A stretch of 64,000 nt of DNA from Corynebacterium testudinoris (GTDB lineage Bacteria > Actinomycetota > Actinomycetes > Mycobacteriales > Mycobacteriaceae). The stretch lies in assembly GCF_001021045.1 (NCBI RefSeq), contig NZ_CP011545.1:868001-932000 (forward strand). Reading direction: 5' to 3'. The notes below the pieces were generated by a model. The model had not been told where the DNA came from. It saw only the letters and a program-made list of their open reading frames with translations, and ran no database searches. Below are positions 1-64,000 of this stretch, piece after piece (position 1 is the first letter of the stretch; every line of letters starts with the position of its first letter). The position numbers and the translations under genes are program-made.

Positions 1-1
1 C

Positions 2-193
2 ATCATCTTCTCCATCGTCTGCATCGGCCTGGCAGCCATGAGCTTCCTTTCCGACTTCGACTCCGCTGACAAGATGATCCGCGCCGGTGCCCCCTCCAAG
101 ATGGCCTGGGGCGTCGCCCTCGGCCTGGCCGTCACCCTGGTCTGGCTCTACACCGAGATCCTGCGCCTGCTCTCGTACTTCCGAAGCAACTAG
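2..193 (+). CDS. Bax inhibitor-1/YccA family membrane protein (C-terminal part)
   Basis: Only the last 63 residues are in the window; the frame enters at base 2 and stops with TAG at 191-193. The tail has a hydrophobic helix (IIFSIVCIGLAAMSF), a polar loop with an Asp/Lys-rich stretch, a second helix rich in W and L, and the ending EILRLLSYFRSN. This helix-loop-helix with a TEILRLLSY-like end is typical of the C-terminus of YccA-type Bax-inhibitor proteins, which are multi-spanning inner-membrane proteins of poorly defined role in bacteria. The upstream part cannot be judged. A strong terminator follows directly. Confidence 0.75.
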   Translation: MIFSIVCIGLAAMSFLSDFDSADKMIRAGAPSKMAWGVALGLAVTLVWLYTEILRLLSYFRSN

Positions 194-207
194 CCAGTTT
201 CTCTCCG

Positions 208-236
208 AACCCCCTGCCTAACGGCAGGGGGTTTCG
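208..236 (+). terminator. Rho-independent terminator of the YccA-like gene
   Basis: Fifteen bases after the stop codon, AACCCCCTGCC (208-218) pairs with GGCAGGGGGTTT (223-234) around a TAAC loop, followed by a short T-rich tail. It separates the YccA-like gene from the oppositely oriented methylase-like gene. Confidence 0.85.
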
Positions 237-343
237 TTATACCTAGGCACGGGTTTGGCGGCCTGCCGTGATGTCACCACGTCAAAACGGCTCCTTTCAC
301 AGCCGGCAGAGTAGGGGAGAAGAGTCCTTTCCGGAGCGTGAAA

Positions 344-1780
344 TCACTGGAGCCAAAAAGAGGGGGAGAGGATGGTTCGCTCGTCAAGCAACTCGCAGAT
401 CGGCAAGATCACGCTGATTCCCGCCAGTTCAGGAGGTGGGGAGGCACATTCCGATAAGTTCCACCGCTGGTAGAAATCAGCCGTGTCCTGGAACAGAGAC
501 TTCTCAAAAGAATCGCTGACACCGGCGCTTGGGTGAGCGATTCCACTCAGGTCCACAAGCAGTACCTGTTGGTTCGGTGGAGCAGCGGTCTTCAACAGGG
601 CAACATCGGTGTGAGGTCGTTGGCATAGCCAGAGTGCCGTGGGGTGATGATTTACTATTTCAGGACCTGAAGGCAAATGAATGATGCACCGAAGTGCCCC
701 TGATCGGACTAAACTTCGACGAATAAACGCTTGTTCTTCGTCGACGGTGGACAGGGACTCTGGTGAGAGGACCACTGCAGCGACTCCACCAGGACGAAGG
801 TGATGGATCGCTATCTGCAGCCAGGCGAAATAAGCGGGGTTGGGGATAGCAGAACCAAACTCCCACCGAGGATCCAGCATGACGTATTCAAGTCCGGAAT
901 CCATGAAGTTTGCGGGCGGGTAGCTGATTGAGAAGTCACAGCGCAACCCGGGATGCAGCTCCCGCAGAAACCACCAACCGCCCGGACCGTTTCCATCGTC
1001 CAAGTACGGCACAAACGCGTCGTCCAGAGGGCCTATTCCAAGGTCGATGGTCGTATTGCGGACGAGTGCTTGTTCCTGTGCCTGGCGCCACCGGACACGA
1101 TCGTTTTCTTGCCCGTATAGGTCAAGTCGGCCGTTGATTCCCGCTGTGGCCTGCTGGTAGGCATCTAGCTCAAATAGTAGCTGGCCGGATCTTGTGCATG
1201 GGTCGAATACGGACCCTTGACGGGGCCGCAACAATTCCGCGATGAGCCTACGTACGGATGCAGGAGGGGGAGGGCCGAGGAAATCGGGCTGAGTGTTCTG
1301 CGTCGTTTGCTCAAGGATGAATTGGTAGAGATCAGCAATAGTCACACTTGCGTGAGGCTTCTCACCAATTCGAGAATCGGAGATCAAGGAAACCACGTCA
1401 GCTACTACTGGCGGGGGTACATCGTTCGGAAGCGGATCTTCAGAAATGGCCAGGTGGTTGGGATATGCGCGGTTCAGATGCGTGCGAATGAGAGATCGGA
1501 CCAGATGGTACTGCTCCGCAGATTCTCGGCTTTGAAGTTCATCCCACAGTGGTGGCTGCGTACGTTCCACAATTGATCGCAACGCAAGCAACGTCAATGC
1601 GGTGGAGGGAATATTCGTACTTCGAGCGCTGTGACCCAGATCAATGATGCTCTTCCACAACTCGTCCACAACGTGCGAGTGACATTGAGTTCCCGATTGC
1701 TTTTCCAACGTCGCACACCCTTCCCTGAGTATGACAGCAATGTTAAGCCAACTTGGAACCTTCGCGGCGTCGATAAGCAA
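344..1780 (-). CDS. Stand-alone N-6 adenine DNA methylase-like protein with degenerate catalytic motif
   Basis: A 478-residue protein resembling the methyltransferase domain of type I modification (HsdM-like) subunits. The SAM-binding motif I is readable as VFDPCTRSG (about 191-199) and a PGGVAAVVLSP strand follows further on. The catalytic NPPF/Y motif is replaced by YPPA (about 287-290), so the conserved Asn and aromatic residue are both missing. The N-terminal 180 residues are helical and unlike a target-recognition domain. No hsdS or hsdR is adjacent. The start is TTG at 1780, which lies in the T-run of the terminator of the lipoprotein genes; a later start is possible. Either it is an inactive homologue used for binding or signalling, or its catalysis differs. 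DNA methylation activity is doubtful. Confidence 0.7.
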   Translation of the reverse strand: MLIDAAKVPSWLNIAVILREGCATLEKQSGTQCHSHVVDELWKSIIDLGHSARSTNIPSTALTLLALRSIVERTQPPLWDELQSRESAEQYHLVRSLIRTHLNRAYPNHLAISEDPLPNDVPPPVVADVVSLISDSRIGEKPHASVTIADLYQFILEQTTQNTQPDFLGPPPPASVRRLIAELLRPRQGSVFDPCTRSGQLLFELDAYQQATAGINGRLDLYGQENDRVRWRQAQEQALVRNTTIDLGIGPLDDAFVPYLDDGNGPGGWWFLRELHPGLRCDFSISYPPANFMDSGLEYVMLDPRWEFGSAIPNPAYFAWLQIAIHHLRPGGVAAVVLSPESLSTVDEEQAFIRRSLVRSGALRCIIHLPSGPEIVNHHPTALWLCQRPHTDVALLKTAAPPNQQVLLVDLSGIAHPSAGVSDSFEKSLFQDTADFYQRWNLSECASPPPELAGISVILPICELLDERTILSPSFWLQ

Positions 1781-1808
1781 AAAAGCCTGACCGCAGTGCG
1801 GTCAGGCT
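1778..1808 (-). terminator. Rho-independent terminator of the tandem lipoprotein operon
   Basis: On the minus strand a hairpin of 11-12 base pairs (arms at 1797-1808 and 1784-1795) is followed by TTTTTT. It lies just after the stop of the 1823-2269 lipoprotein. The T-run and following bases include the proposed TTG start of the methylase-like gene. Confidence 0.85.
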
Positions 1809-1822
1809 GGGGCGAAGAAGTG

Positions 1823-2269
1823 CTAAATGACGATGGGTTCGCCGTCGACGGTGAGGGCGGTGAAGACAAGCCCGTTGACGCCCTGGATCGGGACGGAAAG
1901 CTCTACCTCAACGTCCTCGGTGGTTTCGAACGTGCCGTCGGCGCAGGTCGGATCGCAGGTGTTGGTCTCGCGGGAGGCAACGCCGGTGGCGGTCTCCGCG
2001 GTCCAAGTTTCCCAATCGATGTCGAAGAGGCGATCATTGTTGCCGGCACACGCCAAGGACAAGGTGTCGGGCTCGAAGTCGGGGGTGCCAACACAGTCGA
2101 TGACGCCGGGGAGGTTGGCAGTGTCAAAGTCGGGCCGAGCCGATGAGGTCGGGGCCTTGAACTGCGTCGCGGTGTCAACCTTGAGGTCGGAGGGGTTCTC
2201 GTTGGGCGGGGTGCAGGCCGCCAGGGCGAGGCCGAGAACTGCAGCTGTGATAGCGAGGGTGCGCTTCAT
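1823..2269 (-). CDS. Predicted lipoprotein, second of a tandem pair
   Basis: A 148-residue exported protein with a charged start (MKRT), a hydrophobic core and the lipobox LAAC (Cys about 19), so it should be lipid-anchored outside the membrane. The next 25 residues (TPPNENPSDLKVDTAT) nearly repeat those of the upstream gene 2276-2548. The rest is different: acidic, with four cysteines (VIDCVG, LACAG, NTCDPTC) that could form two disulphides. No known domain is recognised. The gap to the upstream gene is only six bases, so the two are one operon, ended by the hairpin at 1778-1808. Function unknown. Confidence 0.75.
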   Translation of the reverse strand: MKRTLAITAAVLGLALAACTPPNENPSDLKVDTATQFKAPTSSARPDFDTANLPGVIDCVGTPDFEPDTLSLACAGNNDRLFDIDWETWTAETATGVASRETNTCDPTCADGTFETTEDVEVELSVPIQGVNGLVFTALTVDGEPIVI

Positions 2270-2275
2270 GGTCTG

Positions 2276-2548
2276 CTAGCTCGCGGGGGTAGTGGTGACG
2301 GTGATTTCAGAGGCCGGCTCGTCGACGGCACTGACCTCAGGGTCGGTGGCGGGTTCCTCGATGACGTTGCCGAAGTTATCAGTTGTCACGAGGGTGGAGG
2401 ACTCGGAGGTGGGGGCCTGGAACTCAGTCGCGGTGTCTACCTTGAGGTCAGACGGCTTCTCATTCGGTGGGGTGCAGGCGGCCAGAGCGAGTGCGGCGGC
2501 AGCGGCGCCAACGATAGCGATTGCCTTGCGGCCAAAGGGGCGGGTCAT
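2276..2548 (-). CDS. Predicted small lipoprotein, first of a tandem pair
   Basis: Start chosen at ATG 2548, nine bases after GGAGG (2558-2562); an in-frame ATG at 2572 has no such site. The 90-residue product has a basic N-terminus (RPFGRK), an Ala-rich hydrophobic core, lipobox LAAC and the sequence TPPNEKPSDLKVDTAT shared with the downstream lipoprotein. Beyond that it is a Thr/Glu/Pro-rich tail with no predicted fold. The shared first half against unrelated second halves suggests partial gene duplication or exchange of the mature domain. Function unknown. Confidence 0.75.
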   Translation of the reverse strand: MTRPFGRKAIAIVGAAAAALALAACTPPNEKPSDLKVDTATEFQAPTSESSTLVTTDNFGNVIEEPATDPEVSAVDEPASEITVTTTPAS

Positions 2549-2587
2549 GATGGAAATCCTCCGAGTGTTCACGATTTTTATCTGAGA

Positions 2588-3106
2588 CTACTTGGTCACG
2601 CGCGGCGTGGCAGCAAGTTGAGAATCATAGGGTGCAGCGGACTCCAAGGTCACAGTGATGACGGTGCCGTTGGGGGAGGTGTACTCGCGGGTCTCGCCTT
2701 CCTGGGCTCCCAGCAGGGCAGCGCCCAGCGGGGACTGCTCGGAGTAGGTCTCCAGGTCCTTGTTGTCCGAAGCGGCGGCGCGGGTACCGATGAGGAAGGT
2801 TTCCTTATCGTCTTCGTTGCCGTTGTAGTAGACGTGAACGACGGAGCCGACGAGGGCCACGCCTTCGACGACGTTGCCGCGGTCGGTGGTGGAGTTGGCC
2901 AGGATCTCGGAGATCTGCTTGATGCGGGCCTCTTCCTGGTCCTGCATCTCGCGGGCGGCGTCGTAGCCGGCGTTCTCCTTGAGGTCGCCTTCTTCGCGGC
3001 GCTCGTTGATTTCAGCGGCGACGACCGGGCGGTGATCGATGAGTCCTTGAAGCTCGAGCTCCAGCTTCGCCTTGGTCTCCGGAGTGATGTACTGCTTATC
3101 TGACAT
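2588..3106 (-). CDS. greA: Transcription elongation factor GreA
   Basis: The 172-residue product is a full-length GreA. It binds the secondary channel of RNA polymerase and stimulates cleavage of backtracked RNA. The N-terminal coiled coil carries the hallmark EGDLKENAGYDAAREMQ with the acidic tip (Asp/Glu) that reaches the active site, and the C-terminal FKBP-like domain is visible (QSPLGAALLG, GTVITVTLESA). It lies upstream of DUF4307 in opposite orientation to mca, the usual actinobacterial arrangement. Start ATG 3106 follows a purine-rich GGAAGGCAGG. Confidence 0.97.
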   Translation of the reverse strand: MSDKQYITPETKAKLELELQGLIDHRPVVAAEINERREEGDLKENAGYDAAREMQDQEEARIKQISEILANSTTDRGNVVEGVALVGSVVHVYYNGNEDDKETFLIGTRAAASDNKDLETYSEQSPLGAALLGAQEGETREYTSPNGTVITVTLESAAPYDSQLAATPRVTK

Positions 3107-3238
3107 GCCGTGCCTGCCTTCCCTGCGTATCCGGTGGGCAGAGGATCAATCCAGGCGGGGAGCCTGCTGCCCCCCGAACATCACCCACCGGAGTGATCAA
3201 TTCCCAGGGATTTTAACACAGGCGCCGCGGCCCCCAGA

Positions 3239-3685
3239 TCAGGCGCCGATGGACAGGTAGGAGGGAATCTCGGTGGAGCAGCCATAGACTCCGCCGGAGA
3301 CGGGAAGGTCGCGGGAGGGGATGTCGACTTCGAAGCGCTGGATTTGGTCCCCGCCGGGTTCGATGAGGAGCTCGCGGCGCCCGACTTCGGCCATGCCGTA
3401 GTTGAGGGAGGTGACGATGCAGTAGGAGGGATCATCAACGTTGTCGCGGGTGACGTCGACCCACAGGCGCATCGTCTGGTCATCGATGCGCTCGTGGGAG
3501 ATCATCTCGACGGTGACGGAACGGTCGTCGCGGTTCATGATGAAGCGGGCGAACACCAGGATGAAGGCGATGAGGACGATCACGCTGACGATGGCGATGA
3601 TTTTGCCCGACAGTCCGCTCGGTGCCTTGGGGCTTCGGGGCGAACCATAACGGGCTTCAGGCCGACCGGCAGCGGGAGTGCTCAT
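3239..3685 (-). CDS. DUF4307 family membrane-anchored protein
   Basis: 148 residues: a proline-rich cytoplasmic head (about 1-27), one transmembrane helix (about 28-47, IIAIVSVIVLIAFILVF) and an external beta-rich domain (VEMISHERIDDQ...WVDVTRDN, ending GVYGCSTEIPSYLSIG). The length, topology and position between greA and mca match the DUF4307 family of actinobacteria. Two cysteines in the outer domain (SYCIVT and YGCST) may form a disulphide. Its job is not known; the conserved link to mca hints at the envelope or thiol metabolism, which is only inference. Confidence 0.85.
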   Translation of the reverse strand: MSTPAAGRPEARYGSPRSPKAPSGLSGKIIAIVSVIVLIAFILVFARFIMNRDDRSVTVEMISHERIDDQTMRLWVDVTRDNVDDPSYCIVTSLNYGMAEVGRRELLIEPGGDQIQRFEVDIPSRDLPVSGGVYGCSTEIPSYLSIGA

Positions 3686-3826
3686 CTTTAACCTCTGAAT
3701 TCGAGTGGAACTTCTGTGGCGCTTGTCCAGCTCATCCTAACGAATGGTCGCGGAGACCAACGTAACCACTACTATGGGTGAGGTTTACTACAGGTCTGAA
3801 CACTTCTGGGAAGGAAGCGACATTCT

Positions 3827-4705
3827 GTGAGTGGTTTCCGCCTTCTGGCAATTCATGCCCACCCCGATGATGAATCATCCAAGGGTGCGGCCACCATGGC
3901 CAAGTATGCCGCTGAAGGCAATCGGGTCATGGTTCTCACCTGCACCGGCGGCGAACGCGGTGACATTCTCAACCCGGCGATGGACCGCCCGGGTGTGATG
4001 GAAAACATCGTTGGAATCCGCCGCGAGGAGATGGCCGCTGCCGCTGCTGCCCTCGGCGTGGAGCACGTGTGGCTTGGCCATGTTGATTCCGGGCTGCCCC
4101 AAGGCGATCCGCTGCCGCCGCTGCCGGAGGGCAGTTTCGGTCTGGAGGATGGCAGGGAAGTGGCGAAGGAAATGGTCGAGGTCATTCGTGATTTTCGCCC
4201 GCACGTCATCATCACCTATGACGAGAATGGCGGCTACCCGCACCCTGATCACCTCAAGGTGCACGAGGCATCGATGATTGCGTGGGAGTTGGCTGGGGAT
4301 GAGAGTTTCGCCCCGGAGCTGGGTAAGGCGTGGACGCCGCTGAAGCTGTATTACACCCATGGCTTCGTCCGACAGCGGATGCAGATGTTCCACGATCGCC
4401 TCATCGCTGAGGGCAAGACGAGCCCTTACGGCCCGATGCTGGAGCGCTGGGAGAGCAACCCGGCGGACATCATGGCTCGGGTGACCACCCAGGTCAACAG
4501 TGCGGAGTATTTCCCCAACCGGGAGAAGGCGCTCATCGCCCACGCCACCCAGATCGATCCGGCGGGTGCTTTCCTGGCCACGTCGGTGGAAACCCAGCAG
4601 CAGCTGTGGCCGACGGAGGAGTTTGAGCTCGCCAAGGTGCGCGTGCCCACGTCGCTGCCGGAGGATGATCTTTTCGCAGGTCTGGATGCCGCGGGCTATC
4701 CTTAG
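3827..4705 (+). CDS. mca: Mycothiol S-conjugate amidase Mca
   Basis: A 292-residue LmbE/PIG-L superfamily zinc amidase. Mca cuts mycothiol conjugates into a mercapturic acid, which is exported, and GlcN-inositol, which is recycled. The zinc site is readable as HPDDE (12-16) and HPDH (139-142), and the mycothiol-specific text LTCTGGERGDILNP (37-50) separates Mca from generic PIG-L proteins. GTG start 3827 is preceded by GGAAGGAAGCG, with a TACTAT -10 at about 3772. It shows that the host makes mycothiol, which supports an actinobacterial source. Confidence 0.95.
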   Translation: MSGFRLLAIHAHPDDESSKGAATMAKYAAEGNRVMVLTCTGGERGDILNPAMDRPGVMENIVGIRREEMAAAAAALGVEHVWLGHVDSGLPQGDPLPPLPEGSFGLEDGREVAKEMVEVIRDFRPHVIITYDENGGYPHPDHLKVHEASMIAWELAGDESFAPELGKAWTPLKLYYTHGFVRQRMQMFHDRLIAEGKTSPYGPMLERWESNPADIMARVTTQVNSAEYFPNREKALIAHATQIDPAGAFLATSVETQQQLWPTEEFELAKVRVPTSLPEDDLFAGLDAAGYP

Positions 4706-4736
4706 AGAAAATACCGGCGAGTAGGAAGAGTCAGCC

Positions 4737-5066
4737 GTGTCCGTTAGTTCTTTTGGCAGCCTTGTGGATCAGGTCAATGTTGTTGCCCTCCAGGCGCAGT
4801 CCGCGATGATTGTTGCCCAGCAGCAACAGGGTGGCCCGCTGGGGCCGGAGTTCGGTAAGGCCTCGCCGATTGGGTTGCCCTTGCTGGCGGTCCTCGGTGT
4901 TCTGGTCATCGGGATTGGCTGGGCTTTCCACCGCCGGTACAGCCGCTACAACCGTCGTCGGATTTTCGCTGAGCAGAATGGACTCGATGTCTTTGATGTG
5001 GAGGCCGTCGATCAGGCCATGGATGAGGCGGGTCTGCTGGATCGGCGTAAGCAGCGCTGGTTCTAA
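4737..5066 (+). CDS. Small single-pass membrane protein downstream of mca
   Basis: 109 residues, GTG start after GGAAGAG (4723-4729) and 31 bases past mca, so probably co-transcribed. A polar Gln-rich N-terminus leads into one transmembrane helix (about 46-64, GLPLLAVLGVLVIGIGWAF), then a basic patch (HRRYSRYNRRR) and an acidic helix ending in KQRWF. The basic residues after the helix place the C-terminus in the cytoplasm. Proteins of this kind are found beside mca in corynebacteria but have no known role. Confidence 0.75.
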   Translation: MSVSSFGSLVDQVNVVALQAQSAMIVAQQQQGGPLGPEFGKASPIGLPLLAVLGVLVIGIGWAFHRRYSRYNRRRIFAEQNGLDVFDVEAVDQAMDEAGLLDRRKQRWF

Positions 5067-5075
5067 CTTCTGTGC

Positions 5076-5081
5076 TATGAT
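5076..5081 (+). promoter_or_regulatory. -10 element for a leaderless aroR-aroF transcript
   Basis: TATGAT ends eight bases before the ATG at 5089. Initiation about seven bases downstream would start the RNA at or next to that ATG, giving a leaderless message for the leader peptide. No clear -35 element is seen. Confidence 0.6.
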
Positions 5082-5088
5082 CAGCGCC

Positions 5089-5172
5089 ATGTTCGTTCAG
5101 CGATTTTATTTTGGTGAGGCTTCGGCAGTGGCCGCCTCGCCATATCGCCTGCACGCTGAGCGCACACGGTAG
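5089..5172 (+). CDS. aroR: Leader peptide controlling the DAHP synthase gene
   Basis: A 27-residue open frame, MFVQRFYFGEASAV..., with F, F, Y, F in the first eight residues and a further Tyr at residue 19. It ends 31 bases before a terminator hairpin (5204-5240) that precedes aroF. A Phe/Tyr-rich short peptide before a terminator is the plan of ribosome-mediated attenuation: scarcity of Phe or Tyr would stall the ribosome and let transcription run on. A leader peptide named AroR upstream of the corresponding C. glutamicum DAHP synthase gene has been described; the match here is by position and composition. Confidence 0.8.
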   Translation: MFVQRFYFGEASAVAASPYRLHAERTR

Positions 5173-5202
5173 CGCACGCAGCAGCGAACACTAGCCGAAG
5201 CC

Positions 5203-5246
5203 AAGCAGCACCTCCCCGGACAACGGGTTGAGGGGCTGCTTTTTTG
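5203..5246 (+). terminator. Attenuator terminator before aroF
   Basis: AGCAGC (5204-5209) with the CCTCCCC that follows pairs with GAGGGGCTGCT (5230-5240), and six Ts come next. It lies between the Phe/Tyr-rich leader frame and aroF, so it is the off-state hairpin of the attenuator. An alternative upstream pairing partner was not worked out. Confidence 0.8.
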
Positions 5247-5290
5247 ATTGCTTTACCCACCACCACACCATCAAAGGACACGCGATCACC

Positions 5291-6385
5291 ATGAGCTCTC
5301 CAGTTTCCCTCCAAGATTCCCCCTCCACCTCTAACAAGCGGGTGCGGGCGTTCCACGATTTACCCAGTCCAGCTCAGGTTCAGGCTCAGCATCCGTTGAC
5401 GGAGGCTCAGCAGGCGAAGGTGGAGCAGGATCGGCAGGAGATCGCGGATATTTTCGCCGGGGACGAGGATCGTCTCGTCGTGGTCGTGGGCCCCTGTTCC
5501 ATCCACGATCCGGTCGCCGCGCTCGATTACGCTAACCGCCTCGCCCCGCTGGCTAAGCGCCTGAGCGATGACGTGAAGGTGGTCATGCGGGTCTACTTCG
5601 AGAAGCCGCGCACGACCGTCGGGTGGAAGGGGCTGATCAATGATCCGCACCTGGATGGCTCTTACGATGTCGCCGAGGGTCTCACCATTGCGCGGGAGGT
5701 CCTCACCGATGTGGTCAACCTGGACCTGCCGACGGCGTGTGAGTTCCTCGAGCCGAATTCCCCGCAGTACTACGCGGATGCCGTGGCGTGGGGTGCGATC
5801 GGGGCTCGGACAACGGAGTCGCAGGTGCACCGCCAGCTCGCGTCGGGGATGTCCATGCCGATCGGTTTCAAAAATGGCACGGACGGCAACATCCAAGTGG
5901 CTATCGACGCCGTCGCTGCCGCCTCGCAGCCGCATTTCTTCTTCGGTACCTCCGATGACGGCCACCCCGCGGTGGTCGAGACTGCGGGCAATGCCAACTG
6001 CCACGTGATTTTGCGGGGCGGGACGTCGGGGCCGAACTTTGACGCAGAGTCGGTGGGCGCGGTCGTCGATAAGCTGGGGCCGCAGGCCCGGCTCATGGTG
6101 GATGCCTCGCATGCCAACTCCGGCAAGGACCACGTGCAACAGGCGAATGTTGTGCGGGATGTGGCGGCACAGGTCGCTGCGGGCAATGGGGCGATCGCCG
6201 GGGTCATGATGGAGTCTTTCCTGGTCGCGGGCGCGCAGACGCTTGATCCGGAGAAGTTGCGGCGCAATGGCGGCGAGGGTCTGGTGTACGGGCAGTCGGT
6301 GACGGATGCGTGCATGGATTTTGATACCACCGTGGATTTGCTCGCCGAGTTGGCCGCTGCGGTTCGGGAGCGCCGACGCGCCTAG
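5291..6385 (+). CDS. aroF: Class I DAHP synthase (3-deoxy-7-phosphoheptulonate synthase)
   Basis: Joins phosphoenolpyruvate and erythrose-4-phosphate in the first shikimate step. The 364-residue length and the motifs VVVGPCSIHDP, RVYFEKPRTTVGWKG, GARTTESQ and VMMESFLVAG are those of the AroFGH type, with Cys of PCS and His of DASHAN as likely metal ligands. Start ATG 5291 (MSSPVSLQ) was chosen over an upstream frame start at 5228, which lies inside the terminator. Control is by the leader/attenuator just upstream; the N-terminal 30 residues would carry feedback binding in this family. Homologues are called aroF or aroG in different corynebacterial genomes. Confidence 0.95.
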   Translation: MSSPVSLQDSPSTSNKRVRAFHDLPSPAQVQAQHPLTEAQQAKVEQDRQEIADIFAGDEDRLVVVVGPCSIHDPVAALDYANRLAPLAKRLSDDVKVVMRVYFEKPRTTVGWKGLINDPHLDGSYDVAEGLTIAREVLTDVVNLDLPTACEFLEPNSPQYYADAVAWGAIGARTTESQVHRQLASGMSMPIGFKNGTDGNIQVAIDAVAAASQPHFFFGTSDDGHPAVVETAGNANCHVILRGGTSGPNFDAESVGAVVDKLGPQARLMVDASHANSGKDHVQQANVVRDVAAQVAAGNGAIAGVMMESFLVAGAQTLDPEKLRRNGGEGLVYGQSVTDACMDFDTTVDLLAELAAAVRERRRA

Positions 6386-6419
6386 GACGTGGCCCGAGCA
6401 CCTGGCTAGACTGAGACGC

Positions 6420-7187
6420 GTGAAACTGTCCCGCCTGCTGTACCCGCTGTATGAAGTCCGCTTGCGGCGCGAGCTGTCCGGCGCGCGCCAGCCCAAGCAC
6501 ATCGCGATCATGGCGGATGGCAACCGGCGGTGGGCGCGCGAGGCGGGGCACGCGGACGTCAGCCACGGGCATCGGGCTGGGGCGAAAAAGATCGGTGAGT
6601 TGGTGCAGTGGTCGGCCGACACGGAAGTGGAGGTCATCACCGTTTACTTGCTCTCGACGGAGAACCTGCGACGCGAGCCCGCGGAGTTGCAGTTGCTGTT
6701 CGGGATCATCGGCGATGTGGTTGATGAGCTGTCCAGCGAGGACTACACCTGCCGCGTCCGCCTCGTCGGGCACCTCGACCTCCTGCCGCTGAAGGTGGCC
6801 GATCGGCTGCGTCAGTCCGCCGAGCCGACGCTGGCGCGGGAAGGCATCACGGTCAACATCGCGGTGGGCTATGGCGGCCGCCAGGAGATCGTTGATGCGG
6901 TGCGCGAGCTCATCAAGGAGGAGGTGGAGGCGGGAACGGCCCCGGCGGAGTTGGCGGATAAGATCACCGCCGATTCATTGGCCACCCACCTCTATACCTC
7001 CGGCCAGCCCGACCCCGACCTGGTCATTCGGACGTCCGGGGAGCAGCGGCTGTCCGGGTTTTTGCTGTGGCAGGCGGCGTATTCGGAGATCTGGTTCACG
7101 GACACGTATTGGCCGGCGTTTCGTAAGGTCGATTTCCTGCGAGCGCTGCGCGAGTACTCTAAACGCTCGCGTCGTTTCGGAAAATAG
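6420..7187 (+). CDS. uppS: Short-chain Z-isoprenyl diphosphate synthase (UppS family)
   Basis: 255 residues with GTG start 6420, 34 bases after aroF. The cis-prenyltransferase signature is HIAIMADGNRRWA with catalytic Asp33, followed by HRAGAKK, the YLLSTEN strand and the C-terminal PDPDLVIRTSGEQRLSGFLLWQ and EIWFTDTYWP. In mycobacteria the copy near coaA and glyA makes omega,E,Z-farnesyl diphosphate, which a second synthase extends to decaprenyl phosphate for wall assembly. By neighbourhood this is probably the same short-chain enzyme, though chain length cannot be read from sequence alone. Confidence 0.9.
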   Translation: MKLSRLLYPLYEVRLRRELSGARQPKHIAIMADGNRRWAREAGHADVSHGHRAGAKKIGELVQWSADTEVEVITVYLLSTENLRREPAELQLLFGIIGDVVDELSSEDYTCRVRLVGHLDLLPLKVADRLRQSAEPTLAREGITVNIAVGYGGRQEIVDAVRELIKEEVEAGTAPAELADKITADSLATHLYTSGQPDPDLVIRTSGEQRLSGFLLWQAAYSEIWFTDTYWPAFRKVDFLRALREYSKRSRRFGK

Positions 7188-7206
7188 GGGCCTATACTGG
7201 GGGCCT

Positions 7207-7740
7207 GTGACTGCCACCATCGTTTATCGTTCCTCCTACGGCTCTACTCGGGACTACGCGAACGCCCTCGCCGAGCGTCTGGGCGTTGAGGCGCAGGAGC
7301 TCCCTGAGGATGAGTCGTCGCTTGTCGACGTCGCTGTGGGGGCCGCCGGCCCCCTCATCCTGTTGTCTTTTCCGCACGGTCCCAGCGTCCCCGGCCTGGG
7401 CGTTTTTGACGCCGTCGATGTGGGCGAACGACCCGCCGCTTTGTGCACCGTCGGAATGACCCTGCTGGAGGAGGCGCGCCGCAAAGACCGCAGTGCCGCC
7501 CTCCTCGGGGACAAGGCTCAGCACATCACCCGCTTCTACCTGCCCGGGCGCCTCAACTACTCCGAACTGAGCTCCAAGCATTATGCGGTGATGCGCGCGA
7601 TTGTGTCCGCGTTGAGGCTCAAGCCGCGCAAGTCCGACAACGATCGCGCCATGATCGATGGCTACGGCAAGGACGTCGACCTGGTGAATCTCGCCGAGCT
7701 GGACCCCGTGGTGGAGTGGGCGCGGGCCAACGGGGCCTAG
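7207..7740 (+). CDS. Flavodoxin-domain protein
   Basis: 177 residues with GTG start 7207, 19 bases after the prenyl synthase. The N-terminus [22 protein letters not shown] is a flavodoxin-type beta strand and FMN phosphate loop (S-Y-G-S-T), followed by strands LILLSFPHG and AALCTVGMT and the [25 protein letters not shown] segment common to actinobacterial flavodoxin-domain proteins. It probably binds FMN and works in electron transfer; the partner is unknown. Its stop codon overlaps the coaA stop from the other strand by four bases. Confidence 0.75.
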
Positions 7741-8663
7741 ATCTTGCGCATCCGCACCCGCTCGACCAGGTGATCGGCGCCTTTGCGCAAGACCAGGGAG
7801 GCGCGGACGCGGGTGGGCAGGATGTTTTCCACGAGGTTGGGCAGGTTGATGGATTGCCAGATCTCGCGGGCCTCGGCGTGGGCTTTCGCATCGCCTAACT
7901 CGGCGTAGTGGGAAAAGTGCGCGCCGGGCTCGCGGAATGCGGTGGTGCGCAGCTGGAGGAAGCGATCGATGTACCACTTTTCGATATCTCTGGTGTGGGC
8001 ATCGACGTAGACGGAAAAGTCGAACAGGTCGGAGACCATGAGGGTGGGCCCGGTCTGGAGGACGTTGAGCCCTTCGACGATGAGGATGTCGGGTTGGGAG
8101 ACGGTCTGGACTTCGTCGGGCACCCGGTCGTAGAGGCGGTGGGAGTAGACGGGCGCGTCAACATCCGCGGCACCGGACTTGACGTCGGTGACAAAGCGCA
8201 GCAGGGCGCGCTGATCATAGGACTCGGGGAAGCCTTTGCGGCGCATGAGGCCGCGGGCGTTGAGTTCCGCGGCGGGGAGGAGGAAGCCGTCGGTGGTGAC
8301 CAGGTCCACGCGCGGGTGGGAATCCCAGCGTTGCAGCAGAACCTGCAGGAGGCGGGCGGTCGTCGATTTGCCCACCGCGACGGAGCCGGCGACGCCGATG
8401 ATGAAGGGCACGTGCCCGGAGGAGTTGCCGAGGAAGGTTTCGGTGGCCGCGATGAGCTTTTGGCGGGCGGAGACCTGCAGGTGGATGAGACGGGAAAGAG
8501 GCAGGTATACCTCGGCGACTTCCTCGAGGTCGATGTTCTCACCGATGCCGCGAAGCTCCTTGACCTCATCCTCTGTGAGGACCTGGGGCATGGATTTACG
8601 CAGCGCCCGCCAGGAGGCACGGTCGAAATCCACGTAGGGGGTGCTGTCCTTGGGGCGCGACAT
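7737..8663 (-). CDS. coaA: Type I pantothenate kinase
   Basis: Phosphorylates pantothenate in the first, rate-setting step of coenzyme A synthesis. The 308-residue protein has the P-loop [12 protein letters not shown] (90-101), the strand [13 protein letters not shown] with the catalytic Asp, [11 protein letters not shown], and the C-terminal [18 protein letters not shown]. These are prokaryotic type I CoaA features, so feedback inhibition by CoA is expected. Convergent with the flavodoxin-like gene and divergent from glyA, as in other corynebacteria. Confidence 0.96.
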
Positions 8664-8782
8664 GTCCCCATTGTGTCAGGCGCAAGAATAGAAGCCCGGG
8701 TTTGGGGGTGCGAGTGAGAGGCGGGGCGGTATGCTTCAACAGCGAACGCCGTGAAAACTCAGAAAGGCTGGCCGAACTGCCC

Positions 8783-10081
8783 ATGACCTACGCACCTGAT
8801 GACCTGCGCTACCAGGAACTGTCTGTTCTTGACCCTGAGGTCCACGCCGCGATTGGTGGCGAAATCACCCGTCAGCGTGACTTCCTTGAGATGATCGCTT
8901 CCGAGAACTTTGTTCCCCGCGCAGTCCTGCAGGCGCAGGGCTCCGTGTTCACCAATAAGTACGCCGAGGGTTACCCGGGGCGCCGTTATTACGGTGGTTG
9001 TGAAAACGCGGACATCGTCGAGGATCTGGCTCGTGACCGGGCGAAGGCCCTGTTCGGCGCTGAGTTCGCCAACGTCCAGCCGCACTCCGGTGCTCAGGCT
9101 AACGCTGCCGTTCTCCACGCGTTGGCGGATGCGGGCGACAAGATCATGGGTCTGTCGCTGGCGCATGGTGGCCACCTCACCCACGGCATGAAGCTCAACT
9201 TCTCCGGCAAGCTCTACGAGGTCGTTGCCTACGAGGTTGACCCGGAGACGCACCGCATTGATATGGATCGCGTCCGGGAGCAGGCTCTGGCCGAGCGCCC
9301 GAAGGTCCTCATCGCTGGCTGGTCGGCGTACCCGCGCACCCTCGACTTCGAGGCGTTCCGTTCCATCGCTGATGAGGTGGGCGCGTACATGTGGACCGAT
9401 ATGGCGCACTTCGCCGGGCTTGTGGCCGCTGACCTGCATCCTTCGCCGGTGCCGTACTCCGACGTCGTGTCCACCACGGTGCACAAGACACTGGGTGGTC
9501 CGCGCTCGGGCCTCATCGTGGCTAAGCAGGAGTGGGCGAAGAAGCTCAACTCGGCGGTGTTCCCCGGCCAGCAGGGCGGTCCGCTCATGCACGTCATCGC
9601 GGCGAAGGCGGTGGCCCTCAAGGTCGCCGGCACCGAGGAGTTCAAGGAGCGCCAGGCCCGCACCATTGAGGGTGCGAAGCTGCTCGCCGAGCGCCTCACC
9701 GCTCCGGACGCTAAGGCCGCCGGCATTGATGTCCTCACCGGTGGCACGGACGTTCACCTCGTCCTGGCTGACCTGCGTAATTCCGAGATGGACGGCCAAC
9801 AGGCGGAGGATCTCCTCCACGAGGTCGGCATTACCGTCAACCGCAATGCGGTGCCGAATGATCCGCGCCCGCCGATGGTGACCTCTGGCCTGCGGATCGG
9901 TACCCCGGCCCTGGCCACCCGCGGCCTTGATAGCGCGGCCTTCACCGAGGTCGCCGACATCATCGGCACCGCCCTGGTCAACGGCAAGAGCGCCGACGTG
10001 GAGTCCCTGCGGGCCCGCGTGGCCAAGCTCACCGATGCGTACCCGCTGTACGAGGGCCTGGAGGAGTGGAAGATCAACTAG
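8783..10081 (+). CDS. glyA: Serine hydroxymethyltransferase
   Basis: Converts serine and tetrahydrofolate to glycine and 5,10-methylene-THF. The 432-residue product has the N-terminal [18 protein letters not shown], and the PLP site [14 protein letters not shown] with Lys235. Start ATG 8783 ([10 protein letters not shown]) was chosen because upstream in-frame residues are not conserved-looking; AGAAAGG is 16 bases away and a TATGCT -10 lies at about 8729. It is followed after three bases by pabAB, linking one-carbon units to folate synthesis. Confidence 0.97.
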
Positions 10082-10084
10082 ATC

Positions 10085-12049
10085 TTGCGCATCCTCATCA
10101 TCGACAACGTCGACTCCTTCACCTGGAATCTCGTCGCCTATGTCGAAGATCTCACCGGCACCACGCCGGTAGTCATCCGCAATGACGAGCCCGGCTGGGA
10201 CGTCGAGCGGGTGGCCGGCTTCGATGCCGTCATTATTTCCCCCGGTCCCGGTCGTCCTGACCGGCCGGGGGACATCGGTATCTGCCTCGACGTGCTTATC
10301 GACGCCCGCGTGCCCGTCCTCGGCGTGTGCCTCGGCCATCAGGCCCTCGCCCTCGCCTGGGGTGGCACGGTGGACTTGGCCCCCGAGCCCGTCCACGGTC
10401 GCGTGTTCCCCGTGCGGCACGATGCCGCCGGTCTCTTCGCCGGCCTGCCACCCGTCATCGACGTGGTGCGCTACCACTCGCTGTTGGTGACCGAGGTGCC
10501 CGAGGTCCTCGCGGTGACGGCGCGCACCGACGACGGCCTGGTCATGGGCCTGGCCCACCGCCACCTCCCGCAGTGGGGAGTGCAGTTTCACCCCGAGTCG
10601 ATCGGTGGGTTCGATGGGCACGCGATCATCGCCAATTTCTTAAGCCTGGCCGCCGAACGCAACCAGCGCTCCCGTTCCCGGTGGCGGCTGCACTCCGTCA
10701 CGGTTGAGGATGAGGCCGACGGTGAGGACGTCTACGCGGCCCTGTTCGCCGATTCCACCAACGCCTTCTGGCTGGACTCGACGGCCCCCGACCGGGGCAG
10801 CGGTCGCTTCTCCTACTTAGGTGATAGCTCTGGCCCCTTGGCGCGGGTGTGGAACAAGCGAGTCTCGCCCACTACCTCCTTATTCGATGAACTCGCCGAA
10901 GACCTCGCCGCCAATACCATCGACGTGGCCGATCCGGGCGTTTTTGGCGGCTTCACCTGCGGCTGGGTGGGCTGGCTGGGCTACGAGCTCAAGGCCGAAT
11001 GCGGCGGGAGCGCGGCGCACACCTCCCCTCATCCCGATCTGGGCCTGATTTTCGCCGACCGCGCCATCGTCATCGATCACGCCCTGCGGCGCACCCACGT
11101 CATCGCCCTCATCGGCTCGGAACACGACGCCGAGCAGCGCGCCTGGTGCGCGCGGACGGCGCGCCTGGTGGCGGGACTGGGGGCACAGGCGGGCGTCGAT
11201 AAGCATCGGTGGACCGGCCAGCTGCGGGCGCGACATTCCCGCGCGGACTACCTGGGTGTGGTGGGGGAGTGCTTGGAGCTCATCCGGCAGGGGGAAACTT
11301 ACGAGGTGTGCCTGACCAACCAGCTTTCGGCTCGCGGCGCCGTGGACGTGTGGCCCGCCTATCAGGCGCTGCGGGCGGCCAACCCGACGCCGTTTGGTTC
11401 GCTGCTGCGGATCGGGGGAGTATCGGTGCTGTCCTCAACGCCGGAGAGGTTTATGCAGGTCACCAGCGAGGGCAAGGTGGAATCGCGTCCGATTAAGGGC
11501 ACCCGCCCCCGAAGCACTGATCCGCGGGAAGATGCGCGCCTGCGCTCTGATTTGGCGGTCAATGACAAGGATCGCGCCGAGAACCTCATGATCGTTGACC
11601 TCGTGCGCAACGACCTCACCCGCGTCGCCGAGCCAGGCAGCGTGCGCGCCGACCCTCTCTTCGAGGTCGAATCCTATGCGACGGTCCACCAGCTCGTGAG
11701 CACCGTGTCGTGCCGCTTGGCGGAGGGAAAGACCGCCGTCGATGCCGTGCGAGCCAGCTTCCCCGGCGGTTCCATGACCGGGGCGCCCAAGGTGCGGACG
11801 ATGGAGATCATCGATCGCCTGGAACAAGGGCCGCGGGGAATCTACTCCGGCGCCATCGGGTACTTCTCCCTCGATGGTTCGATGGATCTGTCCATGGTCA
11901 TCCGCACGATCGTCGCGGATGCTGGTGGGGTGTCGTATGGGGTCGGCGGGGCGATCATCGCGCTATCGGACCCGGTCGAAGAATACGAGGAGACTCAAAC
12001 GAAGGCCGCGCCGTTGCTGCGCCTGCTCGATAGCGAGTTTCCGCAGTGA
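10085..12049 (+). CDS. pabAB: Fused aminodeoxychorismate synthase PabA-PabB
   Basis: 654 residues joining two enzymes: an N-terminal glutamine amidotransferase (about 1-195; GVCLGHQALAL with Cys82, QFHPES) and a C-terminal chorismate-binding component I (about 205-654; PIKGTRPR, ENLMIVDLVRNDL, SMTGAPKVRTMEIID). Together they make 4-amino-4-deoxychorismate for p-aminobenzoate and folate. TTG start 10085 sits three bases after glyA, whose last codons GGAGGAGTGGAAGATC serve as ribosome site. It overlaps pabC by four bases. The bifunctional form is usual in corynebacteria. Confidence 0.93.
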   Translation: MRILIIDNVDSFTWNLVAYVEDLTGTTPVVIRNDEPGWDVERVAGFDAVIISPGPGRPDRPGDIGICLDVLIDARVPVLGVCLGHQALALAWGGTVDLAPEPVHGRVFPVRHDAAGLFAGLPPVIDVVRYHSLLVTEVPEVLAVTARTDDGLVMGLAHRHLPQWGVQFHPESIGGFDGHAIIANFLSLAAERNQRSRSRWRLHSVTVEDEADGEDVYAALFADSTNAFWLDSTAPDRGSGRFSYLGDSSGPLARVWNKRVSPTTSLFDELAEDLAANTIDVADPGVFGGFTCGWVGWLGYELKAECGGSAAHTSPHPDLGLIFADRAIVIDHALRRTHVIALIGSEHDAEQRAWCARTARLVAGLGAQAGVDKHRWTGQLRARHSRADYLGVVGECLELIRQGETYEVCLTNQLSARGAVDVWPAYQALRAANPTPFGSLLRIGGVSVLSSTPERFMQVTSEGKVESRPIKGTRPRSTDPREDARLRSDLAVNDKDRAENLMIVDLVRNDLTRVAEPGSVRADPLFEVESYATVHQLVSTVSCRLAEGKTAVDAVRASFPGGSMTGAPKVRTMEIIDRLEQGPRGIYSGAIGYFSLDGSMDLSMVIRTIVADAGGVSYGVGGAIIALSDPVEEYEETQTKAAPLLRLLDSEFPQ

Positions 12050-12762
12050 TCTTCCGCTGGACTGGGTCAGCCCTAGTGGAGGGGGCGGAGCCCTCCACGC
12101 CCTGGTCGGTCGTGGACTCCTGGCTCGTCGATGAAGGCCACGTGGCGCACTGGGAGCGACACTGCCGCCGCTTTTCCGACCACTTGCCGGGGGCCGCTGG
12201 GTTTCTGGCGCAGGTGCCCCACTGTGTTCCCCGCGCCGGGAGGTGGTTTCCTCGCATCGAGGCCCATGGGACGGAGCTGTACCTGCGCCTGCGCCCGGCC
12301 CCGGCGTTGAGAACGGAGACGGTTCTGTGGATCCCGCCGGTTCCTGACCAGCGGGAACAACCCCACATCAAGGGGCCTGATCTCGCGTGGTGTGCGCAGC
12401 TGCGCGCGCAGGCGGGGGAGCTGGGTGCCGATGATGCCCTGTTGTGGACCGAACCAGGACAGGCGGTGGAAGCCGCCCACAGTGCGCTGGCCTGGGAGGA
12501 CGATGGCCGGGTGATGTTCGTGCGCCACCCCCGGCAGCTGCCGTCGGTGACGGCCGCGGCGACCCGCGCGCTCCTACCGGATGCGGGTGAGCGCGAGATC
12601 TCCGTGGCCGAGCTGCCTCACCTGCCGGTGTGGGTTGGCAACGCCCTCCACGGGTGGACCCCGGTGACTGGCTGGGTGACCGCGGAGGGGGAGCGGCGGG
12701 TGCCTGACGCTCTACCTTCGGCGGAGAAGACGAGGCGGCTTATTCAGGCCAGCGGGCGTTGA
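12046..12762 (+). CDS. pabC: Aminodeoxychorismate lyase (class IV aminotransferase fold)
   Basis: 238 residues beginning GTG at 12046, inside the pabAB stop (GTGA overlap), so translation is coupled. The HIKGPDLAWCAQ segment carries the probable PLP lysine and LLWTEPGQAVEAAHSAL corresponds to the cofactor-phosphate loop of class IV enzymes. It would release pyruvate from aminodeoxychorismate to give p-aminobenzoate. The sequence is diverged but position after pabAB makes the role likely. Its last 23 bases overlap the end of a TetR gene on the other strand. Confidence 0.85.
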   Translation: MIFRWTGSALVEGAEPSTPWSVVDSWLVDEGHVAHWERHCRRFSDHLPGAAGFLAQVPHCVPRAGRWFPRIEAHGTELYLRLRPAPALRTETVLWIPPVPDQREQPHIKGPDLAWCAQLRAQAGELGADDALLWTEPGQAVEAAHSALAWEDDGRVMFVRHPRQLPSVTAAATRALLPDAGEREISVAELPHLPVWVGNALHGWTPVTGWVTAEGERRVPDALPSAEKTRRLIQASGR

Positions 12763-13339
12763 CCTGCCAGTCGCCCAGTGCACCTTCAAGGGCACCCAAG
12801 GCGGCGTTGATCATCGGCCACCGGTGCTCCTCCGGGCAGCCGGCCTCGTGCCAATGCCGGGCGACGCCTTCGAGGAACCCGACCCAGCCCCACAGTGCCC
12901 ACCCGTGGCGGGAGAACGCGTCGATGCCCAGGTCAGATCGCAGGTGCCGAACAAATTCCGTGCGGGCCTCGTCGCGGATGCTGCGGGTGGCGGGTGGTTC
13001 GCCCGGCCCGGCCACGAGGACCGGGTCGGCGGCGATAGCGTCGAGGTGGGCGAGAAGGACGGCTTGAATCCGATCGCGGGAGTTCGATCCGGGGGGCAGG
13101 GCGTCGATGGCCTGCTGGTGGGCGGCAGCGAGGCGGGAAACGGAATCTTGGACCAGGGCGGCGTGCAGGCCCGCCTTGGAGGAAAAGTAGTGGAAGACCA
13201 GGGCCTGGGAGCTTTCGGATGCCGCAGCGATCTCCGGGACGGAGACGTCAGGGTAATCGTGGTTGCGGAAGGCCTCGCGCGCGGCCTCGAGGATGACGAG
13301 GCGTCGTTCGGAGGTGCTCAGGCGTTTTCGAGTGCTCAC
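12740..13339 (-). CDS. TetR-family transcriptional regulator
   Basis: About 199 residues, GTG start at 13339 preferred over TTG 13348, which lies in a -35-like TTGACA. The N-terminal helix-turn-helix is readable: RRLVILEAAREAFRNHDYPDVSVPEIAAASESSQALVFHYFSSKAGLHAAL. The C-terminal ligand domain shows no specific family. It is divergent from the GH13 gene at 13414 with a 74-base gap containing an inverted repeat (13358-13403), so it probably controls that gene and itself. Ligand unknown. Confidence 0.85.
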   Translation of the reverse strand: MSTRKRLSTSERRLVILEAAREAFRNHDYPDVSVPEIAAASESSQALVFHYFSSKAGLHAALVQDSVSRLAAAHQQAIDALPPGSNSRDRIQAVLLAHLDAIAADPVLVAGPGEPPATRSIRDEARTEFVRHLRSDLGIDAFSRHGWALWGWVGFLEGVARHWHEAGCPEEHRWPMINAALGALEGALGDWQVNARWPE

Positions 13340-13357
13340 GGTTGACAAGCATATACG

Positions 13358-13403
13358 CTATTGAGTTAAAGTCAGTAACCAGTTATTGATCAACGCTCAA
13401 TAG
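13358..13403. promoter_or_regulatory. Inverted repeat in the TetR/GH13 divergent promoter region
   Basis: CTATTGAG (13358-13365) is mirrored by CTCAATAG (13396-13403), 30 bases apart, between the TetR gene and the GH13 gene. TTGACA (13342-13347) lies just outside. The arms are probable half sites or separate operators for the TetR protein. Confidence 0.5.
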
Positions 13404-13413
13404 GAGTCACGGC

Positions 13414-14610
13414 ATGTCCCTTCTTGATCACGCCATCATCTGGCACGTCTACCCCCTGGGTGCCACCGGAGCGCCCTTCCGGGACTTCGACCCGGACGAG
13501 ACGAACCACCGTCTCCCGCGGCTGATCACGTGGCTGGACTACGTCGTCGAGCTGGGGTGTGACACCCTGCTGCTCGCGCCCATTTTCACCTCCGTCTCCC
13601 ACGGCTATGACACCCTCGACCACTTCCAGATCGACCCGCGCTTGGGCGATGAGGCGGACTTCGATCGCCTCATCACCGCCTGCCAGGAGCGTGGCATCAG
13701 CGTGCTTCTCGACGGCGTGTTCAACCACGTCTCAGCCTCCCACCCACTGGTGGGCAGTGGCGGTCCCGTCAAGCGCGACGCCTCCGGCGAGCCCGTCGGC
13801 TGGGAGGGACACTCCGACCTCGTCGAATTAGACCACGCCGATCCGCGCGCGGAAGATCTGGTGGTGGACATCATGGAGTACTGGCTGGCCAAAGGCATCG
13901 CGGGTTGGCGCCTCGACGTCGCCTATGCCGTCCCCACACCCTTCTGGGCCGCGGTCACCGACCGGGTGCGGCGCACCTATCCCGACGCCGTCTTCCTCGG
14001 CGAGATCATCCATGGCGACTACCTCGACCTCATCCACAACGGCCACCTGGACACCGTGACCCAATACGAGCTGTGGAAGGCCACCTGGTCCTCCATCAAG
14101 GAGGTCAACTTCTGGGAGTTGGATCACGCCCTGGGCCGCCACGCCGAGTTCGTTCGCGGCGGATTCATGCAGACCTTCGTGGGCAACCACGACGTCGATC
14201 GCATTGCCAGTGTCGTCGGCGATGCCGGTGCGGCGGTGGCCGCGACCTTGCTATTCACCCTGCCCGGCGTGCCCAGCGTCTACTACGGCGATGAACAAGC
14301 CTTCCGGGGGGAAAAGGGCACCGGGTTCTCCACCGATGACGCCCTGAGACCCCCGCTTCCCGCTTCCCCGGATCAGCTGGCGCCGCAGGGCCGGTGGATG
14401 TTTGATCTCTACCGCCAGCTCATCGGCATGCGCCGCCGCCACCCGTGGCTGACCACCGCAACGGTGGAGGTACTGGACAAGAGCAACGAGGCCTTGTCCT
14501 ACCGAGTGACCAAGGATGACCACAGCTGCGAGGTGTCTCTCACACTGAACCCCACCGCCACGGCGCGGGTGCGCTTTGACGATGGGGAGTCGGCGGATCT
14601 GGCGTGGTAA
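13414..14610 (+). CDS. GH13 alpha-amylase family glycosidase
   Basis: 398 residues, no signal peptide, so cytoplasmic. The four GH13 regions are present: DGVFNH (100-105), GWRLDVAYA with nucleophile Asp168, FLGEIIHG with acid/base Glu197, and FVGNHDVDR with Asp260. It is shorter than extracellular amylases and has only a small C-terminal beta domain. The substrate is probably a short alpha-glucan or disaccharide (trehalose- or maltose-type), not decided by sequence. RBS AGGAG at 13402. Likely regulated by the divergent TetR protein. Confidence 0.85.
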   Translation: MSLLDHAIIWHVYPLGATGAPFRDFDPDETNHRLPRLITWLDYVVELGCDTLLLAPIFTSVSHGYDTLDHFQIDPRLGDEADFDRLITACQERGISVLLDGVFNHVSASHPLVGSGGPVKRDASGEPVGWEGHSDLVELDHADPRAEDLVVDIMEYWLAKGIAGWRLDVAYAVPTPFWAAVTDRVRRTYPDAVFLGEIIHGDYLDLIHNGHLDTVTQYELWKATWSSIKEVNFWELDHALGRHAEFVRGGFMQTFVGNHDVDRIASVVGDAGAAVAATLLFTLPGVPSVYYGDEQAFRGEKGTGFSTDDALRPPLPASPDQLAPQGRWMFDLYRQLIGMRRRHPWLTTATVEVLDKSNEALSYRVTKDDHSCEVSLTLNPTATARVRFDDGESADLAW

Positions 14611-14622
14611 ATCTCGCGGGGC

Positions 14623-16002
14623 TTAGCGGGTAGCTGCGGGCTGCAGCGGGGCGGGCTCGACCACGACCTTGACATCGGCGGGGGAGCGGGGAATGAGCGC
14701 CGTGCACACGGCGCCGACGAGGGCGGCCCCGGCGAAGAGCCAGAAGGACGTGGTGGCGCCGAAGCCGGCCCCGATGATGAGGCCACCGATGGCGGGGCCG
14801 AAGATGCCGCCGAGGCGACCGAAGCCGGCACACCAGGCCACGCCGGCAGCGCGGGCGGCGGTGCCGAAGTAGTTCGAGGTCAGGCCGTACGTAAGCACCT
14901 GCGTGCCCAAGACTCCGACGCCGGCGAGGGCGATGAGCGGGTACATCGGGGCGACGGTATCGAAGACGGGGAGGATCGCCAGGGAGATCGCGGCCAGGGC
15001 GAAGGTGGAGGTAATGACGGTCTTGGCGCCGATGCGATCTGCAAAGCGGGCGGCAATGAGGCCACCGACGACGGCGCCACCGTTGAGGGCGAGCAACGAG
15101 TAGAGCGAATCGTGCTGGGAGGCGCCGTTGGCCTGCATGATCTTCGGCAGCCACGTGTTGAGTCCGTAAGTGGACAGCAAGCCGATGAAGGACATCGCGC
15201 CGATGAGGATCGTGCCGGGCAGGTAGGAGCGGGAGAAGATACCCGCGAAGCCGGTCTTTTCTAGGTCCCGCTCGGCGGTGGTGCGCTCGACGGAGGCGTC
15301 TACGGCAGCGGTGTCGGCGACGATGAACTGCTCTTCCGGGAGGCCGTGGCGTGCGCAGACGGCGTGGGCATCAGCGCGTCGGCCACGGGAGACGAGCCAG
15401 CGCGGGGATTCCGGCAGGGCGACATAGGCCAGCGGCAGGAGGAAGAGGATGGGGGTGGCGCCGATCATGAACAGGCCACGCCAGCCGATGGTGTCCTCGA
15501 GGAGGAGGGCGAGGAGGGAGGCCATGACGCCACCGGCGGGGACGCCGGAGTAGACGATGGCGTTGAAAAGGTTCTTGCGGTTGGCGGGGGCGAACTCGGC
15601 GATGATGGCGCCGCCGGTGGCCACGATCATGCCCACTCCGAGACCGGTGAGGAAGCGGAGGAAGCCGAACATCGCGATGGAGTTGGCCAGGGCGGTCAGC
15701 CCCATGCCGATGGAAAACCACACGATGGCCGTGAGCATCACCTTGCGGCGGCCCAGGCGGTCACCGACGGCGCCGGCGGAAAGGGCGCCGATCATGACGC
15801 CGACCATGGCGTAGGAGCCCAAGGTGCCGGCGACGGCCGGGCTCAGCGCGCCGATGTGGCTCGGGTCTTCGAGGAGCGTGGACAGGACGGCGCCGTAGAT
15901 GACGAGGTCGTAGCCGTCGAAAAGAATCGCGATACCGACGACCGCGAGCACGAGATACACCGTGCGGCGGTGGGCGGGTGATGCCCAGGTGGTGGTGTTC
16001 AT
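14623..16002 (-). CDS. Aromatic acid:proton symporter (AAHS-type MFS transporter)
   Basis: 459 residues, start ATG 16002 after GAAGGG. Twelve hydrophobic helices are readable. The first carries DGYDLVIYGAVL, the hallmark of the AAHS family (PcaK, BenK, GenK), in which the Asp residues of helix 1 are required for uptake of benzoate-type acids. GDRLGRRKVM is the loop 2-3 signature, and the long central loop (about 215-250) is charged. It should import an aromatic acid such as gentisate, benzoate or protocatechuate; no degradation genes are beside it, so the substrate is open. Confidence 0.87.
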   Translation of the reverse strand: MNTTTWASPAHRRTVYLVLAVVGIAILFDGYDLVIYGAVLSTLLEDPSHIGALSPAVAGTLGSYAMVGVMIGALSAGAVGDRLGRRKVMLTAIVWFSIGMGLTALANSIAMFGFLRFLTGLGVGMIVATGGAIIAEFAPANRKNLFNAIVYSGVPAGGVMASLLALLLEDTIGWRGLFMIGATPILFLLPLAYVALPESPRWLVSRGRRADAHAVCARHGLPEEQFIVADTAAVDASVERTTAERDLEKTGFAGIFSRSYLPGTILIGAMSFIGLLSTYGLNTWLPKIMQANGASQHDSLYSLLALNGGAVVGGLIAARFADRIGAKTVITSTFALAAISLAILPVFDTVAPMYPLIALAGVGVLGTQVLTYGLTSNYFGTAARAAGVAWCAGFGRLGGIFGPAIGGLIIGAGFGATTSFWLFAGAALVGAVCTALIPRSPADVKVVVEPAPLQPAATR

Positions 16003-16199
16003 GGGGGAGGCCCTTCGTTGCTTCAAGTGACTAACTGGATAATCACATTCAAGAGTGTTATCCGTCACATGAAACTAGGGGAATCCCTATAGAACGTTCA
16101 GGGGGTCGGGTGCGTAAGCGCCGCCAAAAATGGCACCTTAGCTGCAAATATAGGGTGACCTGCGCCGACGCCCCTCAGGCTGCTCCGGGGCCTCGGTGG

Positions 16200-16595
16200 T
16201 TAGGACTCAGCGTCCTCGGGGGTGTTCGTGCCCTCTGCACGCCCCTCCGCCAGCTGCGTGCGTGCCGTCCGCAGCCACTCCGGCTGATCTTCGAGCAGGG
16301 CCTTGATCTCTGCGGTGGTCAGGGGCTTGTCCAGGTCGTTGCGCTTGAGCGCAGCAATGGTGATGCCCAGCTTCTGTGCGACAACGGGACGCGGGTGCGG
16401 GCCGGTGCGACGGAGCTCGGTCAGCCACTCGGGCGGGTTTTCCAGGAGTTGCTTCAGTTCGACGTGGGTGACCGCGTTGTTCTGGAATTCCTCTGGAGTG
16501 GCGGGCAGGTAGATGCCCAGCTTCTTGGCAGCGGTCTGCGGCTTCATCGCAATACCGGACGGCTGACGTGCAGAATCTTCATTCACACGCCCCAC
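16200..16595 (-). CDS. DUF5997 family protein
   Basis: Up to 131 residues. Two similar blocks of about 45 residues are visible, TAAKKLGIYLPATPEEFQ...ELKQLLENPPEWL and VAQKLGITIAALKRND...EIKALLEDQPEWLR, an internal duplication typical of DUF5997. It looks like a small helical, soluble protein. GTG 16595 is used as start; MKPQTAAKK at 16547 is an alternative. It is divergent from the LysR-like gene with only 15 bases between, a pairing common in actinobacteria. Function unknown. Confidence 0.75.
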   Translation of the reverse strand: MGRVNEDSARQPSGIAMKPQTAAKKLGIYLPATPEEFQNNAVTHVELKQLLENPPEWLTELRRTGPHPRPVVAQKLGITIAALKRNDLDKPLTTAEIKALLEDQPEWLRTARTQLAEGRAEGTNTPEDAES

Positions 16596-16610
16596 GGTAG
16601 CATTACCCCC

Positions 16611-17276
16611 ATGCTGACCTTAAGCTTCGTCACCGGCACCGAGCCCGGAAAGTGGTTTGAACGCTTTCGCGAGCGCACCAGCCACGGCGAGCTTCGCACT
16701 CTCGATTCGGAGGATCCGCTCACCGAGCTTGTCGACGCCCGCGCCTCCCTCGCTCTCCTCCGCCTCCCGGACGCCCGCCTGGCGGCGGACAATGATGCCT
16801 TCCACGTGGTCACGCTCTATGAAGAATCCCCCGGCATCGCCCTGCCCAAGGACAGTGAACTGACCTTGTTAGATACTGTGACGCCGGAGGATATTGCGGG
16901 GGAGATCCTCAACTACTCCGGCGCGGAGGTGGCGAAGGTGCGCGAGGGGTTGCAGGTCGTCGCCGCCAACGTCGGCGTACTCATTGCCCCCCGCCCGCTC
17001 ATCAAAGTCCTCTCCCGCAAGCAGATCGAACACCGCGACTACCTCGCCGATGACGTGCCCCCCACCTCGATTGCCTTGGTGTGGCGCAAGGATGATGACA
17101 ACGAGGCGATTCAAGATTTCGTCGGCATTGCCAAGGGGCGCACCGCCAATTCCTCCCGCCAGGCCACACCCAAACGCAGCGCCCGGGAGAAAACCCTCGC
17201 CAAGCAGCAACGGCGCGGGCAGGTGCCCGCAAAGAAGAAGGCGCCCACCCGCGGTGGGCGACGCGGGCGTCGATAA
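16611..17276 (+). CDS. LysR substrate-binding-domain-like protein without HTH
   Basis: 221 residues beginning LTLSFVTGTEPGKWFERF, which is where a LysR effector domain normally starts, so the DNA-binding helix-turn-helix is absent. The periplasmic-binding-like fold continues (LVDARASLALLRLP, VAANVGVLIAPRPLIKVL, VPPTSIALVWRKDD), then a very basic Lys/Arg/Ala tail of about 55 residues (to RGGRRGRR). That tail could bind nucleic acid. Start ATG 16611 lies eight bases after TAGCAT (16598-16603), so the mRNA is probably leaderless. Co-occurrence with DUF5997 suggests a shared, unknown role. Confidence 0.75.
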   Translation: MLTLSFVTGTEPGKWFERFRERTSHGELRTLDSEDPLTELVDARASLALLRLPDARLAADNDAFHVVTLYEESPGIALPKDSELTLLDTVTPEDIAGEILNYSGAEVAKVREGLQVVAANVGVLIAPRPLIKVLSRKQIEHRDYLADDVPPTSIALVWRKDDDNEAIQDFVGIAKGRTANSSRQATPKRSAREKTLAKQQRRGQVPAKKKAPTRGGRRGRR

Positions 17277-17280
17277 GCAG

Positions 17281-17310
17281 TGATGGGTAGTGATAGGTAG
17301 TGATAGGTAA
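17281..17310 (+). repeat. Three tandem decamers before the PhoH gene
   Basis: TGATGGGTAG (17281-17290), TGATAGGTAG (17291-17300) and TGATAGGTAA (17301-17310) follow each other without gaps in the leader region before the PIN-PhoH gene. One copy of the window-wide 11-mer lies just before them. They may be protein-binding direct repeats or a small slippage array. Confidence 0.7.
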
Positions 17311-17434
17311 TGTCACCTAAACTTCATCTTCCACCCATGTAATTTCCACGTCGGGGCGTTAATCTGGGGTCAACCGAGCGGCAGTGAGCTCGGCGGAAAG
17401 TGCCACTGACCAGGCGATGGGGAGAACACCGACC

Positions 17435-18784
17435 ATGTTCGAATCGACCACCACCAACTACTTCAGCGACGAGCAGCTCGACCACCACACGTCCGTAACC
17501 ACCCGCACTTACGTCATAGACACTTCCGTGTTGTTGTCGGACCCGTGGGCGCTGCGCAAGTTCGCGGAACATGCGGTCGTGGTGCCCGTCGTCGTCATCA
17601 CCGAGTTGGAAGCCAAGCGCCACCACCCGGAACTCGGGTGGTTCGCCCGCCAGGCCCTGCGCCTGCTGGAGGATCTGCGCTCCACCTACGAACGCCTCGA
17701 CCAGCCGGTGCCCATCAACGTTGACGGCGGCACCCTGCGGGTGGAGCTCAACCACCAGGACCAATCCGGGTTGCCTGCCGCATTCCGTGGCACCGAGGGC
17801 GATCACCGCATCCTGGCCTGCGCGTTGAACCTGCAGCTGGAGGGGCATGACACGACGCTGGTAACCAAGGATGTGCCGCTGCGCGTCAAGGCCGGCGCGG
17901 TGGGGCTGGCGGCGGATGAGTATCACGCGCAGGACGTCGTGTTCACCGGGTACACGGGCATGGAATCGCTGCACACCACCGCGGAGACCTTGGATGCGCT
18001 CTACCGGGAGGGCCGCGCCGAGGTTGCCGGGGCCGAAGACCTGCCGGTCCATTGCGGCGTGACCCTCACCAGCAACACCCAATCCGCGCTCGGCCGGGTG
18101 TGCGCGGATGGCACCGTGCGGCTCGTGCGCGGCGATAGCCAGGCGTTTGGTGTCCAGGGGCGCTCCGCTGAGCAGCGCGTCGCCCTTGATCTTCTGCTGG
18201 ATAGCTCCGTGGGCATCGTCTCCATCGGCGGGCGAGCGGGAACCGGCAAGTCGGCGCTCGCCCTGTGCGCCGGGCTGGAGGCTGTCCTCGAACGCAATGA
18301 GCACCGCCGGATCGTGGTCTTCCGTCCCCTCTACGCGGTGGGCGGGCAAAACCTCGGCTACCTGCCTGGCTCGGAAACCGAGAAGATGAATCCCTGGGCG
18401 CAGGCGGTGTTTGACACCCTGGACGGCCTGGTATCCGACAACGTCATGGCGGAAATCCAAGCCCGCGACCTCATCGAGGTCCTTCCGCTCACCCACATCC
18501 GCGGGCGCAGCCTGCATGACTCCTTCGTCATCGTCGATGAGGCGCAATCGCTGGAACGCAACGTCCTCCTCACCGTGCTCTCGCGCCTGGGCCGGGGTTC
18601 CCGCGTCGTGCTCACCCACGATGTGGCCCAGCGCGACAACCTGCGTGTCGGACGTCACGATGGGGTGCAGGCGGTCATCGAAAAGCTCAAGGATCACCAG
18701 CTCTTCGCCCACATCACGCTGCAACGATCCGAGCGTTCCGCCATCGCCGAGTTGGTCACCGACCTCCTCGAAGACAACCACTAA
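17435..18784 (+). CDS. PIN domain - PhoH ATPase fusion (PhoH2-type)
   Basis: 449 residues. The N-terminal PIN nuclease domain (about 20-165) has [19 protein letters not shown] and [17 protein letters not shown] with the expected acidic residues. The C-terminal PhoH domain (about 230-445) has Walker [13 protein letters not shown], then the Walker B-like FVIVDEAQ and [14 protein letters not shown]. Such proteins in mycobacteria unwind and cut RNA and can act as a toxin with a small antitoxin, but no upstream antitoxin is seen here. Start MFESTTT at 17435 follows GGGGAG; an ATG at 17384 is possible. Confidence 0.88.
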
Positions 18785-18833
18785 CCACGTGGGCGTTTGC
18801 GGGCCACGCGGACACTAGGAGACAATCGCGGGC

Positions 18834-19361
18834 ATGGCTGAAGCTACCTTCACTCTGCGACCCATTCGTCCGGAGGACTACCTCCAGGTCCGGGCAATCT
18901 ACGAAATGGGCCTCGAATCCGGGCACGCAACCTACGAAACCAAAGCCCCCACCTGGGAAGAATTCAGCCGGAACAAAATGATGGAAACCGTCTTCGTGGC
19001 GGTGGACATCGATGACCCGGACAAGCTCCTCGGCTGGGTGGCTGCGGCCCCCATCTCCTCCCGCTCCGTCTTCCACGGCGTGGTGGAAAACTCCATCTAC
19101 ATCCACCCCGATGCCGCCGGTCGTGGCGTCGCTGGGGCCCTGTTGGACAAGCTCATCGAGACCTGCCAGCAGCTGCAGAAGTGGGGCATCCACGCCTGGG
19201 TCTTCCCCGAAAACGAAGGATCCGCGGGACTACACAAGTCCCGCGGATTCCAGAAGGTGGGCACCTTCCACCACATGGCGAAGATGACCTACGGTGAACT
19301 CGCCGGCCAATGGCGCGACACGGATGTCTATGAGCTGTTGCTGCCCAAGCCCGGTGAGTAG
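18834..19361 (+). CDS. GNAT acetyltransferase (phosphinothricin N-acetyltransferase-like)
   Basis: 175 residues, ATG after AGGAGAC. N-terminal LRPIRPEDYLQVRAIYEMG, the Glu/Tyr region ATYETKAPTWEEF, the V-shaped strand NSIYIHPDAAGRGVAGALLDKLI with the acetyl-CoA loop, and C-terminal ENEGSAGLHKSRGFQKVGT are those of the PAT/MnaT branch, which N-acetylates phosphinothricin, methionine sulfone or similar amino acid analogues. The true substrate is unknown. Confidence 0.85.
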   Translation: MAEATFTLRPIRPEDYLQVRAIYEMGLESGHATYETKAPTWEEFSRNKMMETVFVAVDIDDPDKLLGWVAAAPISSRSVFHGVVENSIYIHPDAAGRGVAGALLDKLIETCQQLQKWGIHAWVFPENEGSAGLHKSRGFQKVGTFHHMAKMTYGELAGQWRDTDVYELLLPKPGE

Positions 19362-19369
19362 CCCCCGTT

Positions 19370-20920
19370 TTAGTCGATGGTGTCCTTGAGCTTTTCCTCC
19401 CGCACCGGCAGGAGCAGCAGGAAGGCGAAGATGGCCAGCGGCACCATGAGCAAGAACACCGGCGTCAGCCCGTCGTTGTAGGAGACAAGCACGGCGTCGC
19501 GGACGGCGGTGGGAAGCTCATTCACTGCGGCCGGGGTTAGCGAATTCGCCGCCCCACCTTGGGCGCTGAATTGCTGCGCCATCTCTGCTCCCGCGGGACC
19601 CATCGAGGCGAAGGCACCCGGCAGATTCTCCGCGAGGTTGGCATGCAGGTTGTGGATGAACATCGAACCGACCAGTGAAGCGCCCAACGAGGAACCGATC
19701 TGGCGGAAGAAGTTGTTCGTCGCCGTCGCCGTCCCCACCAGGGTGACGGGGAAGGAGTTCTGCACGATAAGCACCAAAACCTGCATCACCAGTCCCAGGC
19801 CGAAGCCGAAAACAAAGAACAGCCAGCCGAGCTGAACCAGGCTGGTATCCACCGTCAGCCGCGACATGAGGTACAGCGCGAACGCCACGATCGCCATCCC
19901 GACCAGCGGGTAGTACTTGTAATGCCCAGTCTTGGTGATGATGAAACCCACCACGGTGGAGGTGCCCACCATGCCGAGCATCATCGGAATCATCATGAGG
20001 CCCGCGTCGGTCGGGGAGAGCGTGTGCACCATCTGCAGGTACGTGGGGAGGTAACCCAGCGCGCCGACCATGGACAAACCGAGCACAGTGCCGGCGGCGG
20101 TGGTCAGTGCCATGTTCCGGTTGGCAAACAAGGACATGGGGATGAGGGGATCGACGACCTTGAGCTCAGTGATGACGAAGGCGATGGCCGCGCTGACGGT
20201 CAGGGCGCCCAGACCCAGGATGGTGGGGGACGTCCAGGCGTACTGCGTCCCGCCCCACGTGGTGAGCAAGATGAGCGAGAACGTAGCCACGGCAATGAGC
20301 ACGGTGCCCAGCCAGTCGTAGGTGCGGATGTTGGGCTTCGAACTGCGCAGGTCGAGCACCAACAACGATACGAGGAGTGCCAAGATACCGAGTGGCAGGT
20401 TCATCCACAGGCCCCAGCGCCAACCGGGTCCGTCGGTGAACCAACCGCCCAGCACCGGGCCGAGCACGGAACTCAGGCCGAAGACGGCTCCCATCATGCC
20501 CATGTATTTGCCGCGCTCGCGGGCCGGAACCACCTCCGCCATGATCGCCTGTGAGGTCACCATCATTCCGCCAGCGCCGAAGCCCTGGATGGCGCGGGCG
20601 ACGATGAGCAGTTCCATGGACTGCGCGGATCCACCCATGACGGAGCCGATGACAAACACGGCAATGCCGAAGAGGTAGAGCCACTTTCGCCCGATGCGGT
20701 CACCCACCTTGCCGAAGATCGGCATGGCGATCGTCATGGTGACTAGGAAGGCGGAGATGACCCAGCTCATGTGGTCGACGCCGCCGAGCTCACCGACGAT
20801 GGTGGGAAGGGCGGTGGAGAAGATCATCTGGCCCAGCGAGCTCATGAGCATCGTGGTCACGAGGGCGCCGAGGATGAAGCCAATGCGCGGAGCGCGGGTA
20901 GTAGTTGTGCTGGTTACCAT
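19370..20920 (-). CDS. DHA2-family drug efflux transporter (MFS, 14 TM)
   Basis: 516 residues with about fourteen membrane helices. LGQMIFSTALPTIVGELGGVDHMSWVISAFLVTMT and GDRIGRKW are EmrB/QacA signatures, and GWRWGLWMNLPLGILALL is the motif following helix 5-6. It should export cationic or amphipathic compounds by proton antiport. The start overlaps the end of the upstream TetR gene by seven bases, so both are one operon under the paired operator at 21587-21620. Confidence 0.92.
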   Translation of the reverse strand: MVTSTTTTRAPRIGFILGALVTTMLMSSLGQMIFSTALPTIVGELGGVDHMSWVISAFLVTMTIAMPIFGKVGDRIGRKWLYLFGIAVFVIGSVMGGSAQSMELLIVARAIQGFGAGGMMVTSQAIMAEVVPARERGKYMGMMGAVFGLSSVLGPVLGGWFTDGPGWRWGLWMNLPLGILALLVSLLVLDLRSSKPNIRTYDWLGTVLIAVATFSLILLTTWGGTQYAWTSPTILGLGALTVSAAIAFVITELKVVDPLIPMSLFANRNMALTTAAGTVLGLSMVGALGYLPTYLQMVHTLSPTDAGLMMIPMMLGMVGTSTVVGFIITKTGHYKYYPLVGMAIVAFALYLMSRLTVDTSLVQLGWLFFVFGFGLGLVMQVLVLIVQNSFPVTLVGTATATNNFFRQIGSSLGASLVGSMFIHNLHANLAENLPGAFASMGPAGAEMAQQFSAQGGAANSLTPAAVNELPTAVRDAVLVSYNDGLTPVFLLMVPLAIFAFLLLLPVREEKLKDTID

Positions 20921-21567
20921 GTCAGCTCCTTGGTTAATGTGGTGATGGTGGCGCCAGCGTCACGTAAGCGCTGGGTGCGATCGGTGGTGGGGCAGGGGCG
21001 GCTGACCTGGAGCCAGATGGCCTCCCGGACGAGCCCGTTGATGATGGAGGCTTCGACTTCGAGTGGCTCGTCCTGGAGAATCCGGTCGCCGGGGTGGGCT
21101 TCCAGGTGCTCCATGACGACCTCCTGCATCTGCGCGGATTGCTCCCGAAAACGGTTGAGCGAAAGCAATGCCACGGAGGGTTCAGAGGTCATGATTTGGT
21201 GCCGGCGTTCCTTCAGCGTGGCCAGAAATTCTTCCTCCGCCCCGCATTCCATATCGGCTGCCTCTAGGTCGTCGAGGGTTGCCGCAACGTAGTCGAGCGC
21301 GGTGGCCACGACGTTGGCCGAGGGCTGAGCCACGAACTCGGCGCGCCGATCATCGGACATCATGAGCCGGGGGTGTCCCAGGACGGCCTCGTCCTTGGAT
21401 TCCATGTAGTTAAAAAAGCTTCGCCGACTGATGTCGGCTGCGAGGCAAATGTCGTCGATGGTGATGTTGTCAAAACCATGCTTGACGACGAGCGCGGTTG
21501 CCGCGTCTTCAATCCTGCGGCGGGTGCGTGCTCGCTTGAGCTCCCGCCGTGATTTGTCGTTGTTCAC
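20914..21567 (-). CDS. TetR-family repressor of the efflux operon
   Basis: 217 residues, GTG start 21567. The helix-turn-helix is clear: RRIEDAATALVVKHGFDNITIDDICLAADISRRSFFNYMESKDEAVLG. It is the first gene of a two-gene operon with the DHA2 pump and lies 20 bases from a pair of palindromic sites, so auto-repression with drug-induced release is the likely scheme, as for QacR- and LfrR-type systems. The inducer is unknown. Confidence 0.9.
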   Translation of the reverse strand: MNNDKSRRELKRARTRRRIEDAATALVVKHGFDNITIDDICLAADISRRSFFNYMESKDEAVLGHPRLMMSDDRRAEFVAQPSANVVATALDYVAATLDDLEAADMECGAEEEFLATLKERRHQIMTSEPSVALLSLNRFREQSAQMQEVVMEHLEAHPGDRILQDEPLEVEASIINGLVREAIWLQVSRPCPTTDRTQRLRDAGATITTLTKELTW

Positions 21568-21586
21568 GATGGCGAAGCCTACACCC

Positions 21587-21620
21587 AGTGCAACTTTGCT
21601 ATCAAGTGCAAAGTTGCACT
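21587..21620. promoter_or_regulatory. Double palindromic operator of the TetR/efflux operon
   Basis: Two copies of AGTGCAANNTTGCACT, offset by 18 bases: a perfect one at 21605-21620 (spacer AG) and a partial one at 21587-21602 (spacer CT, last bases TTGCTA). Together they also form a 13-base inverted repeat (21587-21599 with 21608-21620). On the minus strand TTGATA and TAGGCT with an 18-base gap overlap the sites, so binding would block the promoter. Confidence 0.8.
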
Positions 21621-21641
21621 CGGTCTGTTTTTTGGGTTGGG

Positions 21642-21729
21642 GTACACAAATTCTCTAGAATGAATCGTACGACCAATCGTTTCCGCAGGTCGCGGAGAAT
21701 CGGCGATCGCATTCTAGAGAATTCGTACA
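21642..21729. repeat. Long inverted repeat (about 20-base arms) in the TetR-fumC gap
   Basis: AATTCTCTAGAATG (21649-21662) is exactly mirrored at 21710-21723, and GTAC lies outside on both sides (21642-21645 and 21725-21728). The 47 bases between are unrelated to the neighbouring genes. It is neither of the two regulatory features nearby: the operator ends at 21620 and the fumC terminator begins at 21743. It could be a remnant of a small mobile element or a large stem. Confidence 0.75.
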
Positions 21730-21742
21730 CGCCCACGCGAAA

Positions 21743-21776
21743 GACGCCCCCGCCAGCCGAAGCTAGCGGGGGCGTC
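21743..21776 (-). terminator. Terminator of fumC
   Basis: GACGCCCCCGC (21743-21753) pairs with GCGGGGGCGTC (21766-21776). Read on the minus strand it is followed by TTTC, 20 bases after the fumC stop codon. Confidence 0.85.
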
Positions 21777-21795
21777 GTCGACAACGCTGACCGGA

Positions 21796-23196
<1,401 letters not shown>

Positions 23197-23319
23197 GAAT
23201 AACCACCTTTGTTGTTTGAGGTTTGTGGTGACAAGGGCCCGGCGTGACAGCGTTATGGACGGGGAGGAAAGAGGCGACGCCGGGGAAACGCCTCCACCCG
23301 ATTTAGCGAGGGCCGACGC

Positions 23320-24333
23320 TTAGGCGTGCGGCTCCTTCGAGTAGTCGACCACGGAGTATTCCTGCAGCTTGGCCAGCTGGTGGCGGGATTCGACGTAGCG
23401 CACGGTGCCCGACTTGGAGCGCATGACCAAGGAACGGGTCGTGGCGCCGCTGGCGCGGTAGGACACGCCGCGGAGCATGTCACCGTTGGTGACACCGGTG
23501 GCGGCGAAGTAGCAGTTGTCCGAGGAGACGAGGTCGTTGATGCCGAGGGCCTGGTTGACGTCGAGGCCGGCCTCGCGGGCGCGACCTGCTTCGGCGTCGT
23601 CGGTCGGCCAGAGCTTGCCTTGGATTTCTCCTCCCATGCACTTGAGGGCGCAGGCGGTGATGATGCCTTCGGGGGTGCCACCGATGCCCATGGCCATGTC
23701 AATGGAGTTGGAGTCTTGGGCAGCGGCGATGGCACCGGCGACGTCGCCGTCGGAGATGAGGCGGACCTTGGCTCCGGCGCGGCGAATGTCAGCGATGAGC
23801 TCGATGTGGCGGGGACGATCGAGGACGACAATGGTGACGTCGGCAGGCAGGATGCCCTTGGCCTTGGCCACGGCATTGATGTTGTGGGCGACGGGCGCCT
23901 CGATGTCGATGGTGCCGGCGGCTTCGGGGCCGACGGCGATCTTGTTCATGTAGAACACGGCGGACGGGTCATACATGGAACCGCGCTCGGCGGCGGCGAT
24001 GATGGAGATGGCGTTCGGGCGGCCCTCCGCCATCAGGGTGGTGCCGTCGACCGGGTCAACGGCGATGTCGACCTCGGCGCCTTCGCCGTTGCCCACTCGC
24101 TCGCCGTTGAACAACATCGGCGCTTCGTCCTTTTCGCCTTCACCGATGACGACGACACCGTTCATGTTCACCGAATTGATGAGCTGGCGCATGGCGTCGA
24201 CTGCGGCGCCATCGCCCTCTTCCTTCATGCCACGGCCGACCCAGCGACCGGAGGCGAGTGCAGCTGCCTCGGTGACGCGGACCAGTTCCATCGCGAGGTT
24301 ACGATCCGGGGTCTCTGGGTGTCGTACATTCAT
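23320..24333 (-). CDS. glpX: Class II fructose-1,6-bisphosphatase
   Basis: 337 residues with start ATG 24333 ([12 protein letters not shown]) placed after GCAGGAGGCC; the longer frame to 24405 lacks a site. Metal and substrate motifs are [27 protein letters not shown] and [10 protein letters not shown]. It dephosphorylates fructose-1,6-bisphosphate in gluconeogenesis; in actinobacteria GlpX is normally the only FBPase. Confidence 0.96.
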
Positions 24334-24519
24334 GTCATCGGCCTCCTGCAGGCGCTTTGGGGTTGAGAACACGGGTTGTAACCCGCCACCCGTATATTCT
24401 TGCATCTTCCACGTGCCTCAGGCGCCGTTTCTCCACCCGAAAGAGGGCAATAACGAGGCAAGTCGACCAATTCTGGGCCATTTTCCGGGAACCTGTCCAG
24501 GTCTGACATACTTGGTGCC

Positions 24520-25092
24520 GTGGCTGCAGCGGAAAAACCTCGGATTTATCAAGGCGGATGGGACATGATGTTGTCCCTCGGCATCATCATCATTGCGATG
24601 ATTGTGGTGGTTGGCACGACGGGTTTGTGTTCCTATGAGCCCGGGGCCCCGGAGAGTGGCCCGGTCCGGGAGGTCGATGCGGAGTCCTTCATGGGTATGG
24701 AGGCCCGGGCGACGAATTTCCCCGTCCGCTTGCCGGAGAACCCGGAAGGGTGGATGACCAATTCCGCCCGTCGGTCGATGATTGATGGTACTCAGGCCCC
24801 GGTGGTGGGCTGGGTGACCGCTGATCGTGGGTACATCGCGCTGACGCAGACGATGTTGCCGCTGGATGATGCTGTGAAGAACATCGACAGTGATTTCCGG
24901 GAGCTTTCCCGCACCGAGGACATTGCCGGGCAGGAGGTGCGGATCTATCACTCCGATGAGTCGGATGTGCGAGATCTGTGGGCCGTCGATATGGGCGATG
25001 TCCGACTGCTGTTCACGGGCGCTGGCTCCCAGGAGGAGTTCCGCACCATCATCGCGGCGACGATTAATTCCGCGCCGCTGCCGTCTGCTTAA
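24520..25092 (+). CDS. DUF4245 family membrane-anchored protein
   Basis: 190 residues, GTG start 24520 eight bases after a CATACT -10, so probably leaderless. A short head, one transmembrane helix (about 16-36, MMLSLGIIIIAMIVVVGTTGL) and an outer domain with VGWVTADRGYIALTQT and VDMGDVRLLFTGAGSQEEF are as in DUF4245 proteins. The stop is one base from the convergent xseB stop. Role unknown; it is conserved beside glpX and xseB in actinobacteria. Confidence 0.85.
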   Translation: MAAAEKPRIYQGGWDMMLSLGIIIIAMIVVVGTTGLCSYEPGAPESGPVREVDAESFMGMEARATNFPVRLPENPEGWMTNSARRSMIDGTQAPVVGWVTADRGYIALTQTMLPLDDAVKNIDSDFRELSRTEDIAGQEVRIYHSDESDVRDLWAVDMGDVRLLFTGAGSQEEFRTIIAATINSAPLPSA

Positions 25093-25093
25093 G

Positions 25094-25342
25094 CTACTCG
25101 GCTGAGGTGGCCAGTGCCTCTTCCACTCGCTGGGAGGCACCATCGAGGTGTTCCTCGCAGCGCTTGGCCAGTGCTTCGCCGCGCTCCCAGTATTTCAGAG
25201 ATTCGTCCAGGCCCATTTGGCCGAGCTCGAGGATCTTAACCGTCTCGATGAGCTCGTCTCGCGCCTGCTCGTATGACAGGGTTTCCACGCCCGGGAAGGC
25301 ATCGTCTCCGGCCTGACCAGTTCCTACGGTGTTGTCGTTCAT
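25094..25342 (-). CDS. xseB: Exodeoxyribonuclease VII small subunit
   Basis: 82 residues. [45 protein letters not shown] is the two-helix XseB core (alternating ELxxxVxxLExG...LxxSLxxYExG pattern). It assembles several copies on XseA to form exonuclease VII, which degrades single-stranded DNA to oligonucleotides. It is 19 bases downstream of xseA in the same direction. Confidence 0.93.
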
Positions 25343-25361
25343 TGCGTTTCTCCTGGGATTG

Positions 25362-26603
25362 TTAGTTGGCTGGGGTGGTGGACATGCCGGCGGCCGTGAT
25401 GGAACCGTCGGCGACCCGGATGCGTAGTTGGCTGCCCGGTGGGGATTGATCGATGGACATGACGACTTCTGGGTCGGAGCCGTCGCGCGGCACGACCTGG
25501 ACGACGGCGTAGCCGCGGGCCAGGGTGTTCGCCGGTCCGAGGGCGGAGACCTGGGCCCGCAGTGACTGCACCCGCGAGGTTTCCCGTTCCACGAGGTATT
25601 GAACGTCCCTGCGGATGAGCACCACGGCGCGTTCCACTGCTTCTCGACGCCGTCGGATCGGCGTCATCGGATCCGCCAAGGCCGGCCGGCTTCGCAGGGC
25701 CCCCAGGCCCTGCCGTTCCCGATGCACCCAGCCCCGCAGGGCTGCCGCCATGCGGGAGCGGGCTTCGCCGACGAGGGCACGCTCCTCGGCAACGTCTGGG
25801 ACGACGCGCTTGGCCGCATCGGTGGGGGTGGCGGCCCGCAGGTCGGACACATTATCCAGAACCGGGTTATCGGGCTCGTGCCCAATAGCGGAGACCACGG
25901 GGGTGTGGGCGGCCGCCACCGCACGCTGGAGGGCCTCCTCCGAGAATGGCAGGAGGTCTTCGACGCTGCCACCGCCGCGGGCGATGATGATGACATCGAC
26001 GGCCTCGTCGGCGTCGAGAAGCTGAAGTGCCTTGATGATCTCGGGGACGGCGGTCGCGCCCTGCACCGGGGTGTTGATGACCCGGAAGTTGACCGCGGGC
26101 CAGCGATCCTTGGCCACGGAGAGGACGTCGCGCTCGGCGGCCGAGCCGCGGCCGGTGATGAGGCCAACGCACTGGGGCAAGTAGGGCAATTGCCGTTTGC
26201 GGGCGGGATCAAAAAGTCCTTCCCCGGCCAGCTGTGAGCGCAACGCCTCGATGCGGGCGAGCAGCTCGCCGATGCCCACCGGGCGGATGTCGGTCACCCA
26301 CAGGGAGAAGGTGCCGCGGCCCTCGTAAAAAGCGGGCCTGCCCGACACCACCACCCGGTCGCCGTCTTTGAGAGGGGCAGCCAAGCCGCGGAGCAAACTC
26401 GTGGACGCGGTCAGCTGGACCGACGTCTCCGACTCCGTGTCCCGCAGCGTGAGGTAGGACAGCTTCCACGTCGGCTTCATGTTCACCTGGGTGAGCTGCC
26501 CCTCGACCCACACGGTGCCGAGCCGTTGAATCCAGGCCTTTACCTGGGCATTGAGCGTGCGAACCGGCCACGGGGCTTCCGCGGTAGAAGGGGTCGTCGT
26601 CAT
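25362..26603 (-). CDS. xseA: Exodeoxyribonuclease VII large subunit
   Basis: 413 residues from ATG 26603, after GCGGAGG; the longer frame to 26678 reads into the ispH promoter. The N-terminal OB fold ([14 protein letters not shown]...YLTLRDTES) binds single-stranded DNA; the catalytic core shows [36 protein letters not shown] and [25 protein letters not shown] with the conserved acidic and His residues. Together with xseB it forms the nuclease used in mismatch and break repair. Confidence 0.95.
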
Positions 26604-26698
26604 GAAAGCCTCCGCTATCGCTGCTGTGGTCGCCCAAGACGGACTGTGTGCCGCACCAATTCTAGGCATTGTCAGCACTCTTCGTTAGGGTGGGGGCC

Positions 26699-27652
26699 AT
26701 GAGCGATGATGAAAAGTTGGTCCTCCTGGCGGCCCCTCGCGGCTACTGCGCTGGCGTGGACCGGGCGGTGGAGACGGTAGAAAAGGCCCTGGATAAGTAC
26801 GGGGCGCCGGTGTACGTGCGCAAAGAAATCGTCCACAACCGCTACGTAGTGGACACCCTAGCGGACCGCGGGGCGATCTTCGTCGACGAAACCGATGAGG
26901 TCCCCAAGGGCTCCCACCTGGTGTTTTCTGCCCACGGTGTCTCCCCGGCCGTGCACTCCGAGGCCCGTTCGCTCAACCTGCAAACCCTCGATGCGACGTG
27001 CCCGCTGGTGACCAAAGTCCACAACGAGGTCAAGCGCTTCGCCCGAGATGGATTCCAAATTCTCCTTGTCGGACATGAAGGCCACGAAGAAGTCGAAGGC
27101 ACCGCAGGCGAAGCCCCCGAGGTCACCCACCTCGTCGACGGCGTGGAGGGCGTGGCAAAACTGCCCGACTTCCTCGACAACGAACCACTGGTGTGGCTGT
27201 CGCAGACGACCCTGTCCGTGGATGAGACGATGCAGATCGTCGCCCTGCTCAAGGAGCGTTTCCCGCACCTGCAGAACCCGCCGTCAGATGACATTTGCTA
27301 CGCCACCCAAAACCGCCAGGTGGCCGTGAAGGCGATTTCGGAGCGCTGCGACCTCATGATCGTCGTTGGTTCCCAGAACTCCTCGAACTCCAAGCGCCTC
27401 GTGGAAGTTGCCCTGGAGGCAGGGGCGAATGCGTCCTACCTCGTGGATTATGCCAACCAGATCGATGAGGCCTGGCTCGAGGGCGTGAGCACCGTGGGAG
27501 TGACCTCGGGCGCCTCGGTGCCGGAGATTCTCGTGCGGGAGGTGCTCGATCTTTTGGCAGCCCACGGCTTCCACAACGTGGAGGAAGTGACTACGGCGTC
27601 GGAGAAGATCGTGTTCTCCCTGCCGCGCGCCCTGCGCCCGGCTCGTACCTAG
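26699..27652 (+). CDS. ispH: 4-hydroxy-3-methylbut-2-enyl diphosphate reductase
   Basis: 317 residues. Last enzyme of the MEP pathway, giving IPP and DMAPP, and so feeding the Z-prenyl synthase elsewhere in the window. The three Fe-S ligands are Cys17 (RGYCAGV), Cys101 (ATCPLV) and Cys200 ([10 protein letters not shown]); HEGHEE and the SQTTLS strand are also present. Start MSDDEKLV at 26699 was chosen over 26669. The divergent partner is xseA. Confidence 0.97.
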
Positions 27653-28333
27653 TTAGGAGTACAGGTCATCGTCGAAGCGACGATGACGGCGGCGCTGAGG
27701 TTCCTCCGACTGGGGGCGGCGAACCTCACGCGGCGGTTGGGGCTGCTGGCGCACCGGCCGCTCAGAGGGCCGCTCAGTAGGCCGCTGACTGCGGCGGCGG
27801 TTGCGGGCCACCAATTCCTCAACCGTGACCTTGTTCGTCTGGGTGCGTGCGCGGGAAGCGGTCGCCCGGTTGCGGCGATCGGCTTCTGCCGTGCGGCGAC
27901 GTCGGGCAATGGCGCGAGTGTCTTCGACCTTTTCGTTGCGCTTGGACCACCACACGCGAGCCACCGCGATCACGGTGGCGGCGAGGGTGGTCCCAATGAG
28001 CGCAGGGAAAAACTGGGTGAGGGGGTAGATCGCCGTGACGATGGTCGTGGTGGAAAAAGCGGCGGTTCCCTCGGGGGCGAGGGATCGGCCAATCACCCAG
28101 GAGGTCACAATCGTCATGATGCCGAAGAGTAACGGCAACGAGGCGACGGTGAGGAAGAGCCCACGGACCTCAGTGAATGCCGCCACCACGATGCCGGCGA
28201 TGGCGAAACAGGCCAGGTAAGGCCACCCCATCGACTGGGAATTGAGGCTCAGCAGCAGCCCCGTGATCAGGGCTGCGAGGACTATTGCTATGCCCGACCA
28301 GGTAGGCAGGCCCGCGGGTTCCGGGGCCTGCAT
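27653..28333 (-). CDS. DUF6542-type membrane protein with basic tail
   Basis: 226 residues from ATG 28333, seven bases after AGGAG. Four transmembrane helices fill about residues 7-125 (WSGIAIVLAALITGLLL, YLACFAIAGIVVAAFT, LFLTVASLPLLFGIMTIVTSWVIG, FFPALIGTTLAATVIAVARVWW). The cytoplasmic tail is very rich in Arg, Gln and Pro (RRRTAEADRRNRAT..., RRRHRRFDDDLYS). It matches a corynebacterial family placed next to ispH. Its stop abuts the ispH stop. Function unknown. Confidence 0.75.
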   Translation of the reverse strand: MQAPEPAGLPTWSGIAIVLAALITGLLLSLNSQSMGWPYLACFAIAGIVVAAFTEVRGLFLTVASLPLLFGIMTIVTSWVIGRSLAPEGTAAFSTTTIVTAIYPLTQFFPALIGTTLAATVIAVARVWWSKRNEKVEDTRAIARRRRTAEADRRNRATASRARTQTNKVTVEELVARNRRRSQRPTERPSERPVRQQPQPPREVRRPQSEEPQRRRHRRFDDDLYS

Positions 28334-28369
28334 TCTATTTCTCCTGGGGGACGAAGTCGACACAAGGAA

Positions 28370-29449
28370 CTATCCTAGCCGGGGCTCATCCTCGTTAGGA
28401 ATAGACGGGGCCCGGGGACGGAGGGTAACTTGCTCCAATTCCGTCGGGTGGCGGTCGGTGCGGGCGGGGACATCCATGTCGGCGAGTCGACGCGCGGTGA
28501 CCATGACGCGGGAATCCAAGGAGCCGAGGGTGGCGTTGTAGGCCTCGACGGTCTTTTCCAATTGCCGGCCCACACGGTTGACGTGTTCCCCCATGGTGTT
28601 CAGCCGCGTGTAGAGGTCGCGGCCGAGTTGGTGGATGACGCGGGCCTTTTCCGAGACGTCTTCTTGGCGCCACCCCAAAGCGACGGTGCGCAGGAGAGCG
28701 AACAGGGACGTCGGGGTGGCCAGGACGATGTTGCGGGAAAACGCGTACTCCAGCAATTCCGAATCGACGGAGAGCGCGGCGTCGAGGAAAGGGTCGGCGG
28801 GGACGAAGAGAACGACAAACTCCGGCGTGGGATCGAAGGCGGTGATGTAGTCCTTCGCGGAGAGCTGGTTGACGTGGGTTCGCAGAAGATGGGCGTGCCG
28901 GCGCAGGTAGGCGGCGTGCTCCTCAGGGTCCTCGGTTTCTAAAGCATCAAGATAGGCGGTGAAGGGGACCTTCGCGTCGACGATGATGTGGCGTCCGCCG
29001 GCGAGATTGACCACGAGGTCAGGCCGGACGAGTTGGCCGCCGAGGCGAGCGGAGACCTGGGTGTCAAAGTCGCAGTGGCGGGTCATCCCACCCAGCTCCA
29101 CCACGCGCTCCAGCTGGATTTCGCCCCACCGCCCCCGAACTTGAGGGGCGCGCAGGGCGGTGACCAGTTTGTCGGTGCGGTCGGTCAAGCGGGCTGAGGT
29201 GCGCGTCATCGCCTGGACCTGGCTGGCCAGGGAGGCATAGGCGCTCGCGCGGCCCAACTCCAACTCTTTTAGCTGGCCGCCGATGGTGCTCACCGCTTCC
29301 TCGAGCGGAGCGAGGGAGCGGTGCAACTCTGCACCGTCTGGTGCGGTGGTGGGGTGGGGGACAGTGGGACGTCGATAAGCGTGCCCCAACCAGCCCAAAG
29401 CAGCGCCGAGGGCGATGCCGAGGAGGAGGACTAACAAGGTGGAACCCAT
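28370..29449 (-). CDS. rmuC: DNA recombination protein RmuC
   Basis: 359 residues. An N-terminal membrane helix (LLVLLLGIALGAALGWLGHAY), a coiled-coil region and the RmuC nuclease-like core: VRGRWGEIQLERVVELGGM, GRHIIVDAKVPFTAYLDALE, EFVVLFVPADPFLDAAL and NIVLATPTSLFALLRTVALGW. RmuC limits inversion at short inverted repeats in E. coli. Start ATG 29449 has AGAGGG seven bases upstream; GTG 29455 is too close to that site. Confidence 0.93.
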   Translation of the reverse strand: MGSTLLVLLLGIALGAALGWLGHAYRRPTVPHPTTAPDGAELHRSLAPLEEAVSTIGGQLKELELGRASAYASLASQVQAMTRTSARLTDRTDKLVTALRAPQVRGRWGEIQLERVVELGGMTRHCDFDTQVSARLGGQLVRPDLVVNLAGGRHIIVDAKVPFTAYLDALETEDPEEHAAYLRRHAHLLRTHVNQLSAKDYITAFDPTPEFVVLFVPADPFLDAALSVDSELLEYAFSRNIVLATPTSLFALLRTVALGWRQEDVSEKARVIHQLGRDLYTRLNTMGEHVNRVGRQLEKTVEAYNATLGSLDSRVMVTARRLADMDVPARTDRHPTELEQVTLRPRAPSIPNEDEPRLG

Positions 29450-29483
29450 GGCCACACCCTCTCACATCACCCCGACATGATGC

Positions 29484-30959
29484 TTAGCGACGCCCGAATT
29501 TGCCAAACAAATGTTCTATCCGCGAGTTGGTGAGAATAGTCCGACCGAAGCGACGCGGCTGAGACGGGGGAGTGGGGCTCGTTGCGACGTCGTCTTCGAG
29601 CTCTTCGTCGACGTAGACCACAGAATTGCGCCACTGTTTGCGCATGAGACGCCCCTCTTCCTCGGTGAGGCGACCGGCGAGCTGACCTTCGTGGGTAACA
29701 AAATCGATGTCGCTGGCGAGTTTTTCTCCCGAGCGCAGTGCCGTGATGTCGAGAAGATAGCGGAAGGCAACGGCAATCATGGCGGCGACCGGAACCGCGA
29801 GGAACGACCCCAGCAGGCCGAAAAGCCCGCCACCGATAATCACCGACACCAGCACGATCACCGGATGAAGATTCATCGCCCGCGCCTGCAACCACGGCGA
29901 CAAAACGTTGCCTTCGAGCTGCTGAACAGCGAGGACAACCGCGAGGACCATGAGGGCTTCGGTAAAGCCCAGGGACACCAGCGCCACCATCACGGACAAC
30001 GTGCCAGCGACAATCGCGCCGACATAAGGAATGAAACCGGCGATAAACGTGATCACCGCGAGCGCCAACGCCATGGGCACGCCGATGAGGACGAGGCCAA
30101 GGCCGATGAAGAACGCATCAATAAACGAGACGGTCGCCTGCGCCCGAATGAACCCACCCAGCGTCTTCCACCCGCGCATGAGCGATTCCGTCAGGTGCCA
30201 CCCCAAGCGGCGGCCCACGACCGCGCGCATCCACGGCAGGAAACGGAAGCCATCTTTGAGGAAGAAGAAGGTGAGCACCAACACCACGAACAACGTAATG
30301 ACTATCGACGTCGCCGTGCTCACGCCCGTCACAATCCCGCCGGCAATGGCGCCCGCCTGATCCTGCGCCCAACTAGCAATGTCGTTGACGAACCTGTCCA
30401 GGTCATCGCCATCCACATTGAACGGAGGCCCCTGGGCCCACAGCTGCAGGCGCTGCACGCCCTCCAACGTCTGCAGGTACAACACCTGCGACTGGCGGGC
30501 AATATCCGGGGCAATCATCCACAGGAGAGTGCCAAAGAAACCGAAGAAGCCAAGAATAGAAATGATGGCAGCCAGCGCCGATGGCACACCTTTGCTGCGC
30601 ATCCACGTCGTCGGGGGAGCGAGCACCGTGCACACAATGATCGCGAAAATAATCGGCAGCACGCCCTGGCCGACCTGCTTGAGCACGTACCACGCCACGT
30701 ACAGGAACGCGGCGATGATGAGCAGACGCAGTGCCCACATCGCGATCGACTTGAGGCCTTCGCCCACCACCACCGAGCGATCGACCTGGTCGAGGGGATC
30801 ACGGCCCTCGGTCTCGTTCAGCTCCTCTGAACTGGCAGTCCTCGGTGTGTCGGCTGTGTCATCGGCAACCACCGCATCCAGCACGGACTCAATGTCCGGA
30901 TCCGTTGCGCGCGGCGGGGTGCTCGGTGTCTGCTTTTGGTGCTCGGTCACGCTCCCCAT
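29484..30959 (-). CDS. AI-2E family transporter (TqsA/PerM type)
   Basis: 491 residues from ATG 30959. An acidic N-terminal tail (about 1-70) is followed by eight helices, with the characteristic FIDAFFIGLGLVLIGVPMALALAVITFIAGFIPYVGAIVAG and GNVLSPWLQARAMNLHPVIVLVSVIIGG. This family exports small molecules; autoinducer-2 is exported by TqsA, but other members move ions, so the substrate is unknown. The C-terminal 90 residues are cytoplasmic and charged. Confidence 0.88.
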   Translation of the reverse strand: MGSVTEHQKQTPSTPPRATDPDIESVLDAVVADDTADTPRTASSEELNETEGRDPLDQVDRSVVVGEGLKSIAMWALRLLIIAAFLYVAWYVLKQVGQGVLPIIFAIIVCTVLAPPTTWMRSKGVPSALAAIISILGFFGFFGTLLWMIAPDIARQSQVLYLQTLEGVQRLQLWAQGPPFNVDGDDLDRFVNDIASWAQDQAGAIAGGIVTGVSTATSIVITLFVVLVLTFFFLKDGFRFLPWMRAVVGRRLGWHLTESLMRGWKTLGGFIRAQATVSFIDAFFIGLGLVLIGVPMALALAVITFIAGFIPYVGAIVAGTLSVMVALVSLGFTEALMVLAVVLAVQQLEGNVLSPWLQARAMNLHPVIVLVSVIIGGGLFGLLGSFLAVPVAAMIAVAFRYLLDITALRSGEKLASDIDFVTHEGQLAGRLTEEEGRLMRKQWRNSVVYVDEELEDDVATSPTPPSQPRRFGRTILTNSRIEHLFGKFGRR

Positions 30960-31018
30960 CTTGCCTGACCGGGTAGCTGTGCGGCGGCAGCGGGCCGAGA
31001 CACGCCTAAGCCCCCTGC

Positions 31019-31630
31019 CTACGACCCCGTAGGGTGGCACTCGATCCCGATGCCTCGGAGAATGGCGTCGAACTGGGCTTCGGGGTTGGCGTCGGAGCGA
31101 CCAATCACCAGAGGGTAATCCAACGCCCATTCCCCGGAGCCGCGTAACGTATCGGTGCCCGAGGTCCAACCTTCATCGACGAGCATTGCGCTGCCGTAAA
31201 ACCAGCCCATGATGAGATCGTGGCAATCGCGCGCGGGCAGCGTGGCTCCTTCACACAATTCCATGACGGTTTCACTCAATCGGAACGACTCTTTGCCCAG
31301 GACTGGTTGGTATCGCATCAATGCGCGTGTGCCTGGGGTGGTAAACAAATCCCGGGCGCGATTTTCCAACTCCCGTAGACCGCAACGGGGGCAGGGGTCA
31401 GCCAGCAGGTTGGCGGCCCGGAGCCTCCCCAGTCTCTGATCGGCCAACTCGTGGAGGACCGCATCTAATGATGGGAAATAAGTGTAGATCGCGTTGGCAG
31501 ACACTCCCACGCGACCGGCGAGCATCCTCAGCGACACCTTCGACGCATCTCCGAGTTTGATGACCAGATCGTCAGCCGCAGACAGTATGTCGTCCGCCGA
31601 AATGTCCCCTCGTGGTCCTCGTTTGTGCAC
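31019..31630 (-). CDS. TetR-family regulator
   Basis: 203 residues, GTG 31630. HTH: SADDILSAADDLVIKLGDASKVSLRMLAGRVGVSANAIYTYFPSLDAVLHEL. A CPRCG pair in the ligand domain might bind metal. It is divergent from a CPBP protease gene, with a consensus TATAAT (31690-31695) between the two genes; mutual regulation is likely. The effector is unknown. Confidence 0.85.
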   Translation of the reverse strand: MHKRGPRGDISADDILSAADDLVIKLGDASKVSLRMLAGRVGVSANAIYTYFPSLDAVLHELADQRLGRLRAANLLADPCPRCGLRELENRARDLFTTPGTRALMRYQPVLGKESFRLSETVMELCEGATLPARDCHDLIMGWFYGSAMLVDEGWTSGTDTLRGSGEWALDYPLVIGRSDANPEAQFDAILRGIGIECHPTGS

Positions 31631-31689
31631 GCTGGCAACCTTTCTTCGTGTTGGTGACCCCGCTGAGCCCCGATCCTATTTGTACACTG

Positions 31690-31695
31690 TATAAT
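31690..31695 (+). promoter_or_regulatory. Consensus -10 box of the CPBP gene
   Basis: TATAAT, preceded by TTTGTACACTG, lies 50 bases before the CPBP start and 60 bases from the divergent TetR start. The TGTACA palindrome (31681-31686) immediately upstream would suit a TetR operator. Confidence 0.55.
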
Positions 31696-31744
31696 TTGGG
31701 CAACCTGAAACAAAAATCGCTCAAGGGCCAAACGAGGAAGCGCC

Positions 31745-32566
31745 ATGAACTCCCAACACACCCCACGACCCGGCGCCGCCGAGATCATCGCCTATGTCGC
31801 TCTCGCCATCGCTTTGTGCTTCATCGTCGCTTCGCCAGGCATTCTCGGCGTGCTCAACGAAGAACTCTCGGCGACGCTGGTTCCCCTCGCCCAACTGACC
31901 CCGCTCATCGCCACCATTCCGTTCATCGCACTCTTACGGAGACGCTCGACACCCCAGGGTGAGCCGGTGAAGGTGGCGGACCTACTTGCCTTACGCTGGC
32001 GCGGATCAATGCCCTGGACCTGCCTCGGCGTCGGGGCCGTAGCAGCAATCGCGGCCACACAGCTCGTCGCCGGTCTAGCAGTGGGGTGGCAGTTCAATCC
32101 ACCCGAATTAATCTCCATAGCGATCTTCGCCGTTGCCCCGTTCCTGCTACTGCAGTCGGTCTTCGCCTTCGGTGAGGAAACGGGCTGGCGCGGCTGGCTG
32201 GTCACTCGCACGCAGCACCTCGGATTCCCTGCAATGGCTGCAATCTCAGCGGTCGCGTGGACGCTCTTCCACATCCCGGCGGTGCTGATTTTCAATTTTG
32301 AGACACCCCAGATGATCGCGTATCTGGCATCGATCGCCTCGTGGGCCCCGTTTCTGGTCGCCCTGCGCCTGGCGTCCGGCTCCGTGTGGCCCGTTGTATT
32401 CGCCCATGGTGCGATTAACTCGGTCCGTGTGTTTTTCCTGCAATCAGTTGCCACAGCTGATGGGCCGACCACGATCGGTGGAGTCGACTGGGCAGTTGAA
32501 GCCCTTGGCATTGCACTGTGGGTCGGCGCGGGTTGGTGGCTGTATTCGCGGACCCGCCGCCGGTAA
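31745..32566 (+). CDS. CPBP-family intramembrane metalloprotease
   Basis: 273 residues with about seven or eight helices. The three CPBP motifs are complete: GEETGWRGWL (EExxxR), WTLFHIP (FxxxH) and FAHGAINS (HxxxN). Eukaryotic relatives cut CAAX-prenylated proteins; bacterial members often act in bacteriocin immunity or maturation. Start ATG 31745 follows AACGAGGAAGCGCC. The TetR gene upstream is the likely regulator. Confidence 0.87.
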   Translation: MNSQHTPRPGAAEIIAYVALAIALCFIVASPGILGVLNEELSATLVPLAQLTPLIATIPFIALLRRRSTPQGEPVKVADLLALRWRGSMPWTCLGVGAVAAIAATQLVAGLAVGWQFNPPELISIAIFAVAPFLLLQSVFAFGEETGWRGWLVTRTQHLGFPAMAAISAVAWTLFHIPAVLIFNFETPQMIAYLASIASWAPFLVALRLASGSVWPVVFAHGAINSVRVFFLQSVATADGPTTIGGVDWAVEALGIALWVGAGWWLYSRTRRR

Positions 32567-32618
32567 CGGCGGGGAGGAAGCCCCTTGACGCTGACACGGC
32601 GTCGATAAGCAACGCGAA

Positions 32619-32656
32619 GCCCCCTGCCTCCTCAGGAATCTCAGGAAGCAGGGGGC
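32619..32656. terminator. Hairpin between the CPBP gene and metS
   Basis: GCCCCCTGC (32619-32627) pairs with GCAGGGGGC (32648-32656) between convergent genes. Neither side has a long T-run, so it may act as a weak two-way terminator or stabilise 3' ends. Confidence 0.55.
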
Positions 32657-32672
32657 GCGCGGGTGGTGTGGT

Positions 32673-32840
32673 CTAGCGGTATTCCTGCTCAGCGAGGGTA
32701 TCGTCGCTCGCCCACGTGGACATCCCGAGCTCACCGGACTTCTCATCCGGGTTTCGGCGCAGGTGCAGGGCGCTGACAACGAGGCCGCCCCAGATGACGA
32801 CCATGAACATGACCATCATCATGATTGCGATTCCGCTCAT
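32673..32840 (-). CDS. metS: Methionine/alanine importer small subunit MetS
   Basis: A 55-residue protein, MSGIAIMMMVMFMVVIWGG..., with one very Met-rich transmembrane helix and a short polar tail ending AEQEYR. It starts inside the metP stop codon (ATGA overlap, 32837-32840). In C. glutamicum the small MetS is needed with MetP for methionine and alanine uptake. It is too short for most ORF lists and easily missed. Confidence 0.9.
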   Translation of the reverse strand: MSGIAIMMMVMFMVVIWGGLVVSALHLRRNPDEKSGELGMSTWASDDTLAEQEYR

Positions 32841-34465
32841 GATTGCTCTCCATTCTGTGCGGCGGTTGCTGTGTCTGGTTCGAAGCGGCGCGGCTCCCGG
32901 ATAGTTCGGCGCAGGTAGGGGTCAACGCCGAAGTCGGAGCCGGGTGGGCCGTCGAGGCGGGCGGTTCCCCGCCACGGCAAGATCGACAAGGTGAGGGAGC
33001 TGATGACGATGATTGCCAGCACCGCCCAGCCGTACAGTGCGATCTGCACGCCGGTGTAGCCGCCGTAGGGCTCTTTGACCAGGGTGACCAGCTCTTGGAT
33101 GAGGGTGAAGCCCAGGACGAGGGTGGTCACGTTGACCACGCAGATGCGCCAGACCGTGCCCACGCGGAAGGAGGAGACGGCGTTGAGGTGGGAACCGAAC
33201 TCGTCGATGCGGCGCAGGATCCAGTCGATGACGATGACGGAGATCAGCGCGATGGCGACGATGCCGATGTTGTTGGTGAACTTGTCCATGACGTCGAGAG
33301 CCATGAGGCCGGACGTGGTGGAAAACAGGGCCAGAGACAGCAGGGCCATGAAGGTGCCGATGCCGATGGCGACGGCCTTACGCGGCAGGTTGAACTTGTC
33401 CTTGACTGCGGAGACGACCACCTCGAGCAGGGAGAACAGGGAGGTAAAGCCCGCGAGGGTGAGGGAGGCGAAGAAGAAGAAGCCGAAGATCGGGCCCAGG
33501 GTCATCTCGTTGATGATGGCGGGGAAGGCCACGAAGGCCAGGCCGATACCGGAGGTGGCGACCTCATCGACGGCGACGCTTTGCTGGGTAGCCATGAACC
33601 CCAGTGCGGCGAAAACGCCAATGCCCGCGAGGACCTCGAAGGAGGAGTTGGCGAAAGCGGTGGTCAGGCCGGTGCCGGTGAGGTTGGAGCGGGGGCGCAG
33701 GTACGAGGAGTACGTGAGCATGATGCCGAAGCCCACGGACAGGGAGAAGAAGATCTGGCCATACGCCGCGATCCACACCGTGGGGTTGGCCAACGCTGAC
33801 CAATTCGGGGTGAAAAGGGCGTCAAGGCCGGTGGCGGCACCGGGGAGCAGCAAAGCCTGGATGACCACGATGATGAACAGCACGACGAGGACCGGCATGA
33901 AGAACATGGACACCCGACCGATGCCCTTGTCCACGCCGATCGCGAGGACAATGATGGCCGCGATCCACACCGCGGCCAGCGCGAGGGCGATCTGCGGAAC
34001 GATGTCAGTAGAGAACGTTGCCGTCTCATCGAATTGCAAGAAGTCGCCAAAGAAGTAAGCGTTCGGATCATCGCCCCACGCCTTGTTAAAGGACTTGAAG
34101 GCGTACAAACCCGCCCAGCCGATAATGGCGGCGTAATAAATGGTGATGAAGAAAGCCACGCCGACCTGGATCCATCCCACGGGCTCGGCCCAGGATTTAA
34201 TGCGGCGGAACACTAGGGGAGCGGAGCCGCGATAGCGGTGACCCAGCGCGTAGTCGAGGAACAGCAGGGGAATACCGGCTGTCAGCAGTGCCACGAGGTA
34301 GGGAATGAGGAAGGCGCCGCCACCATTGTCATAAGCGACATAGGGGAAACGCCAAATGTTGCCGAGGCCAACGGCGGAGCCGACTGCGGCGAGCAAGAAC
34401 ACCCATCGTGAGGAAAACACCTCACGGCGTTGCGTCTGCCCGGGCTGCGATGATGTCGCGGACAT
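32837..34465 (-). CDS. metP: Sodium-coupled methionine/alanine importer MetP (NSS family)
   Basis: 542 residues from ATG 34465 (MSATSSQPGQ); the longer frame has no support. Helix 1 carries SRWVFLLAAVGSAVGLGNIWRFPYVAYDNGGGAFLIPY, the NSS sodium and substrate site, and about twelve helices follow, including YAAIIGWAGLYAF and FGIMLTYSSYLRPRSNL. Overlap with metS identifies it as MetP rather than a general neurotransmitter-symporter homologue. It would supply methionine. Confidence 0.93.
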   Translation of the reverse strand: MSATSSQPGQTQRREVFSSRWVFLLAAVGSAVGLGNIWRFPYVAYDNGGGAFLIPYLVALLTAGIPLLFLDYALGHRYRGSAPLVFRRIKSWAEPVGWIQVGVAFFITIYYAAIIGWAGLYAFKSFNKAWGDDPNAYFFGDFLQFDETATFSTDIVPQIALALAAVWIAAIIVLAIGVDKGIGRVSMFFMPVLVVLFIIVVIQALLLPGAATGLDALFTPNWSALANPTVWIAAYGQIFFSLSVGFGIMLTYSSYLRPRSNLTGTGLTTAFANSSFEVLAGIGVFAALGFMATQQSVAVDEVATSGIGLAFVAFPAIINEMTLGPIFGFFFFASLTLAGFTSLFSLLEVVVSAVKDKFNLPRKAVAIGIGTFMALLSLALFSTTSGLMALDVMDKFTNNIGIVAIALISVIVIDWILRRIDEFGSHLNAVSSFRVGTVWRICVVNVTTLVLGFTLIQELVTLVKEPYGGYTGVQIALYGWAVLAIIVISSLTLSILPWRGTARLDGPPGSDFGVDPYLRRTIREPRRFEPDTATAAQNGEQS

Positions 34466-34641
34466 ATCAAATACCTGTCTGATCCTTGAAACGGATAAAG
34501 GTCGATGCTTTCCAGCAGCCCGGGGTGTGGCGGTGGGGCACTCGACAACGGCACCATGGGTGAGACGCCGCTTACATGAGTGCACGTATCATATAACGAG
34601 ACAACCAAGGTCGTTAACTGCGGCTGATAGGATATGCCCCC

Positions 34642-35727
34642 GTGAGCCTTACTCTTGGAATTGTCGGCCTGCCCAATGTTGGCAAGTCCACCCTCTTTAA
34701 CGCCCTGACCCGCAACGATGTGCTGGCCGCGAACTACCCGTTCGCCACCATCGAGCCCAACATCGGTCTCGTCGAGCTTCCCGATGCCCGCCTGGTCCGC
34801 CTCGCCGAGATCTTCGGCTCCGAGCGCATCCTGCCTGCGACGGTCTCCTTCGTCGACATCGCCGGCATCGTCAAGGGCGCCTCCGAAGGCGAGGGCATGG
34901 GCAACGCCTTCCTGGCCAACATCCGTGAGGCCGACGCCATCTGCCAGGTCGTTCGTGCCTTCTCCGACGACAACGTCATCCACGTCGACGGAGTGGTCAA
35001 CCCGACCTCCGACATCTCTGTCATCAACACCGAGCTCATCCTCGCCGATCTCCAGACGATTGAAAAGGCCCTGCCTCGCCTGGAGAAGGATGCCCGCAAG
35101 GACAAATCGCTTATCGACGCCGTCGCTGAAGTCAAGAAAGCACAATCCGTCCTGGAGGACGATCGCACCCTCTTCTCCGCCGCCAAAGGCGGCGAAATCG
35201 ACCTCGCCCTGCTCCGCGACCTCCACCTCATGACTGCTAAGCCCTTCCTCTACGTCTTCAACTCCGACGAAGAAGTGCTGACCGACGACGCCCGCAAGGA
35301 CGAACTCCGCGCCCTCGTCGCCCCCGCCGACTGCGTCTTCCTCGACGCCAAAACCGAAACCGAACTCCTCGAACTCGACGAGGACGAAGCCGCCGAACTC
35401 CTCGAGTCCGTCGGCCAACACGAACCCGGACTCCACTCCCTCGCCAAAGCCGGCTTCGCCACCCTCGGCCTACAGACCTACCTCACCGCCGGCCCCAAAG
35501 AATCCCGCGCCTGGACCATCCACCAAGGCGATACCGCCCCCCAAGCCGCCGGTGTCATTCATACCGACTTCGAACGCGGCTTCATCAAAGCCGAAATCGT
35601 CTCCTTCGCCGACCTCGACGCCGCCGGCTCCATGGCCGAGGCCAAAGCCAAGGGCAAGGTGCGCCAAGAAGGCAAGGACTACGTGATGGCCGACGGGGAC
35701 GTGGTGGAGTTTAGGTTTAACGTGTAG
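34642..35727 (+). CDS. ychF: Redox-regulated ATPase YchF (Obg-related)
   Basis: 361 residues, GTG start. The P-loop GLPNVGKST, the switch region FVDIAGIVKGASEGEGMGN, the coiled-coil insert and the TGS domain (TYLTAGPKESRAWTI...HTDFERGFIKAEIVSFADL...GDVVEFRFNV) are all present. The usual NKxD is NSDE (VFNSDEE), as in YchF proteins that prefer ATP. It associates with ribosomes and affects stress response. One copy of the repeated 11-mer lies within it (35109-35119). Confidence 0.96.
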   Translation: MSLTLGIVGLPNVGKSTLFNALTRNDVLAANYPFATIEPNIGLVELPDARLVRLAEIFGSERILPATVSFVDIAGIVKGASEGEGMGNAFLANIREADAICQVVRAFSDDNVIHVDGVVNPTSDISVINTELILADLQTIEKALPRLEKDARKDKSLIDAVAEVKKAQSVLEDDRTLFSAAKGGEIDLALLRDLHLMTAKPFLYVFNSDEEVLTDDARKDELRALVAPADCVFLDAKTETELLELDEDEAAELLESVGQHEPGLHSLAKAGFATLGLQTYLTAGPKESRAWTIHQGDTAPQAAGVIHTDFERGFIKAEIVSFADLDAAGSMAEAKAKGKVRQEGKDYVMADGDVVEFRFNV

Positions 35728-35760
35728 CGTTATTGACGAGTTCCGTTATATGATGCTCCT

Positions 35761-36042
35761 GTGATCAGGTCGTTCGAGAACAAGGACACCGATCGAATCT
35801 GGCATGAGCAGTGCGTCAAGCGTGTCGATCGGACGGTGCAGCGTGCGACGTTGAGGAAGCTCGAACTGATCCATGCTGCGAAGGACGTCGAAGATCTCCG
35901 AATACCGCCAGGAAACCGCTTGGAGCGATTGCAGGGCGAGCGTCGTGGGCAGCACTGTATCCGAGTGAACTCGCAATGGCGGATTTGCTTCGTTTGGAGA
36001 GATGGAGGTGCAGAAAATGTCGAACTCGTCGACCACCACTGA
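35761..36042 (+). CDS. higB: HigB-type toxin (RelE superfamily)
   Basis: 93 residues, GTG start. RSFENKDTDRIW, RATLRKLELIHAAKDVEDLRIPPGNRLERL and HCIRVNSQWRICFVWRDG...VELVDHH are the HigB/graT pattern: a ribosome-dependent mRNA nuclease. The toxin gene precedes the antitoxin and overlaps it by 26 bases, the HigBA order. It stands at the left edge of the accessory island right after ychF. Confidence 0.92.
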   Translation: MIRSFENKDTDRIWHEQCVKRVDRTVQRATLRKLELIHAAKDVEDLRIPPGNRLERLQGERRGQHCIRVNSQWRICFVWRDGGAENVELVDHH

Positions 36043-36337
36043 GAGCAACTTGATCGAGCCGATCCACCCGGGGGAGATCCTGATGGAGGATTTCATCGCA
36101 GGTTTCGGGATCACGCAGAACAAGCTCGCCGTATCCATCGGCGTGCCGCCGCGGCGGATCAATGAGATCGTGCACGGCAAGCGTGGGATTACTGCCGATA
36201 CCGCCATCCGCCTGGCCAAGTACTTCGGCACCTCGGCAGAGTTGTGGATGAACTTGCAGTCCAATTATGAGTTGCGGCTTGAGCGGCGCGCGTTGAGTGA
36301 GCAGATTGACGCGATCGCGCCCCTGCAGACCGCTTGA
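36017..36337 (+). CDS. higA: HigA-type antitoxin (XRE family)
   Basis: 106 residues from ATG 36017 after GGAGGTG (36004-36010). The HigA core is IHPGEILMEDFIAGFGITQNKLAVSIGVPPRRINEIVHGKRGITADTAIRLAKYFGTSAELWMNLQSNYEL. It binds HigB and represses the operon. The reading frame start lies within the toxin gene, so translation is coupled. Confidence 0.92.
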   Translation: MSNSSTTTESNLIEPIHPGEILMEDFIAGFGITQNKLAVSIGVPPRRINEIVHGKRGITADTAIRLAKYFGTSAELWMNLQSNYELRLERRALSEQIDAIAPLQTA

Positions 36338-37467
36338 CCTGGCCGGTGCTCAGAACAGTGCGTCGGGGCATTATTGAATCGCAGCCACGAATCGTGGCAG
36401 CGGGAGTCCTGCGGTGATGCTCCTTCACGGTCTGACCGGGAGTAGCGAAGAGTAGTCTAGCGAAGGCATGACACCAGGACTCGGTGACCCGTGGATGCTA
36501 GGAGGTCTGCATTCGCTGAAGATGCCGTCGCTGTGATCGAGTTGGTCGTGCCCAACCAGCGGTGAAGTCTCGTGGGTCGGTCGATGGAAGCTCACTCGGA
36601 CTCTCTCACGGCGTTGGCGCGCCTGGGCCCCGCCTCGGCCTTGGGATGCTCGAGAGACACGTTGCTGGTAGCAGCGATCCAAGAATGGCGGACGCTTTGG
36701 GCCGATCTTTGCGTCCTGGCCGGTGCCAGTCGACATTGAGGCTTAGTGGCGCGGTTTTCTGGGGAATGTTCCGATCATTGTTAGGTGGGTGGCCGATCTT
36801 GAGCCCACAGAGCAAAGGCTAGAACCACGCCTAGACGCAGACATGATGCTGCGAGAGATCGTGGGCGTTCACGAGCCGCTCGGGTCCGAATGAGGCGCAA
36901 CTAGTAGTGCCGACACTCGCGGTCGTCGGGGCGAGGGGATATTCTCTGAGAACTAAATGGCGGAGCTGACTCGATGCCGTCCTGTTCTCAGTGACAGCAA
37001 GCTCGAAGACGGTATGCAACGACCTGCCGGCACTTGCAGATCGATAAAATTTGCGAACAGGAACGCTCCGTGTGGATGTTACTAATTTGGGCCTCGTCCC
37101 GGTGCTTATCGAGCGCGCCCGTGAACTGACCTGGAAGCGGCCGGGCCGCTCCGTCATTGACCAAGCGCTGCACCGGCCCATTGCCGCGAAGTGGGAAGGT
37201 CCGATGATTGACGGGTTCGGACCCAGGTCGGACCAGATGTGGCTGTCTTCAAGGCCGGCCTACGAGGTTGCGCGGCTCTCCAAGGCATCGCACTGCTTGT
37301 CCTGCGGCGAAGTACGCGTGTAGCCGTGAGTAATCGTCCTCGCCTTTCTTTTCTAACTCGGCGCTAGCTGTGCTTATGCAACCCTTGTAAGTCGAATCTG
37401 CCCCAGCTCGGGTTTGTGTCTGCTTGCCGTCTATCCCTGTGTCGTTGGTCTATGCGAAGATCACTTC
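36338..37467. other. 1.1 kb without a convincing gene
   Basis: Only short frames occur, none with recognisable domain or ribosome site. Base composition is less GC-biased than the neighbours. A GCCACGA/TCGTGGC hairpin (36384-36398) after higA may end that operon. A frame at 37051-37323 (starting LRTGTLRVDVTNLGLVPVLIERARELTW) looks protein-like but matches nothing I know. The stretch is best read as decayed mobile DNA. Confidence 0.5.
37051..37323 (+). CDS. Small hypothetical protein or gene fragment
   Basis: A 90-residue frame with TTG start. The first half, VDVTNLGLVPVLIERARELTWKRPGRSVIDQALH, has a helical, evenly mixed composition, and a C-terminal CLSC pair ends it. No ribosome site is evident. 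It may be the remnant of a longer gene broken upstream. Not recognised. Confidence 0.25.
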   Translation: MRTGTLRVDVTNLGLVPVLIERARELTWKRPGRSVIDQALHRPIAAKWEGPMIDGFGPRSDQMWLSSRPAYEVARLSKASHCLSCGEVRV

Positions 37468-38631
37468 ATGACGCACCATTCGGTAACCGGCGACCACCCC
37501 GATGCAGAGGGGCATGTCAATTCGGACGACGGGAACGAGCCCGACACTCCGACTTCTGAGGAGACTGCAGCTGTCGAACGGGAGCGGGACAGGCTTCGAA
37601 CGCTGGTCAGCAGCTTTAGTTCCACGGATATCACGAGCGGCGATTGGTTTGTCAAGCTGCTGACGGTATCACTGGATGCATATACGAAGAAGACTGACTG
37701 GGCCTACTTCCAGGAGAAGTATCACGGAGTGCCCGCCGACGCAATCGTCGATCAACGAATCAAGATGGCCGCGAAGTATGCGTCTATTGAAGGCGGATTG
37801 TCTGCCTTTGCATACACGGGCGCCGTCGCTGCAACAATTGGAAGTCTTGGCGGAGCATCACCAGCCGCCATCCCGGCCGCTGTTGGAACTGTCATGGTTG
37901 ATATCGCCTACATTTCGCAATTGCAGCTTCGACTCGCATACGACATTGCTGTGCTTTACCGGGTACCACTGGACATGGACGACCCTGAGGACCTCTGGAA
38001 GCTGATCCGCGTAGCTTTCACAATCAAGGGCAGTGAGCTTGCGCGAGAGGGTGCCATCAAGTTCGTCCCTGCTCTAATGCGACCGCTTATCAAGCGTTTT
38101 TATGCGGGTCCGGTCTTGAACGCAGCGAGAGGACTTCCGTTTGTCGGCAAGTTCCTTCTGCAGCGGAACGTGATCAAGATCGGAATTCCACTGGTGGGTA
38201 TCCCTCTCGCAGTGGCTATGAATCGCTGGACAACATTCATCGCTGGGCGACATGCACGGAAGGTGTTCCGCAATGAAGCTCGAGTCATTGAAAGCGCAGA
38301 GCGGTTGGTCAGTAGAACGGAGCACCCACATCTCCTGCCTTGGGTCTCCTGGCTGGCAGTGAGCTGCGATGAGAAGACTTCGGACGACGAGTCCTTGCTG
38401 ATGCGGCATCTCTTGCGGCTCATTCGCGACCGACACGAGATTGACGACGAGGAACTTGCCGGGGTAGTCGACCTCGACCCAGAGGATGTCTGGCGGCGCA
38501 TCAAAGCCGAAGGAGGGGACCTTAGCGACGTCATCACTGCTGCCCGAACGGTGATCAGTATCGACGGAGACGTGAACAAGCGCGAGCAAGAATTCCTCGA
38601 CGAACTCGAACGTCGTTGTCGGCAACCCTGA
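37468..38631 (+). CDS. EcsC-like protein with C-terminal TerB-like domain
   Basis: 387 residues from ATG 37468. A polar, acidic head (1-45) leads into an EcsC-type region (about 70-215): IEGGLSAFAYTGAVAATIGSLGGASPAAIPAAVGTVMVDIAYISQLQLRLAYDIAVLYRVPLDMDDPEDLWKL, with amphipathic or membrane-touching helices and a second hydrophobic stretch IGIPLVGIPLAVAM. The last 110 residues (LPWVSWLAVSCDEKTSDDESLLMRHLLRLI ... ITAARTVISIDGDVNKREQEFLDELE) have the acidic four-helix pattern of TerB. It is alone in the island with no ter operon. Role unknown; membrane stress or phage defence would be guesses. Confidence 0.55.
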   Translation: MTHHSVTGDHPDAEGHVNSDDGNEPDTPTSEETAAVERERDRLRTLVSSFSSTDITSGDWFVKLLTVSLDAYTKKTDWAYFQEKYHGVPADAIVDQRIKMAAKYASIEGGLSAFAYTGAVAATIGSLGGASPAAIPAAVGTVMVDIAYISQLQLRLAYDIAVLYRVPLDMDDPEDLWKLIRVAFTIKGSELAREGAIKFVPALMRPLIKRFYAGPVLNAARGLPFVGKFLLQRNVIKIGIPLVGIPLAVAMNRWTTFIAGRHARKVFRNEARVIESAERLVSRTEHPHLLPWVSWLAVSCDEKTSDDESLLMRHLLRLIRDRHEIDDEELAGVVDLDPEDVWRRIKAEGGDLSDVITAARTVISIDGDVNKREQEFLDELERRCRQP

Positions 38632-38697
38632 TCGACGTGTCGCAGCGCACTAGACGGTTTGGTTCGTCGTTCTAATATGTGACTCCCGCTGGGCGTC

Positions 38698-38964
38698 TTG
38701 ACTAGCACGTCGACTCCCGTCCCTGTTGTTAAAGGCGGAGATCTCGCCGTTGGTGATGCTGAGGGGTTCCTGCACACGCACATTCGGCCTCCTTACGAAT
38801 GGGAACCTCACGAGCTTGTGGCTCGTCCCGTGTGGCTCTATTCCCCGGACCATTGGACAGACCCTGTCCATCGACTGGGTGCCGCTCGTGATCTTTTGCG
38901 CAGCAAGCTGGCCGCTCAGGTTGTTGGGCTTCGTGACTCTGTTGAGTTCCGGCTTGACGTCTAG
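38698..38964 (+). CDS. Hypothetical 88-residue protein or fragment
   Basis: TTG-start frame with natural-looking composition (EGFLHTHIRPPYEWEPHELVARPVWLYSPDHWTDPVHRLGAARDLLRSKLAAQVVGL). It has no recognisable family. Overlapping frames on both strands are of similar length, so coding status is uncertain. It lies between the EcsC-like gene and the decayed toxin-antitoxin module. Confidence 0.3.
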   Translation: MTSTSTPVPVVKGGDLAVGDAEGFLHTHIRPPYEWEPHELVARPVWLYSPDHWTDPVHRLGAARDLLRSKLAAQVVGLRDSVEFRLDV

Positions 38965-39025
38965 GTCATGAGATCGAACCATTGAGGGACTTGAGTACAA
39001 CATGTACAAGTTGTGCCATTTTTGC

Positions 39026-39271
39026 ATGACCTCTGTGACGTTGTCCCGGGTCCGCAGCCAGCAGAGCGCCTATATCGCTGCAGTACAGCGCTAGCCTGTC
39101 GAATTCACCTCGCGTGGAGCCATCCGTCGCGCGGTACTGGTCTCACCGGAGTTTTACGACCGCGCGTTGCGAGCTCTGGAGGGCCGGGCCGATATTCACG
39201 CTGCTATCGCTGCTCAAAGTGAGGAGGGGCGAGTCGGCCACGAGGATCTCATGCGCGAGCTGGACCTCTGA
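39026..39271 (+). pseudogene. Broken Phd/YefM-type antitoxin
   Basis: In one frame the DNA reads MTSVTLSRVRSQQSAYIAAVQR, then TAG (39092-39094), then PVEFTSRGAIRRAVLVSPEF and on to EDLMRELDL with TGA at 39269-39271. The two parts line up with the two halves of a Phd/YefM antitoxin: N-terminal LSxVR...YIAxV and the R-G-x-x-AVLVSPE strand. A few residues seem missing around the stop. It is followed at once by a RelE remnant. Confidence 0.75.
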
Positions 39272-39510
39272 ACCGTCCCCGTGCCGTTAGCCATTTCCCA
39301 TCTGTGGCGAAGGCGATTCGAAGGTTCGACAAGTCGACGGCACGTCGCTTGAGCGGCGCAATATAGTTGATTGCAAGTGACCCGCGATCTTCTGGGTGGA
39401 TTCAGCTAAAGGGGGAGGGCAGAGACAATCGAGTCGTCGATGAGATCGAGGATGATGAGCGGATTGTCCTCGTGCTCAAAGTCGGGCCCGCCGTGAGGCA
39501 TATCGATGGA
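39268..39510 (+). pseudogene. Broken RelE/ParE-type toxin
   Basis: In one frame: CTGAACCGT (probably an old ATGA-type start overlapping the antitoxin stop), then VSHFPSVAKAIRRFDKSTARRLSGAI, TAG (39364-39366), LIASDPRSSGWIQLKGEGRDN and RVVDEIEDDERIVLVLKVG. These are the successive blocks of a RelE toxin (RxLDK helix, DPRPSG-x-x-LKG, RVxYEIxDDexxVLVxKVG). The Arg/His-rich end is altered to PAVRHIDGG. Confidence 0.75.
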
Positions 39511-39622
39511 GGGACTATTAGTACGTCGACTGCTGAAGCAGATAGTCGACCGAGATCGCCTAAGGTGGCTTTAGTTACTGAAATCGCATGTCGGACGAGC
39601 AGAAGGCTGGGTGGATTCTTCT

Positions 39623-39952
39623 ATGATTGATGGTCCTACGGCACCTGAAGCGCTTTCCCTGTGCGAGCTGCTAGACGAGCATCGTGGTGAGTTTCAGAGG
39701 CTTCTAGAGCGGTACGGCGCAGCTCGGCCAAGGATATTTGGATCCGTTGCTCGCGGTAGCTTTACACCAGAGTCCGATATAGACATTCTGGTCGAAATGG
39801 ATCCTGCTGATGGAAATCTCCTGATGCGAGCCTCTGGACTAATGGAGGAGACCCGATTGCTGTTTGGCCGGGACGATATCGACGTATTGCCCGTTCAGCT
39901 GCTTAAGTGGCAGGTCTTGGCGTCGGCACTTGCTGACGCAGTCGACCTTTGA
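39623..39952 (+). CDS. mntA: MntA-like nucleotidyltransferase antitoxin
   Basis: 109 residues. The minimal nucleotidyltransferase motif is intact: FGSVARGSFTPESDIDILVEM (GSx10DxD). In MntA-HepT modules this enzyme adds AMP to the HEPN toxin and silences it. Normally the HEPN gene follows directly; here only a 21-codon stub remains (39949-40014), so this antitoxin looks orphaned. ATG 39623 is used; GTG 39611 is also in frame. Confidence 0.78.
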   Translation: MIDGPTAPEALSLCELLDEHRGEFQRLLERYGAARPRIFGSVARGSFTPESDIDILVEMDPADGNLLMRASGLMEETRLLFGRDDIDVLPVQLLKWQVLASALADAVDL

Positions 39953-40014
39953 GCTGCGACCCAGCTCAGCTCATTCACGAAACTCTCGCAGCCGTTGTTT
40001 GGTCCGACCGATAG
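39949..40014 (+). pseudogene. Stub of a HEPN (HepT-like) toxin gene
   Basis: A frame beginning TTG at 39949, overlapping the MntA stop, reads LSCDPAQLIHETLAAVVWSDR and then TAG. This resembles the first helix of HEPN/DUF86 proteins (DPxxLLRDxLEAIxWxxR). Nothing HEPN-like follows. The assignment rests on position and a short match. Confidence 0.4.
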
Positions 40015-40335
40015 GTCTTAGCTTGGCATTACAGCTTGAGTTCGCAGGCAACTGAGGGATTTGTAGTGGAGGAGAGTTGTCGCACATCGCCCCTCGTCCC
40101 GCCTACGATCGGCAACTCATAAGTGTGGGGCCACGCTAGAGTCCCAAGTGAAGGTCGATGTGTCCCGATCTTTGGCCACAGGTACCGGATGGTTCAGCTT
40201 CGATGTCGCCACCTTCTCACACTCCAGTCCTCAGGCACGATCGAAACCTCCATCGTCCACAATGAGGACTTGGGGGTGATAATCATTAAGCTCATCAATC
40301 AGGCCGTATCGCACCTGCAAGAAGAAAGTAGAGCT
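40015..40335. other. Gene-free stretch before the CPBP fragment
   Basis: No recognisable gene. A plus-strand frame includes SSGTIETSIVHNEDLGVIIIKLINQAVSHLQEESRA just before 40336, perhaps the tail of a lost gene. No strong promoter or terminator was seen. Confidence 0.45.
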
Positions 40336-40620
40336 ATGAACACTCCCTCGCGTCAGCGGGCATTGATTCTTGACCGACTTGCTATATCGCCCATGCGCTG
40401 GTGGTGGGCCATCGTTGTTTATGTCATCGCCATCGTGGTGACGAGCGCACTCTCCTACGGAGGGCTGCTAATCGGCTGGGAATGGATCAGCTCTCAGGGA
40501 CAGATGGTGGGCTATGCCCTCGCGCTCCCGATTGTGCTCTTAGCCTGGATCCGCCGATGGTCTTTCGGTGATCGGTTGATTTCGGCTGCGGGCACCACCA
40601 AGATTTTCGGGCAGGAATGA
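40336..40620 (+). pseudogene. N-terminal fragment of a membrane protein cut by the IS element
   Basis: 94 codons with two transmembrane helices (RWWWAIVVYVIAIVVTSALSYGGLL and VGYALALPIVLLAWIRRW). The frame stops at the left end of the IS1380-type element, and a CPBP protease domain lacking its first helices resumes on the other side. It is probably the beginning of that CPBP gene, although a frame difference remains after joining the two sides. Confidence 0.5.
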
Positions 40621-42133
40621 TCCCCAGATCACGTCGTCGTCTGGTTGTTCCACGAATTGGTAGGTCGGCTCGGGCCGGAGGGTTTCGGCTCAGGTGGTCA
40701 GGAAGAAACAACAGCCGGTGGCGAGTGACCGTGCTCGAACAGCTTCCGCCACTGCGGCTCCCATTTCCAGCCCTGCGGTAGGTGCAGGACCAACCGTCGT
40801 GCCCTACGAGCAATGCGGGCCGCCACCATGACGATCCGACGCCGGATCGTCGCAGTCGTAGCCCTGGCCAGTGCCCCGGCCGCGATGGTCCCGGCAGCCC
40901 TGGTGAGGTTGAAGGCCATGACCGCCACCACCAACCACGCCGCGTTCGCGGTGAACACACCTGAAGGCATATGCGCCAGCGCACTGTTCTTCAGATCGGC
41001 GTTGACCTGCTCGATGACCGCATGCTGCCGGTGGGTCTTGTCCGCGGCCACGGTACCCAGCAGGTCTGGGTCGGCGGTGGTGAATACCGCGTGGAAGCGG
41101 TGCAGATCAAACAGGCCCGGCTGATCGATATTCTTCTTGTTCAACTCCGGGATCCGGCGCACCACCAGCCGACCGGGAACCTGATCAGCTGCCTTCTTCG
41201 ACGCAAACGCGATGAAGGGGACTTCCGCGACTTCCGCTGAGGAGATCCAGGTCTGGGTGTCCTCATCAAAGAGCGCGTCGGTGTACTCAATTGTTTCCCA
41301 GGACGTGTCCGGGATCGTGGCAATCGCGTTCTGGATGTTGGGCGTCATCCGCGCGGTGATGGACACATCAGCACCGGCGGTGAGTGCTGCGTGGATGCTG
41401 GGCCGGCCGTAGAAAGCGGAGTCCGCGCGTACGAGGATTTTCTGCTGGGCCATGGCGGGTAGGCGTCGGGTGGTGGTGATGGCATCGGCAATCAACCGGC
41501 CTGCCCCACGCGCCGAACCACAGGACCCTCGGCGCAGGCGCTGGGCTACGACCACCGGGGCAGACTCTGTCGTGGTGACCGTCGCCAGCAGAGCATTGAG
41601 CCCACGAACACCGGAGTAGCCGAAGCCGGCGCCTTGTTTCTGGTGGCCGTGGACTTCGATGATGGTGTCGTCGACATCGACGAAGACATACCCGCTGGTG
41701 GCAGCTGGGGGTGCGGGTACCAGGCCCGGTGACTGGTCAGCCAGGTTGATCAGGAAGCGGGAGGCCACGGCATCCAACTGGCGCACGTGCCCGAAGGTGA
41801 AGGCCCGGAGGAAGGATCCCAGGGTCGACGGCGCGTAGATCCGGGTAAAGAGTCGGTTCATGCCGCCGTGGCGCAACAGGTCCATGTCGTCAATCGAGTC
41901 GGCACCGGCGACCATGCCGGCGACCAGGGAGGTGATCTTCGCCCCGGCGTTGGCACCCTTGTCGCCTGCGATACTCATCCTGTGCTGTGCCAGGGTCGAC
42001 AGGCCAGCAGTGTCGGCCAGGCGCATGGCTGGGACCAAGCCGGCGGCCGACACGAGGTTGGGGTCATCGAATGAAATAGAGAGTGCCGCGGGAGTGTGAG
42101 ATAGTTGCACCTGAGAGATGCCCTCCTGGATGG
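40619..42133 (-). mobile_element. IS1380-family insertion sequence (ends approximate)
   Basis: About 1.5 kb around one intact transposase gene. GGAAT occurs at both proposed edges (40614-40618 and 42134-42138) and could be the target duplication. Inner ends are only weakly similar when inverted (GATCCCCAG against CATCCAGG), so the limits are tentative. Confidence 0.6.
40698..42110 (-). CDS. IS1380-family transposase
   Basis: 470 residues, GTG start 42110. The DDE-type catalytic core is readable: GYVFVDVDDTIIEVHGHQKQGAGFGYSG, ILVRADSAFYG (second Asp region) and TADKTHRQHAVIEQVNADLKNSALAHMPSG (Glu region), followed by the conserved hydrophobic AAWLVVAVMAFNLTRAAG. Length and order are those of actinobacterial IS1380-group enzymes. 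No frameshift or stop interrupts it, so the element may still move. Confidence 0.93.
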   Translation of the reverse strand: MQLSHTPAALSISFDDPNLVSAAGLVPAMRLADTAGLSTLAQHRMSIAGDKGANAGAKITSLVAGMVAGADSIDDMDLLRHGGMNRLFTRIYAPSTLGSFLRAFTFGHVRQLDAVASRFLINLADQSPGLVPAPPAATSGYVFVDVDDTIIEVHGHQKQGAGFGYSGVRGLNALLATVTTTESAPVVVAQRLRRGSCGSARGAGRLIADAITTTRRLPAMAQQKILVRADSAFYGRPSIHAALTAGADVSITARMTPNIQNAIATIPDTSWETIEYTDALFDEDTQTWISSAEVAEVPFIAFASKKAADQVPGRLVVRRIPELNKKNIDQPGLFDLHRFHAVFTTADPDLLGTVAADKTHRQHAVIEQVNADLKNSALAHMPSGVFTANAAWLVVAVMAFNLTRAAGTIAAGALARATTATIRRRIVMVAARIARRARRLVLHLPQGWKWEPQWRKLFEHGHSPPAVVSS

Positions 42134-42909
42134 GGAATATAGACCTTCGACAAGTCGTATTATCCCAGTTCAGAAGGGTATTTCTCTTTTTCCCACGCCG
42201 CTACCCCAAAATCACATCGGTGGATCCAGGCTTAGTGTTCGGTCGAAAGCTCTCGCGTCCCCTCGGATGGATTGGTTTGGGTGGCCGGCAGCTTGGCCGC
42301 ACTCTCCTGATCGGGACCGGCTACGGGCTGGCCTGCTGGCTCACTGTGAGCCTCTTGCAGCGCCTGTTCAACCTCGGAAATGGCGGAACGGTCAGTGTGC
42401 TCCGTGAGGGCGGTGTCGGAACGAGCGTGTCTGCGACCGTGACTCTTCTAGCCAGCGTCGCGCTAATAGCTCCAGTGTGTGAGGAATTGTACTTTCGTGC
42501 GGGGATTTTTCGGCCACTCCGTGATGGATTTTCAAAGGGAGCAGCTGTTGGGTCTACCCGGGTACGGGTATCGACGCTCCTGGCATTCCTTCTCAGCGGC
42601 GTCGCCTTTGTGAGCGTGCACGGGGGAGGAGCCGCAGACATCTTTCTTTTGTTTGTGCTCGCGGCTTTCTTCACTCTTGCCTATCTGACCACAAGTTCTT
42701 TGACAGGCGCCGTCGCGGCGCACGCGGTAAACAACATCATCTCCCTGTATGGGGCGCTCGCGGTCATGGGGAACCTCCAGTGGTGGGTATGGGTTGTGCC
42801 CGCTGCGGGCGGGATAATCGCAATTGCCGTGTCGGTAGCGCTAGGCGGCGTGTTCGACAAGGCCGACAATGACGCGAGCATTGCCGCCACTCATGGAACC
42901 TCATCGTAG
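42118..42909 (+). CDS. CPBP-family protease, 5' end replaced by the IS edge
   Basis: The frame gives 263 residues with all three CPBP motifs: CEELYFRAG (EExxxR), FVSVHGG (FxxxH) and AHAVNN (HxxxN), plus about six helices. Its first codons (42118 on) lie in the right end of the IS, so the native start is lost; GTG near 42235 could still start a shorter protein. With 40336-40620 it probably formed one gene before insertion. Confidence 0.7.
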   Translation: MPSWMGNIDLRQVVLSQFRRVFLFFPRRYPKITSVDPGLVFGRKLSRPLGWIGLGGRQLGRTLLIGTGYGLACWLTVSLLQRLFNLGNGGTVSVLREGGVGTSVSATVTLLASVALIAPVCEELYFRAGIFRPLRDGFSKGAAVGSTRVRVSTLLAFLLSGVAFVSVHGGGAADIFLLFVLAAFFTLAYLTTSSLTGAVAAHAVNNIISLYGALAVMGNLQWWVWVVPAAGGIIAIAVSVALGGVFDKADNDASIAATHGTSS

Positions 42910-43242
42910 GCACCCCTGTTGCCGTGGGAAACGTCGCTCAGGTGCTCCGGGTGCTCGGAGTGCTGGAGCAGGTCGTTGAGGCGGCAGACCCGCTTGCTAG
43001 GGACATCGGTCGTCTTCGAGCGGGGTCTATTGGGAAGAGACGTGCGCGACGACGACAGATTGGGGTCGCTGTCGACCGCGGGGACCGAGTGTAGATGGTC
43101 GGTCAAGAGCACTTCACCGGTGGATGTCGCAGCGAAGGCTCCGCCACTCTTGTCTGATGATCGATCCGGGGCATTACCGCCAGGAGGAAAAGTTCTAGAC
43201 GTCGGGTGGAAAGTTCCCTGGATCACCTTGTAAACTTTCCTC
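42910..43242. other. 333 bases without a recognised gene
   Basis: Open frames exist on both strands but none has a domain, composition or ribosome site that supports it. It may carry the promoter of the SUKH-like gene that follows; no clear -10 and -35 pair was found. Confidence 0.4.
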
Positions 43243-43842
43243 ATGAAAACTGCTCTGGAATTCCTCAGTCATTTTGGCATCTGTAAGCCGCAACCTGCTT
43301 CTGACTGGCAAGGTCCCATGCCGCTGCCAGCTGCGCTCGCCGATTTCTACCAGCAGGTCGGTCCATTTGGTGAGGAAGACCTCACGACGGCGGGGAAATC
43401 TGGCCGGAAGCCTCGCGGCATTTGGTTCTATGGCGGCGGCGGCAACGAGGTCTTTTTCCCTCGCCTGTCCGATCTGTGGAAGGCTCAGGACGCCTTTGGG
43501 TGGAACTTCCGTGATGATGTCCCGATTGAGGGCTGGCCGCAGAATTGGTTGGTGTTCGCGGACGAGGCGGGGGAGGTATTCGTCTATGACTCGGACGCCG
43601 ACGTCGTGCGTTTTCTGCTCCCGGGTGAAGATATTGAGGATGCCAAAGAAATTGCCGGTACGCCCATTGAAGTGACCGGTGCAGTCGCGCTGTTCTCGCT
43701 GCGTGATGAGGAAGCCGGCGACTCAAAGTTCACTGAGGATTTCGATCTCCTTCCTTCGTGGGTCGAAAAGGTTCGCACGGAAATGGAGGAGAAGTTCGGG
43801 GCCACCGGCCGGGATGTCATGGCGGTGTACACGGAGTCATAG
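43243..43842 (+). CDS. SUKH/SMI1-KNR4-like protein, copy 1
   Basis: 199 residues. The pattern MPLPAALADFYQQVGPFG ... LWKAQDAFGWNF ... WPQNWLVFADEAGEVFVYDSDADVVRFLLPGE resembles SUKH-superfamily immunity proteins, in which an acidic helix leads into a W-rich sheet. The neighbour at 44018 is a close paralogue. No polymorphic toxin is visible nearby. Assignment is from pattern only. Confidence 0.6.
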   Translation: MKTALEFLSHFGICKPQPASDWQGPMPLPAALADFYQQVGPFGEEDLTTAGKSGRKPRGIWFYGGGGNEVFFPRLSDLWKAQDAFGWNFRDDVPIEGWPQNWLVFADEAGEVFVYDSDADVVRFLLPGEDIEDAKEIAGTPIEVTGAVALFSLRDEEAGDSKFTEDFDLLPSWVEKVRTEMEEKFGATGRDVMAVYTES

Positions 43843-43863
43843 TCAGCCTCACCAGACCAATCG

Positions 43864-43892
43864 GCTCCAGCTCCAGCTCCAGCTCTAGCTCC
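43864..43892 (+). repeat. Hexamer microsatellite between the paralogues
   Basis: GCTCCA repeated about four times, last unit changed to GCTCTA. It lies 22 bases after the first SUKH-like gene and 126 before the second. A CCAAATGTAGC/GCTACATTGG inverted pair (43904-43953) follows. Confidence 0.7.
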
Positions 43893-44017
43893 GTGCCTCC
43901 TGCCAAATGTAGCTTCCACCTCGCGGGGGCAATCGCCGCTGGCTACATTGGCTGATCAATGAGAGAACTTTCGTGCCTTCAGCTGCGGCATCGAGAAGGA
44001 TCCCGTACTTTATTTCC

Positions 44018-44590
44018 ATGACCAATGGACTAGATTTTCTCAAGCACTTCGGCGTCTGCGCGCCTCAGCCCGCCTCTGACTGGCAGGGGCCAATGCCGCT
44101 GCCCCCGGCACTCATTGAGTTCTATCAGGAGATGGGTCCTCTCGGAGAGGACGGCCGAAAGCCTCGGGGTGTCAGCTTCGACTGTGGGGGCAACGACATT
44201 CTCGTCCCTCGACTGGCGGATCTCTGGAAGGAACAGGATGCCTTTGGGTGGAACTTCCGGAAGAATGTGCCGATCGAGGGGTGGCCCCCGAGCTGGCTGG
44301 TCTTCGCAGTCGAAGGCGCTGATGCTTTTGTCTACGACTCGGATGCGGATGCTGTGCGTTTCATCCTTTCCGGTGATGAGATCAAGAGGGCGTACAAAAT
44401 CGCCGGTACACCGAGCGATGTGGTGGCTGCGCTCGCGCTGTTCGCGTTGAGGCTCGAGGAAGCGGGAGACTCTGCCAGGGGCGAAGATTGGGAACTCAGG
44501 CGGTTGTGGGTCTGGAAGGTTCGTCGGGAGATGAGGTCCAAGTTTGGGAGGACTGCCCGGGGCGTCGTGAAGGTTCTCACCAAAGTGTGA
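44018..44590 (+). CDS. SUKH/SMI1-KNR4-like protein, copy 2
   Basis: 190 residues from ATG 44018 (MTNGLDFLKHFGVCAPQPASDWQGPMPLP). It aligns with copy 1 along nearly its full length (ASDWQGPMPLP, DAFGWNFR, VPIEGWP, VYDSDAD), lacking a short loop of copy 1. The two arose by tandem duplication and have since drifted. Such arrays often protect against several variants of one toxin. Confidence 0.6.
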   Translation: MTNGLDFLKHFGVCAPQPASDWQGPMPLPPALIEFYQEMGPLGEDGRKPRGVSFDCGGNDILVPRLADLWKEQDAFGWNFRKNVPIEGWPPSWLVFAVEGADAFVYDSDADAVRFILSGDEIKRAYKIAGTPSDVVAALALFALRLEEAGDSARGEDWELRRLWVWKVRREMRSKFGRTARGVVKVLTKV

Positions 44591-44789
44591 TAGCTCGAAC
44601 CCCGCGAACCCCCTCGGCCAGAGAGGCGAACCGAGCAAACGGTCGCACGCCACGGCACGCGCTGAACTACTGCACTAGCGACAACTCGGTGCATTTCGCC
44701 GACTCACTTGCACCGCGGAAAACGGGGGAGAGCTTTCTGCCTCAACTAAGATCATTGCGGGACCGTCCCCCTGCGCAGAAAGCCTTGCC

Positions 44790-45950
44790 ATGACAACTCA
44801 ATCCCGCTTCCGCCTCGTTCCGATGCGCCCCCGCGACCCCGGTGAAGAGGGTCGTACTGCGTCGACGCTGGAGCTGTTTTTCGATCTGGTTTTCGTCGTC
44901 GCTGTCAGTACCGCGGCAGTCCAACTACATCACGCCCTTAGCGCAGGCCATGTCTGGGACGGGATCGCCAGCTACGGGATGGTGTTCTTCGGGATTTGGT
45001 GGGCGTGGATGAATTTCACGTGGTTCGCCACCAGTTTTGATACTGATGATTGGTTGTATCGCGTTCTCACGTTCGTGCAGATGGCCGGAGTTTTGGTGCT
45101 TGCCTCGGGCATTGGCCCCGTCTTCGAGCACCGCGATTTCACGGTCCTCATCATCGCCTACATTGTCATGCGTCTGGCGATGGTTGCCCAGTGGTTGCGG
45201 GCTTCCCGGTGGGCGGGGCCGACTCGCCGAGCGACGCAGATCTATGCCGCAGGGATTGCCGTGGTGCAGGTGATATGGCTAGGTTCGCTCCTTCTGCCAA
45301 CGGACCTGTTCTACGTCGCCCTGGTAGTCCTCATCTTGGCGGAGCTGGCGGTGCCGATCCTCGCTGAGAACACTGGGTCGACGCCCTGGCACCCGCACCA
45401 CATCACGGAACGCTACGGCCTGTTCGCGCTCATCTTGCTTGGCGAGAGCCTTTTGGCCTCCGCCAACGCCATCATCGAGGCCGTCCACGACGACCATGAT
45501 CTTGGCCCTTTGATCGCGATGGCGGTGCTCACGTTGGTCGCGACGGCCGCGTTGTGGTGGATCTATTTCTGGCCGCCGCATCACAACGCTATTAGCTCGT
45601 TTAGTAGTTCCTTGGTTTATGGGTACGGGCACTTTTTTATCTTCGCTGCGGCGGGAGCGTTCTCTGCGGGTATTGAGGCTGAGATCGATGTCATCACTGG
45701 GCGCAGCGAGCTGCATCAGCCGTGGGCTTCTTTCGCGTTTACTATCCCGCTAGCCGTGTTTATCCTCGGCATTTGGGTGCTGGCGATAAGGTCTCACGCC
45801 GACCGGATCGTCAATACTGTCGTGCCGTTGGCGGGCATCCTAGTACTCGTCGACCCACTCATTCCCGTCCCGTTCGCGCTGACTGCGGTGATCTTGGCGG
45901 TCACTGTCGCGGTGCTCGTCTGGCGGCCGCCGGTGGACGAGGTGAGGTAG
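44790..45950 (+). CDS. ltrA: Low temperature requirement protein A family
   Basis: 386 residues with about ten to twelve helices. TLELFFDLVFVVAVSTAAVQL at the N-terminus is the LtrA family signature, followed by WWAWMNFTWFATSFDTDDWLYR and HHITERYGLFALILLGESLLAS. First described in Listeria as needed for growth in the cold; biochemical role unknown. Confidence 0.93.
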   Translation: MTTQSRFRLVPMRPRDPGEEGRTASTLELFFDLVFVVAVSTAAVQLHHALSAGHVWDGIASYGMVFFGIWWAWMNFTWFATSFDTDDWLYRVLTFVQMAGVLVLASGIGPVFEHRDFTVLIIAYIVMRLAMVAQWLRASRWAGPTRRATQIYAAGIAVVQVIWLGSLLLPTDLFYVALVVLILAELAVPILAENTGSTPWHPHHITERYGLFALILLGESLLASANAIIEAVHDDHDLGPLIAMAVLTLVATAALWWIYFWPPHHNAISSFSSSLVYGYGHFFIFAAAGAFSAGIEAEIDVITGRSELHQPWASFAFTIPLAVFILGIWVLAIRSHADRIVNTVVPLAGILVLVDPLIPVPFALTAVILAVTVAVLVWRPPVDEVR

Positions 45951-45987
45951 CCTGCGCCATAGAAGGCCACATTAGGAGGAATCACCC

Positions 45988-46428
45988 ATGAGTTTCACTG
46001 TTTATCTTTCCGGCGAGATCCACACTGATTGGCGCGAGCAGATCCAGCGCGGGGCCACCGCTGCGGGGCTCGATGTCGTCTTTACGGCTCCGGTGACTGA
46101 TCATCCGGCCAGTGATGCCGCGGGTGATCACCTTGCTCATGCTGCCAGCGGCTTCTGGCGCGATCATCAGTCCGCCAAGGTCAATTCCATTCGTACTCGG
46201 ACGCTCATCGAGCAGGCGGATATGGTCGTCGTCCGCTTCGGTGAGGAGTATAAGCAGTGGAACGCTGCTTTTGACGCGGGCTATTGTGCGGCTCTAGGTA
46301 AGCCCTATGTGACGCTGCATGGTGAGGACATTGTTCATCCGCTCAAGGAAGTCGATGCCGCAGCCCAGGCCTGGTGCACGACGCCCGATCAGGTCGTGGA
46401 GATCTTGAGATACGTGCTTAAAGCCTGA
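45988..46428 (+). CDS. YtoQ family protein
   Basis: 146 residues, ATG after AGGAGGAATCACCC, a near-perfect ribosome site. SFTVYLSGEIHTDWRE, the TAPVTDHPASDAAGD loop, VNSIRTRTLIEQADMVVVRFGEEYKQWNAAFDAGYCAALGKPYVTLH are those of the YtoQ family, which has a nucleoside 2-deoxyribosyltransferase-like fold. The substrate is unknown. Confidence 0.88.
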   Translation: MSFTVYLSGEIHTDWREQIQRGATAAGLDVVFTAPVTDHPASDAAGDHLAHAASGFWRDHQSAKVNSIRTRTLIEQADMVVVRFGEEYKQWNAAFDAGYCAALGKPYVTLHGEDIVHPLKEVDAAAQAWCTTPDQVVEILRYVLKA

Positions 46429-46434
46429 CACACG

Positions 46435-46692
46435 TCAGTAGTGATAGCGGCAGGCGGCAATGCGAAGCTCTGTTGCGGTGAGTTTATAGACGAGCCGGTG
46501 CTCGTCGGTGACGCGGCGAGACCAGTAGCCGGCGAAGTCGTGCTTCAGCGGCTCCGGTTTGCCAATCCCCTCATTGCCGTTTCGGACAATGTCTTTCACT
46601 AGCAGGTTGATTCTTTTCAGTACTTTTCGGTCTTGCGTTTGCCACCAGAGATAGTCGTCCCACGCATGCTCATCCCAGACAGGCGGCATCAT
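46435..46692 (-). CDS. yoeB: YoeB-type toxin
   Basis: 85 residues, starting MMPPVWDEHAWDDYLWWQTQDRKVLKRINLLVKDI, then GIGKPEPLKHDFAGYWSRRVTDEHRLVYKL and the catalytic end CRYHY. It is a ribosome-dependent mRNA interferase. It overlaps the yefM end by 23 bases. ATG 46692 and 46689 are both possible. Confidence 0.95.
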   Translation of the reverse strand: MMPPVWDEHAWDDYLWWQTQDRKVLKRINLLVKDIVRNGNEGIGKPEPLKHDFAGYWSRRVTDEHRLVYKLTATELRIAACRYHY

Positions 46693-46927
46693 GTGGTTCG
46701 CCGCGGCCGGCTTCAAGGCGTTCCATGGCGTCGAGAAGACGCCGCGCGTTAGCGGGGGAGCGGAGCAGGTAAGCAGTTTCTCGAAGGGATTCGTAATCGG
46801 CGAGCGAGACCATGACGACAGGGTCGTGTCCGGCTCGAGTAACGACGATTGCTTCGCGATCATTGGTCACATCGTCCAGAACCTGTGCGTAGTTGGCACG
46901 TGACTCGGTGTAGCTCATAGTTCTCAT
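46670..46927 (-). CDS. yefM: YefM-type antitoxin
   Basis: 85 residues (or 82 from the second ATG, 46918). SYTESRANYAQVLDDVTNDREAIVVTRAGHDPVVMVSLADYESLRETAYLLRSPANARRLLDAMERL is the standard YefM fold: DNA-binding N-terminal half, YoeB-binding tail. Unlike the decayed relBE-like remnant at 39.0-39.5 kb this module is intact. Confidence 0.95.
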   Translation of the reverse strand: MRTMSYTESRANYAQVLDDVTNDREAIVVTRAGHDPVVMVSLADYESLRETAYLLRSPANARRLLDAMERLEAGRGEPHDAACLG

Positions 46928-46936
46928 TGCGGCGCG

Positions 46937-47629
46937 CTACCCCTTGAGCACCTCGACCATCTTCTCCGCAGTTTTCTTCGCCGAGCCGGGGTTTTGCCCG
47001 GTGACAAGGTTGCCATCTGCGATGGCATAGGGGGCAAAAGGAACGAGGGTTTTGTGGTAGTCGGCGCCGCGCTCTTTCATGTCGGCTTCCACGTTGTACG
47101 GTACCAGCTTTGCGACGCCCGCGAGGACTTCTTCCTGCCAGGAGAAACCTGTCAGGCGGCGGCCATCGACGAGAAGGCGGCCGTCGGAAAGCTCTGTGTT
47201 CAATAGCCCGCAGTAGCCGTGGCACACGGCGCCGACGACGCCACCGGCTTCGAAGATCTCGCGGGTGAGGCGTTGGAGGCCTTCGGAGTCGGGGAAGTCG
47301 TACATGACGGCGTGGCCGCCGGTGAAGAAGATGGCGTCGAAGTCGGAGGATTGGAGCTGGTCTGGGGAACGGGTGTCGTCGAGAAGCGCCATGCGTTCGG
47401 GATTCTCGTGCCACGCCTTCGCGGACTTGTCGTAGGTGGGGAATTTCAGCGACCGCGGCTCGAGCGGGGAATGGCCGCCGACCGGGCTGACGATGGTTTG
47501 CTCAAAGCCTTGGGCCTCGAACTCGTCCCAGGCGTGGGTGAGCTCGGAGAGCCACAGGCCGGTGGGGTGGGAGGGGTCGGATTCGTAGTGGTCGACGTTG
47601 GTGACTACGTGGAGGATGCGCTTGGTCAT
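46937..47629 (-). CDS. DJ-1/PfpI (Hsp31-like) amidotransferase-fold protein
   Basis: 230 residues from ATG 47629 after AAGGAG. TGGHAVMYDF, GGVVGAVCHGYCGLL with the nucleophilic Cys elbow, and TGFSWQEEVLAG ... TLVPFAPYAIADGNLVTGQNPGSAKKTAEKM match the Hsp31-type glyoxalase III or chaperone branch. It could detoxify methylglyoxal. It directly follows a TetR gene (10-base gap) and is probably under its control. Confidence 0.87.
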   Translation of the reverse strand: MTKRILHVVTNVDHYESDPSHPTGLWLSELTHAWDEFEAQGFEQTIVSPVGGHSPLEPRSLKFPTYDKSAKAWHENPERMALLDDTRSPDQLQSSDFDAIFFTGGHAVMYDFPDSEGLQRLTREIFEAGGVVGAVCHGYCGLLNTELSDGRLLVDGRRLTGFSWQEEVLAGVAKLVPYNVEADMKERGADYHKTLVPFAPYAIADGNLVTGQNPGSAKKTAEKMVEVLKG

Positions 47630-47639
47630 GGTGTGCTCC

Positions 47640-48257
47640 TTAAGTGAGGATGGCGGCGAACGAGGTGCGGACGCGGGCGTCGATAGTCGTGGGGTCGTGA
47701 TTGTCGAGCTTCCCATCGAGATGGAGAAACGCCAGCCCGTGGGCCAGCGCCCACGCCGCAGTGGCCAGGGCGGGCGCATCCGAGTCGGGGAAGACCTCCG
47801 CGACGGCGCTGGTCAGGAGATCATTGAGGTCTCTAGCGGCGCGTACTCGCTCGTCGTCGCGGTCATCGCACTCGCGGCCGAACATGAGCTTGAAGCGGGC
47901 CGGGTGGGCCAAGGCGAAGCGGACGTAGATGACGCCGAACTCGGCGAGATCAGCCGGATCGGAGGGGGGAGAGGGCAGCGACCCGAGCTGGGCCCGGAGG
48001 TCCTGGAACCCGTCGATCGCCACCGCAGACTCAAGCGCCTCCCGGTCATTGAAGTGCCGGTAGGGCGCAGCATTGGACACGCCCGCCCGCTTGGCCAGTG
48101 CCCGCATGGAGAAGTTCTCCCCGGACTCGAGCATGTCTGTGGCATGGGTGAGCAACGCCGTCCGCAGATCACCGTGGTGATAGGAAGATTTGGCTTCGGT
48201 CGCCATCTCATCTGCACTTTCCGCGCCTGTGCTCGGCGCCCCTGAATTCATTGCCAT
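47640..48257 (-). CDS. TetR-family regulator (WHG-type C-terminus)
   Basis: 205 residues; ATG 48257 or a later start at MATEAKSSYHHGDLR. The HTH is SSYHHGDLRTALLTHATDMLESGENFSMRALAKRAGVSNAAPYRHFNDREALESAV, and the C-terminal region FALAHPARFKLMFGRE...WALAHGLAFLHLDGKL matches the TetR_C WHG group. It heads an operon with the Hsp31-like gene. Confidence 0.88.
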   Translation of the reverse strand: MAMNSGAPSTGAESADEMATEAKSSYHHGDLRTALLTHATDMLESGENFSMRALAKRAGVSNAAPYRHFNDREALESAVAIDGFQDLRAQLGSLPSPPSDPADLAEFGVIYVRFALAHPARFKLMFGRECDDRDDERVRAARDLNDLLTSAVAEVFPDSDAPALATAAWALAHGLAFLHLDGKLDNHDPTTIDARVRTSFAAILT

Positions 48258-48281
48258 TCATGGTATCCCCGCTGGGCCGTG

Positions 48282-48317
48282 TTTTCAGTGCCGTTTTCAG
48301 TGCCGTTTTCAGTGCCG
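48282..48317. repeat. Three exact 12-base tandem repeats at the end of the OYE-like gene
   Basis: TTTTCAGTGCCG occurs at 48282-48293, 48294-48305 and 48306-48317. The third copy holds the stop codon of the oxidoreductase on the minus strand; the others lie just after it. Every copy carries the same stop in the same phase, so slippage here leaves the protein unchanged. Confidence 0.9.
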
Positions 48318-49586
48318 AGCGTTGAGCCAACGGCGGTAGCGACGCAGCGCGAGTTTCTGGCGTACCTGTTCCGCGGCGAACGTCAACCACGGATTGGCCC
48401 CCGGGCGCGTGGGCTTGCCAGCACCTACTCGGCGCAGTTGGACGCGGACGCGGGCCATCGACATGGCCGAGGCGATGGTCTTGTCCTTCGCCGTGATGGG
48501 TGCCAATGTCACCTTCGCTGCCTGGTCTTGCTGCCACGTGTTCGGCAGGTCCGGGTCCACGGCCAAGGCCGAACCCATGCCGACGACCGCGACGCCCTCT
48601 GCCAGGACTTCCTCCGCGACGGGCAGGCGGGTGATGCCGCCGGTGAGCATGAGGGGGATGGGGCTCGTCGCGGCCAGGTCGGTGGCGAGTTCAAGGAAGT
48701 ACGCCTCGCGGGCCAGGGTGCGTTCATCGGCGGAGGATCCGGTCATCGCGGGGCTTTCGTAGCTGCCGCCGCTGAGCTCGACGAGGTCAACTCCCAGGGG
48801 CGCGAGCAAGTCGATGACGCGCCGGGCATCATCGGCGTCGAACCCTCCGCGCTGGAAATCCGCGGAGTTGAGCTTCACGGCGACGGCGAAGCCCGGTTCG
48901 ACTACGGAGCGGACTGCCCGCACGATGTCGAGCAGCAGGCGGGCGCGATTATCCAGTGAGCCGCCCCATTCATCGGTGCGCGTGTTGCTCAGCGGCGAGA
49001 GGAACTGGGACAGCAGGTACCCGTGTGCGGCGTGGATTTCCACGCCGTCAAAGCCGGCCTGCTCCGCCAGCGCCGCCGTGGTGGCGAAGCGGTCGATGGT
49101 CTCCCGGATCTGGGCAGGCGTCATTTCGGTTGGCTCGGCGAAACGTCCACTTTGCTTGCCGACGTCCACGCGACGCGCCGAGGGCGCCCATGCCACGCGA
49201 CGCGCCGAGGGCGCCCATGCCACGCCCGGCATGTCCGCCATGACCTGGCGCCCGGGGTGGTTGATCTGCATCCACACCCGCGCGCCACCGGACTTAGCAG
49301 CGTCCGCCCAGCGGCGGAAGGGGTCGAGGGGCTGGTCGCCGTCGAGGACGACGCCGGCTGGGCCGGTCATTGCGGCATCGTGGACCATGACGTTTCCGGT
49401 GATGAGAAGGCCCGCGCCGCCGTTGCTCCAGCGTCGGTACAGGGTGGTCAGTTCATCGCCGGGCAGCTGGCCGGGGGCGGACATGTTTTCTTCCATCGCG
49501 GCTTTGGCGATGCGGTTGGGCAGTGTCGCTCCGTTGGCGAGAGTGAGGGGTTCAAAGACGAGAGACGTGGAATGTAAGCGGTGCAT
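48309..49586 (-). CDS. NADH:flavin oxidoreductase (old yellow enzyme family)
   Basis: 425 residues. FEPLTLANGATLPNRIAKAAMEEN, WMQINHPGRQV, GFDGVEIHAAHGYLLSQFLSPLSNTRTDEWGGSLDNRARLLLDIVRAVR and GSALAVDPDLPNTW form the FMN barrel of OYE-type reductases that reduce activated C=C bonds. The GQxxHxGR-type loop contains a 27-base duplication (VAWAPSARR twice, 49170-49223). The last 60 residues are basic and helical. Confidence 0.9.
   Translation of the reverse strand: MHRLHSTSLVFEPLTLANGATLPNRIAKAAMEENMSAPGQLPGDELTTLYRRWSNGGAGLLITGNVMVHDAAMTGPAGVVLDGDQPLDPFRRWADAAKSGGARVWMQINHPGRQVMADMPGVAWAPSARRVAWAPSARRVDVGKQSGRFAEPTEMTPAQIRETIDRFATTAALAEQAGFDGVEIHAAHGYLLSQFLSPLSNTRTDEWGGSLDNRARLLLDIVRAVRSVVEPGFAVAVKLNSADFQRGGFDADDARRVIDLLAPLGVDLVELSGGSYESPAMTGSSADERTLAREAYFLELATDLAATSPIPLMLTGGITRLPVAEEVLAEGVAVVGMGSALAVDPDLPNTWQQDQAAKVTLAPITAKDKTIASAMSMARVRVQLRRVGAGKPTRPGANPWLTFAAEQVRQKLALRRYRRWLNARH
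49170..49223. repeat. Exact 27-base tandem duplication in the OYE-like gene
   Basis: Positions 49170-49196 and 49197-49223 are identical, adding nine residues in frame in the loop after HPGRQVMADMPG. The two copies show no differences, so the event is recent or still slipping. Confidence 0.95.
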
Positions 49587-49618
49587 ACATGGGAGGGTAG
49601 CGAGCTAAGTTAACGGTG

Positions 49619-50674
49619 TCAACATCGCGGTGGCGCGTGCGTCAGTCCCTCATCCAGCCCTCGACGTCGCAATTCCGCCCGGGCCCGATCCAAGCCCCCA
49701 TGCTCCAGGGCAGCGAGCGTGGTCGTGCCCGTCCACACGTGCTTGCCAAACCTTGACACAGTCACCGAGAGATCACCCACGAGATGCTCCAGGTCACCCG
49801 GTGTATTCCGATGCTCGCTGGGCAGCGGTACCGGCAGCACGAAAGCCTGGTCCAAGGGAGCGGAGGCCGACACCTCAATCCGCCACCCGAAACCGCGACC
49901 CGATAGATGCCACTGCTCGTCGGACGTGGTCGTGGTGACCGGACTGATGGCGGGATCGCCGAGTCGTATGACGCGGCCGTCGGGAAGCATCACCACCAAC
50001 GCCGTCACCTCGACCGTGAGGGGGCCGGAGGTGACCACACCTCCGGCGAAGGCCACTGACGCGCCGGGCTCCGCGAAGCCCTGCGCCTGACCCCACCACC
50101 ACGATTCGGGAAAGCCTTCGCGACCCCAGTTCTTCTCCGAATAGACTTGGGCACCATCGAACTCCCAGGTCTCACCGCCGACCCTTGCCGTGCCCGATGC
50201 GCGACCGCTGGGCAGCCACGGGTGCCAATATTGGTTGAGTGCCGGGATCGTCTGGAAGATGCTGGACCCGCCGAGCATGCGGTGCGGCCACGGGCTGAGA
50301 TCGTGGAACGTCACGTCGAGTTGCGCGTCTTCGCCCAGGTTGACGTGCAATTCTCGGTCGCTGCCATCAAAGGCTGGCCTGGCGCCCTCATCAGGAGAAA
50401 ACCCGCCACGGACGCCGAGACCATCGGGATTGGTCCATGCACCGTCGAGGGCCTCGGTGCGCACGACGCCATTCGGCCATGAAGCTAAACCGACCGTCGA
50501 CCAAGCCCCGTCAGGACCTTCGTTTGCTCCGCACAGCGCGATGACCACCCGGCCGGTGTCCGGGTCGGTGATTCGCCAAAAGTACCCCTCCATCGCCACT
50601 CCGCGGTGGGCGCGACGGGGATCGCCAAAGAGTGGGTCGGCTCCGGTGGAGCGGTACTTGCTCATGAGGGACAT
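49619..50674 (-). CDS. Tocopherol cyclase-like protein
   Basis: 351 residues from ATG 50674 (or 50665). EGYFWRITDPDTGRVV, LSPWPHRMLGGSSIFQTIPALNQYWHPWLPSGRASG and GAQVYSEKNWGREGFPESWWWGQAQGF are the conserved blocks of the tocopherol cyclase family. No other vitamin E or plastoquinone gene is near, so the substrate here is probably a different lipid; many actinobacteria carry such homologues. Confidence 0.82.
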   Translation of the reverse strand: MSLMSKYRSTGADPLFGDPRRAHRGVAMEGYFWRITDPDTGRVVIALCGANEGPDGAWSTVGLASWPNGVVRTEALDGAWTNPDGLGVRGGFSPDEGARPAFDGSDRELHVNLGEDAQLDVTFHDLSPWPHRMLGGSSIFQTIPALNQYWHPWLPSGRASGTARVGGETWEFDGAQVYSEKNWGREGFPESWWWGQAQGFAEPGASVAFAGGVVTSGPLTVEVTALVVMLPDGRVIRLGDPAISPVTTTTSDEQWHLSGRGFGWRIEVSASAPLDQAFVLPVPLPSEHRNTPGDLEHLVGDLSVTVSRFGKHVWTGTTTLAALEHGGLDRARAELRRRGLDEGLTHAPPRC

Positions 50675-50736
50675 GCCGCAAGTGAACCACAGGCCGCTAG
50701 TCTGGGCGTTCAGGAACCGACGAGAGGACATTCCCG

Positions 50737-51222
50737 ATGAGCACCGAGAAAATGCCCGAGGAAGAACGCGACGTATTGCTGTCGTTCCTGTCGGAGCATC
50801 GGCGGCTGCTCCGGCAAACCGTCCTACAGCTCACCGACGAGGAAGCTCGCCGCCGCCTCGTGCCCTCCTTGACCACTCCGATGGGGCTTCTCAAACACGC
50901 GGCCTTCGTTGAGAATGTGTGGTTTGTGTGCCGTTTCGGCGGGAAAACGCGCGCTGACATGGACATTCCCGAGACTGTGGATGAGAGCTTCATTCTTGAG
51001 TCCGACGACACCCTCGCAGACCTAGCTGCAGAACACGAGAAAGCCATTGCTGCCGCCGACCGGGTCATTATCCAACTAAACCTGGACGATCGCTGCATCC
51101 ATCCGAGCATGGGCGAGCTCACTCTCCGGTGGGTGCTTACTCACTGCATCCGCGAGCTAGCCCAACACGCAGGCCACGCTGACATCCTCGTCGAGCAGAT
51201 CGTGGCTCAGCGTTCCGCCTGA
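50737..51222 (+). CDS. DinB/DUF664 family protein
   Basis: 161 residues. Helical bundle with likely metal-binding His residues in GLLKHAAFVENVWF and LTHCIRELAQHAGHADILVEQ, the pattern of DinB-like enzymes related to mycothiol-dependent transferases. In a mycothiol-containing host a thiol-transfer role is plausible but not shown. The last 16 bases overlap the convergent gene at 51207. Confidence 0.85.
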   Translation: MSTEKMPEEERDVLLSFLSEHRRLLRQTVLQLTDEEARRRLVPSLTTPMGLLKHAAFVENVWFVCRFGGKTRADMDIPETVDESFILESDDTLADLAAEHEKAIAAADRVIIQLNLDDRCIHPSMGELTLRWVLTHCIRELAQHAGHADILVEQIVAQRSA

Positions 51223-51587
51223 TCAACGGTGTGGGGGAGTTCCGTCCACGTGGCGACGACGTCGGTATCGGCCGACTCGGCCACTGCGCGCAGCTCCTCC
51301 GCGTAGTGCGCAATTGAGTCAAACGCATCTTCGCCGTGCGAACAGATCCACGCGGTCACGTGCTCTGTAGATACCCGCACCAGCGCGGGGAAGAAACAGC
51401 CCCCATCGAAGGCGACACCAGTGTCGTCCTTTTCCATTGCTTCCCACCACCGGCTGATTGTCAGCCACAGCTGGTCGCCGTCGTCGTAGGAGTGGAAGTC
51501 GGCTTGCAGCTTCACCAGGGACGTTTCCGTCCACGGTGTCGGGCCCAGCTTCGACCAGTCATAGTTCAGTTCATAGTGAGTAGCCAT
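51207..51587 (-). CDS. Hypothetical acidic protein
   Basis: 126 residues from ATG 51587 (MATHYELNYDWSKLG). Very acidic and Trp-rich (PWTETSLVK, LWLTISRWWEAME, VVATWTELPH), no transmembrane helix or signal. No family recognised. It is convergent with the DinB gene and stands alone. Confidence 0.6.
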   Translation of the reverse strand: MATHYELNYDWSKLGPTPWTETSLVKLQADFHSYDDGDQLWLTISRWWEAMEKDDTGVAFDGGCFFPALVRVSTEHVTAWICSHGEDAFDSIAHYAEELRAVAESADTDVVATWTELPHTVDQAER

Positions 51588-51669
51588 GTCTTCGACCATA
51601 GGGCAGCTATCGGCAATGATGTTCGATCATCCGAATAGTCCAAGGGAATTGGTGGCGGCTGCCCAGGGA

Positions 51670-52113
51670 TCATTCGAAAGTGGGTCGACGCCGCGCGGCT
51701 TTGATATCTGATCGGTGCTTCTTCGTTGCTAATCGACGCCGCACTGATCCCCGCGTCGGCTTCGTCCCCCGCCGGGGCGGTGGTGGCGGCGCCAGTGCCT
51801 GGCGCAACAGCGCAGCCATGCGCTCCCGGGCTTCCGCCCGGTTGCGAATCTGAGACCGCTGCGTGGACACGGAGACGGTGAGCACGGTTCCGCTGGTCCG
51901 ATTGTCGAGATTGCGCAAGGCCCGACGGCGTTGAGCATCGGTCAACGCACTCGTAGCTGCAAGGTCGATCGATAGCTGAACCTTGCTATCGGTGGTGTTG
52001 ACACCCTGGCCACCAGGACCCGAAGACCGGGCAAAACGTTCATTGAGATCTGCCGCAGGAATAACCAGGCCCTCGGGAACCCCGGGACCTGGCGCGATAG
52101 GCAGATCTTTCAT
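51670..52113 (-). CDS. arfB: Alternative ribosome-rescue factor ArfB
   Basis: 147 residues from ATG 52113. The GGQ catalytic loop is intact (SSGPGGQGVNTTDSKVQL, Gly34-Gln36), and the basic C-terminal tail (RGTKPTRGSVRRRLATKKHRSDIKAARR) is the part that enters the empty mRNA channel. It hydrolyses peptidyl-tRNA on stalled ribosomes. Confidence 0.93.
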   Translation of the reverse strand: MKDLPIAPGPGVPEGLVIPAADLNERFARSSGPGGQGVNTTDSKVQLSIDLAATSALTDAQRRRALRNLDNRTSGTVLTVSVSTQRSQIRNRAEARERMAALLRQALAPPPPPRRGTKPTRGSVRRRLATKKHRSDIKAARRRPTFE

Positions 52114-52255
52114 GGCAACCACTCTAGCTGGCTCTACGCGGGCACTTCTGACGTGTGCTAGAGATAGATATGGGCTTGCTAACAACGCGTGAACGTCGAC
52201 GGGCAGAACTCACGGTCCGACGTTGTTCAGTATTCCCGGCCGGTGATCTCTCGCC

Positions 52256-53374
52256 ATGAATTCACTTGTCCGAGCCACTCCCAAGGCTTTGATTGCCTTA
52301 AATGTCCTGTCTGATGCTCTCGCCACGTCTTTCCTAGCCGCGAGTATCGGTTTCTTGGTCTTAGACCGCTCCACTGTGCATCCGGGATTGTCGATGTCAC
52401 TCGTGGGAGCATTTCTCTTTCTCGGGATCGTGCTGTCGTTTCCCGTGGGAGCTCTCGGGGATCGCTGGGGTACTCGCCGAGTCCTCATGGCGGTTCAAGT
52501 GGTACAGGTTGCCGTTTACCTAGCCATGTTCTTTAGCTCGGGTTACACGTTCGTCATTGTGTTGGCAGCCGCGTTCGGATTGGGGCGGGTCGTGTCACCT
52601 CTGCGAGGTGCGCTCCCTCCTCGCTACATCGACAAGCAAGAGTTGATTGGTTTCAAATCACGCCTGCGCACCTGGACGCTCACGGTTGCGTTGCTGGGTA
52701 GTGCGCTCGTCCCGATAGTGCTGCGTTTTGAAACCCGGCTGTATCTAGCCGTCGCCTTCGTGGGCATGGTGGCGTACCTGGCCTGCTATTCAGCGACGTA
52801 CCTGCTCAGGGGTGAAGGCGCTAGCGGTCAGCCGGGGGAGCATCGAGCGCGCGTGCCGATGGGGCTTCAAGCGGGGGACTGGGGAATATGGTGGCTGCTT
52901 GTGGGAGGCTTCCTCATCGTCGGTATCGCCGGGGCGTTGCTCCCGTTCGTCGTCGCCGGTTTCGGGCCGGGCTATGCCTGGCTTCTGTTTGCGTCCTCAG
53001 TCCTGGGAATTGTGGTCAACGATGCCGTGCGGAGACTCATTTCCAGGGTGACTTCTCCAGATGGTCGAGTGGCCTATCCTCTAAAGCTGATTGCTGTTGC
53101 ATATCTGACTGGGATTGGCTCAGTCGGGTTCTTTCTTTTTCTCCTGACTTCCTCAGTTGCCCCGGCTGTGATTCTGCTTGGTTTCCTGGTGGGGTCACTT
53201 CTGGGAACAGTCGGTGAAGTACTGAACGTGGTCGTTGCCTGGGATGTGCAGTATTCAGTGGGTAATGAATCGCGGCGAACGTCGATCGTGGCGCTGTTTT
53301 CGCTGACGTCGTCACTGGGCGGGAGCGTAGGACAGCTCGTGAGCGGCCGGATATATTCGGCCGCCGTCGATTGA
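52256..53374 (+). CDS. MFS transporter
   Basis: 372 residues with about eleven helices, shorter than usual. FLFLGIVLSFPVGALGDRWGTRRVLMAVQ is the loop 2-3 motif. No sub-family signature or neighbour suggests a substrate. The ATG 52256 start lacks a good Shine-Dalgarno site, and the end (SGRIYSAAVD) is abrupt, so a few residues could be missing at either end. Confidence 0.75.
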   Translation: MNSLVRATPKALIALNVLSDALATSFLAASIGFLVLDRSTVHPGLSMSLVGAFLFLGIVLSFPVGALGDRWGTRRVLMAVQVVQVAVYLAMFFSSGYTFVIVLAAAFGLGRVVSPLRGALPPRYIDKQELIGFKSRLRTWTLTVALLGSALVPIVLRFETRLYLAVAFVGMVAYLACYSATYLLRGEGASGQPGEHRARVPMGLQAGDWGIWWLLVGGFLIVGIAGALLPFVVAGFGPGYAWLLFASSVLGIVVNDAVRRLISRVTSPDGRVAYPLKLIAVAYLTGIGSVGFFLFLLTSSVAPAVILLGFLVGSLLGTVGEVLNVVVAWDVQYSVGNESRRTSIVALFSLTSSLGGSVGQLVSGRIYSAAVD

Positions 53375-53388
53375 GCTGGCCTGGAAAA

Positions 53389-54084
53389 CTACTTCGCCAG
53401 GACGACGAGAAACTCCAGCGTTCCGGCGTCTTCAACCGCAACGAATCCCAGGTTAGGTGCTTCGACGCCGAAGTCGGACCAGGTGATGGGGATGCTGCCA
53501 GCCGCGTTGATCTCGCCGTTGACTACTGCGACCTGGAGCGTCGCGGAGGCCGGCTGGGTGACGCCGTTGATGGTCAGGTCGCCCTGGACGGTGACATCGA
53601 TCGGGTCGCTGCCCAGGCCTTCGAGGGAAGCAGGCTCGGTGATGGTGAACACGGCGTTCGGGTTGGCGGTGGTGTCGATGGCTTGGGTACGGAAGTAGTT
53701 GTCGCGGCGGTCAGAGTCGGTGGTCACGCTGGCCAGGTCGACGGTGATGCTGCCGGAGTTGAGGGTGCCGTTGTCTACGGCGGCGTCGCCAGTGACGGTC
53801 TCGGTGCGGCCGACGACGGTGACGTCGGCGCCGTTGAGGACTTCGTTGACTCGGTATCCCGCGTAGGAACCAGTGCTGATGGTCCATGCCCCATTGATGT
53901 CGGTGGCAGCATCGGTTGTGGCTGTGGCTGAGGTGCTGCTGCTCAGGCTGGGGGCGGCGACGTCGCTTGATTCATTTGCCGCGTAGATGCGGGGAATGAT
54001 CAATGCTGCCGCGATGATTATTGCCAGTACCGCGACAGCGATGGCGATGATCTTCTTGGTCCTACCGGAACTGTTCTCGGTCAT
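53389..54084 (-). CDS. YceI-family protein with membrane anchor
   Basis: 231 residues from ATG 54084 after AAGGAGACC. A membrane helix (KKIIAIAVAVLAIIIAAALIIPRIYA), a Ser/Thr-rich linker and the YceI lipocalin-like barrel: GAWTISTGSYAGYRVNEVLNGADVTVVGRT, GSITVDLASVTTDSDRRDNYFRTQAIDT and the end TWSDFGVEAPNLGFVAVEDAGTLEFLVVL. YceI proteins bind polyprenyl lipids in the envelope. Confidence 0.92.
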   Translation of the reverse strand: MTENSSGRTKKIIAIAVAVLAIIIAAALIIPRIYAANESSDVAAPSLSSSTSATATTDAATDINGAWTISTGSYAGYRVNEVLNGADVTVVGRTETVTGDAAVDNGTLNSGSITVDLASVTTDSDRRDNYFRTQAIDTTANPNAVFTITEPASLEGLGSDPIDVTVQGDLTINGVTQPASATLQVAVVNGEINAAGSIPITWSDFGVEAPNLGFVAVEDAGTLEFLVVLAK

Positions 54085-54352
54085 GGTGGTCTCCTTAGGT
54101 TGCCTTGAGGTACGAGACAACGCTAAACCCTCGTTGTGGACATGTCACCATGATTGAGGTACTTCACAGGAATTTCCGGAGAAACTCTGAATAGCGATCG
54201 TTTCCGAGTGCGCGGTCGCCCGACGAGACGAATCGCAGGTAGATCGTCGATTATGTAGGTCTCGAAGCGAGGTCACATGCGCTGGGCTGGAATTAATTGC
54301 CAAGTGCCGTGATGTGTCCCACACTCCCATGGCGGGACATTGTGCCGGGGAG

Positions 54353-54718
54353 CTAGGCGGGGGCGTCGTAAAGCTCCCTGGCGGCGATGATGCTGGACAT
54401 GTGCGCATTGGCCCACTCTTTGAGGACGTCGAGGGGCTCGCGCAGCGAATGCCCCTCCGGGGTGAGTTCGTACTCGACGCGCGGTGGGATTTCTGGGTAC
54501 TGGGTGCGTTTGACCAGGCCATCGCGTTCTAATGCGCGCAGGGTTTGGGTGAGCATTTTTTGGGAGATGCCATCAATGCGCCTGTTGAGCTCGCCGAAGC
54601 GCAGTGGGCCGTCGGATAGGGCACCCACGACGAGGAGGGTCCAGGTGTCGCCGATTCGGTCGAGGAGGCGGCGGGTGGGGCAGTCGCGGTTGTAGGGGTC
54701 CCAGGCGTGGGTGGCCAT
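54353..54718 (-). CDS. HxlR-family transcriptional regulator
   Basis: 121 residues. DCPTRRLLDRIGDTWTLLVVGALSDGPLRFGELNRRIDGISQKMLTQTLRALERDGLVKRTQYPEIPPRVEYELTPEG is a full HxlR winged helix. The N-terminal Cys13 is the position used for thiol or aldehyde sensing in YodB/HypR relatives. It is divergent from an NAD(P)-dependent reductase, its likely target. Confidence 0.93.
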   Translation of the reverse strand: MATHAWDPYNRDCPTRRLLDRIGDTWTLLVVGALSDGPLRFGELNRRIDGISQKMLTQTLRALERDGLVKRTQYPEIPPRVEYELTPEGHSLREPLDVLKEWANAHMSSIIAARELYDAPA

Positions 54719-54788
54719 GGTTGGGATCCTCTCGGGAACGAAAGAGTGCGATACGAACTTTTGGGTAAGTACTAGCCATTGCGTTGTT

Positions 54789-54805
54789 ACTTACTTATCG
54801 TAAGT
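54789..54805. promoter_or_regulatory. Probable HxlR operator
   Basis: ACTTAC (54789-54794) and GTAAGT (54800-54805) form an inverted repeat around TTATC; a further GTAAGTAC lies at 54766-54773. The sites are in the 135-base gap between hxlR and the divergent reductase. Confidence 0.65.
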
Positions 54806-54853
54806 GACCAGGGTTTCAGAAAAAAGCCCATAGACAACAAGGAGTTTAGGAAC

Positions 54854-55498
54854 ATGGCACGGATTATCGTTGTGGGTGGCACTGGCTACGCCGGTGGAAA
54901 TATCGTTCGGGAAGCCGCGCAGCGCGGGCATGAGGTCACGGCACTGTCGCGCACCGCGCCTGCCGACAAGACACCTGGTGTCACCTATGTAGAGGTAGAC
55001 GTCTTGGACTCAGCGGCCCTTGCAGCTGCCCTGGAAGGCGCTGACGTGATTGTCGGAGCTCTCTCACCGCGCGGCGCACTGGAAGGAAAGCTGGAAGGCG
55101 TCTCTAAGGAAGTCGCGGACTTTGCAACGAAGTCCGGTACCCGATTGGGAGTTATCGGCGGCGCGGGATCACTTCTCGTCGCCCCGGGCGGCCCGACCGT
55201 GGCTTCGGGTGAGGGGTTCCCGGCAGAGATCAAGCCCGAGGCCGATGAGATGGCCCGCATTCTCGATGACCTGCGTGCCTCCGACGAAGCCCTCGACTGG
55301 TTCTACGTAAGCCCGGCCGGCAGCTTCGGCCCTTGGTTTCCCGGCGAGCACACCGGTACGTTCCGCATTGGCGGGGACGTCCTCATGGTTGATGCGGAAG
55401 GCAAGAGTGAGATCTCGGGGGCGGACTTCGCCCAGGCGGTGGTCGACGAGATCGAGCAGCCGGCTCATCGCCGTGAGCGGTTCTCGGTGGCTTACTAG
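54854..55498 (+). CDS. NAD(P)-binding oxidoreductase (atypical SDR/NmrA-like)
   Basis: 214 residues, ATG 54854 after AAGGAG. Rossmann start RIIVVGGTGYAGGNIVREAAQRGHEVTALSR, then GADVIVGALSP and LGVIGGAGSL; the C-terminus ISGADFAQAVVDEIEQPAHRRERFSVAY is that of NAD(P)H-binding proteins linked with HxlR regulators. It probably reduces quinones or aldehydes under stress. Confidence 0.88.
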   Translation: MARIIVVGGTGYAGGNIVREAAQRGHEVTALSRTAPADKTPGVTYVEVDVLDSAALAAALEGADVIVGALSPRGALEGKLEGVSKEVADFATKSGTRLGVIGGAGSLLVAPGGPTVASGEGFPAEIKPEADEMARILDDLRASDEALDWFYVSPAGSFGPWFPGEHTGTFRIGGDVLMVDAEGKSEISGADFAQAVVDEIEQPAHRRERFSVAY

Positions 55499-55513
55499 CT
55501 CTACACTGGCGCC

Positions 55514-56482
55514 ATGCCCGCCATCACCGTCGTCCACCATGGACAACTCACCGCCAAAGCCGCCGCCGATGGCCTTAAGGTGTGGGAGCGCGCGGATCCC
55601 GGTTCCCCGTGGAGCGCAGACTTCCAGTGGACGCTGCCGGAGCTCGTCGCGATTTCCCATAGTGACCGGCTGAGCAGGCGGGACGCCTTCATCGCCTACC
55701 GGGGTGACACCCCGGTGGGGATGGCCAAAGTGATTCTCCCCTTGTTGGACAACCAACACTTGATGGAATTGCAGATGCGGGCGGCGCCGGACGATATAGA
55801 TGTGCTGGACGCGCTGTGGCGCGGCGTCGATAACCTTCGGAAAGATACGGCCCGCACGACGGTGAATTGCGTCGCGCTGCAGGGGCTCACGGGTACGATC
55901 AACTGGTTGCGCAGCCACGGATTTAACCGGGTGCATGAGGAAATTATCAGTACGTTGGTGCTGGACGATGCGGCTGAGCCCACGACCAGCAGTGACTACG
56001 AGCTAGTGAGCTTCGAAGGCGCCACGCCCGAGAATCTCGTGGAACCGATGTGCCGCCTGCGTGAGCGCATGAGCACCGATGCCCCCATCGGTGAGGCCGA
56101 CGTCGAGCCTGAGGTGTGGGACGTCGACCGCATCAAAGCGTGGGAAGCGAAGATCGCGGCCGGGGGTTTCGCCGTGTTCACCGCCGTGGCGCTGCGCAGG
56201 GCAACCGGGGAGGCCGTCGCGTACACCACGCTGGAGACATCGCTGGAAGGCAGGGAATTCGCCTACCAGGATGGCACCTTGGTGCGAAAGGAAGACCGCG
56301 GCCACGGGCTCGGCCGAGCCGTCAAACTGGAGAATATCCGGCTGCTCCAGCGCAACTACCCCAGCGTGAGCAGGATCCACACGTGGAACGCGGTGGACAA
56401 CCACTGGATGCTGGCCATCAACCGCGACCTGGGCTTTGAGGAGACGGATCGGCTGCACTCCTGGCAATGGCGGCAGAATTGA
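55514..56482 (+). CDS. Tandem GNAT acetyltransferase
   Basis: 322 residues holding two GNAT domains (about 1-155 and 160-322). The second has the acetyl-CoA loop GTLVRKEDRGHGLGRAVKLENI and TWNAVDNHWMLAINRDLGF; the first lacks a clear loop. Twin-GNAT design recalls mycothiol synthase but the sequence is different. Substrate unknown. Confidence 0.82.
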   Translation: MPAITVVHHGQLTAKAAADGLKVWERADPGSPWSADFQWTLPELVAISHSDRLSRRDAFIAYRGDTPVGMAKVILPLLDNQHLMELQMRAAPDDIDVLDALWRGVDNLRKDTARTTVNCVALQGLTGTINWLRSHGFNRVHEEIISTLVLDDAAEPTTSSDYELVSFEGATPENLVEPMCRLRERMSTDAPIGEADVEPEVWDVDRIKAWEAKIAAGGFAVFTAVALRRATGEAVAYTTLETSLEGREFAYQDGTLVRKEDRGHGLGRAVKLENIRLLQRNYPSVSRIHTWNAVDNHWMLAINRDLGFEETDRLHSWQWRQN

Positions 56483-56506
56483 GCTGGCCGTGGCTACCCT
56501 GGTGTC

Positions 56507-57220
56507 ATGACAACGACACCTGAGATTCTCCCTGACCTTGATACCTCCGACATCGCCCGAGTCCTCATCGTTGTCGCCCACCCCGACGATGCAGAATATG
56601 GACTGTCGTGCGCGGTCGACCAGTGGACCCGCGCCGGGGTAGAGGTGGCGTACCTGCTGCTCACCCACGGTGAAGCGGGGATTCGTTCCCTCGACCCGGC
56701 TGAGTGTGGCCCGCTGCGCGCCGAGGAACAGCGCCGCGCCTGCGAGGCCGTTGGCGTGAGTGATTTGACGCTGCTCGATCATCCTGATGGGCAGATGGTG
56801 TATGGCCTGGATCTGCGCCGCGACATCGCCCGTCGCATCCGCGAGTTCCGCCCCGATACCGTCATCACCGCGAACTTTGAGCTAGAGGCCTATGGCACGT
56901 TCAACCAGGCCGACCATCGCGCGGTGGGGCTGGCCACGGTGGATGCCGTCCGCGACGCCGACAATCCGTGGATCTTCAGCGATCCCGATCTGGAAGCCTG
57001 GAAGGTCACGCGCTTGCTCATCGTCAATGCTGGCGAACCCACCCACAGGATGCTTATCGACGCCGCGGCAGTCCAGGCAGGCATCGCCTCCCTGTCCAGC
57101 CACGTGCGATACCTGGAGGAGCTGCCCAATCACCCCAAGCCGGACGTGTTCATCCCGAAGATGCTGGAGCAGCCGGATGGCCAGCCGGCCGTGCAGTTCC
57201 GGGTTTTCGACCCGGTGTAG
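56507..57220 (+). CDS. PIG-L (LmbE) family deacetylase
   Basis: 237 residues. Zinc motifs are VAHPDDAEYG (from about 24) and NQADHRAVG. It lacks the mycothiol-type GERGDILNP text seen in Mca, so it is a different deacetylase, possibly of N-acetylglucosaminyl conjugates. It is 24 bases after the double-GNAT gene, so the two may form an acyl-add/remove pair. One copy of the 11-mer lies at 57052-57062. Confidence 0.88.
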   Translation: MTTTPEILPDLDTSDIARVLIVVAHPDDAEYGLSCAVDQWTRAGVEVAYLLLTHGEAGIRSLDPAECGPLRAEEQRRACEAVGVSDLTLLDHPDGQMVYGLDLRRDIARRIREFRPDTVITANFELEAYGTFNQADHRAVGLATVDAVRDADNPWIFSDPDLEAWKVTRLLIVNAGEPTHRMLIDAAAVQAGIASLSSHVRYLEELPNHPKPDVFIPKMLEQPDGQPAVQFRVFDPV

Positions 57221-57302
57221 GCCGGTATAAGCCCGCGCGCATATCCAACTTTCGGACAACACCCGGGCGCCCACCCGGCTGTGACCCACCAAACAAATGA
57301 GG

Positions 57303-57308
57303 CTAAAG
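57303..57308 (+). promoter_or_regulatory. -10 element of the formate dehydrogenase operon
   Basis: TAAAGT ends nine bases before ATG 57317; the expected start point is next to that ATG, so the transcript would be leaderless or nearly so. A CCGGG/CCCGG hairpin (57263-57278) upstream may isolate it from the PIG-L gene. Confidence 0.5.
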
Positions 57309-57316
57309 TTGTCATT

Positions 57317-60300
57317 ATGTCCCGCCTGAGTCCGCTGAACTGGCCCGTCATTAAGCAATTGCGCGATGGTGACGCCTTTGGCCGAGATCACAATGCCGAA
57401 TCGCCGAAGAGTGAGCACATGCACGCTCGCACCTCCGAGGCAGACCGCGTGGTCAAGAGCGTGTGTCCGTACTGCGCGGTGGGCTGCGGCCAGCTCGTCT
57501 ACGTCAAGGATGAGAAGGTCATTCAGATCGAGGGCGATCCAGATTCGCCGATCTCCCGCGGGCGGTTATGCCCGAAGGGTTCGGCATCGGAGCAGCTGGT
57601 TAACTCTTCGTCGCGCCAGACGGAGGTGTTGTACCGCGCACCGAAGTCCACCGAGTGGCAGCGGCTCGACCCCGATGAAGCAATGGATATGATCGCCGAG
57701 CGCTTCATCGAATCCCGCCGCAACGGTTGGCAGGACACCGACCAGTTTGGTCGCCCGGTCAACCGCACCATGGCCATCGCCGGCCTGGGTGGTGCGACGC
57801 TGGACAATGAAGAAAACTACCTGATCAAGAAGCTATTTACAGCCGCCGGCGCCATTCAGGTGGAAAACCAAGCTCGTATTTGACACTCCGCCACGGTTCC
57901 TAGTTTAGGAACCTCGTTTGGCCGCGGTGGAGCGACCCAGCCACTGCAGGATATGGCGAATGCAGACTGCATCGTCATTCAGGGTTCAAACATGGCCGAG
58001 GCTCACCCCGTTGGATTCCAATGGGTGATGGAGGCCAAGAAGCGCGGAGCTCGACTCATTCACGTCGATCCGCGTTTCACCCGGACGTCAGCGATGGCGG
58101 ACCGTCACATCGGTATCCGGGCCGGTAGTGATGTCGTGCTGTTGGGCGCGCTCATCAGCTATGTCATCGAAAATGATCTGTGGTTTAAGGAGTACGTCCT
58201 TAACTTCACCAACGCTGCCACGCTGATCAATGAGGAGTTCCTTGATACCGAGGACCTCGACGGGTTGTTCTCTGGTTTCGACCCGGAGACGGGCCAGTAT
58301 GACAATGAGACGTGGGAGTACCAGCGGGAGACCCATGCCGTGCGGGTAGAAACGCCGACGGACACGGATCAAAATGATGAGCACCAGAAGGCCGCGTGGG
58401 CGGAGTCCGCCGGAGATGGTGGCGCGCCCCTGGATACCTGGCACTTCAAGCAGGATCCGACGTTGCAGGATCCGCACACCGTGTTCCAGATCTTGCGTCG
58501 CCATTACTCTCGCTACACCCCGGAGTTGGTGCAGGAAACCTGTGGCATTCCGATCGAGGACTTCTACTACCTCGCGGAGTCCATTACCCAAAACTCCGGT
58601 CGCGATCGGACGACGTGCTTCGCCTACGCCTTGGGCTGGACCCAGCACACGTTGGGCGCTCAGTTCATCCGTACCTCCGCGATCTTGCAGTTGCTGCTGG
58701 GCAACATGGGTCGTCCGGGCGGCGGCATCATGGCGCTGCGCGGGCATGCGTCCATCCAGGGCAGCACGGATATTCCGACCTTGTTCAATTTGCTGCCGGG
58801 CTACCTGCCCATGCCCACGGTCCAGGAGCAAAGCTTCAATGACTACTTGTGGACGGTGTCGAACCCGAACCAGGCTGGTTTCTGGCAGAAGGGCGATACC
58901 TACGCGGTGAGCCTGCTCAAGGCCTACTTCGGTGAGCATGCCACGAAGGACAATGACTGGGGTTTCAACTGGATACCCAAGCTCACGGGCGCGCACTCGA
59001 CGTATCACACGCTGCAGGCGATGCTGCGTGATGAGGTTGAGGGCTACCTGGTCTTTGGCCAGAACCCTGCGGTAGCCCAGTCCCATGGGCGCCTCCAGCG
59101 CCTGGGTCTTAGCCACCTCAAGTGGCTCGTGGTGCGTGATTTCCAGCTCATGGAGACCGCCACGTTCTGGAAGGACTCCCCGGAGGTGAAATCCGGTGAG
59201 CTCGTCCCGGAGGAGGTGGAGACCGAGGTCTTCTTCATGCCTGCCGCCAACCACGTGGAAAAGTCGGGCACGTTCACTCAGACCCAGCGCATGCTGCAGT
59301 GGCGTTTCCAGGCTAAGCAGCCGCCGGGAGAATCAACCAGCGAGCTGAAGTTCTTCTATGACCTGGGCGTGCGCATCCGCGAAAAGCTCGCTGATTCGGA
59401 TGATCCGCGCGACCTTCCCTTGCAGAACATCACTTGGGATTACCCGGTGGATGAGCACGGCGACCCGGACCCGGAGGCGGTGCTGCAGGAGATTAACGGT
59501 TTCCATGTCTCCGGTGACAAGGCCGGCCAGCTGCTCAGCTCTTTCGGTGAGATGAAGGCGGATGGTTCGACCTCGGGTGGCTGCTGGATTTACGCGGGTG
59601 TGTTCGCCGACGGTGTGAATCATTCGGCGAAGAAGCGTCCGGGGCGTGAGCAGAATGAGCTCGCCATGGATTGGGGTTGGGTGTGGCCGTTGAACCGGCG
59701 CCTGCTCTACAACCGTGCCTCCGCGGACGCAGACGGCAAGCCGTGGTCAGAGCGGAAGAAATACGTGTGGTGGGACGAGTCCCAGGGCAAGTGGGTCGGC
59801 GACGATGTTCCCGATTTCCCCGTTGGCCTGCGCCCGGACTACAAGCCCGAGCACACCGCCGTGGGCCCTGCGGCCTTGGCCGGAACCGACGCCTTCATCA
59901 TGCAGGCGGACGGCAAGGGTTGGCTGTTTGCCCCGAAGGGCATGGTGGATGGTCCGCTGCCCACGCACTATGAGCCGCATGAGTCCCCGGTGGGCAACGC
60001 GGTTTATGAGCAGCAGCAGTCGCCGGCGCGTCTCACCTTCCCGGGCGCGGACAACTTGTCCAAGCCGGAGCCGGGTGAGTTCGGCTCGGATGTGTACCCG
60101 TTTGCCTTCTCCACGTATCGCCTGACCGAGCATTACACCTCGGGCGCGATGTCGCGGGCGTTGCCGTTTCTCGCGGAGCTGCAACCGGAGTTGTTCTGTG
60201 AGGTCTCGCCGGAGTTGGCCAAGCTGCGTGGGTTGGAAAACGCCGGGTGGGCGACGCTGATTTCTCCCCGCGGGGCGATTGAGGCTCGAGTCCTGGTCAC

Positions 60301-60664
60301 TGACCGGATGCCGGCGATGATCATCAACGGGCAGGAGTATCACAACATCGGTTTGCCCTTCCACTTTGGCAATGGTCCGTATTCGCCGGTCACCGGTGAT
60401 GGCCCCAATGATTTATTGGGCATCACCTTGGATCCGAATGTGTCCATCCAGGCGTCGAAGGTCGGCGCGTGTGATATCCGAGCTGGCCGGCGCCCCCGTG
60501 GCGCGGCGCGCGATGATCTGATCACCTTGTATCAGGTGAGGGCGGGTCTGACCGCGGCGTCGGGTAACACCAAGGTCACCGATCCGGTGGGTTATCTCGA
60601 GACCGAGGATCGCTTGGAAGAAGACATTGAGGTTCGAGAGGGACGGGAAGGAGAACGCGCATGA
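57317..60664 (+). CDS. fdhA: Selenocysteine-containing formate dehydrogenase, alpha subunit
   Basis: 1115 residues when UGA at 57881-57883 is read as selenocysteine 189. The flanking residues ARI-Sec-HSATVPSLGTSFGRG match the FdnG/FdoG active site (ARV-U-HGPTV...), and both halves are in one frame. A 4Fe-4S site (Cys50, 53, 57, 85: CPYCAVGC ... RGRLCPKG) and the molybdopterin domains follow (GSNMAEAHPVGF, VDPRFTRTSAMAD, VFGQNPAV, and C-terminal MPAMIINGQEYHNIGLPFHFG). There is no twin-arginine signal, unlike E. coli FdnG, so the site is probably cytoplasmic. The stop overlaps fdhB (ATGA). Confidence 0.95.
57884..57932 (+). promoter_or_regulatory. Bacterial SECIS element of fdhA
   Basis: Directly after UGA, a two-part hairpin forms. 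The upper stem GGTTCCTA (57895-57902) pairs perfectly with TAGGAACC (57906-57913) round a GTT loop 20-22 bases from the UGA. The lower stem CTCCGCC (57886-57892) pairs with GGTGGAG (57926-57932) with one G-U. Distance and a G/U-bearing apical loop fit SelB recognition. Confidence 0.9.
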
Positions 60665-61656
60665 CGACGACTAACACCAACGATCTGACGGAGTCGCCCT
60701 TGCACGTGGGCTACGCCCCGGGCGCGAGGAAAGCGTTCTTCACCGACACCTCGGTGTGCATCGGTTGTAAGGCCTGCGAGGTCGCGTGCAAGGAGTGGAA
60801 CCGCAACCCGGTTGAGGGCTATGAGTTGTCGGGTAATTCCTACGACAACACTGGTTCCTTGGGTGCGGATACCTGGCGGCATGTTGCCTTCATCGAGCAG
60901 GACGAAGAGCGCATTGATATTGCCCGCGAGTCGGGGCGCCAGCTCATCGGGTTGGGGATGCCGTCCATGGCGCCCCCGGCCGAGGAGGCTCGAAGCGATC
61001 ACCCCGATACGCCCGATTTCCGCTGGCTCATGTCGTCGGATGTGTGCAAGCACTGCACCAACGCTGGTTGCCTCGATGTCTGCCCGACGGGCGCGCTGTT
61101 CCGCACGGAGTTTGGCACCGTCGTGGTCCAGGATGATGTGTGCAACGGCTGCGGAACCTGCGTCGCCGGGTGTCCCTTCGGCGTCATTGAGCGTCGCCCC
61201 GACGGGGGAGTGGTGAAGAAGGACACCCGCGAGGGGCCCGATTTCACGGAGGGTGTGCAGGCCCCGGCGAAAAACGTCGGCGTCGCGCAGAAGTGCACCC
61301 TGTGTTATGACCGCCTCAAGGATGGACTCCAGCCGGCGTGCCAGAAGGCCTGCCCGACGGAGTCGATTCAGTTCGGTGATTACGAGGAAATGCTGGCCCG
61401 CGCCCGTGAGCGGGTCGCTCAGCTCCACGCGCAGGGTCGCACCGAGGCGCGCCTGTACGGCGCGAACTCCCACGATGGTGTCGGTGGCACCGGTTCCATC
61501 TTCTTGCTTCTCGACGCCCCCGAGGTCTACGGTCTGCCGCCCGATCCGCGGGTTCCTACCGCGGATCTTCCCGCGATGGCGAAGAAGGCCGCGATTGCCG
61601 CGGCGGGAATGATGGTTGCCGTGGTCGGCTCGTTTGTCATCGGAGGACGCAAGTGA
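60661..61656 (+). CDS. fdhB: Formate dehydrogenase iron-sulphur (beta) subunit
   Basis: 331 residues, ATG overlapping the fdhA stop, AAGGAG upstream. Four ferredoxin-type clusters: CIGCKACEVAC, CKHCTNAGCLDVC, CNGCGTCVAGC and CTLCYDRL...ACQKAC, sixteen Cys in all. A C-terminal membrane helix (AAIAAAGMMVAVVGSFVIGG) anchors it, as in FdnH. It carries electrons from FdhA to the membrane subunit. Confidence 0.95.
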   Translation: MTTTNTNDLTESPLHVGYAPGARKAFFTDTSVCIGCKACEVACKEWNRNPVEGYELSGNSYDNTGSLGADTWRHVAFIEQDEERIDIARESGRQLIGLGMPSMAPPAEEARSDHPDTPDFRWLMSSDVCKHCTNAGCLDVCPTGALFRTEFGTVVVQDDVCNGCGTCVAGCPFGVIERRPDGGVVKKDTREGPDFTEGVQAPAKNVGVAQKCTLCYDRLKDGLQPACQKACPTESIQFGDYEEMLARARERVAQLHAQGRTEARLYGANSHDGVGGTGSIFLLLDAPEVYGLPPDPRVPTADLPAMAKKAAIAAAGMMVAVVGSFVIGGRK

Positions 61657-62750
61657 CCAGTCGTTTTGATAGCTACCGCGATCCCGTGGAGCCTCGCCGC
61701 CGTGGTTCCGGCGGTGGGCGGAAGAAGAAGCGCCATGGTGCCGGCGCAATGGATGGCTCCCGTGAGGAGCGCATGGTCCCGGATATGCAGTTCGAGTCCT
61801 ACTACGGCAAGCCGGTGGTCAAAGCCCCGCCGTGGGAATGGCCGATTGGCACCTATCTGTTCCTGGGTGGCGTGGCGGGTGGCTCGGCACTATTGGGGGC
61901 GGGCGCCCAGCTAAGCAACCGTCCAATTCTGCGGCGCAATAGCCGACTGGCTGCCTTCACCGCCGCCAGCGTCGGCTCCCTCGCCTTGATCGCGGACCTC
62001 GGACGCCCGGAGCGGCTGCTCCACATGTTCCGGGTGTTCAAGCTGTCATCGCCCATGAACGTTGGTTCCTGGATTCTGGCGAGCTTCAGCACGTTGGCCG
62101 CCGTGTCGGCTGCGGCGGAAGCTGATGATCTGACGGGCCGTCGTCTGCCGTTGCCTCAAGTAGCCCGCACGGTCACCCACCAGGCGGCAGCACCAACCGC
62201 GGGGCTCATCGCCGGGGCGCTCGGCGCGCCGTTGGCGGTCTACACCGCCGTGCTGTTTGGCGATACGTCGAACCCCGCCTGGAACTCCGCGAAGTTCCAC
62301 CTCCCCTTCCTTTTTGTCAGCTCCGCCTCGGCGGCCTCGGGAGGGCTGGGAATGCTCACCACCCCCGTGGCAGAGGCGGGCCCGGCGCGTGCCCTGGCCG
62401 TTGTCGGCGCGGCCTGCGATGTCGCCGCGACGAAGGCGATGCACGCCCAGATCGATGAGATCTCGATGGAACCCTACGAGCACGGCACCGCCGGGAAGCT
62501 GCTCCACTGGGCGGAACGGCTCGTCATCGCTGGCGGCCTCGGAGCACTCATCGGCGGGGGCAACCGGAAGATCGCCGCGGCCTCCGGAGCTGCTCTCTTG
62601 GCCGGTTCGGCGCTCACCCGGTTCGGCGTGCTGGAGGCGGGGCTGCATTCGGTCACCGACCCCAAGTACGTCATCGAGCCCCAGAAGCGCCGTTTGGAAG
62701 ATCGTGTCAACGCCGGTGATACCGGCGAGGGCATCACCACCGCTGGCTAG
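61653..62750 (+). CDS. nrfD: NrfD/PsrC-type membrane subunit of formate dehydrogenase
   Basis: 365 residues, GTG start overlapping the fdhB stop (GTGA). A basic N-terminal tail (RRRGSGGGRKKKRHG) is followed by about eight helices; PPWEWPIGTYLFLGGVAGGSALLGAGAQ opens the NrfD fold and FRVFKLSSPMNVGSW lies in the quinone-site region. It replaces the cytochrome b subunit of FdnGHI and probably hands electrons to menaquinone. Its stop overlaps selD on the other strand. Confidence 0.9.
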   Translation: MTSRFDSYRDPVEPRRRGSGGGRKKKRHGAGAMDGSREERMVPDMQFESYYGKPVVKAPPWEWPIGTYLFLGGVAGGSALLGAGAQLSNRPILRRNSRLAAFTAASVGSLALIADLGRPERLLHMFRVFKLSSPMNVGSWILASFSTLAAVSAAAEADDLTGRRLPLPQVARTVTHQAAAPTAGLIAGALGAPLAVYTAVLFGDTSNPAWNSAKFHLPFLFVSSASAASGGLGMLTTPVAEAGPARALAVVGAACDVAATKAMHAQIDEISMEPYEHGTAGKLLHWAERLVIAGGLGALIGGGNRKIAAASGAALLAGSALTRFGVLEAGLHSVTDPKYVIEPQKRRLEDRVNAGDTGEGITTAG

Positions 62751-63733
62751 CGCACGGTGACGGTCCCGGCGGGACCCGCAATGGTCTCGCCGATGACCGG
62801 ATACCCGGGGACCTCGCCGATGACGAGGAGACCTCCGGACGTCTGGGCGTCGGCAAGCATGATGAGGTCCTCCTCGCTGATGCCGTCCGCGCGCAGGTGT
62901 GGGCGGACCCAGTCGAGGTTGCGGCGCGAGCCGCCGGAGATGAACCCGTCGCGCAGCGCTTCGTCGGCGCCGTCGACGTGGGGGACGGTCGCGTGATCAA
63001 TGATCGCGGCGACGCCGGAGGCCCGCATCATCTTGTACAAGTGACCGAGCAGGCCAAACCCGGTGACGTCGGTCGCCGCTTTTGCACCGGCGGCCACGGC
63101 GGCCTGCGAGGCCTCGCGGTTAAGTGCTGTCATCGTCTCGATCGCTGCGGGGAACACCTCCCCGGTGTTCTTGTGGCGGTTGTTGAGCAACCCCACACCG
63201 ATCGGTTTGGTGAGGGTGATGGGGAGGCCAGCGGTGGCCGCATCATTGCGCATGAGGTGGGCCGGGTCGGCGATGCCGGTGACCGCCATGCCGTAGACGG
63301 GCTCGGGTCCGTCGATGGAGTGGCCACCCGTGACGGGCGCTCCGGCTTCGTTGGCGATGTCCATGCCGCCGCGCAGCACCTCGGTGAGCAACTCCATCGG
63401 CAGTTTCTCGCGCGGCCAGCACAGCAAGTTGATGGCCGTGACCGGGCGCCCACCCATGGCATACACATCAGAGAGGGCGTTGGCGGCAGCGATGCGGCCC
63501 CAGTCGTAGGCGGAATTGACCACCGGGGTGAAAAAGTCGGCGGTGGAGATGACCGCGATGTCGTCGGCGATGCGGACAGCCGCGGCATCGTCGCCGTCAT
63601 CGAGGCCCACGAGGACGTTTTCGTCGCTGACGCCGGTCAGCCCGCGGACGGCCTCTTCGAGTTCTCCCGGGGGAATCTTGCAGGCGCAACCTCCACCGGC
63701 GGCGAATCCAGTGAGCTTGATGTCAGGTGTCAT
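62747..63733 (-). CDS. selD: Selenophosphate synthase SelD
   Basis: 328 residues. The glycine-rich N-terminus GGGCACKIPP has Cys16 at the catalytic position (Cys, not Sec) and Lys19; the ATP-binding AIRS fold follows (DDAAAVRIADDIAVISTADFFTPVV, NALSDVYAMGGRPVTAINL, GGHSIDGPEP, TDVTGFGLLGHLYKM). It makes selenophosphate from selenide and ATP, the selenium donor for SelA. Convergent with nrfD. Confidence 0.97.
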   Translation of the reverse strand: MTPDIKLTGFAAGGGCACKIPPGELEEAVRGLTGVSDENVLVGLDDGDDAAAVRIADDIAVISTADFFTPVVNSAYDWGRIAAANALSDVYAMGGRPVTAINLLCWPREKLPMELLTEVLRGGMDIANEAGAPVTGGHSIDGPEPVYGMAVTGIADPAHLMRNDAATAGLPITLTKPIGVGLLNNRHKNTGEVFPAAIETMTALNREASQAAVAAGAKAATDVTGFGLLGHLYKMMRASGVAAIIDHATVPHVDGADEALRDGFISGGSRRNLDWVRPHLRADGISEEDLIMLADAQTSGGLLVIGEVPGYPVIGETIAGPAGTVTVR

Positions 63734-63768
63734 CCTTCAAACATTAGTCACGAGGTAGCCTGTCATGT

Positions 63769-63863
63769 GGAGGCGTACGTGTCCTGGTGGGCGCCCCGGT
63801 CTTCAAAACCGGTGAGGCCGAGTACCTCGGTCTGGCGAGTTCGATTCTCGTCCGTCTCCGCCA
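63769..63863 (+). tRNA. selC: Selenocysteine tRNA, anticodon UCA
   Basis: 95 bases including an encoded CCA. The acceptor GGAGGCG pairs with CGTCTCC (one G-U), followed by discriminator G. The anticodon stem-loop is CCGGT-CTTCAAA-ACCGG with TCA at 63803-63805. A long variable arm (GCCGAG-TAC-CTCGGT) and a T arm with extended pairing (together about 13 pairs with the acceptor) are typical of tRNA-Sec. A TAGCCT -10 lies at 63756, and TTTTTT follows the CCA. Confidence 0.95.
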
Positions 63864-63908
63864 TTTTTTGAAAGCTCAACCGCAAAGGAAAGGGCAAGGC
63901 CAGCCACG

Positions 63909-64000
63909 ATGGATCCCCGCCGTCGAATCCCCCGGACCGACGATCTGCTCCGGCTTCCGGCGGTCGTGGCGGCGAGGGACGTGTTGTCAGCGCCGGTGAT
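63909..64000 (+). CDS. selA: L-seryl-tRNA(Sec) selenium transferase (start only)
   Basis: Only 30 codons are in the window: MDPRRRIPRTDDLLRLPAVV..., the beginning of the N-terminal tRNA-Sec-binding domain of SelA. ATG 63909 follows AAAGGAAAGGGCAAGG, 45 bases after selC, so the two may share a transcript. SelA turns seryl-tRNA-Sec into selenocysteinyl-tRNA using SelD's product. selB would be expected next. Confidence 0.88.
   Translation, partial: MDPRRRIPRTDDLLRLPAVVAARDVLSAPV

Follow-up and report, generated by a model that had tools for sequence, protein, structure and literature searches.

Does the end of the window (the whole stretch of 64,000 nucleotides from Corynebacterium testudinoris that was analysed) encode a selenocysteine (Sec)-containing formate dehydrogenase next to its own decoding machinery, and do the enzyme and this machinery travel between species as one unit? 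The features predicted from the sequence support an affirmative answer to the former question. The latter can be approached through the distribution of the locus among Corynebacterium genomes and through its gene trees.

The formate dehydrogenase genes and the UGA codon

The gene fdhA (57317..60664, plus strand) encodes the catalytic subunit of the putative enzyme, a protein of 1115 amino acids with Sec at position 189. Its scores of 1823.5 bits against NCBIfam NF041513 (formate_DH_Act, the actinobacterial formate dehydrogenase family; cut-off 1400) and 919.5 bits against TIGR01553 (cut-off 814.2) place FdhA in the formate dehydrogenase alpha family, and no difference was seen that sets it apart from the other members of NF041513. 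The start at ATG 57317 is backed by an N-terminal MSRxSPLNWPV-like motif that is common to relatives. Residue 189, counted from this ATG, corresponds to an in-frame UGA (57881..57883, plus strand), the proposed Sec codon. In the alignment the UGA occupies the catalytic Sec position, as the unusual residue (X) of both Desulfovibrio gigas FDH (1h0h) and Escherichia coli FDH-N (1kqf) falls in the same column. The active-site context that had been claimed for this codon could thereby be confirmed.

In a bacterial SECIS element a stem-loop lies directly after the UGA; its pairing is conserved, and a G occurs near the beginning of the loop. All of these features are found here in an apical hairpin (57895..57913, plus strand), whose loop AGUUU (57902-57906) starts 18 nt past the UGA. 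When folded as a single sequence the hairpin is only moderately good (z -2.37 for 57875-57935 and -1.36 for 57881-57950). Among 52 distinct Corynebacterium sequences, the innermost pair is C-G in 33 and T-A in 19, with both partners at third codon positions. Over the seven named pairs, 90.9% of the cells hold standard pairs, a value that was reached by 0 of 500 column shuffles. The loop itself varies between AGTTT (33 sequences), AGTCT (13) and GGTCT (6). Because the pairs covary at third codon positions, this supports a hairpin that is more than chance, in agreement with the original prediction.

It could be argued that the UGA is a true stop, or that fdhA has decayed in this genome and that the downstream frame is a relic; readthrough is, after all, deduced from sequence, the single-sequence fold is moderate, and a TAG interrupts fdhA in two relatives (G142 and G232). 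The frame of the window's fdhA, however, stays open for 926 residues 3' of the UGA, and TGA is kept at the Sec site in all 79 Corynebacterium fdhA copies (77 plus those of G205 and G232). In the fetched copies no internal stop besides this TGA was found except the TAG of G142 and G232, the stop at residue 1110 in G131 and G200 being taken as the natural end. The covarying hairpin and the adjoining genes for SelA, SelB, SelD and tRNA-Sec speak in the same direction, and the idea of a true stop or a decayed gene in the window's genome was rejected as very improbable.

The stop of fdhA overlaps by 4 bases with the start of fdhB (60661..61656, plus strand), which encodes an Fe-S subunit that carries multiple 4Fe-4S domains (Pfam Fer4_11, Fer4_7 and others) and a hydrophobic C-terminal stretch at residues 310-328. 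The same 4-base overlap is repeated between fdhB and fdhC (61653..62750, plus strand). FdhC belongs to the NrfD family of membrane subunits (PF03916, 62.9 bits against a gathering score of 25.8), although in a simple hydropathy scan no more than two stretches of 19 residues exceed 1.6. Both the Fe-S and the NrfD subunit had been recognized correctly beforehand, as the Fer4 domains and PF03916 show. Against TIGR01582, the FDH-N/FDH-O beta equivalog, FdhB scores 168.1 bits and thus stays under the cut-off of 334.7; it is a predicted homologous Fe-S subunit outside the membership of this equivalog. Among the NCBIfam models listed, none lies above its cut-off for FdhB or FdhC.

Taken together, FdhABC would be a membrane-anchored Sec-containing formate dehydrogenase. 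FdhA would oxidise formate, while the electrons would pass via FdhB and the NrfD-type FdhC to an acceptor that is probably menaquinone. No twin-arginine pattern was seen in the N-terminus of FdhA, and since this Tat signal is missing, a cytoplasmic orientation of FdhA may be assumed.

The decoding machinery and known systems

The enzyme genes are followed by selD (selenophosphate synthetase; 62747..63733; TIGR00476, 377.4 bits, cut-off 125), which lies on the minus strand and is convergent with fdhC. Next comes selC (63769..63863, plus strand), a tRNA-Sec with anticodon TCA and an encoded CCA end, detected by ARAGORN and by Rfam RF01852 (74 bits, gathering score 47). The last 91 bases of the window (63910..64000, plus strand) are the first 91 of selA, the selenocysteine synthase gene (TIGR00474, 413 bits), which extends beyond the window to G000:C1:933207. 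The original prediction had named these three parts, leaving the strand of selD unstated, and had proposed to look for selB past position 64000; its absence from the entire genome would have told against the whole idea. The gene is present directly after selA (G000:C1:933209-934996; TIGR00475, 294 bits, cut-off 242.25), and likewise in 78 of the 78 fetched Sec-positive Corynebacterium loci. The genome therefore holds selA, selB, selC and selD, the complete bacterial set for Sec decoding. In the proposed pathway, SelD would make selenophosphate, SelA would convert Ser-tRNA-Sec to Sec-tRNA-Sec, and SelB would deliver the latter to the ribosome where the SECIS hairpin stands directly behind UGA-189. 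Expression and Sec insertion, like the electron flow, are predicted from these gene assignments.

The block is not self-sufficient: the FdhD gene lies elsewhere in the genome, and the genes for molybdenum cofactor synthesis are presumably outside the block too. The four neighbouring proteins that were scanned are a PIG-L, a UvrA-like and an LplAB-like protein and one without a family.

The same decoding parts (selABC and selD) accompany FdnGHI (FDH-N) of E. coli, whose catalytic subunit is homologous to FdhA including the Sec column. The membrane subunit of E. coli FDH-N is a cytochrome b and FdnG is exported, whereas the window combines an NrfD-type membrane subunit with an FdhA in which no Tat signal was seen, and has its sel genes beside the fdh genes. 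Among the Corynebacterium relatives, the FdhA of the C. pollutisoli locus is 86% identical to that of the window (among the matches listed). The exact gene order of the window recurs in 16 of the 73 fetched loci of other genera, taken from the best 80 matches.

The layout of the block is not new but already known from another species, C. aurimucosum. For strain ATCC 700975 a region with fdnG, fdxH, selD, selC, selA and selB, including the UGA in fdnG, was described in 2010 (PMC2830990). The gene set is that of the present block, and genome G016, taken as that strain, has the same order and strands with an FdhA about 70% identical to the window's. The description of this region does not treat the genus-wide distribution, the covariation of the hairpin or the history of the block (PMC2830990). 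In Actinomycetospora chiangmaiensis, formate removal was reported to be selenium-dependent, and FdhA1, SelA, SelB and SelD were detected as proteins at low abundance (PMC7176365). Like the present block, its FDH1 cluster unites FdhA1, FdhB1 and FdhC1 with SelA and SelB; it differs in that the organism has three Sec-FDH systems and that SelD is not assigned to the FDH1 cluster in Table 1 of that study (PMC7176365).

Distribution and history in Corynebacterium

An identical set of 78 out of 242 Corynebacterium genomes contains selA, selD, tRNA-Sec and a UGA-containing fdhA, and none of the four was found in the remaining 164. It had been suggested that Sec is not commonly described in the genus; this does not hold, given the published C. 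aurimucosum case (PMC2830990) and the 78 genomes. Because the four markers define the same genomes, the sequences support the view that the trait is gained or lost all-or-none, and the part of the original prediction that concerns joint presence and absence stands.

In the rpoB tree, which is a single marker gene and from which 73 of the 164 Sec-negative genomes are absent, all 59 sampled Sec-positive genomes fall in one group with Sec-negative species nested inside. Ten changes were counted both with FastTree (150 rows, 59 Sec-positive; support of the Sec-positive branch 90) and with IQ-TREE (90 rows, 32 Sec-positive; support 84), where the Sec-negative groups were defined from the FastTree rpoB tree. 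The most likely reading of this pattern is a single ancient gain followed by about nine losses. The block trees are mostly congruent with rpoB. At a support of at least 99, conflict with rpoB is found in 2/34 branches for fdh and 0/28 for sel, and at a support of at least 95 in 3/38 and 2/37, respectively. The sel and fdh trees conflict with each other in 7/36 branches (at least 95) or 2/27 (at least 99).

Patchiness could also arise from many gains, if the block were a mobile unit that moves repeatedly between Corynebacterium species. Close relatives do differ in the presence of the block, its position relative to the lplA-like gene differs between groups, the second fdhABC set of G105 groups with G069 and not with its own kin, and the key branch of the single gain is not strongly supported (90 and 84). 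Yet a single starred branch has the Corynebacterium rows on one side in both the fdh tree (58/124 rows) and the sel tree (59/105 rows), and the sampled Sec-positive genomes form one rpoB group. Discordance of the block trees within the genus, as a mobile element would produce, was not observed against the one marker gene, with conflicts at a support of at least 99 confined to the two fdh branches. The GC content of the fdh part (63.0%; whole block 65.4%) is close to the 62.5% of window positions 1-57000. Neighbourhoods were fetched for nine of the 14 nested Sec-negative genomes (G031, G104, G003, G122, G240, G022, G036, G130 and G098), and both flanks of the block are shared by two of these nine only, G104 and G031. 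In the remaining five (G028, G061, G033, G002 and G100) the lplA-like marker could not be located, and the sites compared are those of the nine. A search of the fetched Sec-negative stretches for remnants of the block gave only two matches, which with E values of 0.55 and 0.63 were regarded as chance. Given the one Sec-positive group and the mostly congruent gene trees, repeated horizontal movement inside the genus was rejected as improbable. The search of other Corynebacterium genomes and the comparison of trees that had been proposed thus found the block but argue against frequent movement, and the "travel" part of the original claim falls away within the genus.

A different matter is the origin of the block, where transfer into the Sec-positive Corynebacterium ancestor from another, Micrococcales-like actinobacterial order would be compatible with one old gain. 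Joint transfer of sel genes with fdhA has been proposed for other bacteria (PMC1794560, PMC5029168), and Table 2 of PMC5029168 lists two further transfers of Sec within the Actinobacteria. The nearest relatives outside the genus, among the best 80 matches, are Kocuria, Arthrobacter, Brachybacterium and Mycobacterium asiaticum, with a Gordonia MAG in the fdh tree only, and all except the Gordonia locus have the identical gene order. The rows are, however, those best 80 matches, the fdh and sel trees have no root, and a similar picture would result if the block had descended vertically and been lost repeatedly in the two orders; the transfer is a plausible though somewhat less than even prospect.

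The explanation preferred overall, with high confidence, is that of a membrane-anchored Sec-FDH with its own decoding machinery, which would have entered, or survived in, one Corynebacterium lineage and been passed on there mainly by vertical descent, with complete loss on about nine occasions. That there was one gain, how many losses followed and in what order are deductions from the trees.

Loss of the trait and its meaning

Two Sec-positive genomes, G142 and G232, carry an internal TAG in fdhA while selA, selB, selD and tRNA-Sec remain. In the rpoB trees, G142 stands beside Sec-negative G028 (support 92 and 87), and G232 groups with G216 and Sec-negative G240 as a trio of unresolved branching (support 81 and 86). 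These genomes are perhaps losses in progress. Since fdhA is broken while the sel genes persist, loss may be stepwise, perhaps with the enzyme breaking first. The claim that Sec could be gained or lost in a single event is thereby divided: gain or loss is complete in outcome, but in view of the two genomes loss may take more than one step.

According to Table 1 of PMC1794560, FdhA accounts for the most reported Sec-to-Cys changes across bacteria (7). No Cys version of FdhA was seen in the 242 Corynebacterium genomes searched. The Sec trait of the genus could be an all-or-none module that entered once, long ago, and was lost completely and independently about nine times, with no case seen in which a Cys-FdhA offered an escape; some property of the enzyme or of its niche may leave the Cys form without use, and Sec would be abandoned together with the failed enzyme. 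The chances of this proposal being right or wrong appear evenly balanced.

Sec is not exceptional in Corynebacterium, being found in about a third of the searched genomes. Of the many close relatives, some have the 21st amino acid and others lack it, which amounts to a natural experiment. Comparison of sister species makes the causes of Sec loss testable, i.e. oxygen, selenium supply, host niche or loss of formate use, and the same holds for the order of loss, enzyme-first or machinery-first.

Organization of the selenocysteine locus in C. testudinoris

The fdhA gene of C. testudinoris (57317-60664) contains an in-frame TGA at 57881-57883, while the remainder of its frame is open. With this TGA read as selenocysteine (Sec), the product is a full formate dehydrogenase (FDH) alpha subunit (NCBIfam formate_DH_Act: 1823.5 bits, cut-off 1400; TIGR01553: 919.5 bits, cut-off 814.2). 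Its Sec is aligned by phmmer to the Sec column of the FDH from D. gigas (1h0h) and FDH-N from E. coli (1kqf), where the residue is printed as X. The downstream fdhB and fdhC each overlap their upstream neighbor by 4 bases. FdhC is of the NrfD type, and FdhB does not reach the FDH-beta model cut-off (168.1 versus 334.7 bits). The convergent selD lies on the opposite strand to fdhC, again with a 4-base overlap, and the tRNA-Sec, selA and selB are found on the forward strand. The selA gene spans the window end (G000:C1:931909-933207, in coordinates of the genome's own contig). The locus had been correctly read from the sequence as that of a Sec-FDH, as the UGA, hairpin, subunits, selD, tRNA-Sec and selA are all present, and selB, to be sought past the window end, directly follows selA (G000:C1:933209-934996). 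The block is not self-sufficient, however, because FdhD is encoded elsewhere in the genome (G000:C1:446085-446822; 146.9 bits, cut-off 140.9).

In established Sec decoding, SelD provides selenophosphate, SelA forms the Sec-tRNA-Sec, and SelB decodes the UGA together with the hairpin. No Tat signal is visible in FdhA, and a loose twin-arginine pattern is absent from 73 of the 77 stretches upstream of fdhA (the four exceptions being genomes G135, G136, G161 and G162). FdhA would face the cytoplasm, held on a membrane anchor, and the electrons of this membrane-anchored FDH would be passed to menaquinone. For another actinobacterium, the part of PMC7176365 considered here describes selenium-dependent formate removal, such proteins being detected at low abundance.

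The divergent selD and tRNA-Sec are separated by a spacer of 35 bases (63734-63768). When selD starts are placed by extrapolation from the protein of the window, 32 of the 77 genomes measured have a spacer of 21-35 bases, so short that the promoter signals of each may sit within the other gene. Elsewhere in the window, 42113-42229 matches the actinobacterial small RNA Ms_IGR-7 (45.8 bits, gathering score 45).

The gene arrangement is already known from C. aurimucosum: the relevant sections of its genome paper cover the Sec-FDH region, selB included, and term its gene order highly conserved (PMC2830990). In the amino acid metabolism section of that paper, fdhD (cauri_0426) is labelled an additional thiol formate dehydrogenase, which seems to be a misreading, since the cited part of PMC7176365 names FdhD an accessory sulfurtransferase of formate dehydrogenase.

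Comparative support for the SECIS hairpin

Single-sequence folding of the hairpin gives no more than moderate values (z -1.36 and -2.37), and the pairing is decided by comparison across copies rather than by this fold. The comparison covered 77 fdhA copies from 76 genomes (two copies from G105; G205 and G232 outside), amounting to 52 distinct stretches. At the innermost pair, 33 of these have C-G and 19 have T-A, while pair 17/29 is T-A in 47, C-G in 4 and T-G in 1. In both pairs each side is a third codon position, and the encoded residues (Val, Pro, Leu, Gly) stay unchanged; constraint on the protein therefore does not explain the paired changes. Standard pairing holds for 90.9% of the cells in the seven named pairs, a value reached by none of 500 shuffles (mean 83.4%); slid versions of the pairing give 29-64%. 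Against the hairpin, just 38 of the 52 stretches have a standard outermost pair, and 19 carry T-T at the third pair. Loop sequences are AGTTT (33 stretches), AGTCT (13) and GGTCT (6).

Distribution and layout of the block

Among 242 Corynebacterium genomes, selA, selD and the tRNA-Sec (by Rfam search) exceed their cut-offs in 78 each, and 78 contain an orthologue of fdhA. All four markers pick out the same genomes (Sec+ genomes). ARAGORN detects the tRNA in 77 of the 78 fetched stretches. The Sec site is TGA in 79 of 79 fdhA copies, G205 and G232 included. None of the 164 remaining (Sec-) genomes has selA, selD or tRNA-Sec over cut-off; their listed fdhA matches are weak (best E 2.0e-34, 36% identity), and no Cys version of FdhA was seen among the matches listed for the 242 genomes. 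The original prediction that Sec is not commonly described in the genus is thus at odds with its presence in 78 genomes and with the C. aurimucosum case, as far as covered in PMC2830990. No other Corynebacterium publication on Sec or Sec-FDH was recognized by title or abstract start among the open-access matches listed; the genus-wide pattern may already be in print elsewhere.

The order and strands of selD, selA and selB are as in the window in all 78 Sec+ genomes, and fdhA-fdhB-fdhC precede the sel genes within one fetched stretch in 75. The contig with the sel genes of G205 carries just the end of fdhA, and the fdhA-to-selA distance is 28.3 kb in G040, 17.0 kb in G216 and 12.7 kb in G232. 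By extrapolated selD starts, the gap between selD and the tRNA-Sec is 0.8-2.2 kb in G043, G124, G219, G220 and G224; the remaining 72 of the 77 genomes measured have 21-232 bases. G105 holds two fdhABC sets (loci L259, 8030-13434, and L204, 3041-8541), of which the extra one groups with G069 (full support) and not with its own kin. The enzyme genes may thus have been transferred, or duplicated long ago, independently of the sel genes. The FdhA of G068, G105, G205 and G232 is more divergent from the window's (60-64% identity in reported segments, versus about 70% in most other genomes), unlike their sel genes, which are not unusually distant.

The best 80 named loci by FdhA similarity, 73 of them from other genera, all have a stop codon at the Sec site. 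At least 16 of the 73 share the window's gene order, with seven loci in Brachybacterium, two in Kocuria and a single one each in Arthrobacter, Knoellia, Ornithinimicrobium, Mycobacterium asiaticum, Kineococcus, Actinoplanes and an unclassified MAG. Contig ends truncate several of the remaining loci.

Probable gain and loss of the trait

In an rpoB tree covering 150 genomes (59 of 78 Sec+, 91 of 164 Sec-), every Sec+ row falls within one 73-row group, in which 14 Sec- rows are nested. Ten trait changes are needed, nine of them forced by starred branches, compared to about 47 with shuffled labels. IQ-TREE on 90 of these rows also gives ten changes (eight forced) and places all 44 outer Sec- rows on a single side of one branch. 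The key Sec+ branch has a support of 90 in the 150-row tree and 84 in the 90-row tree. One gain followed by nine losses would be the simplest story, though change counts cannot separate gain from loss. Co-transfer of sel genes and fdhA has been proposed for Pseudomonadales and others in the cited parts of PMC1794560 and PMC5029168. In Corynebacterium, the GC content of the block gives no sign of recent import, and in both the fdh and the sel tree the Corynebacterium rows all lie to one side of a starred branch. Set against the species tree, as the original prediction had proposed, the block is mostly congruent with rpoB, but not entirely: conflicting branches number 0 of 28 (sel) and 2 of 34 (fdh) at support >=99, and 2 of 37 and 3 of 38 at >=95. 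The sel and fdh trees conflict with each other in 2 of 27 and 7 of 36 branches, respectively.

Two Sec- kin of the window's genome, G104 and G031, carry PIG-L on one side and dn1 (a flanking gene), UvrA-like and LplAB-like genes on the other, in the same order and strands as around the window's block, with other sequence between PIG-L and dn1 (6.4 and 16 kb, respectively). These flanks fit complete loss, but by themselves do not distinguish it from a lineage that never had the block. Loss may be under way elsewhere: fdhA is interrupted by a TAG at residue 394 in G142 (L218) and at residue 523 in G232 (L400; numbering of the window's FdhA), while selD, selA, selB and the tRNA-Sec remain. Both are candidates for loss in progress or for sequencing error; each assembly is a single contig of 99% completeness. 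In the rpoB trees, G142 is paired with the Sec- G028 and G232 adjoins the Sec- G240, as expected if these lineages are losing the trait. The fetched fdhA copies show no further internal stops: that of G131 and G200 at residue 1110 of 1115 was taken as the natural end, and the extra stops in the N-terminal match of some genomes vanish with a query starting at ATG 57317 and probably lie upstream of the fdhA start. The pattern worth keeping is that of an all-or-none Sec trait which, across the 242 genomes, was probably lost repeatedly and shows no Cys version among the matches listed; in G142 and G232 such a loss may still be going on.
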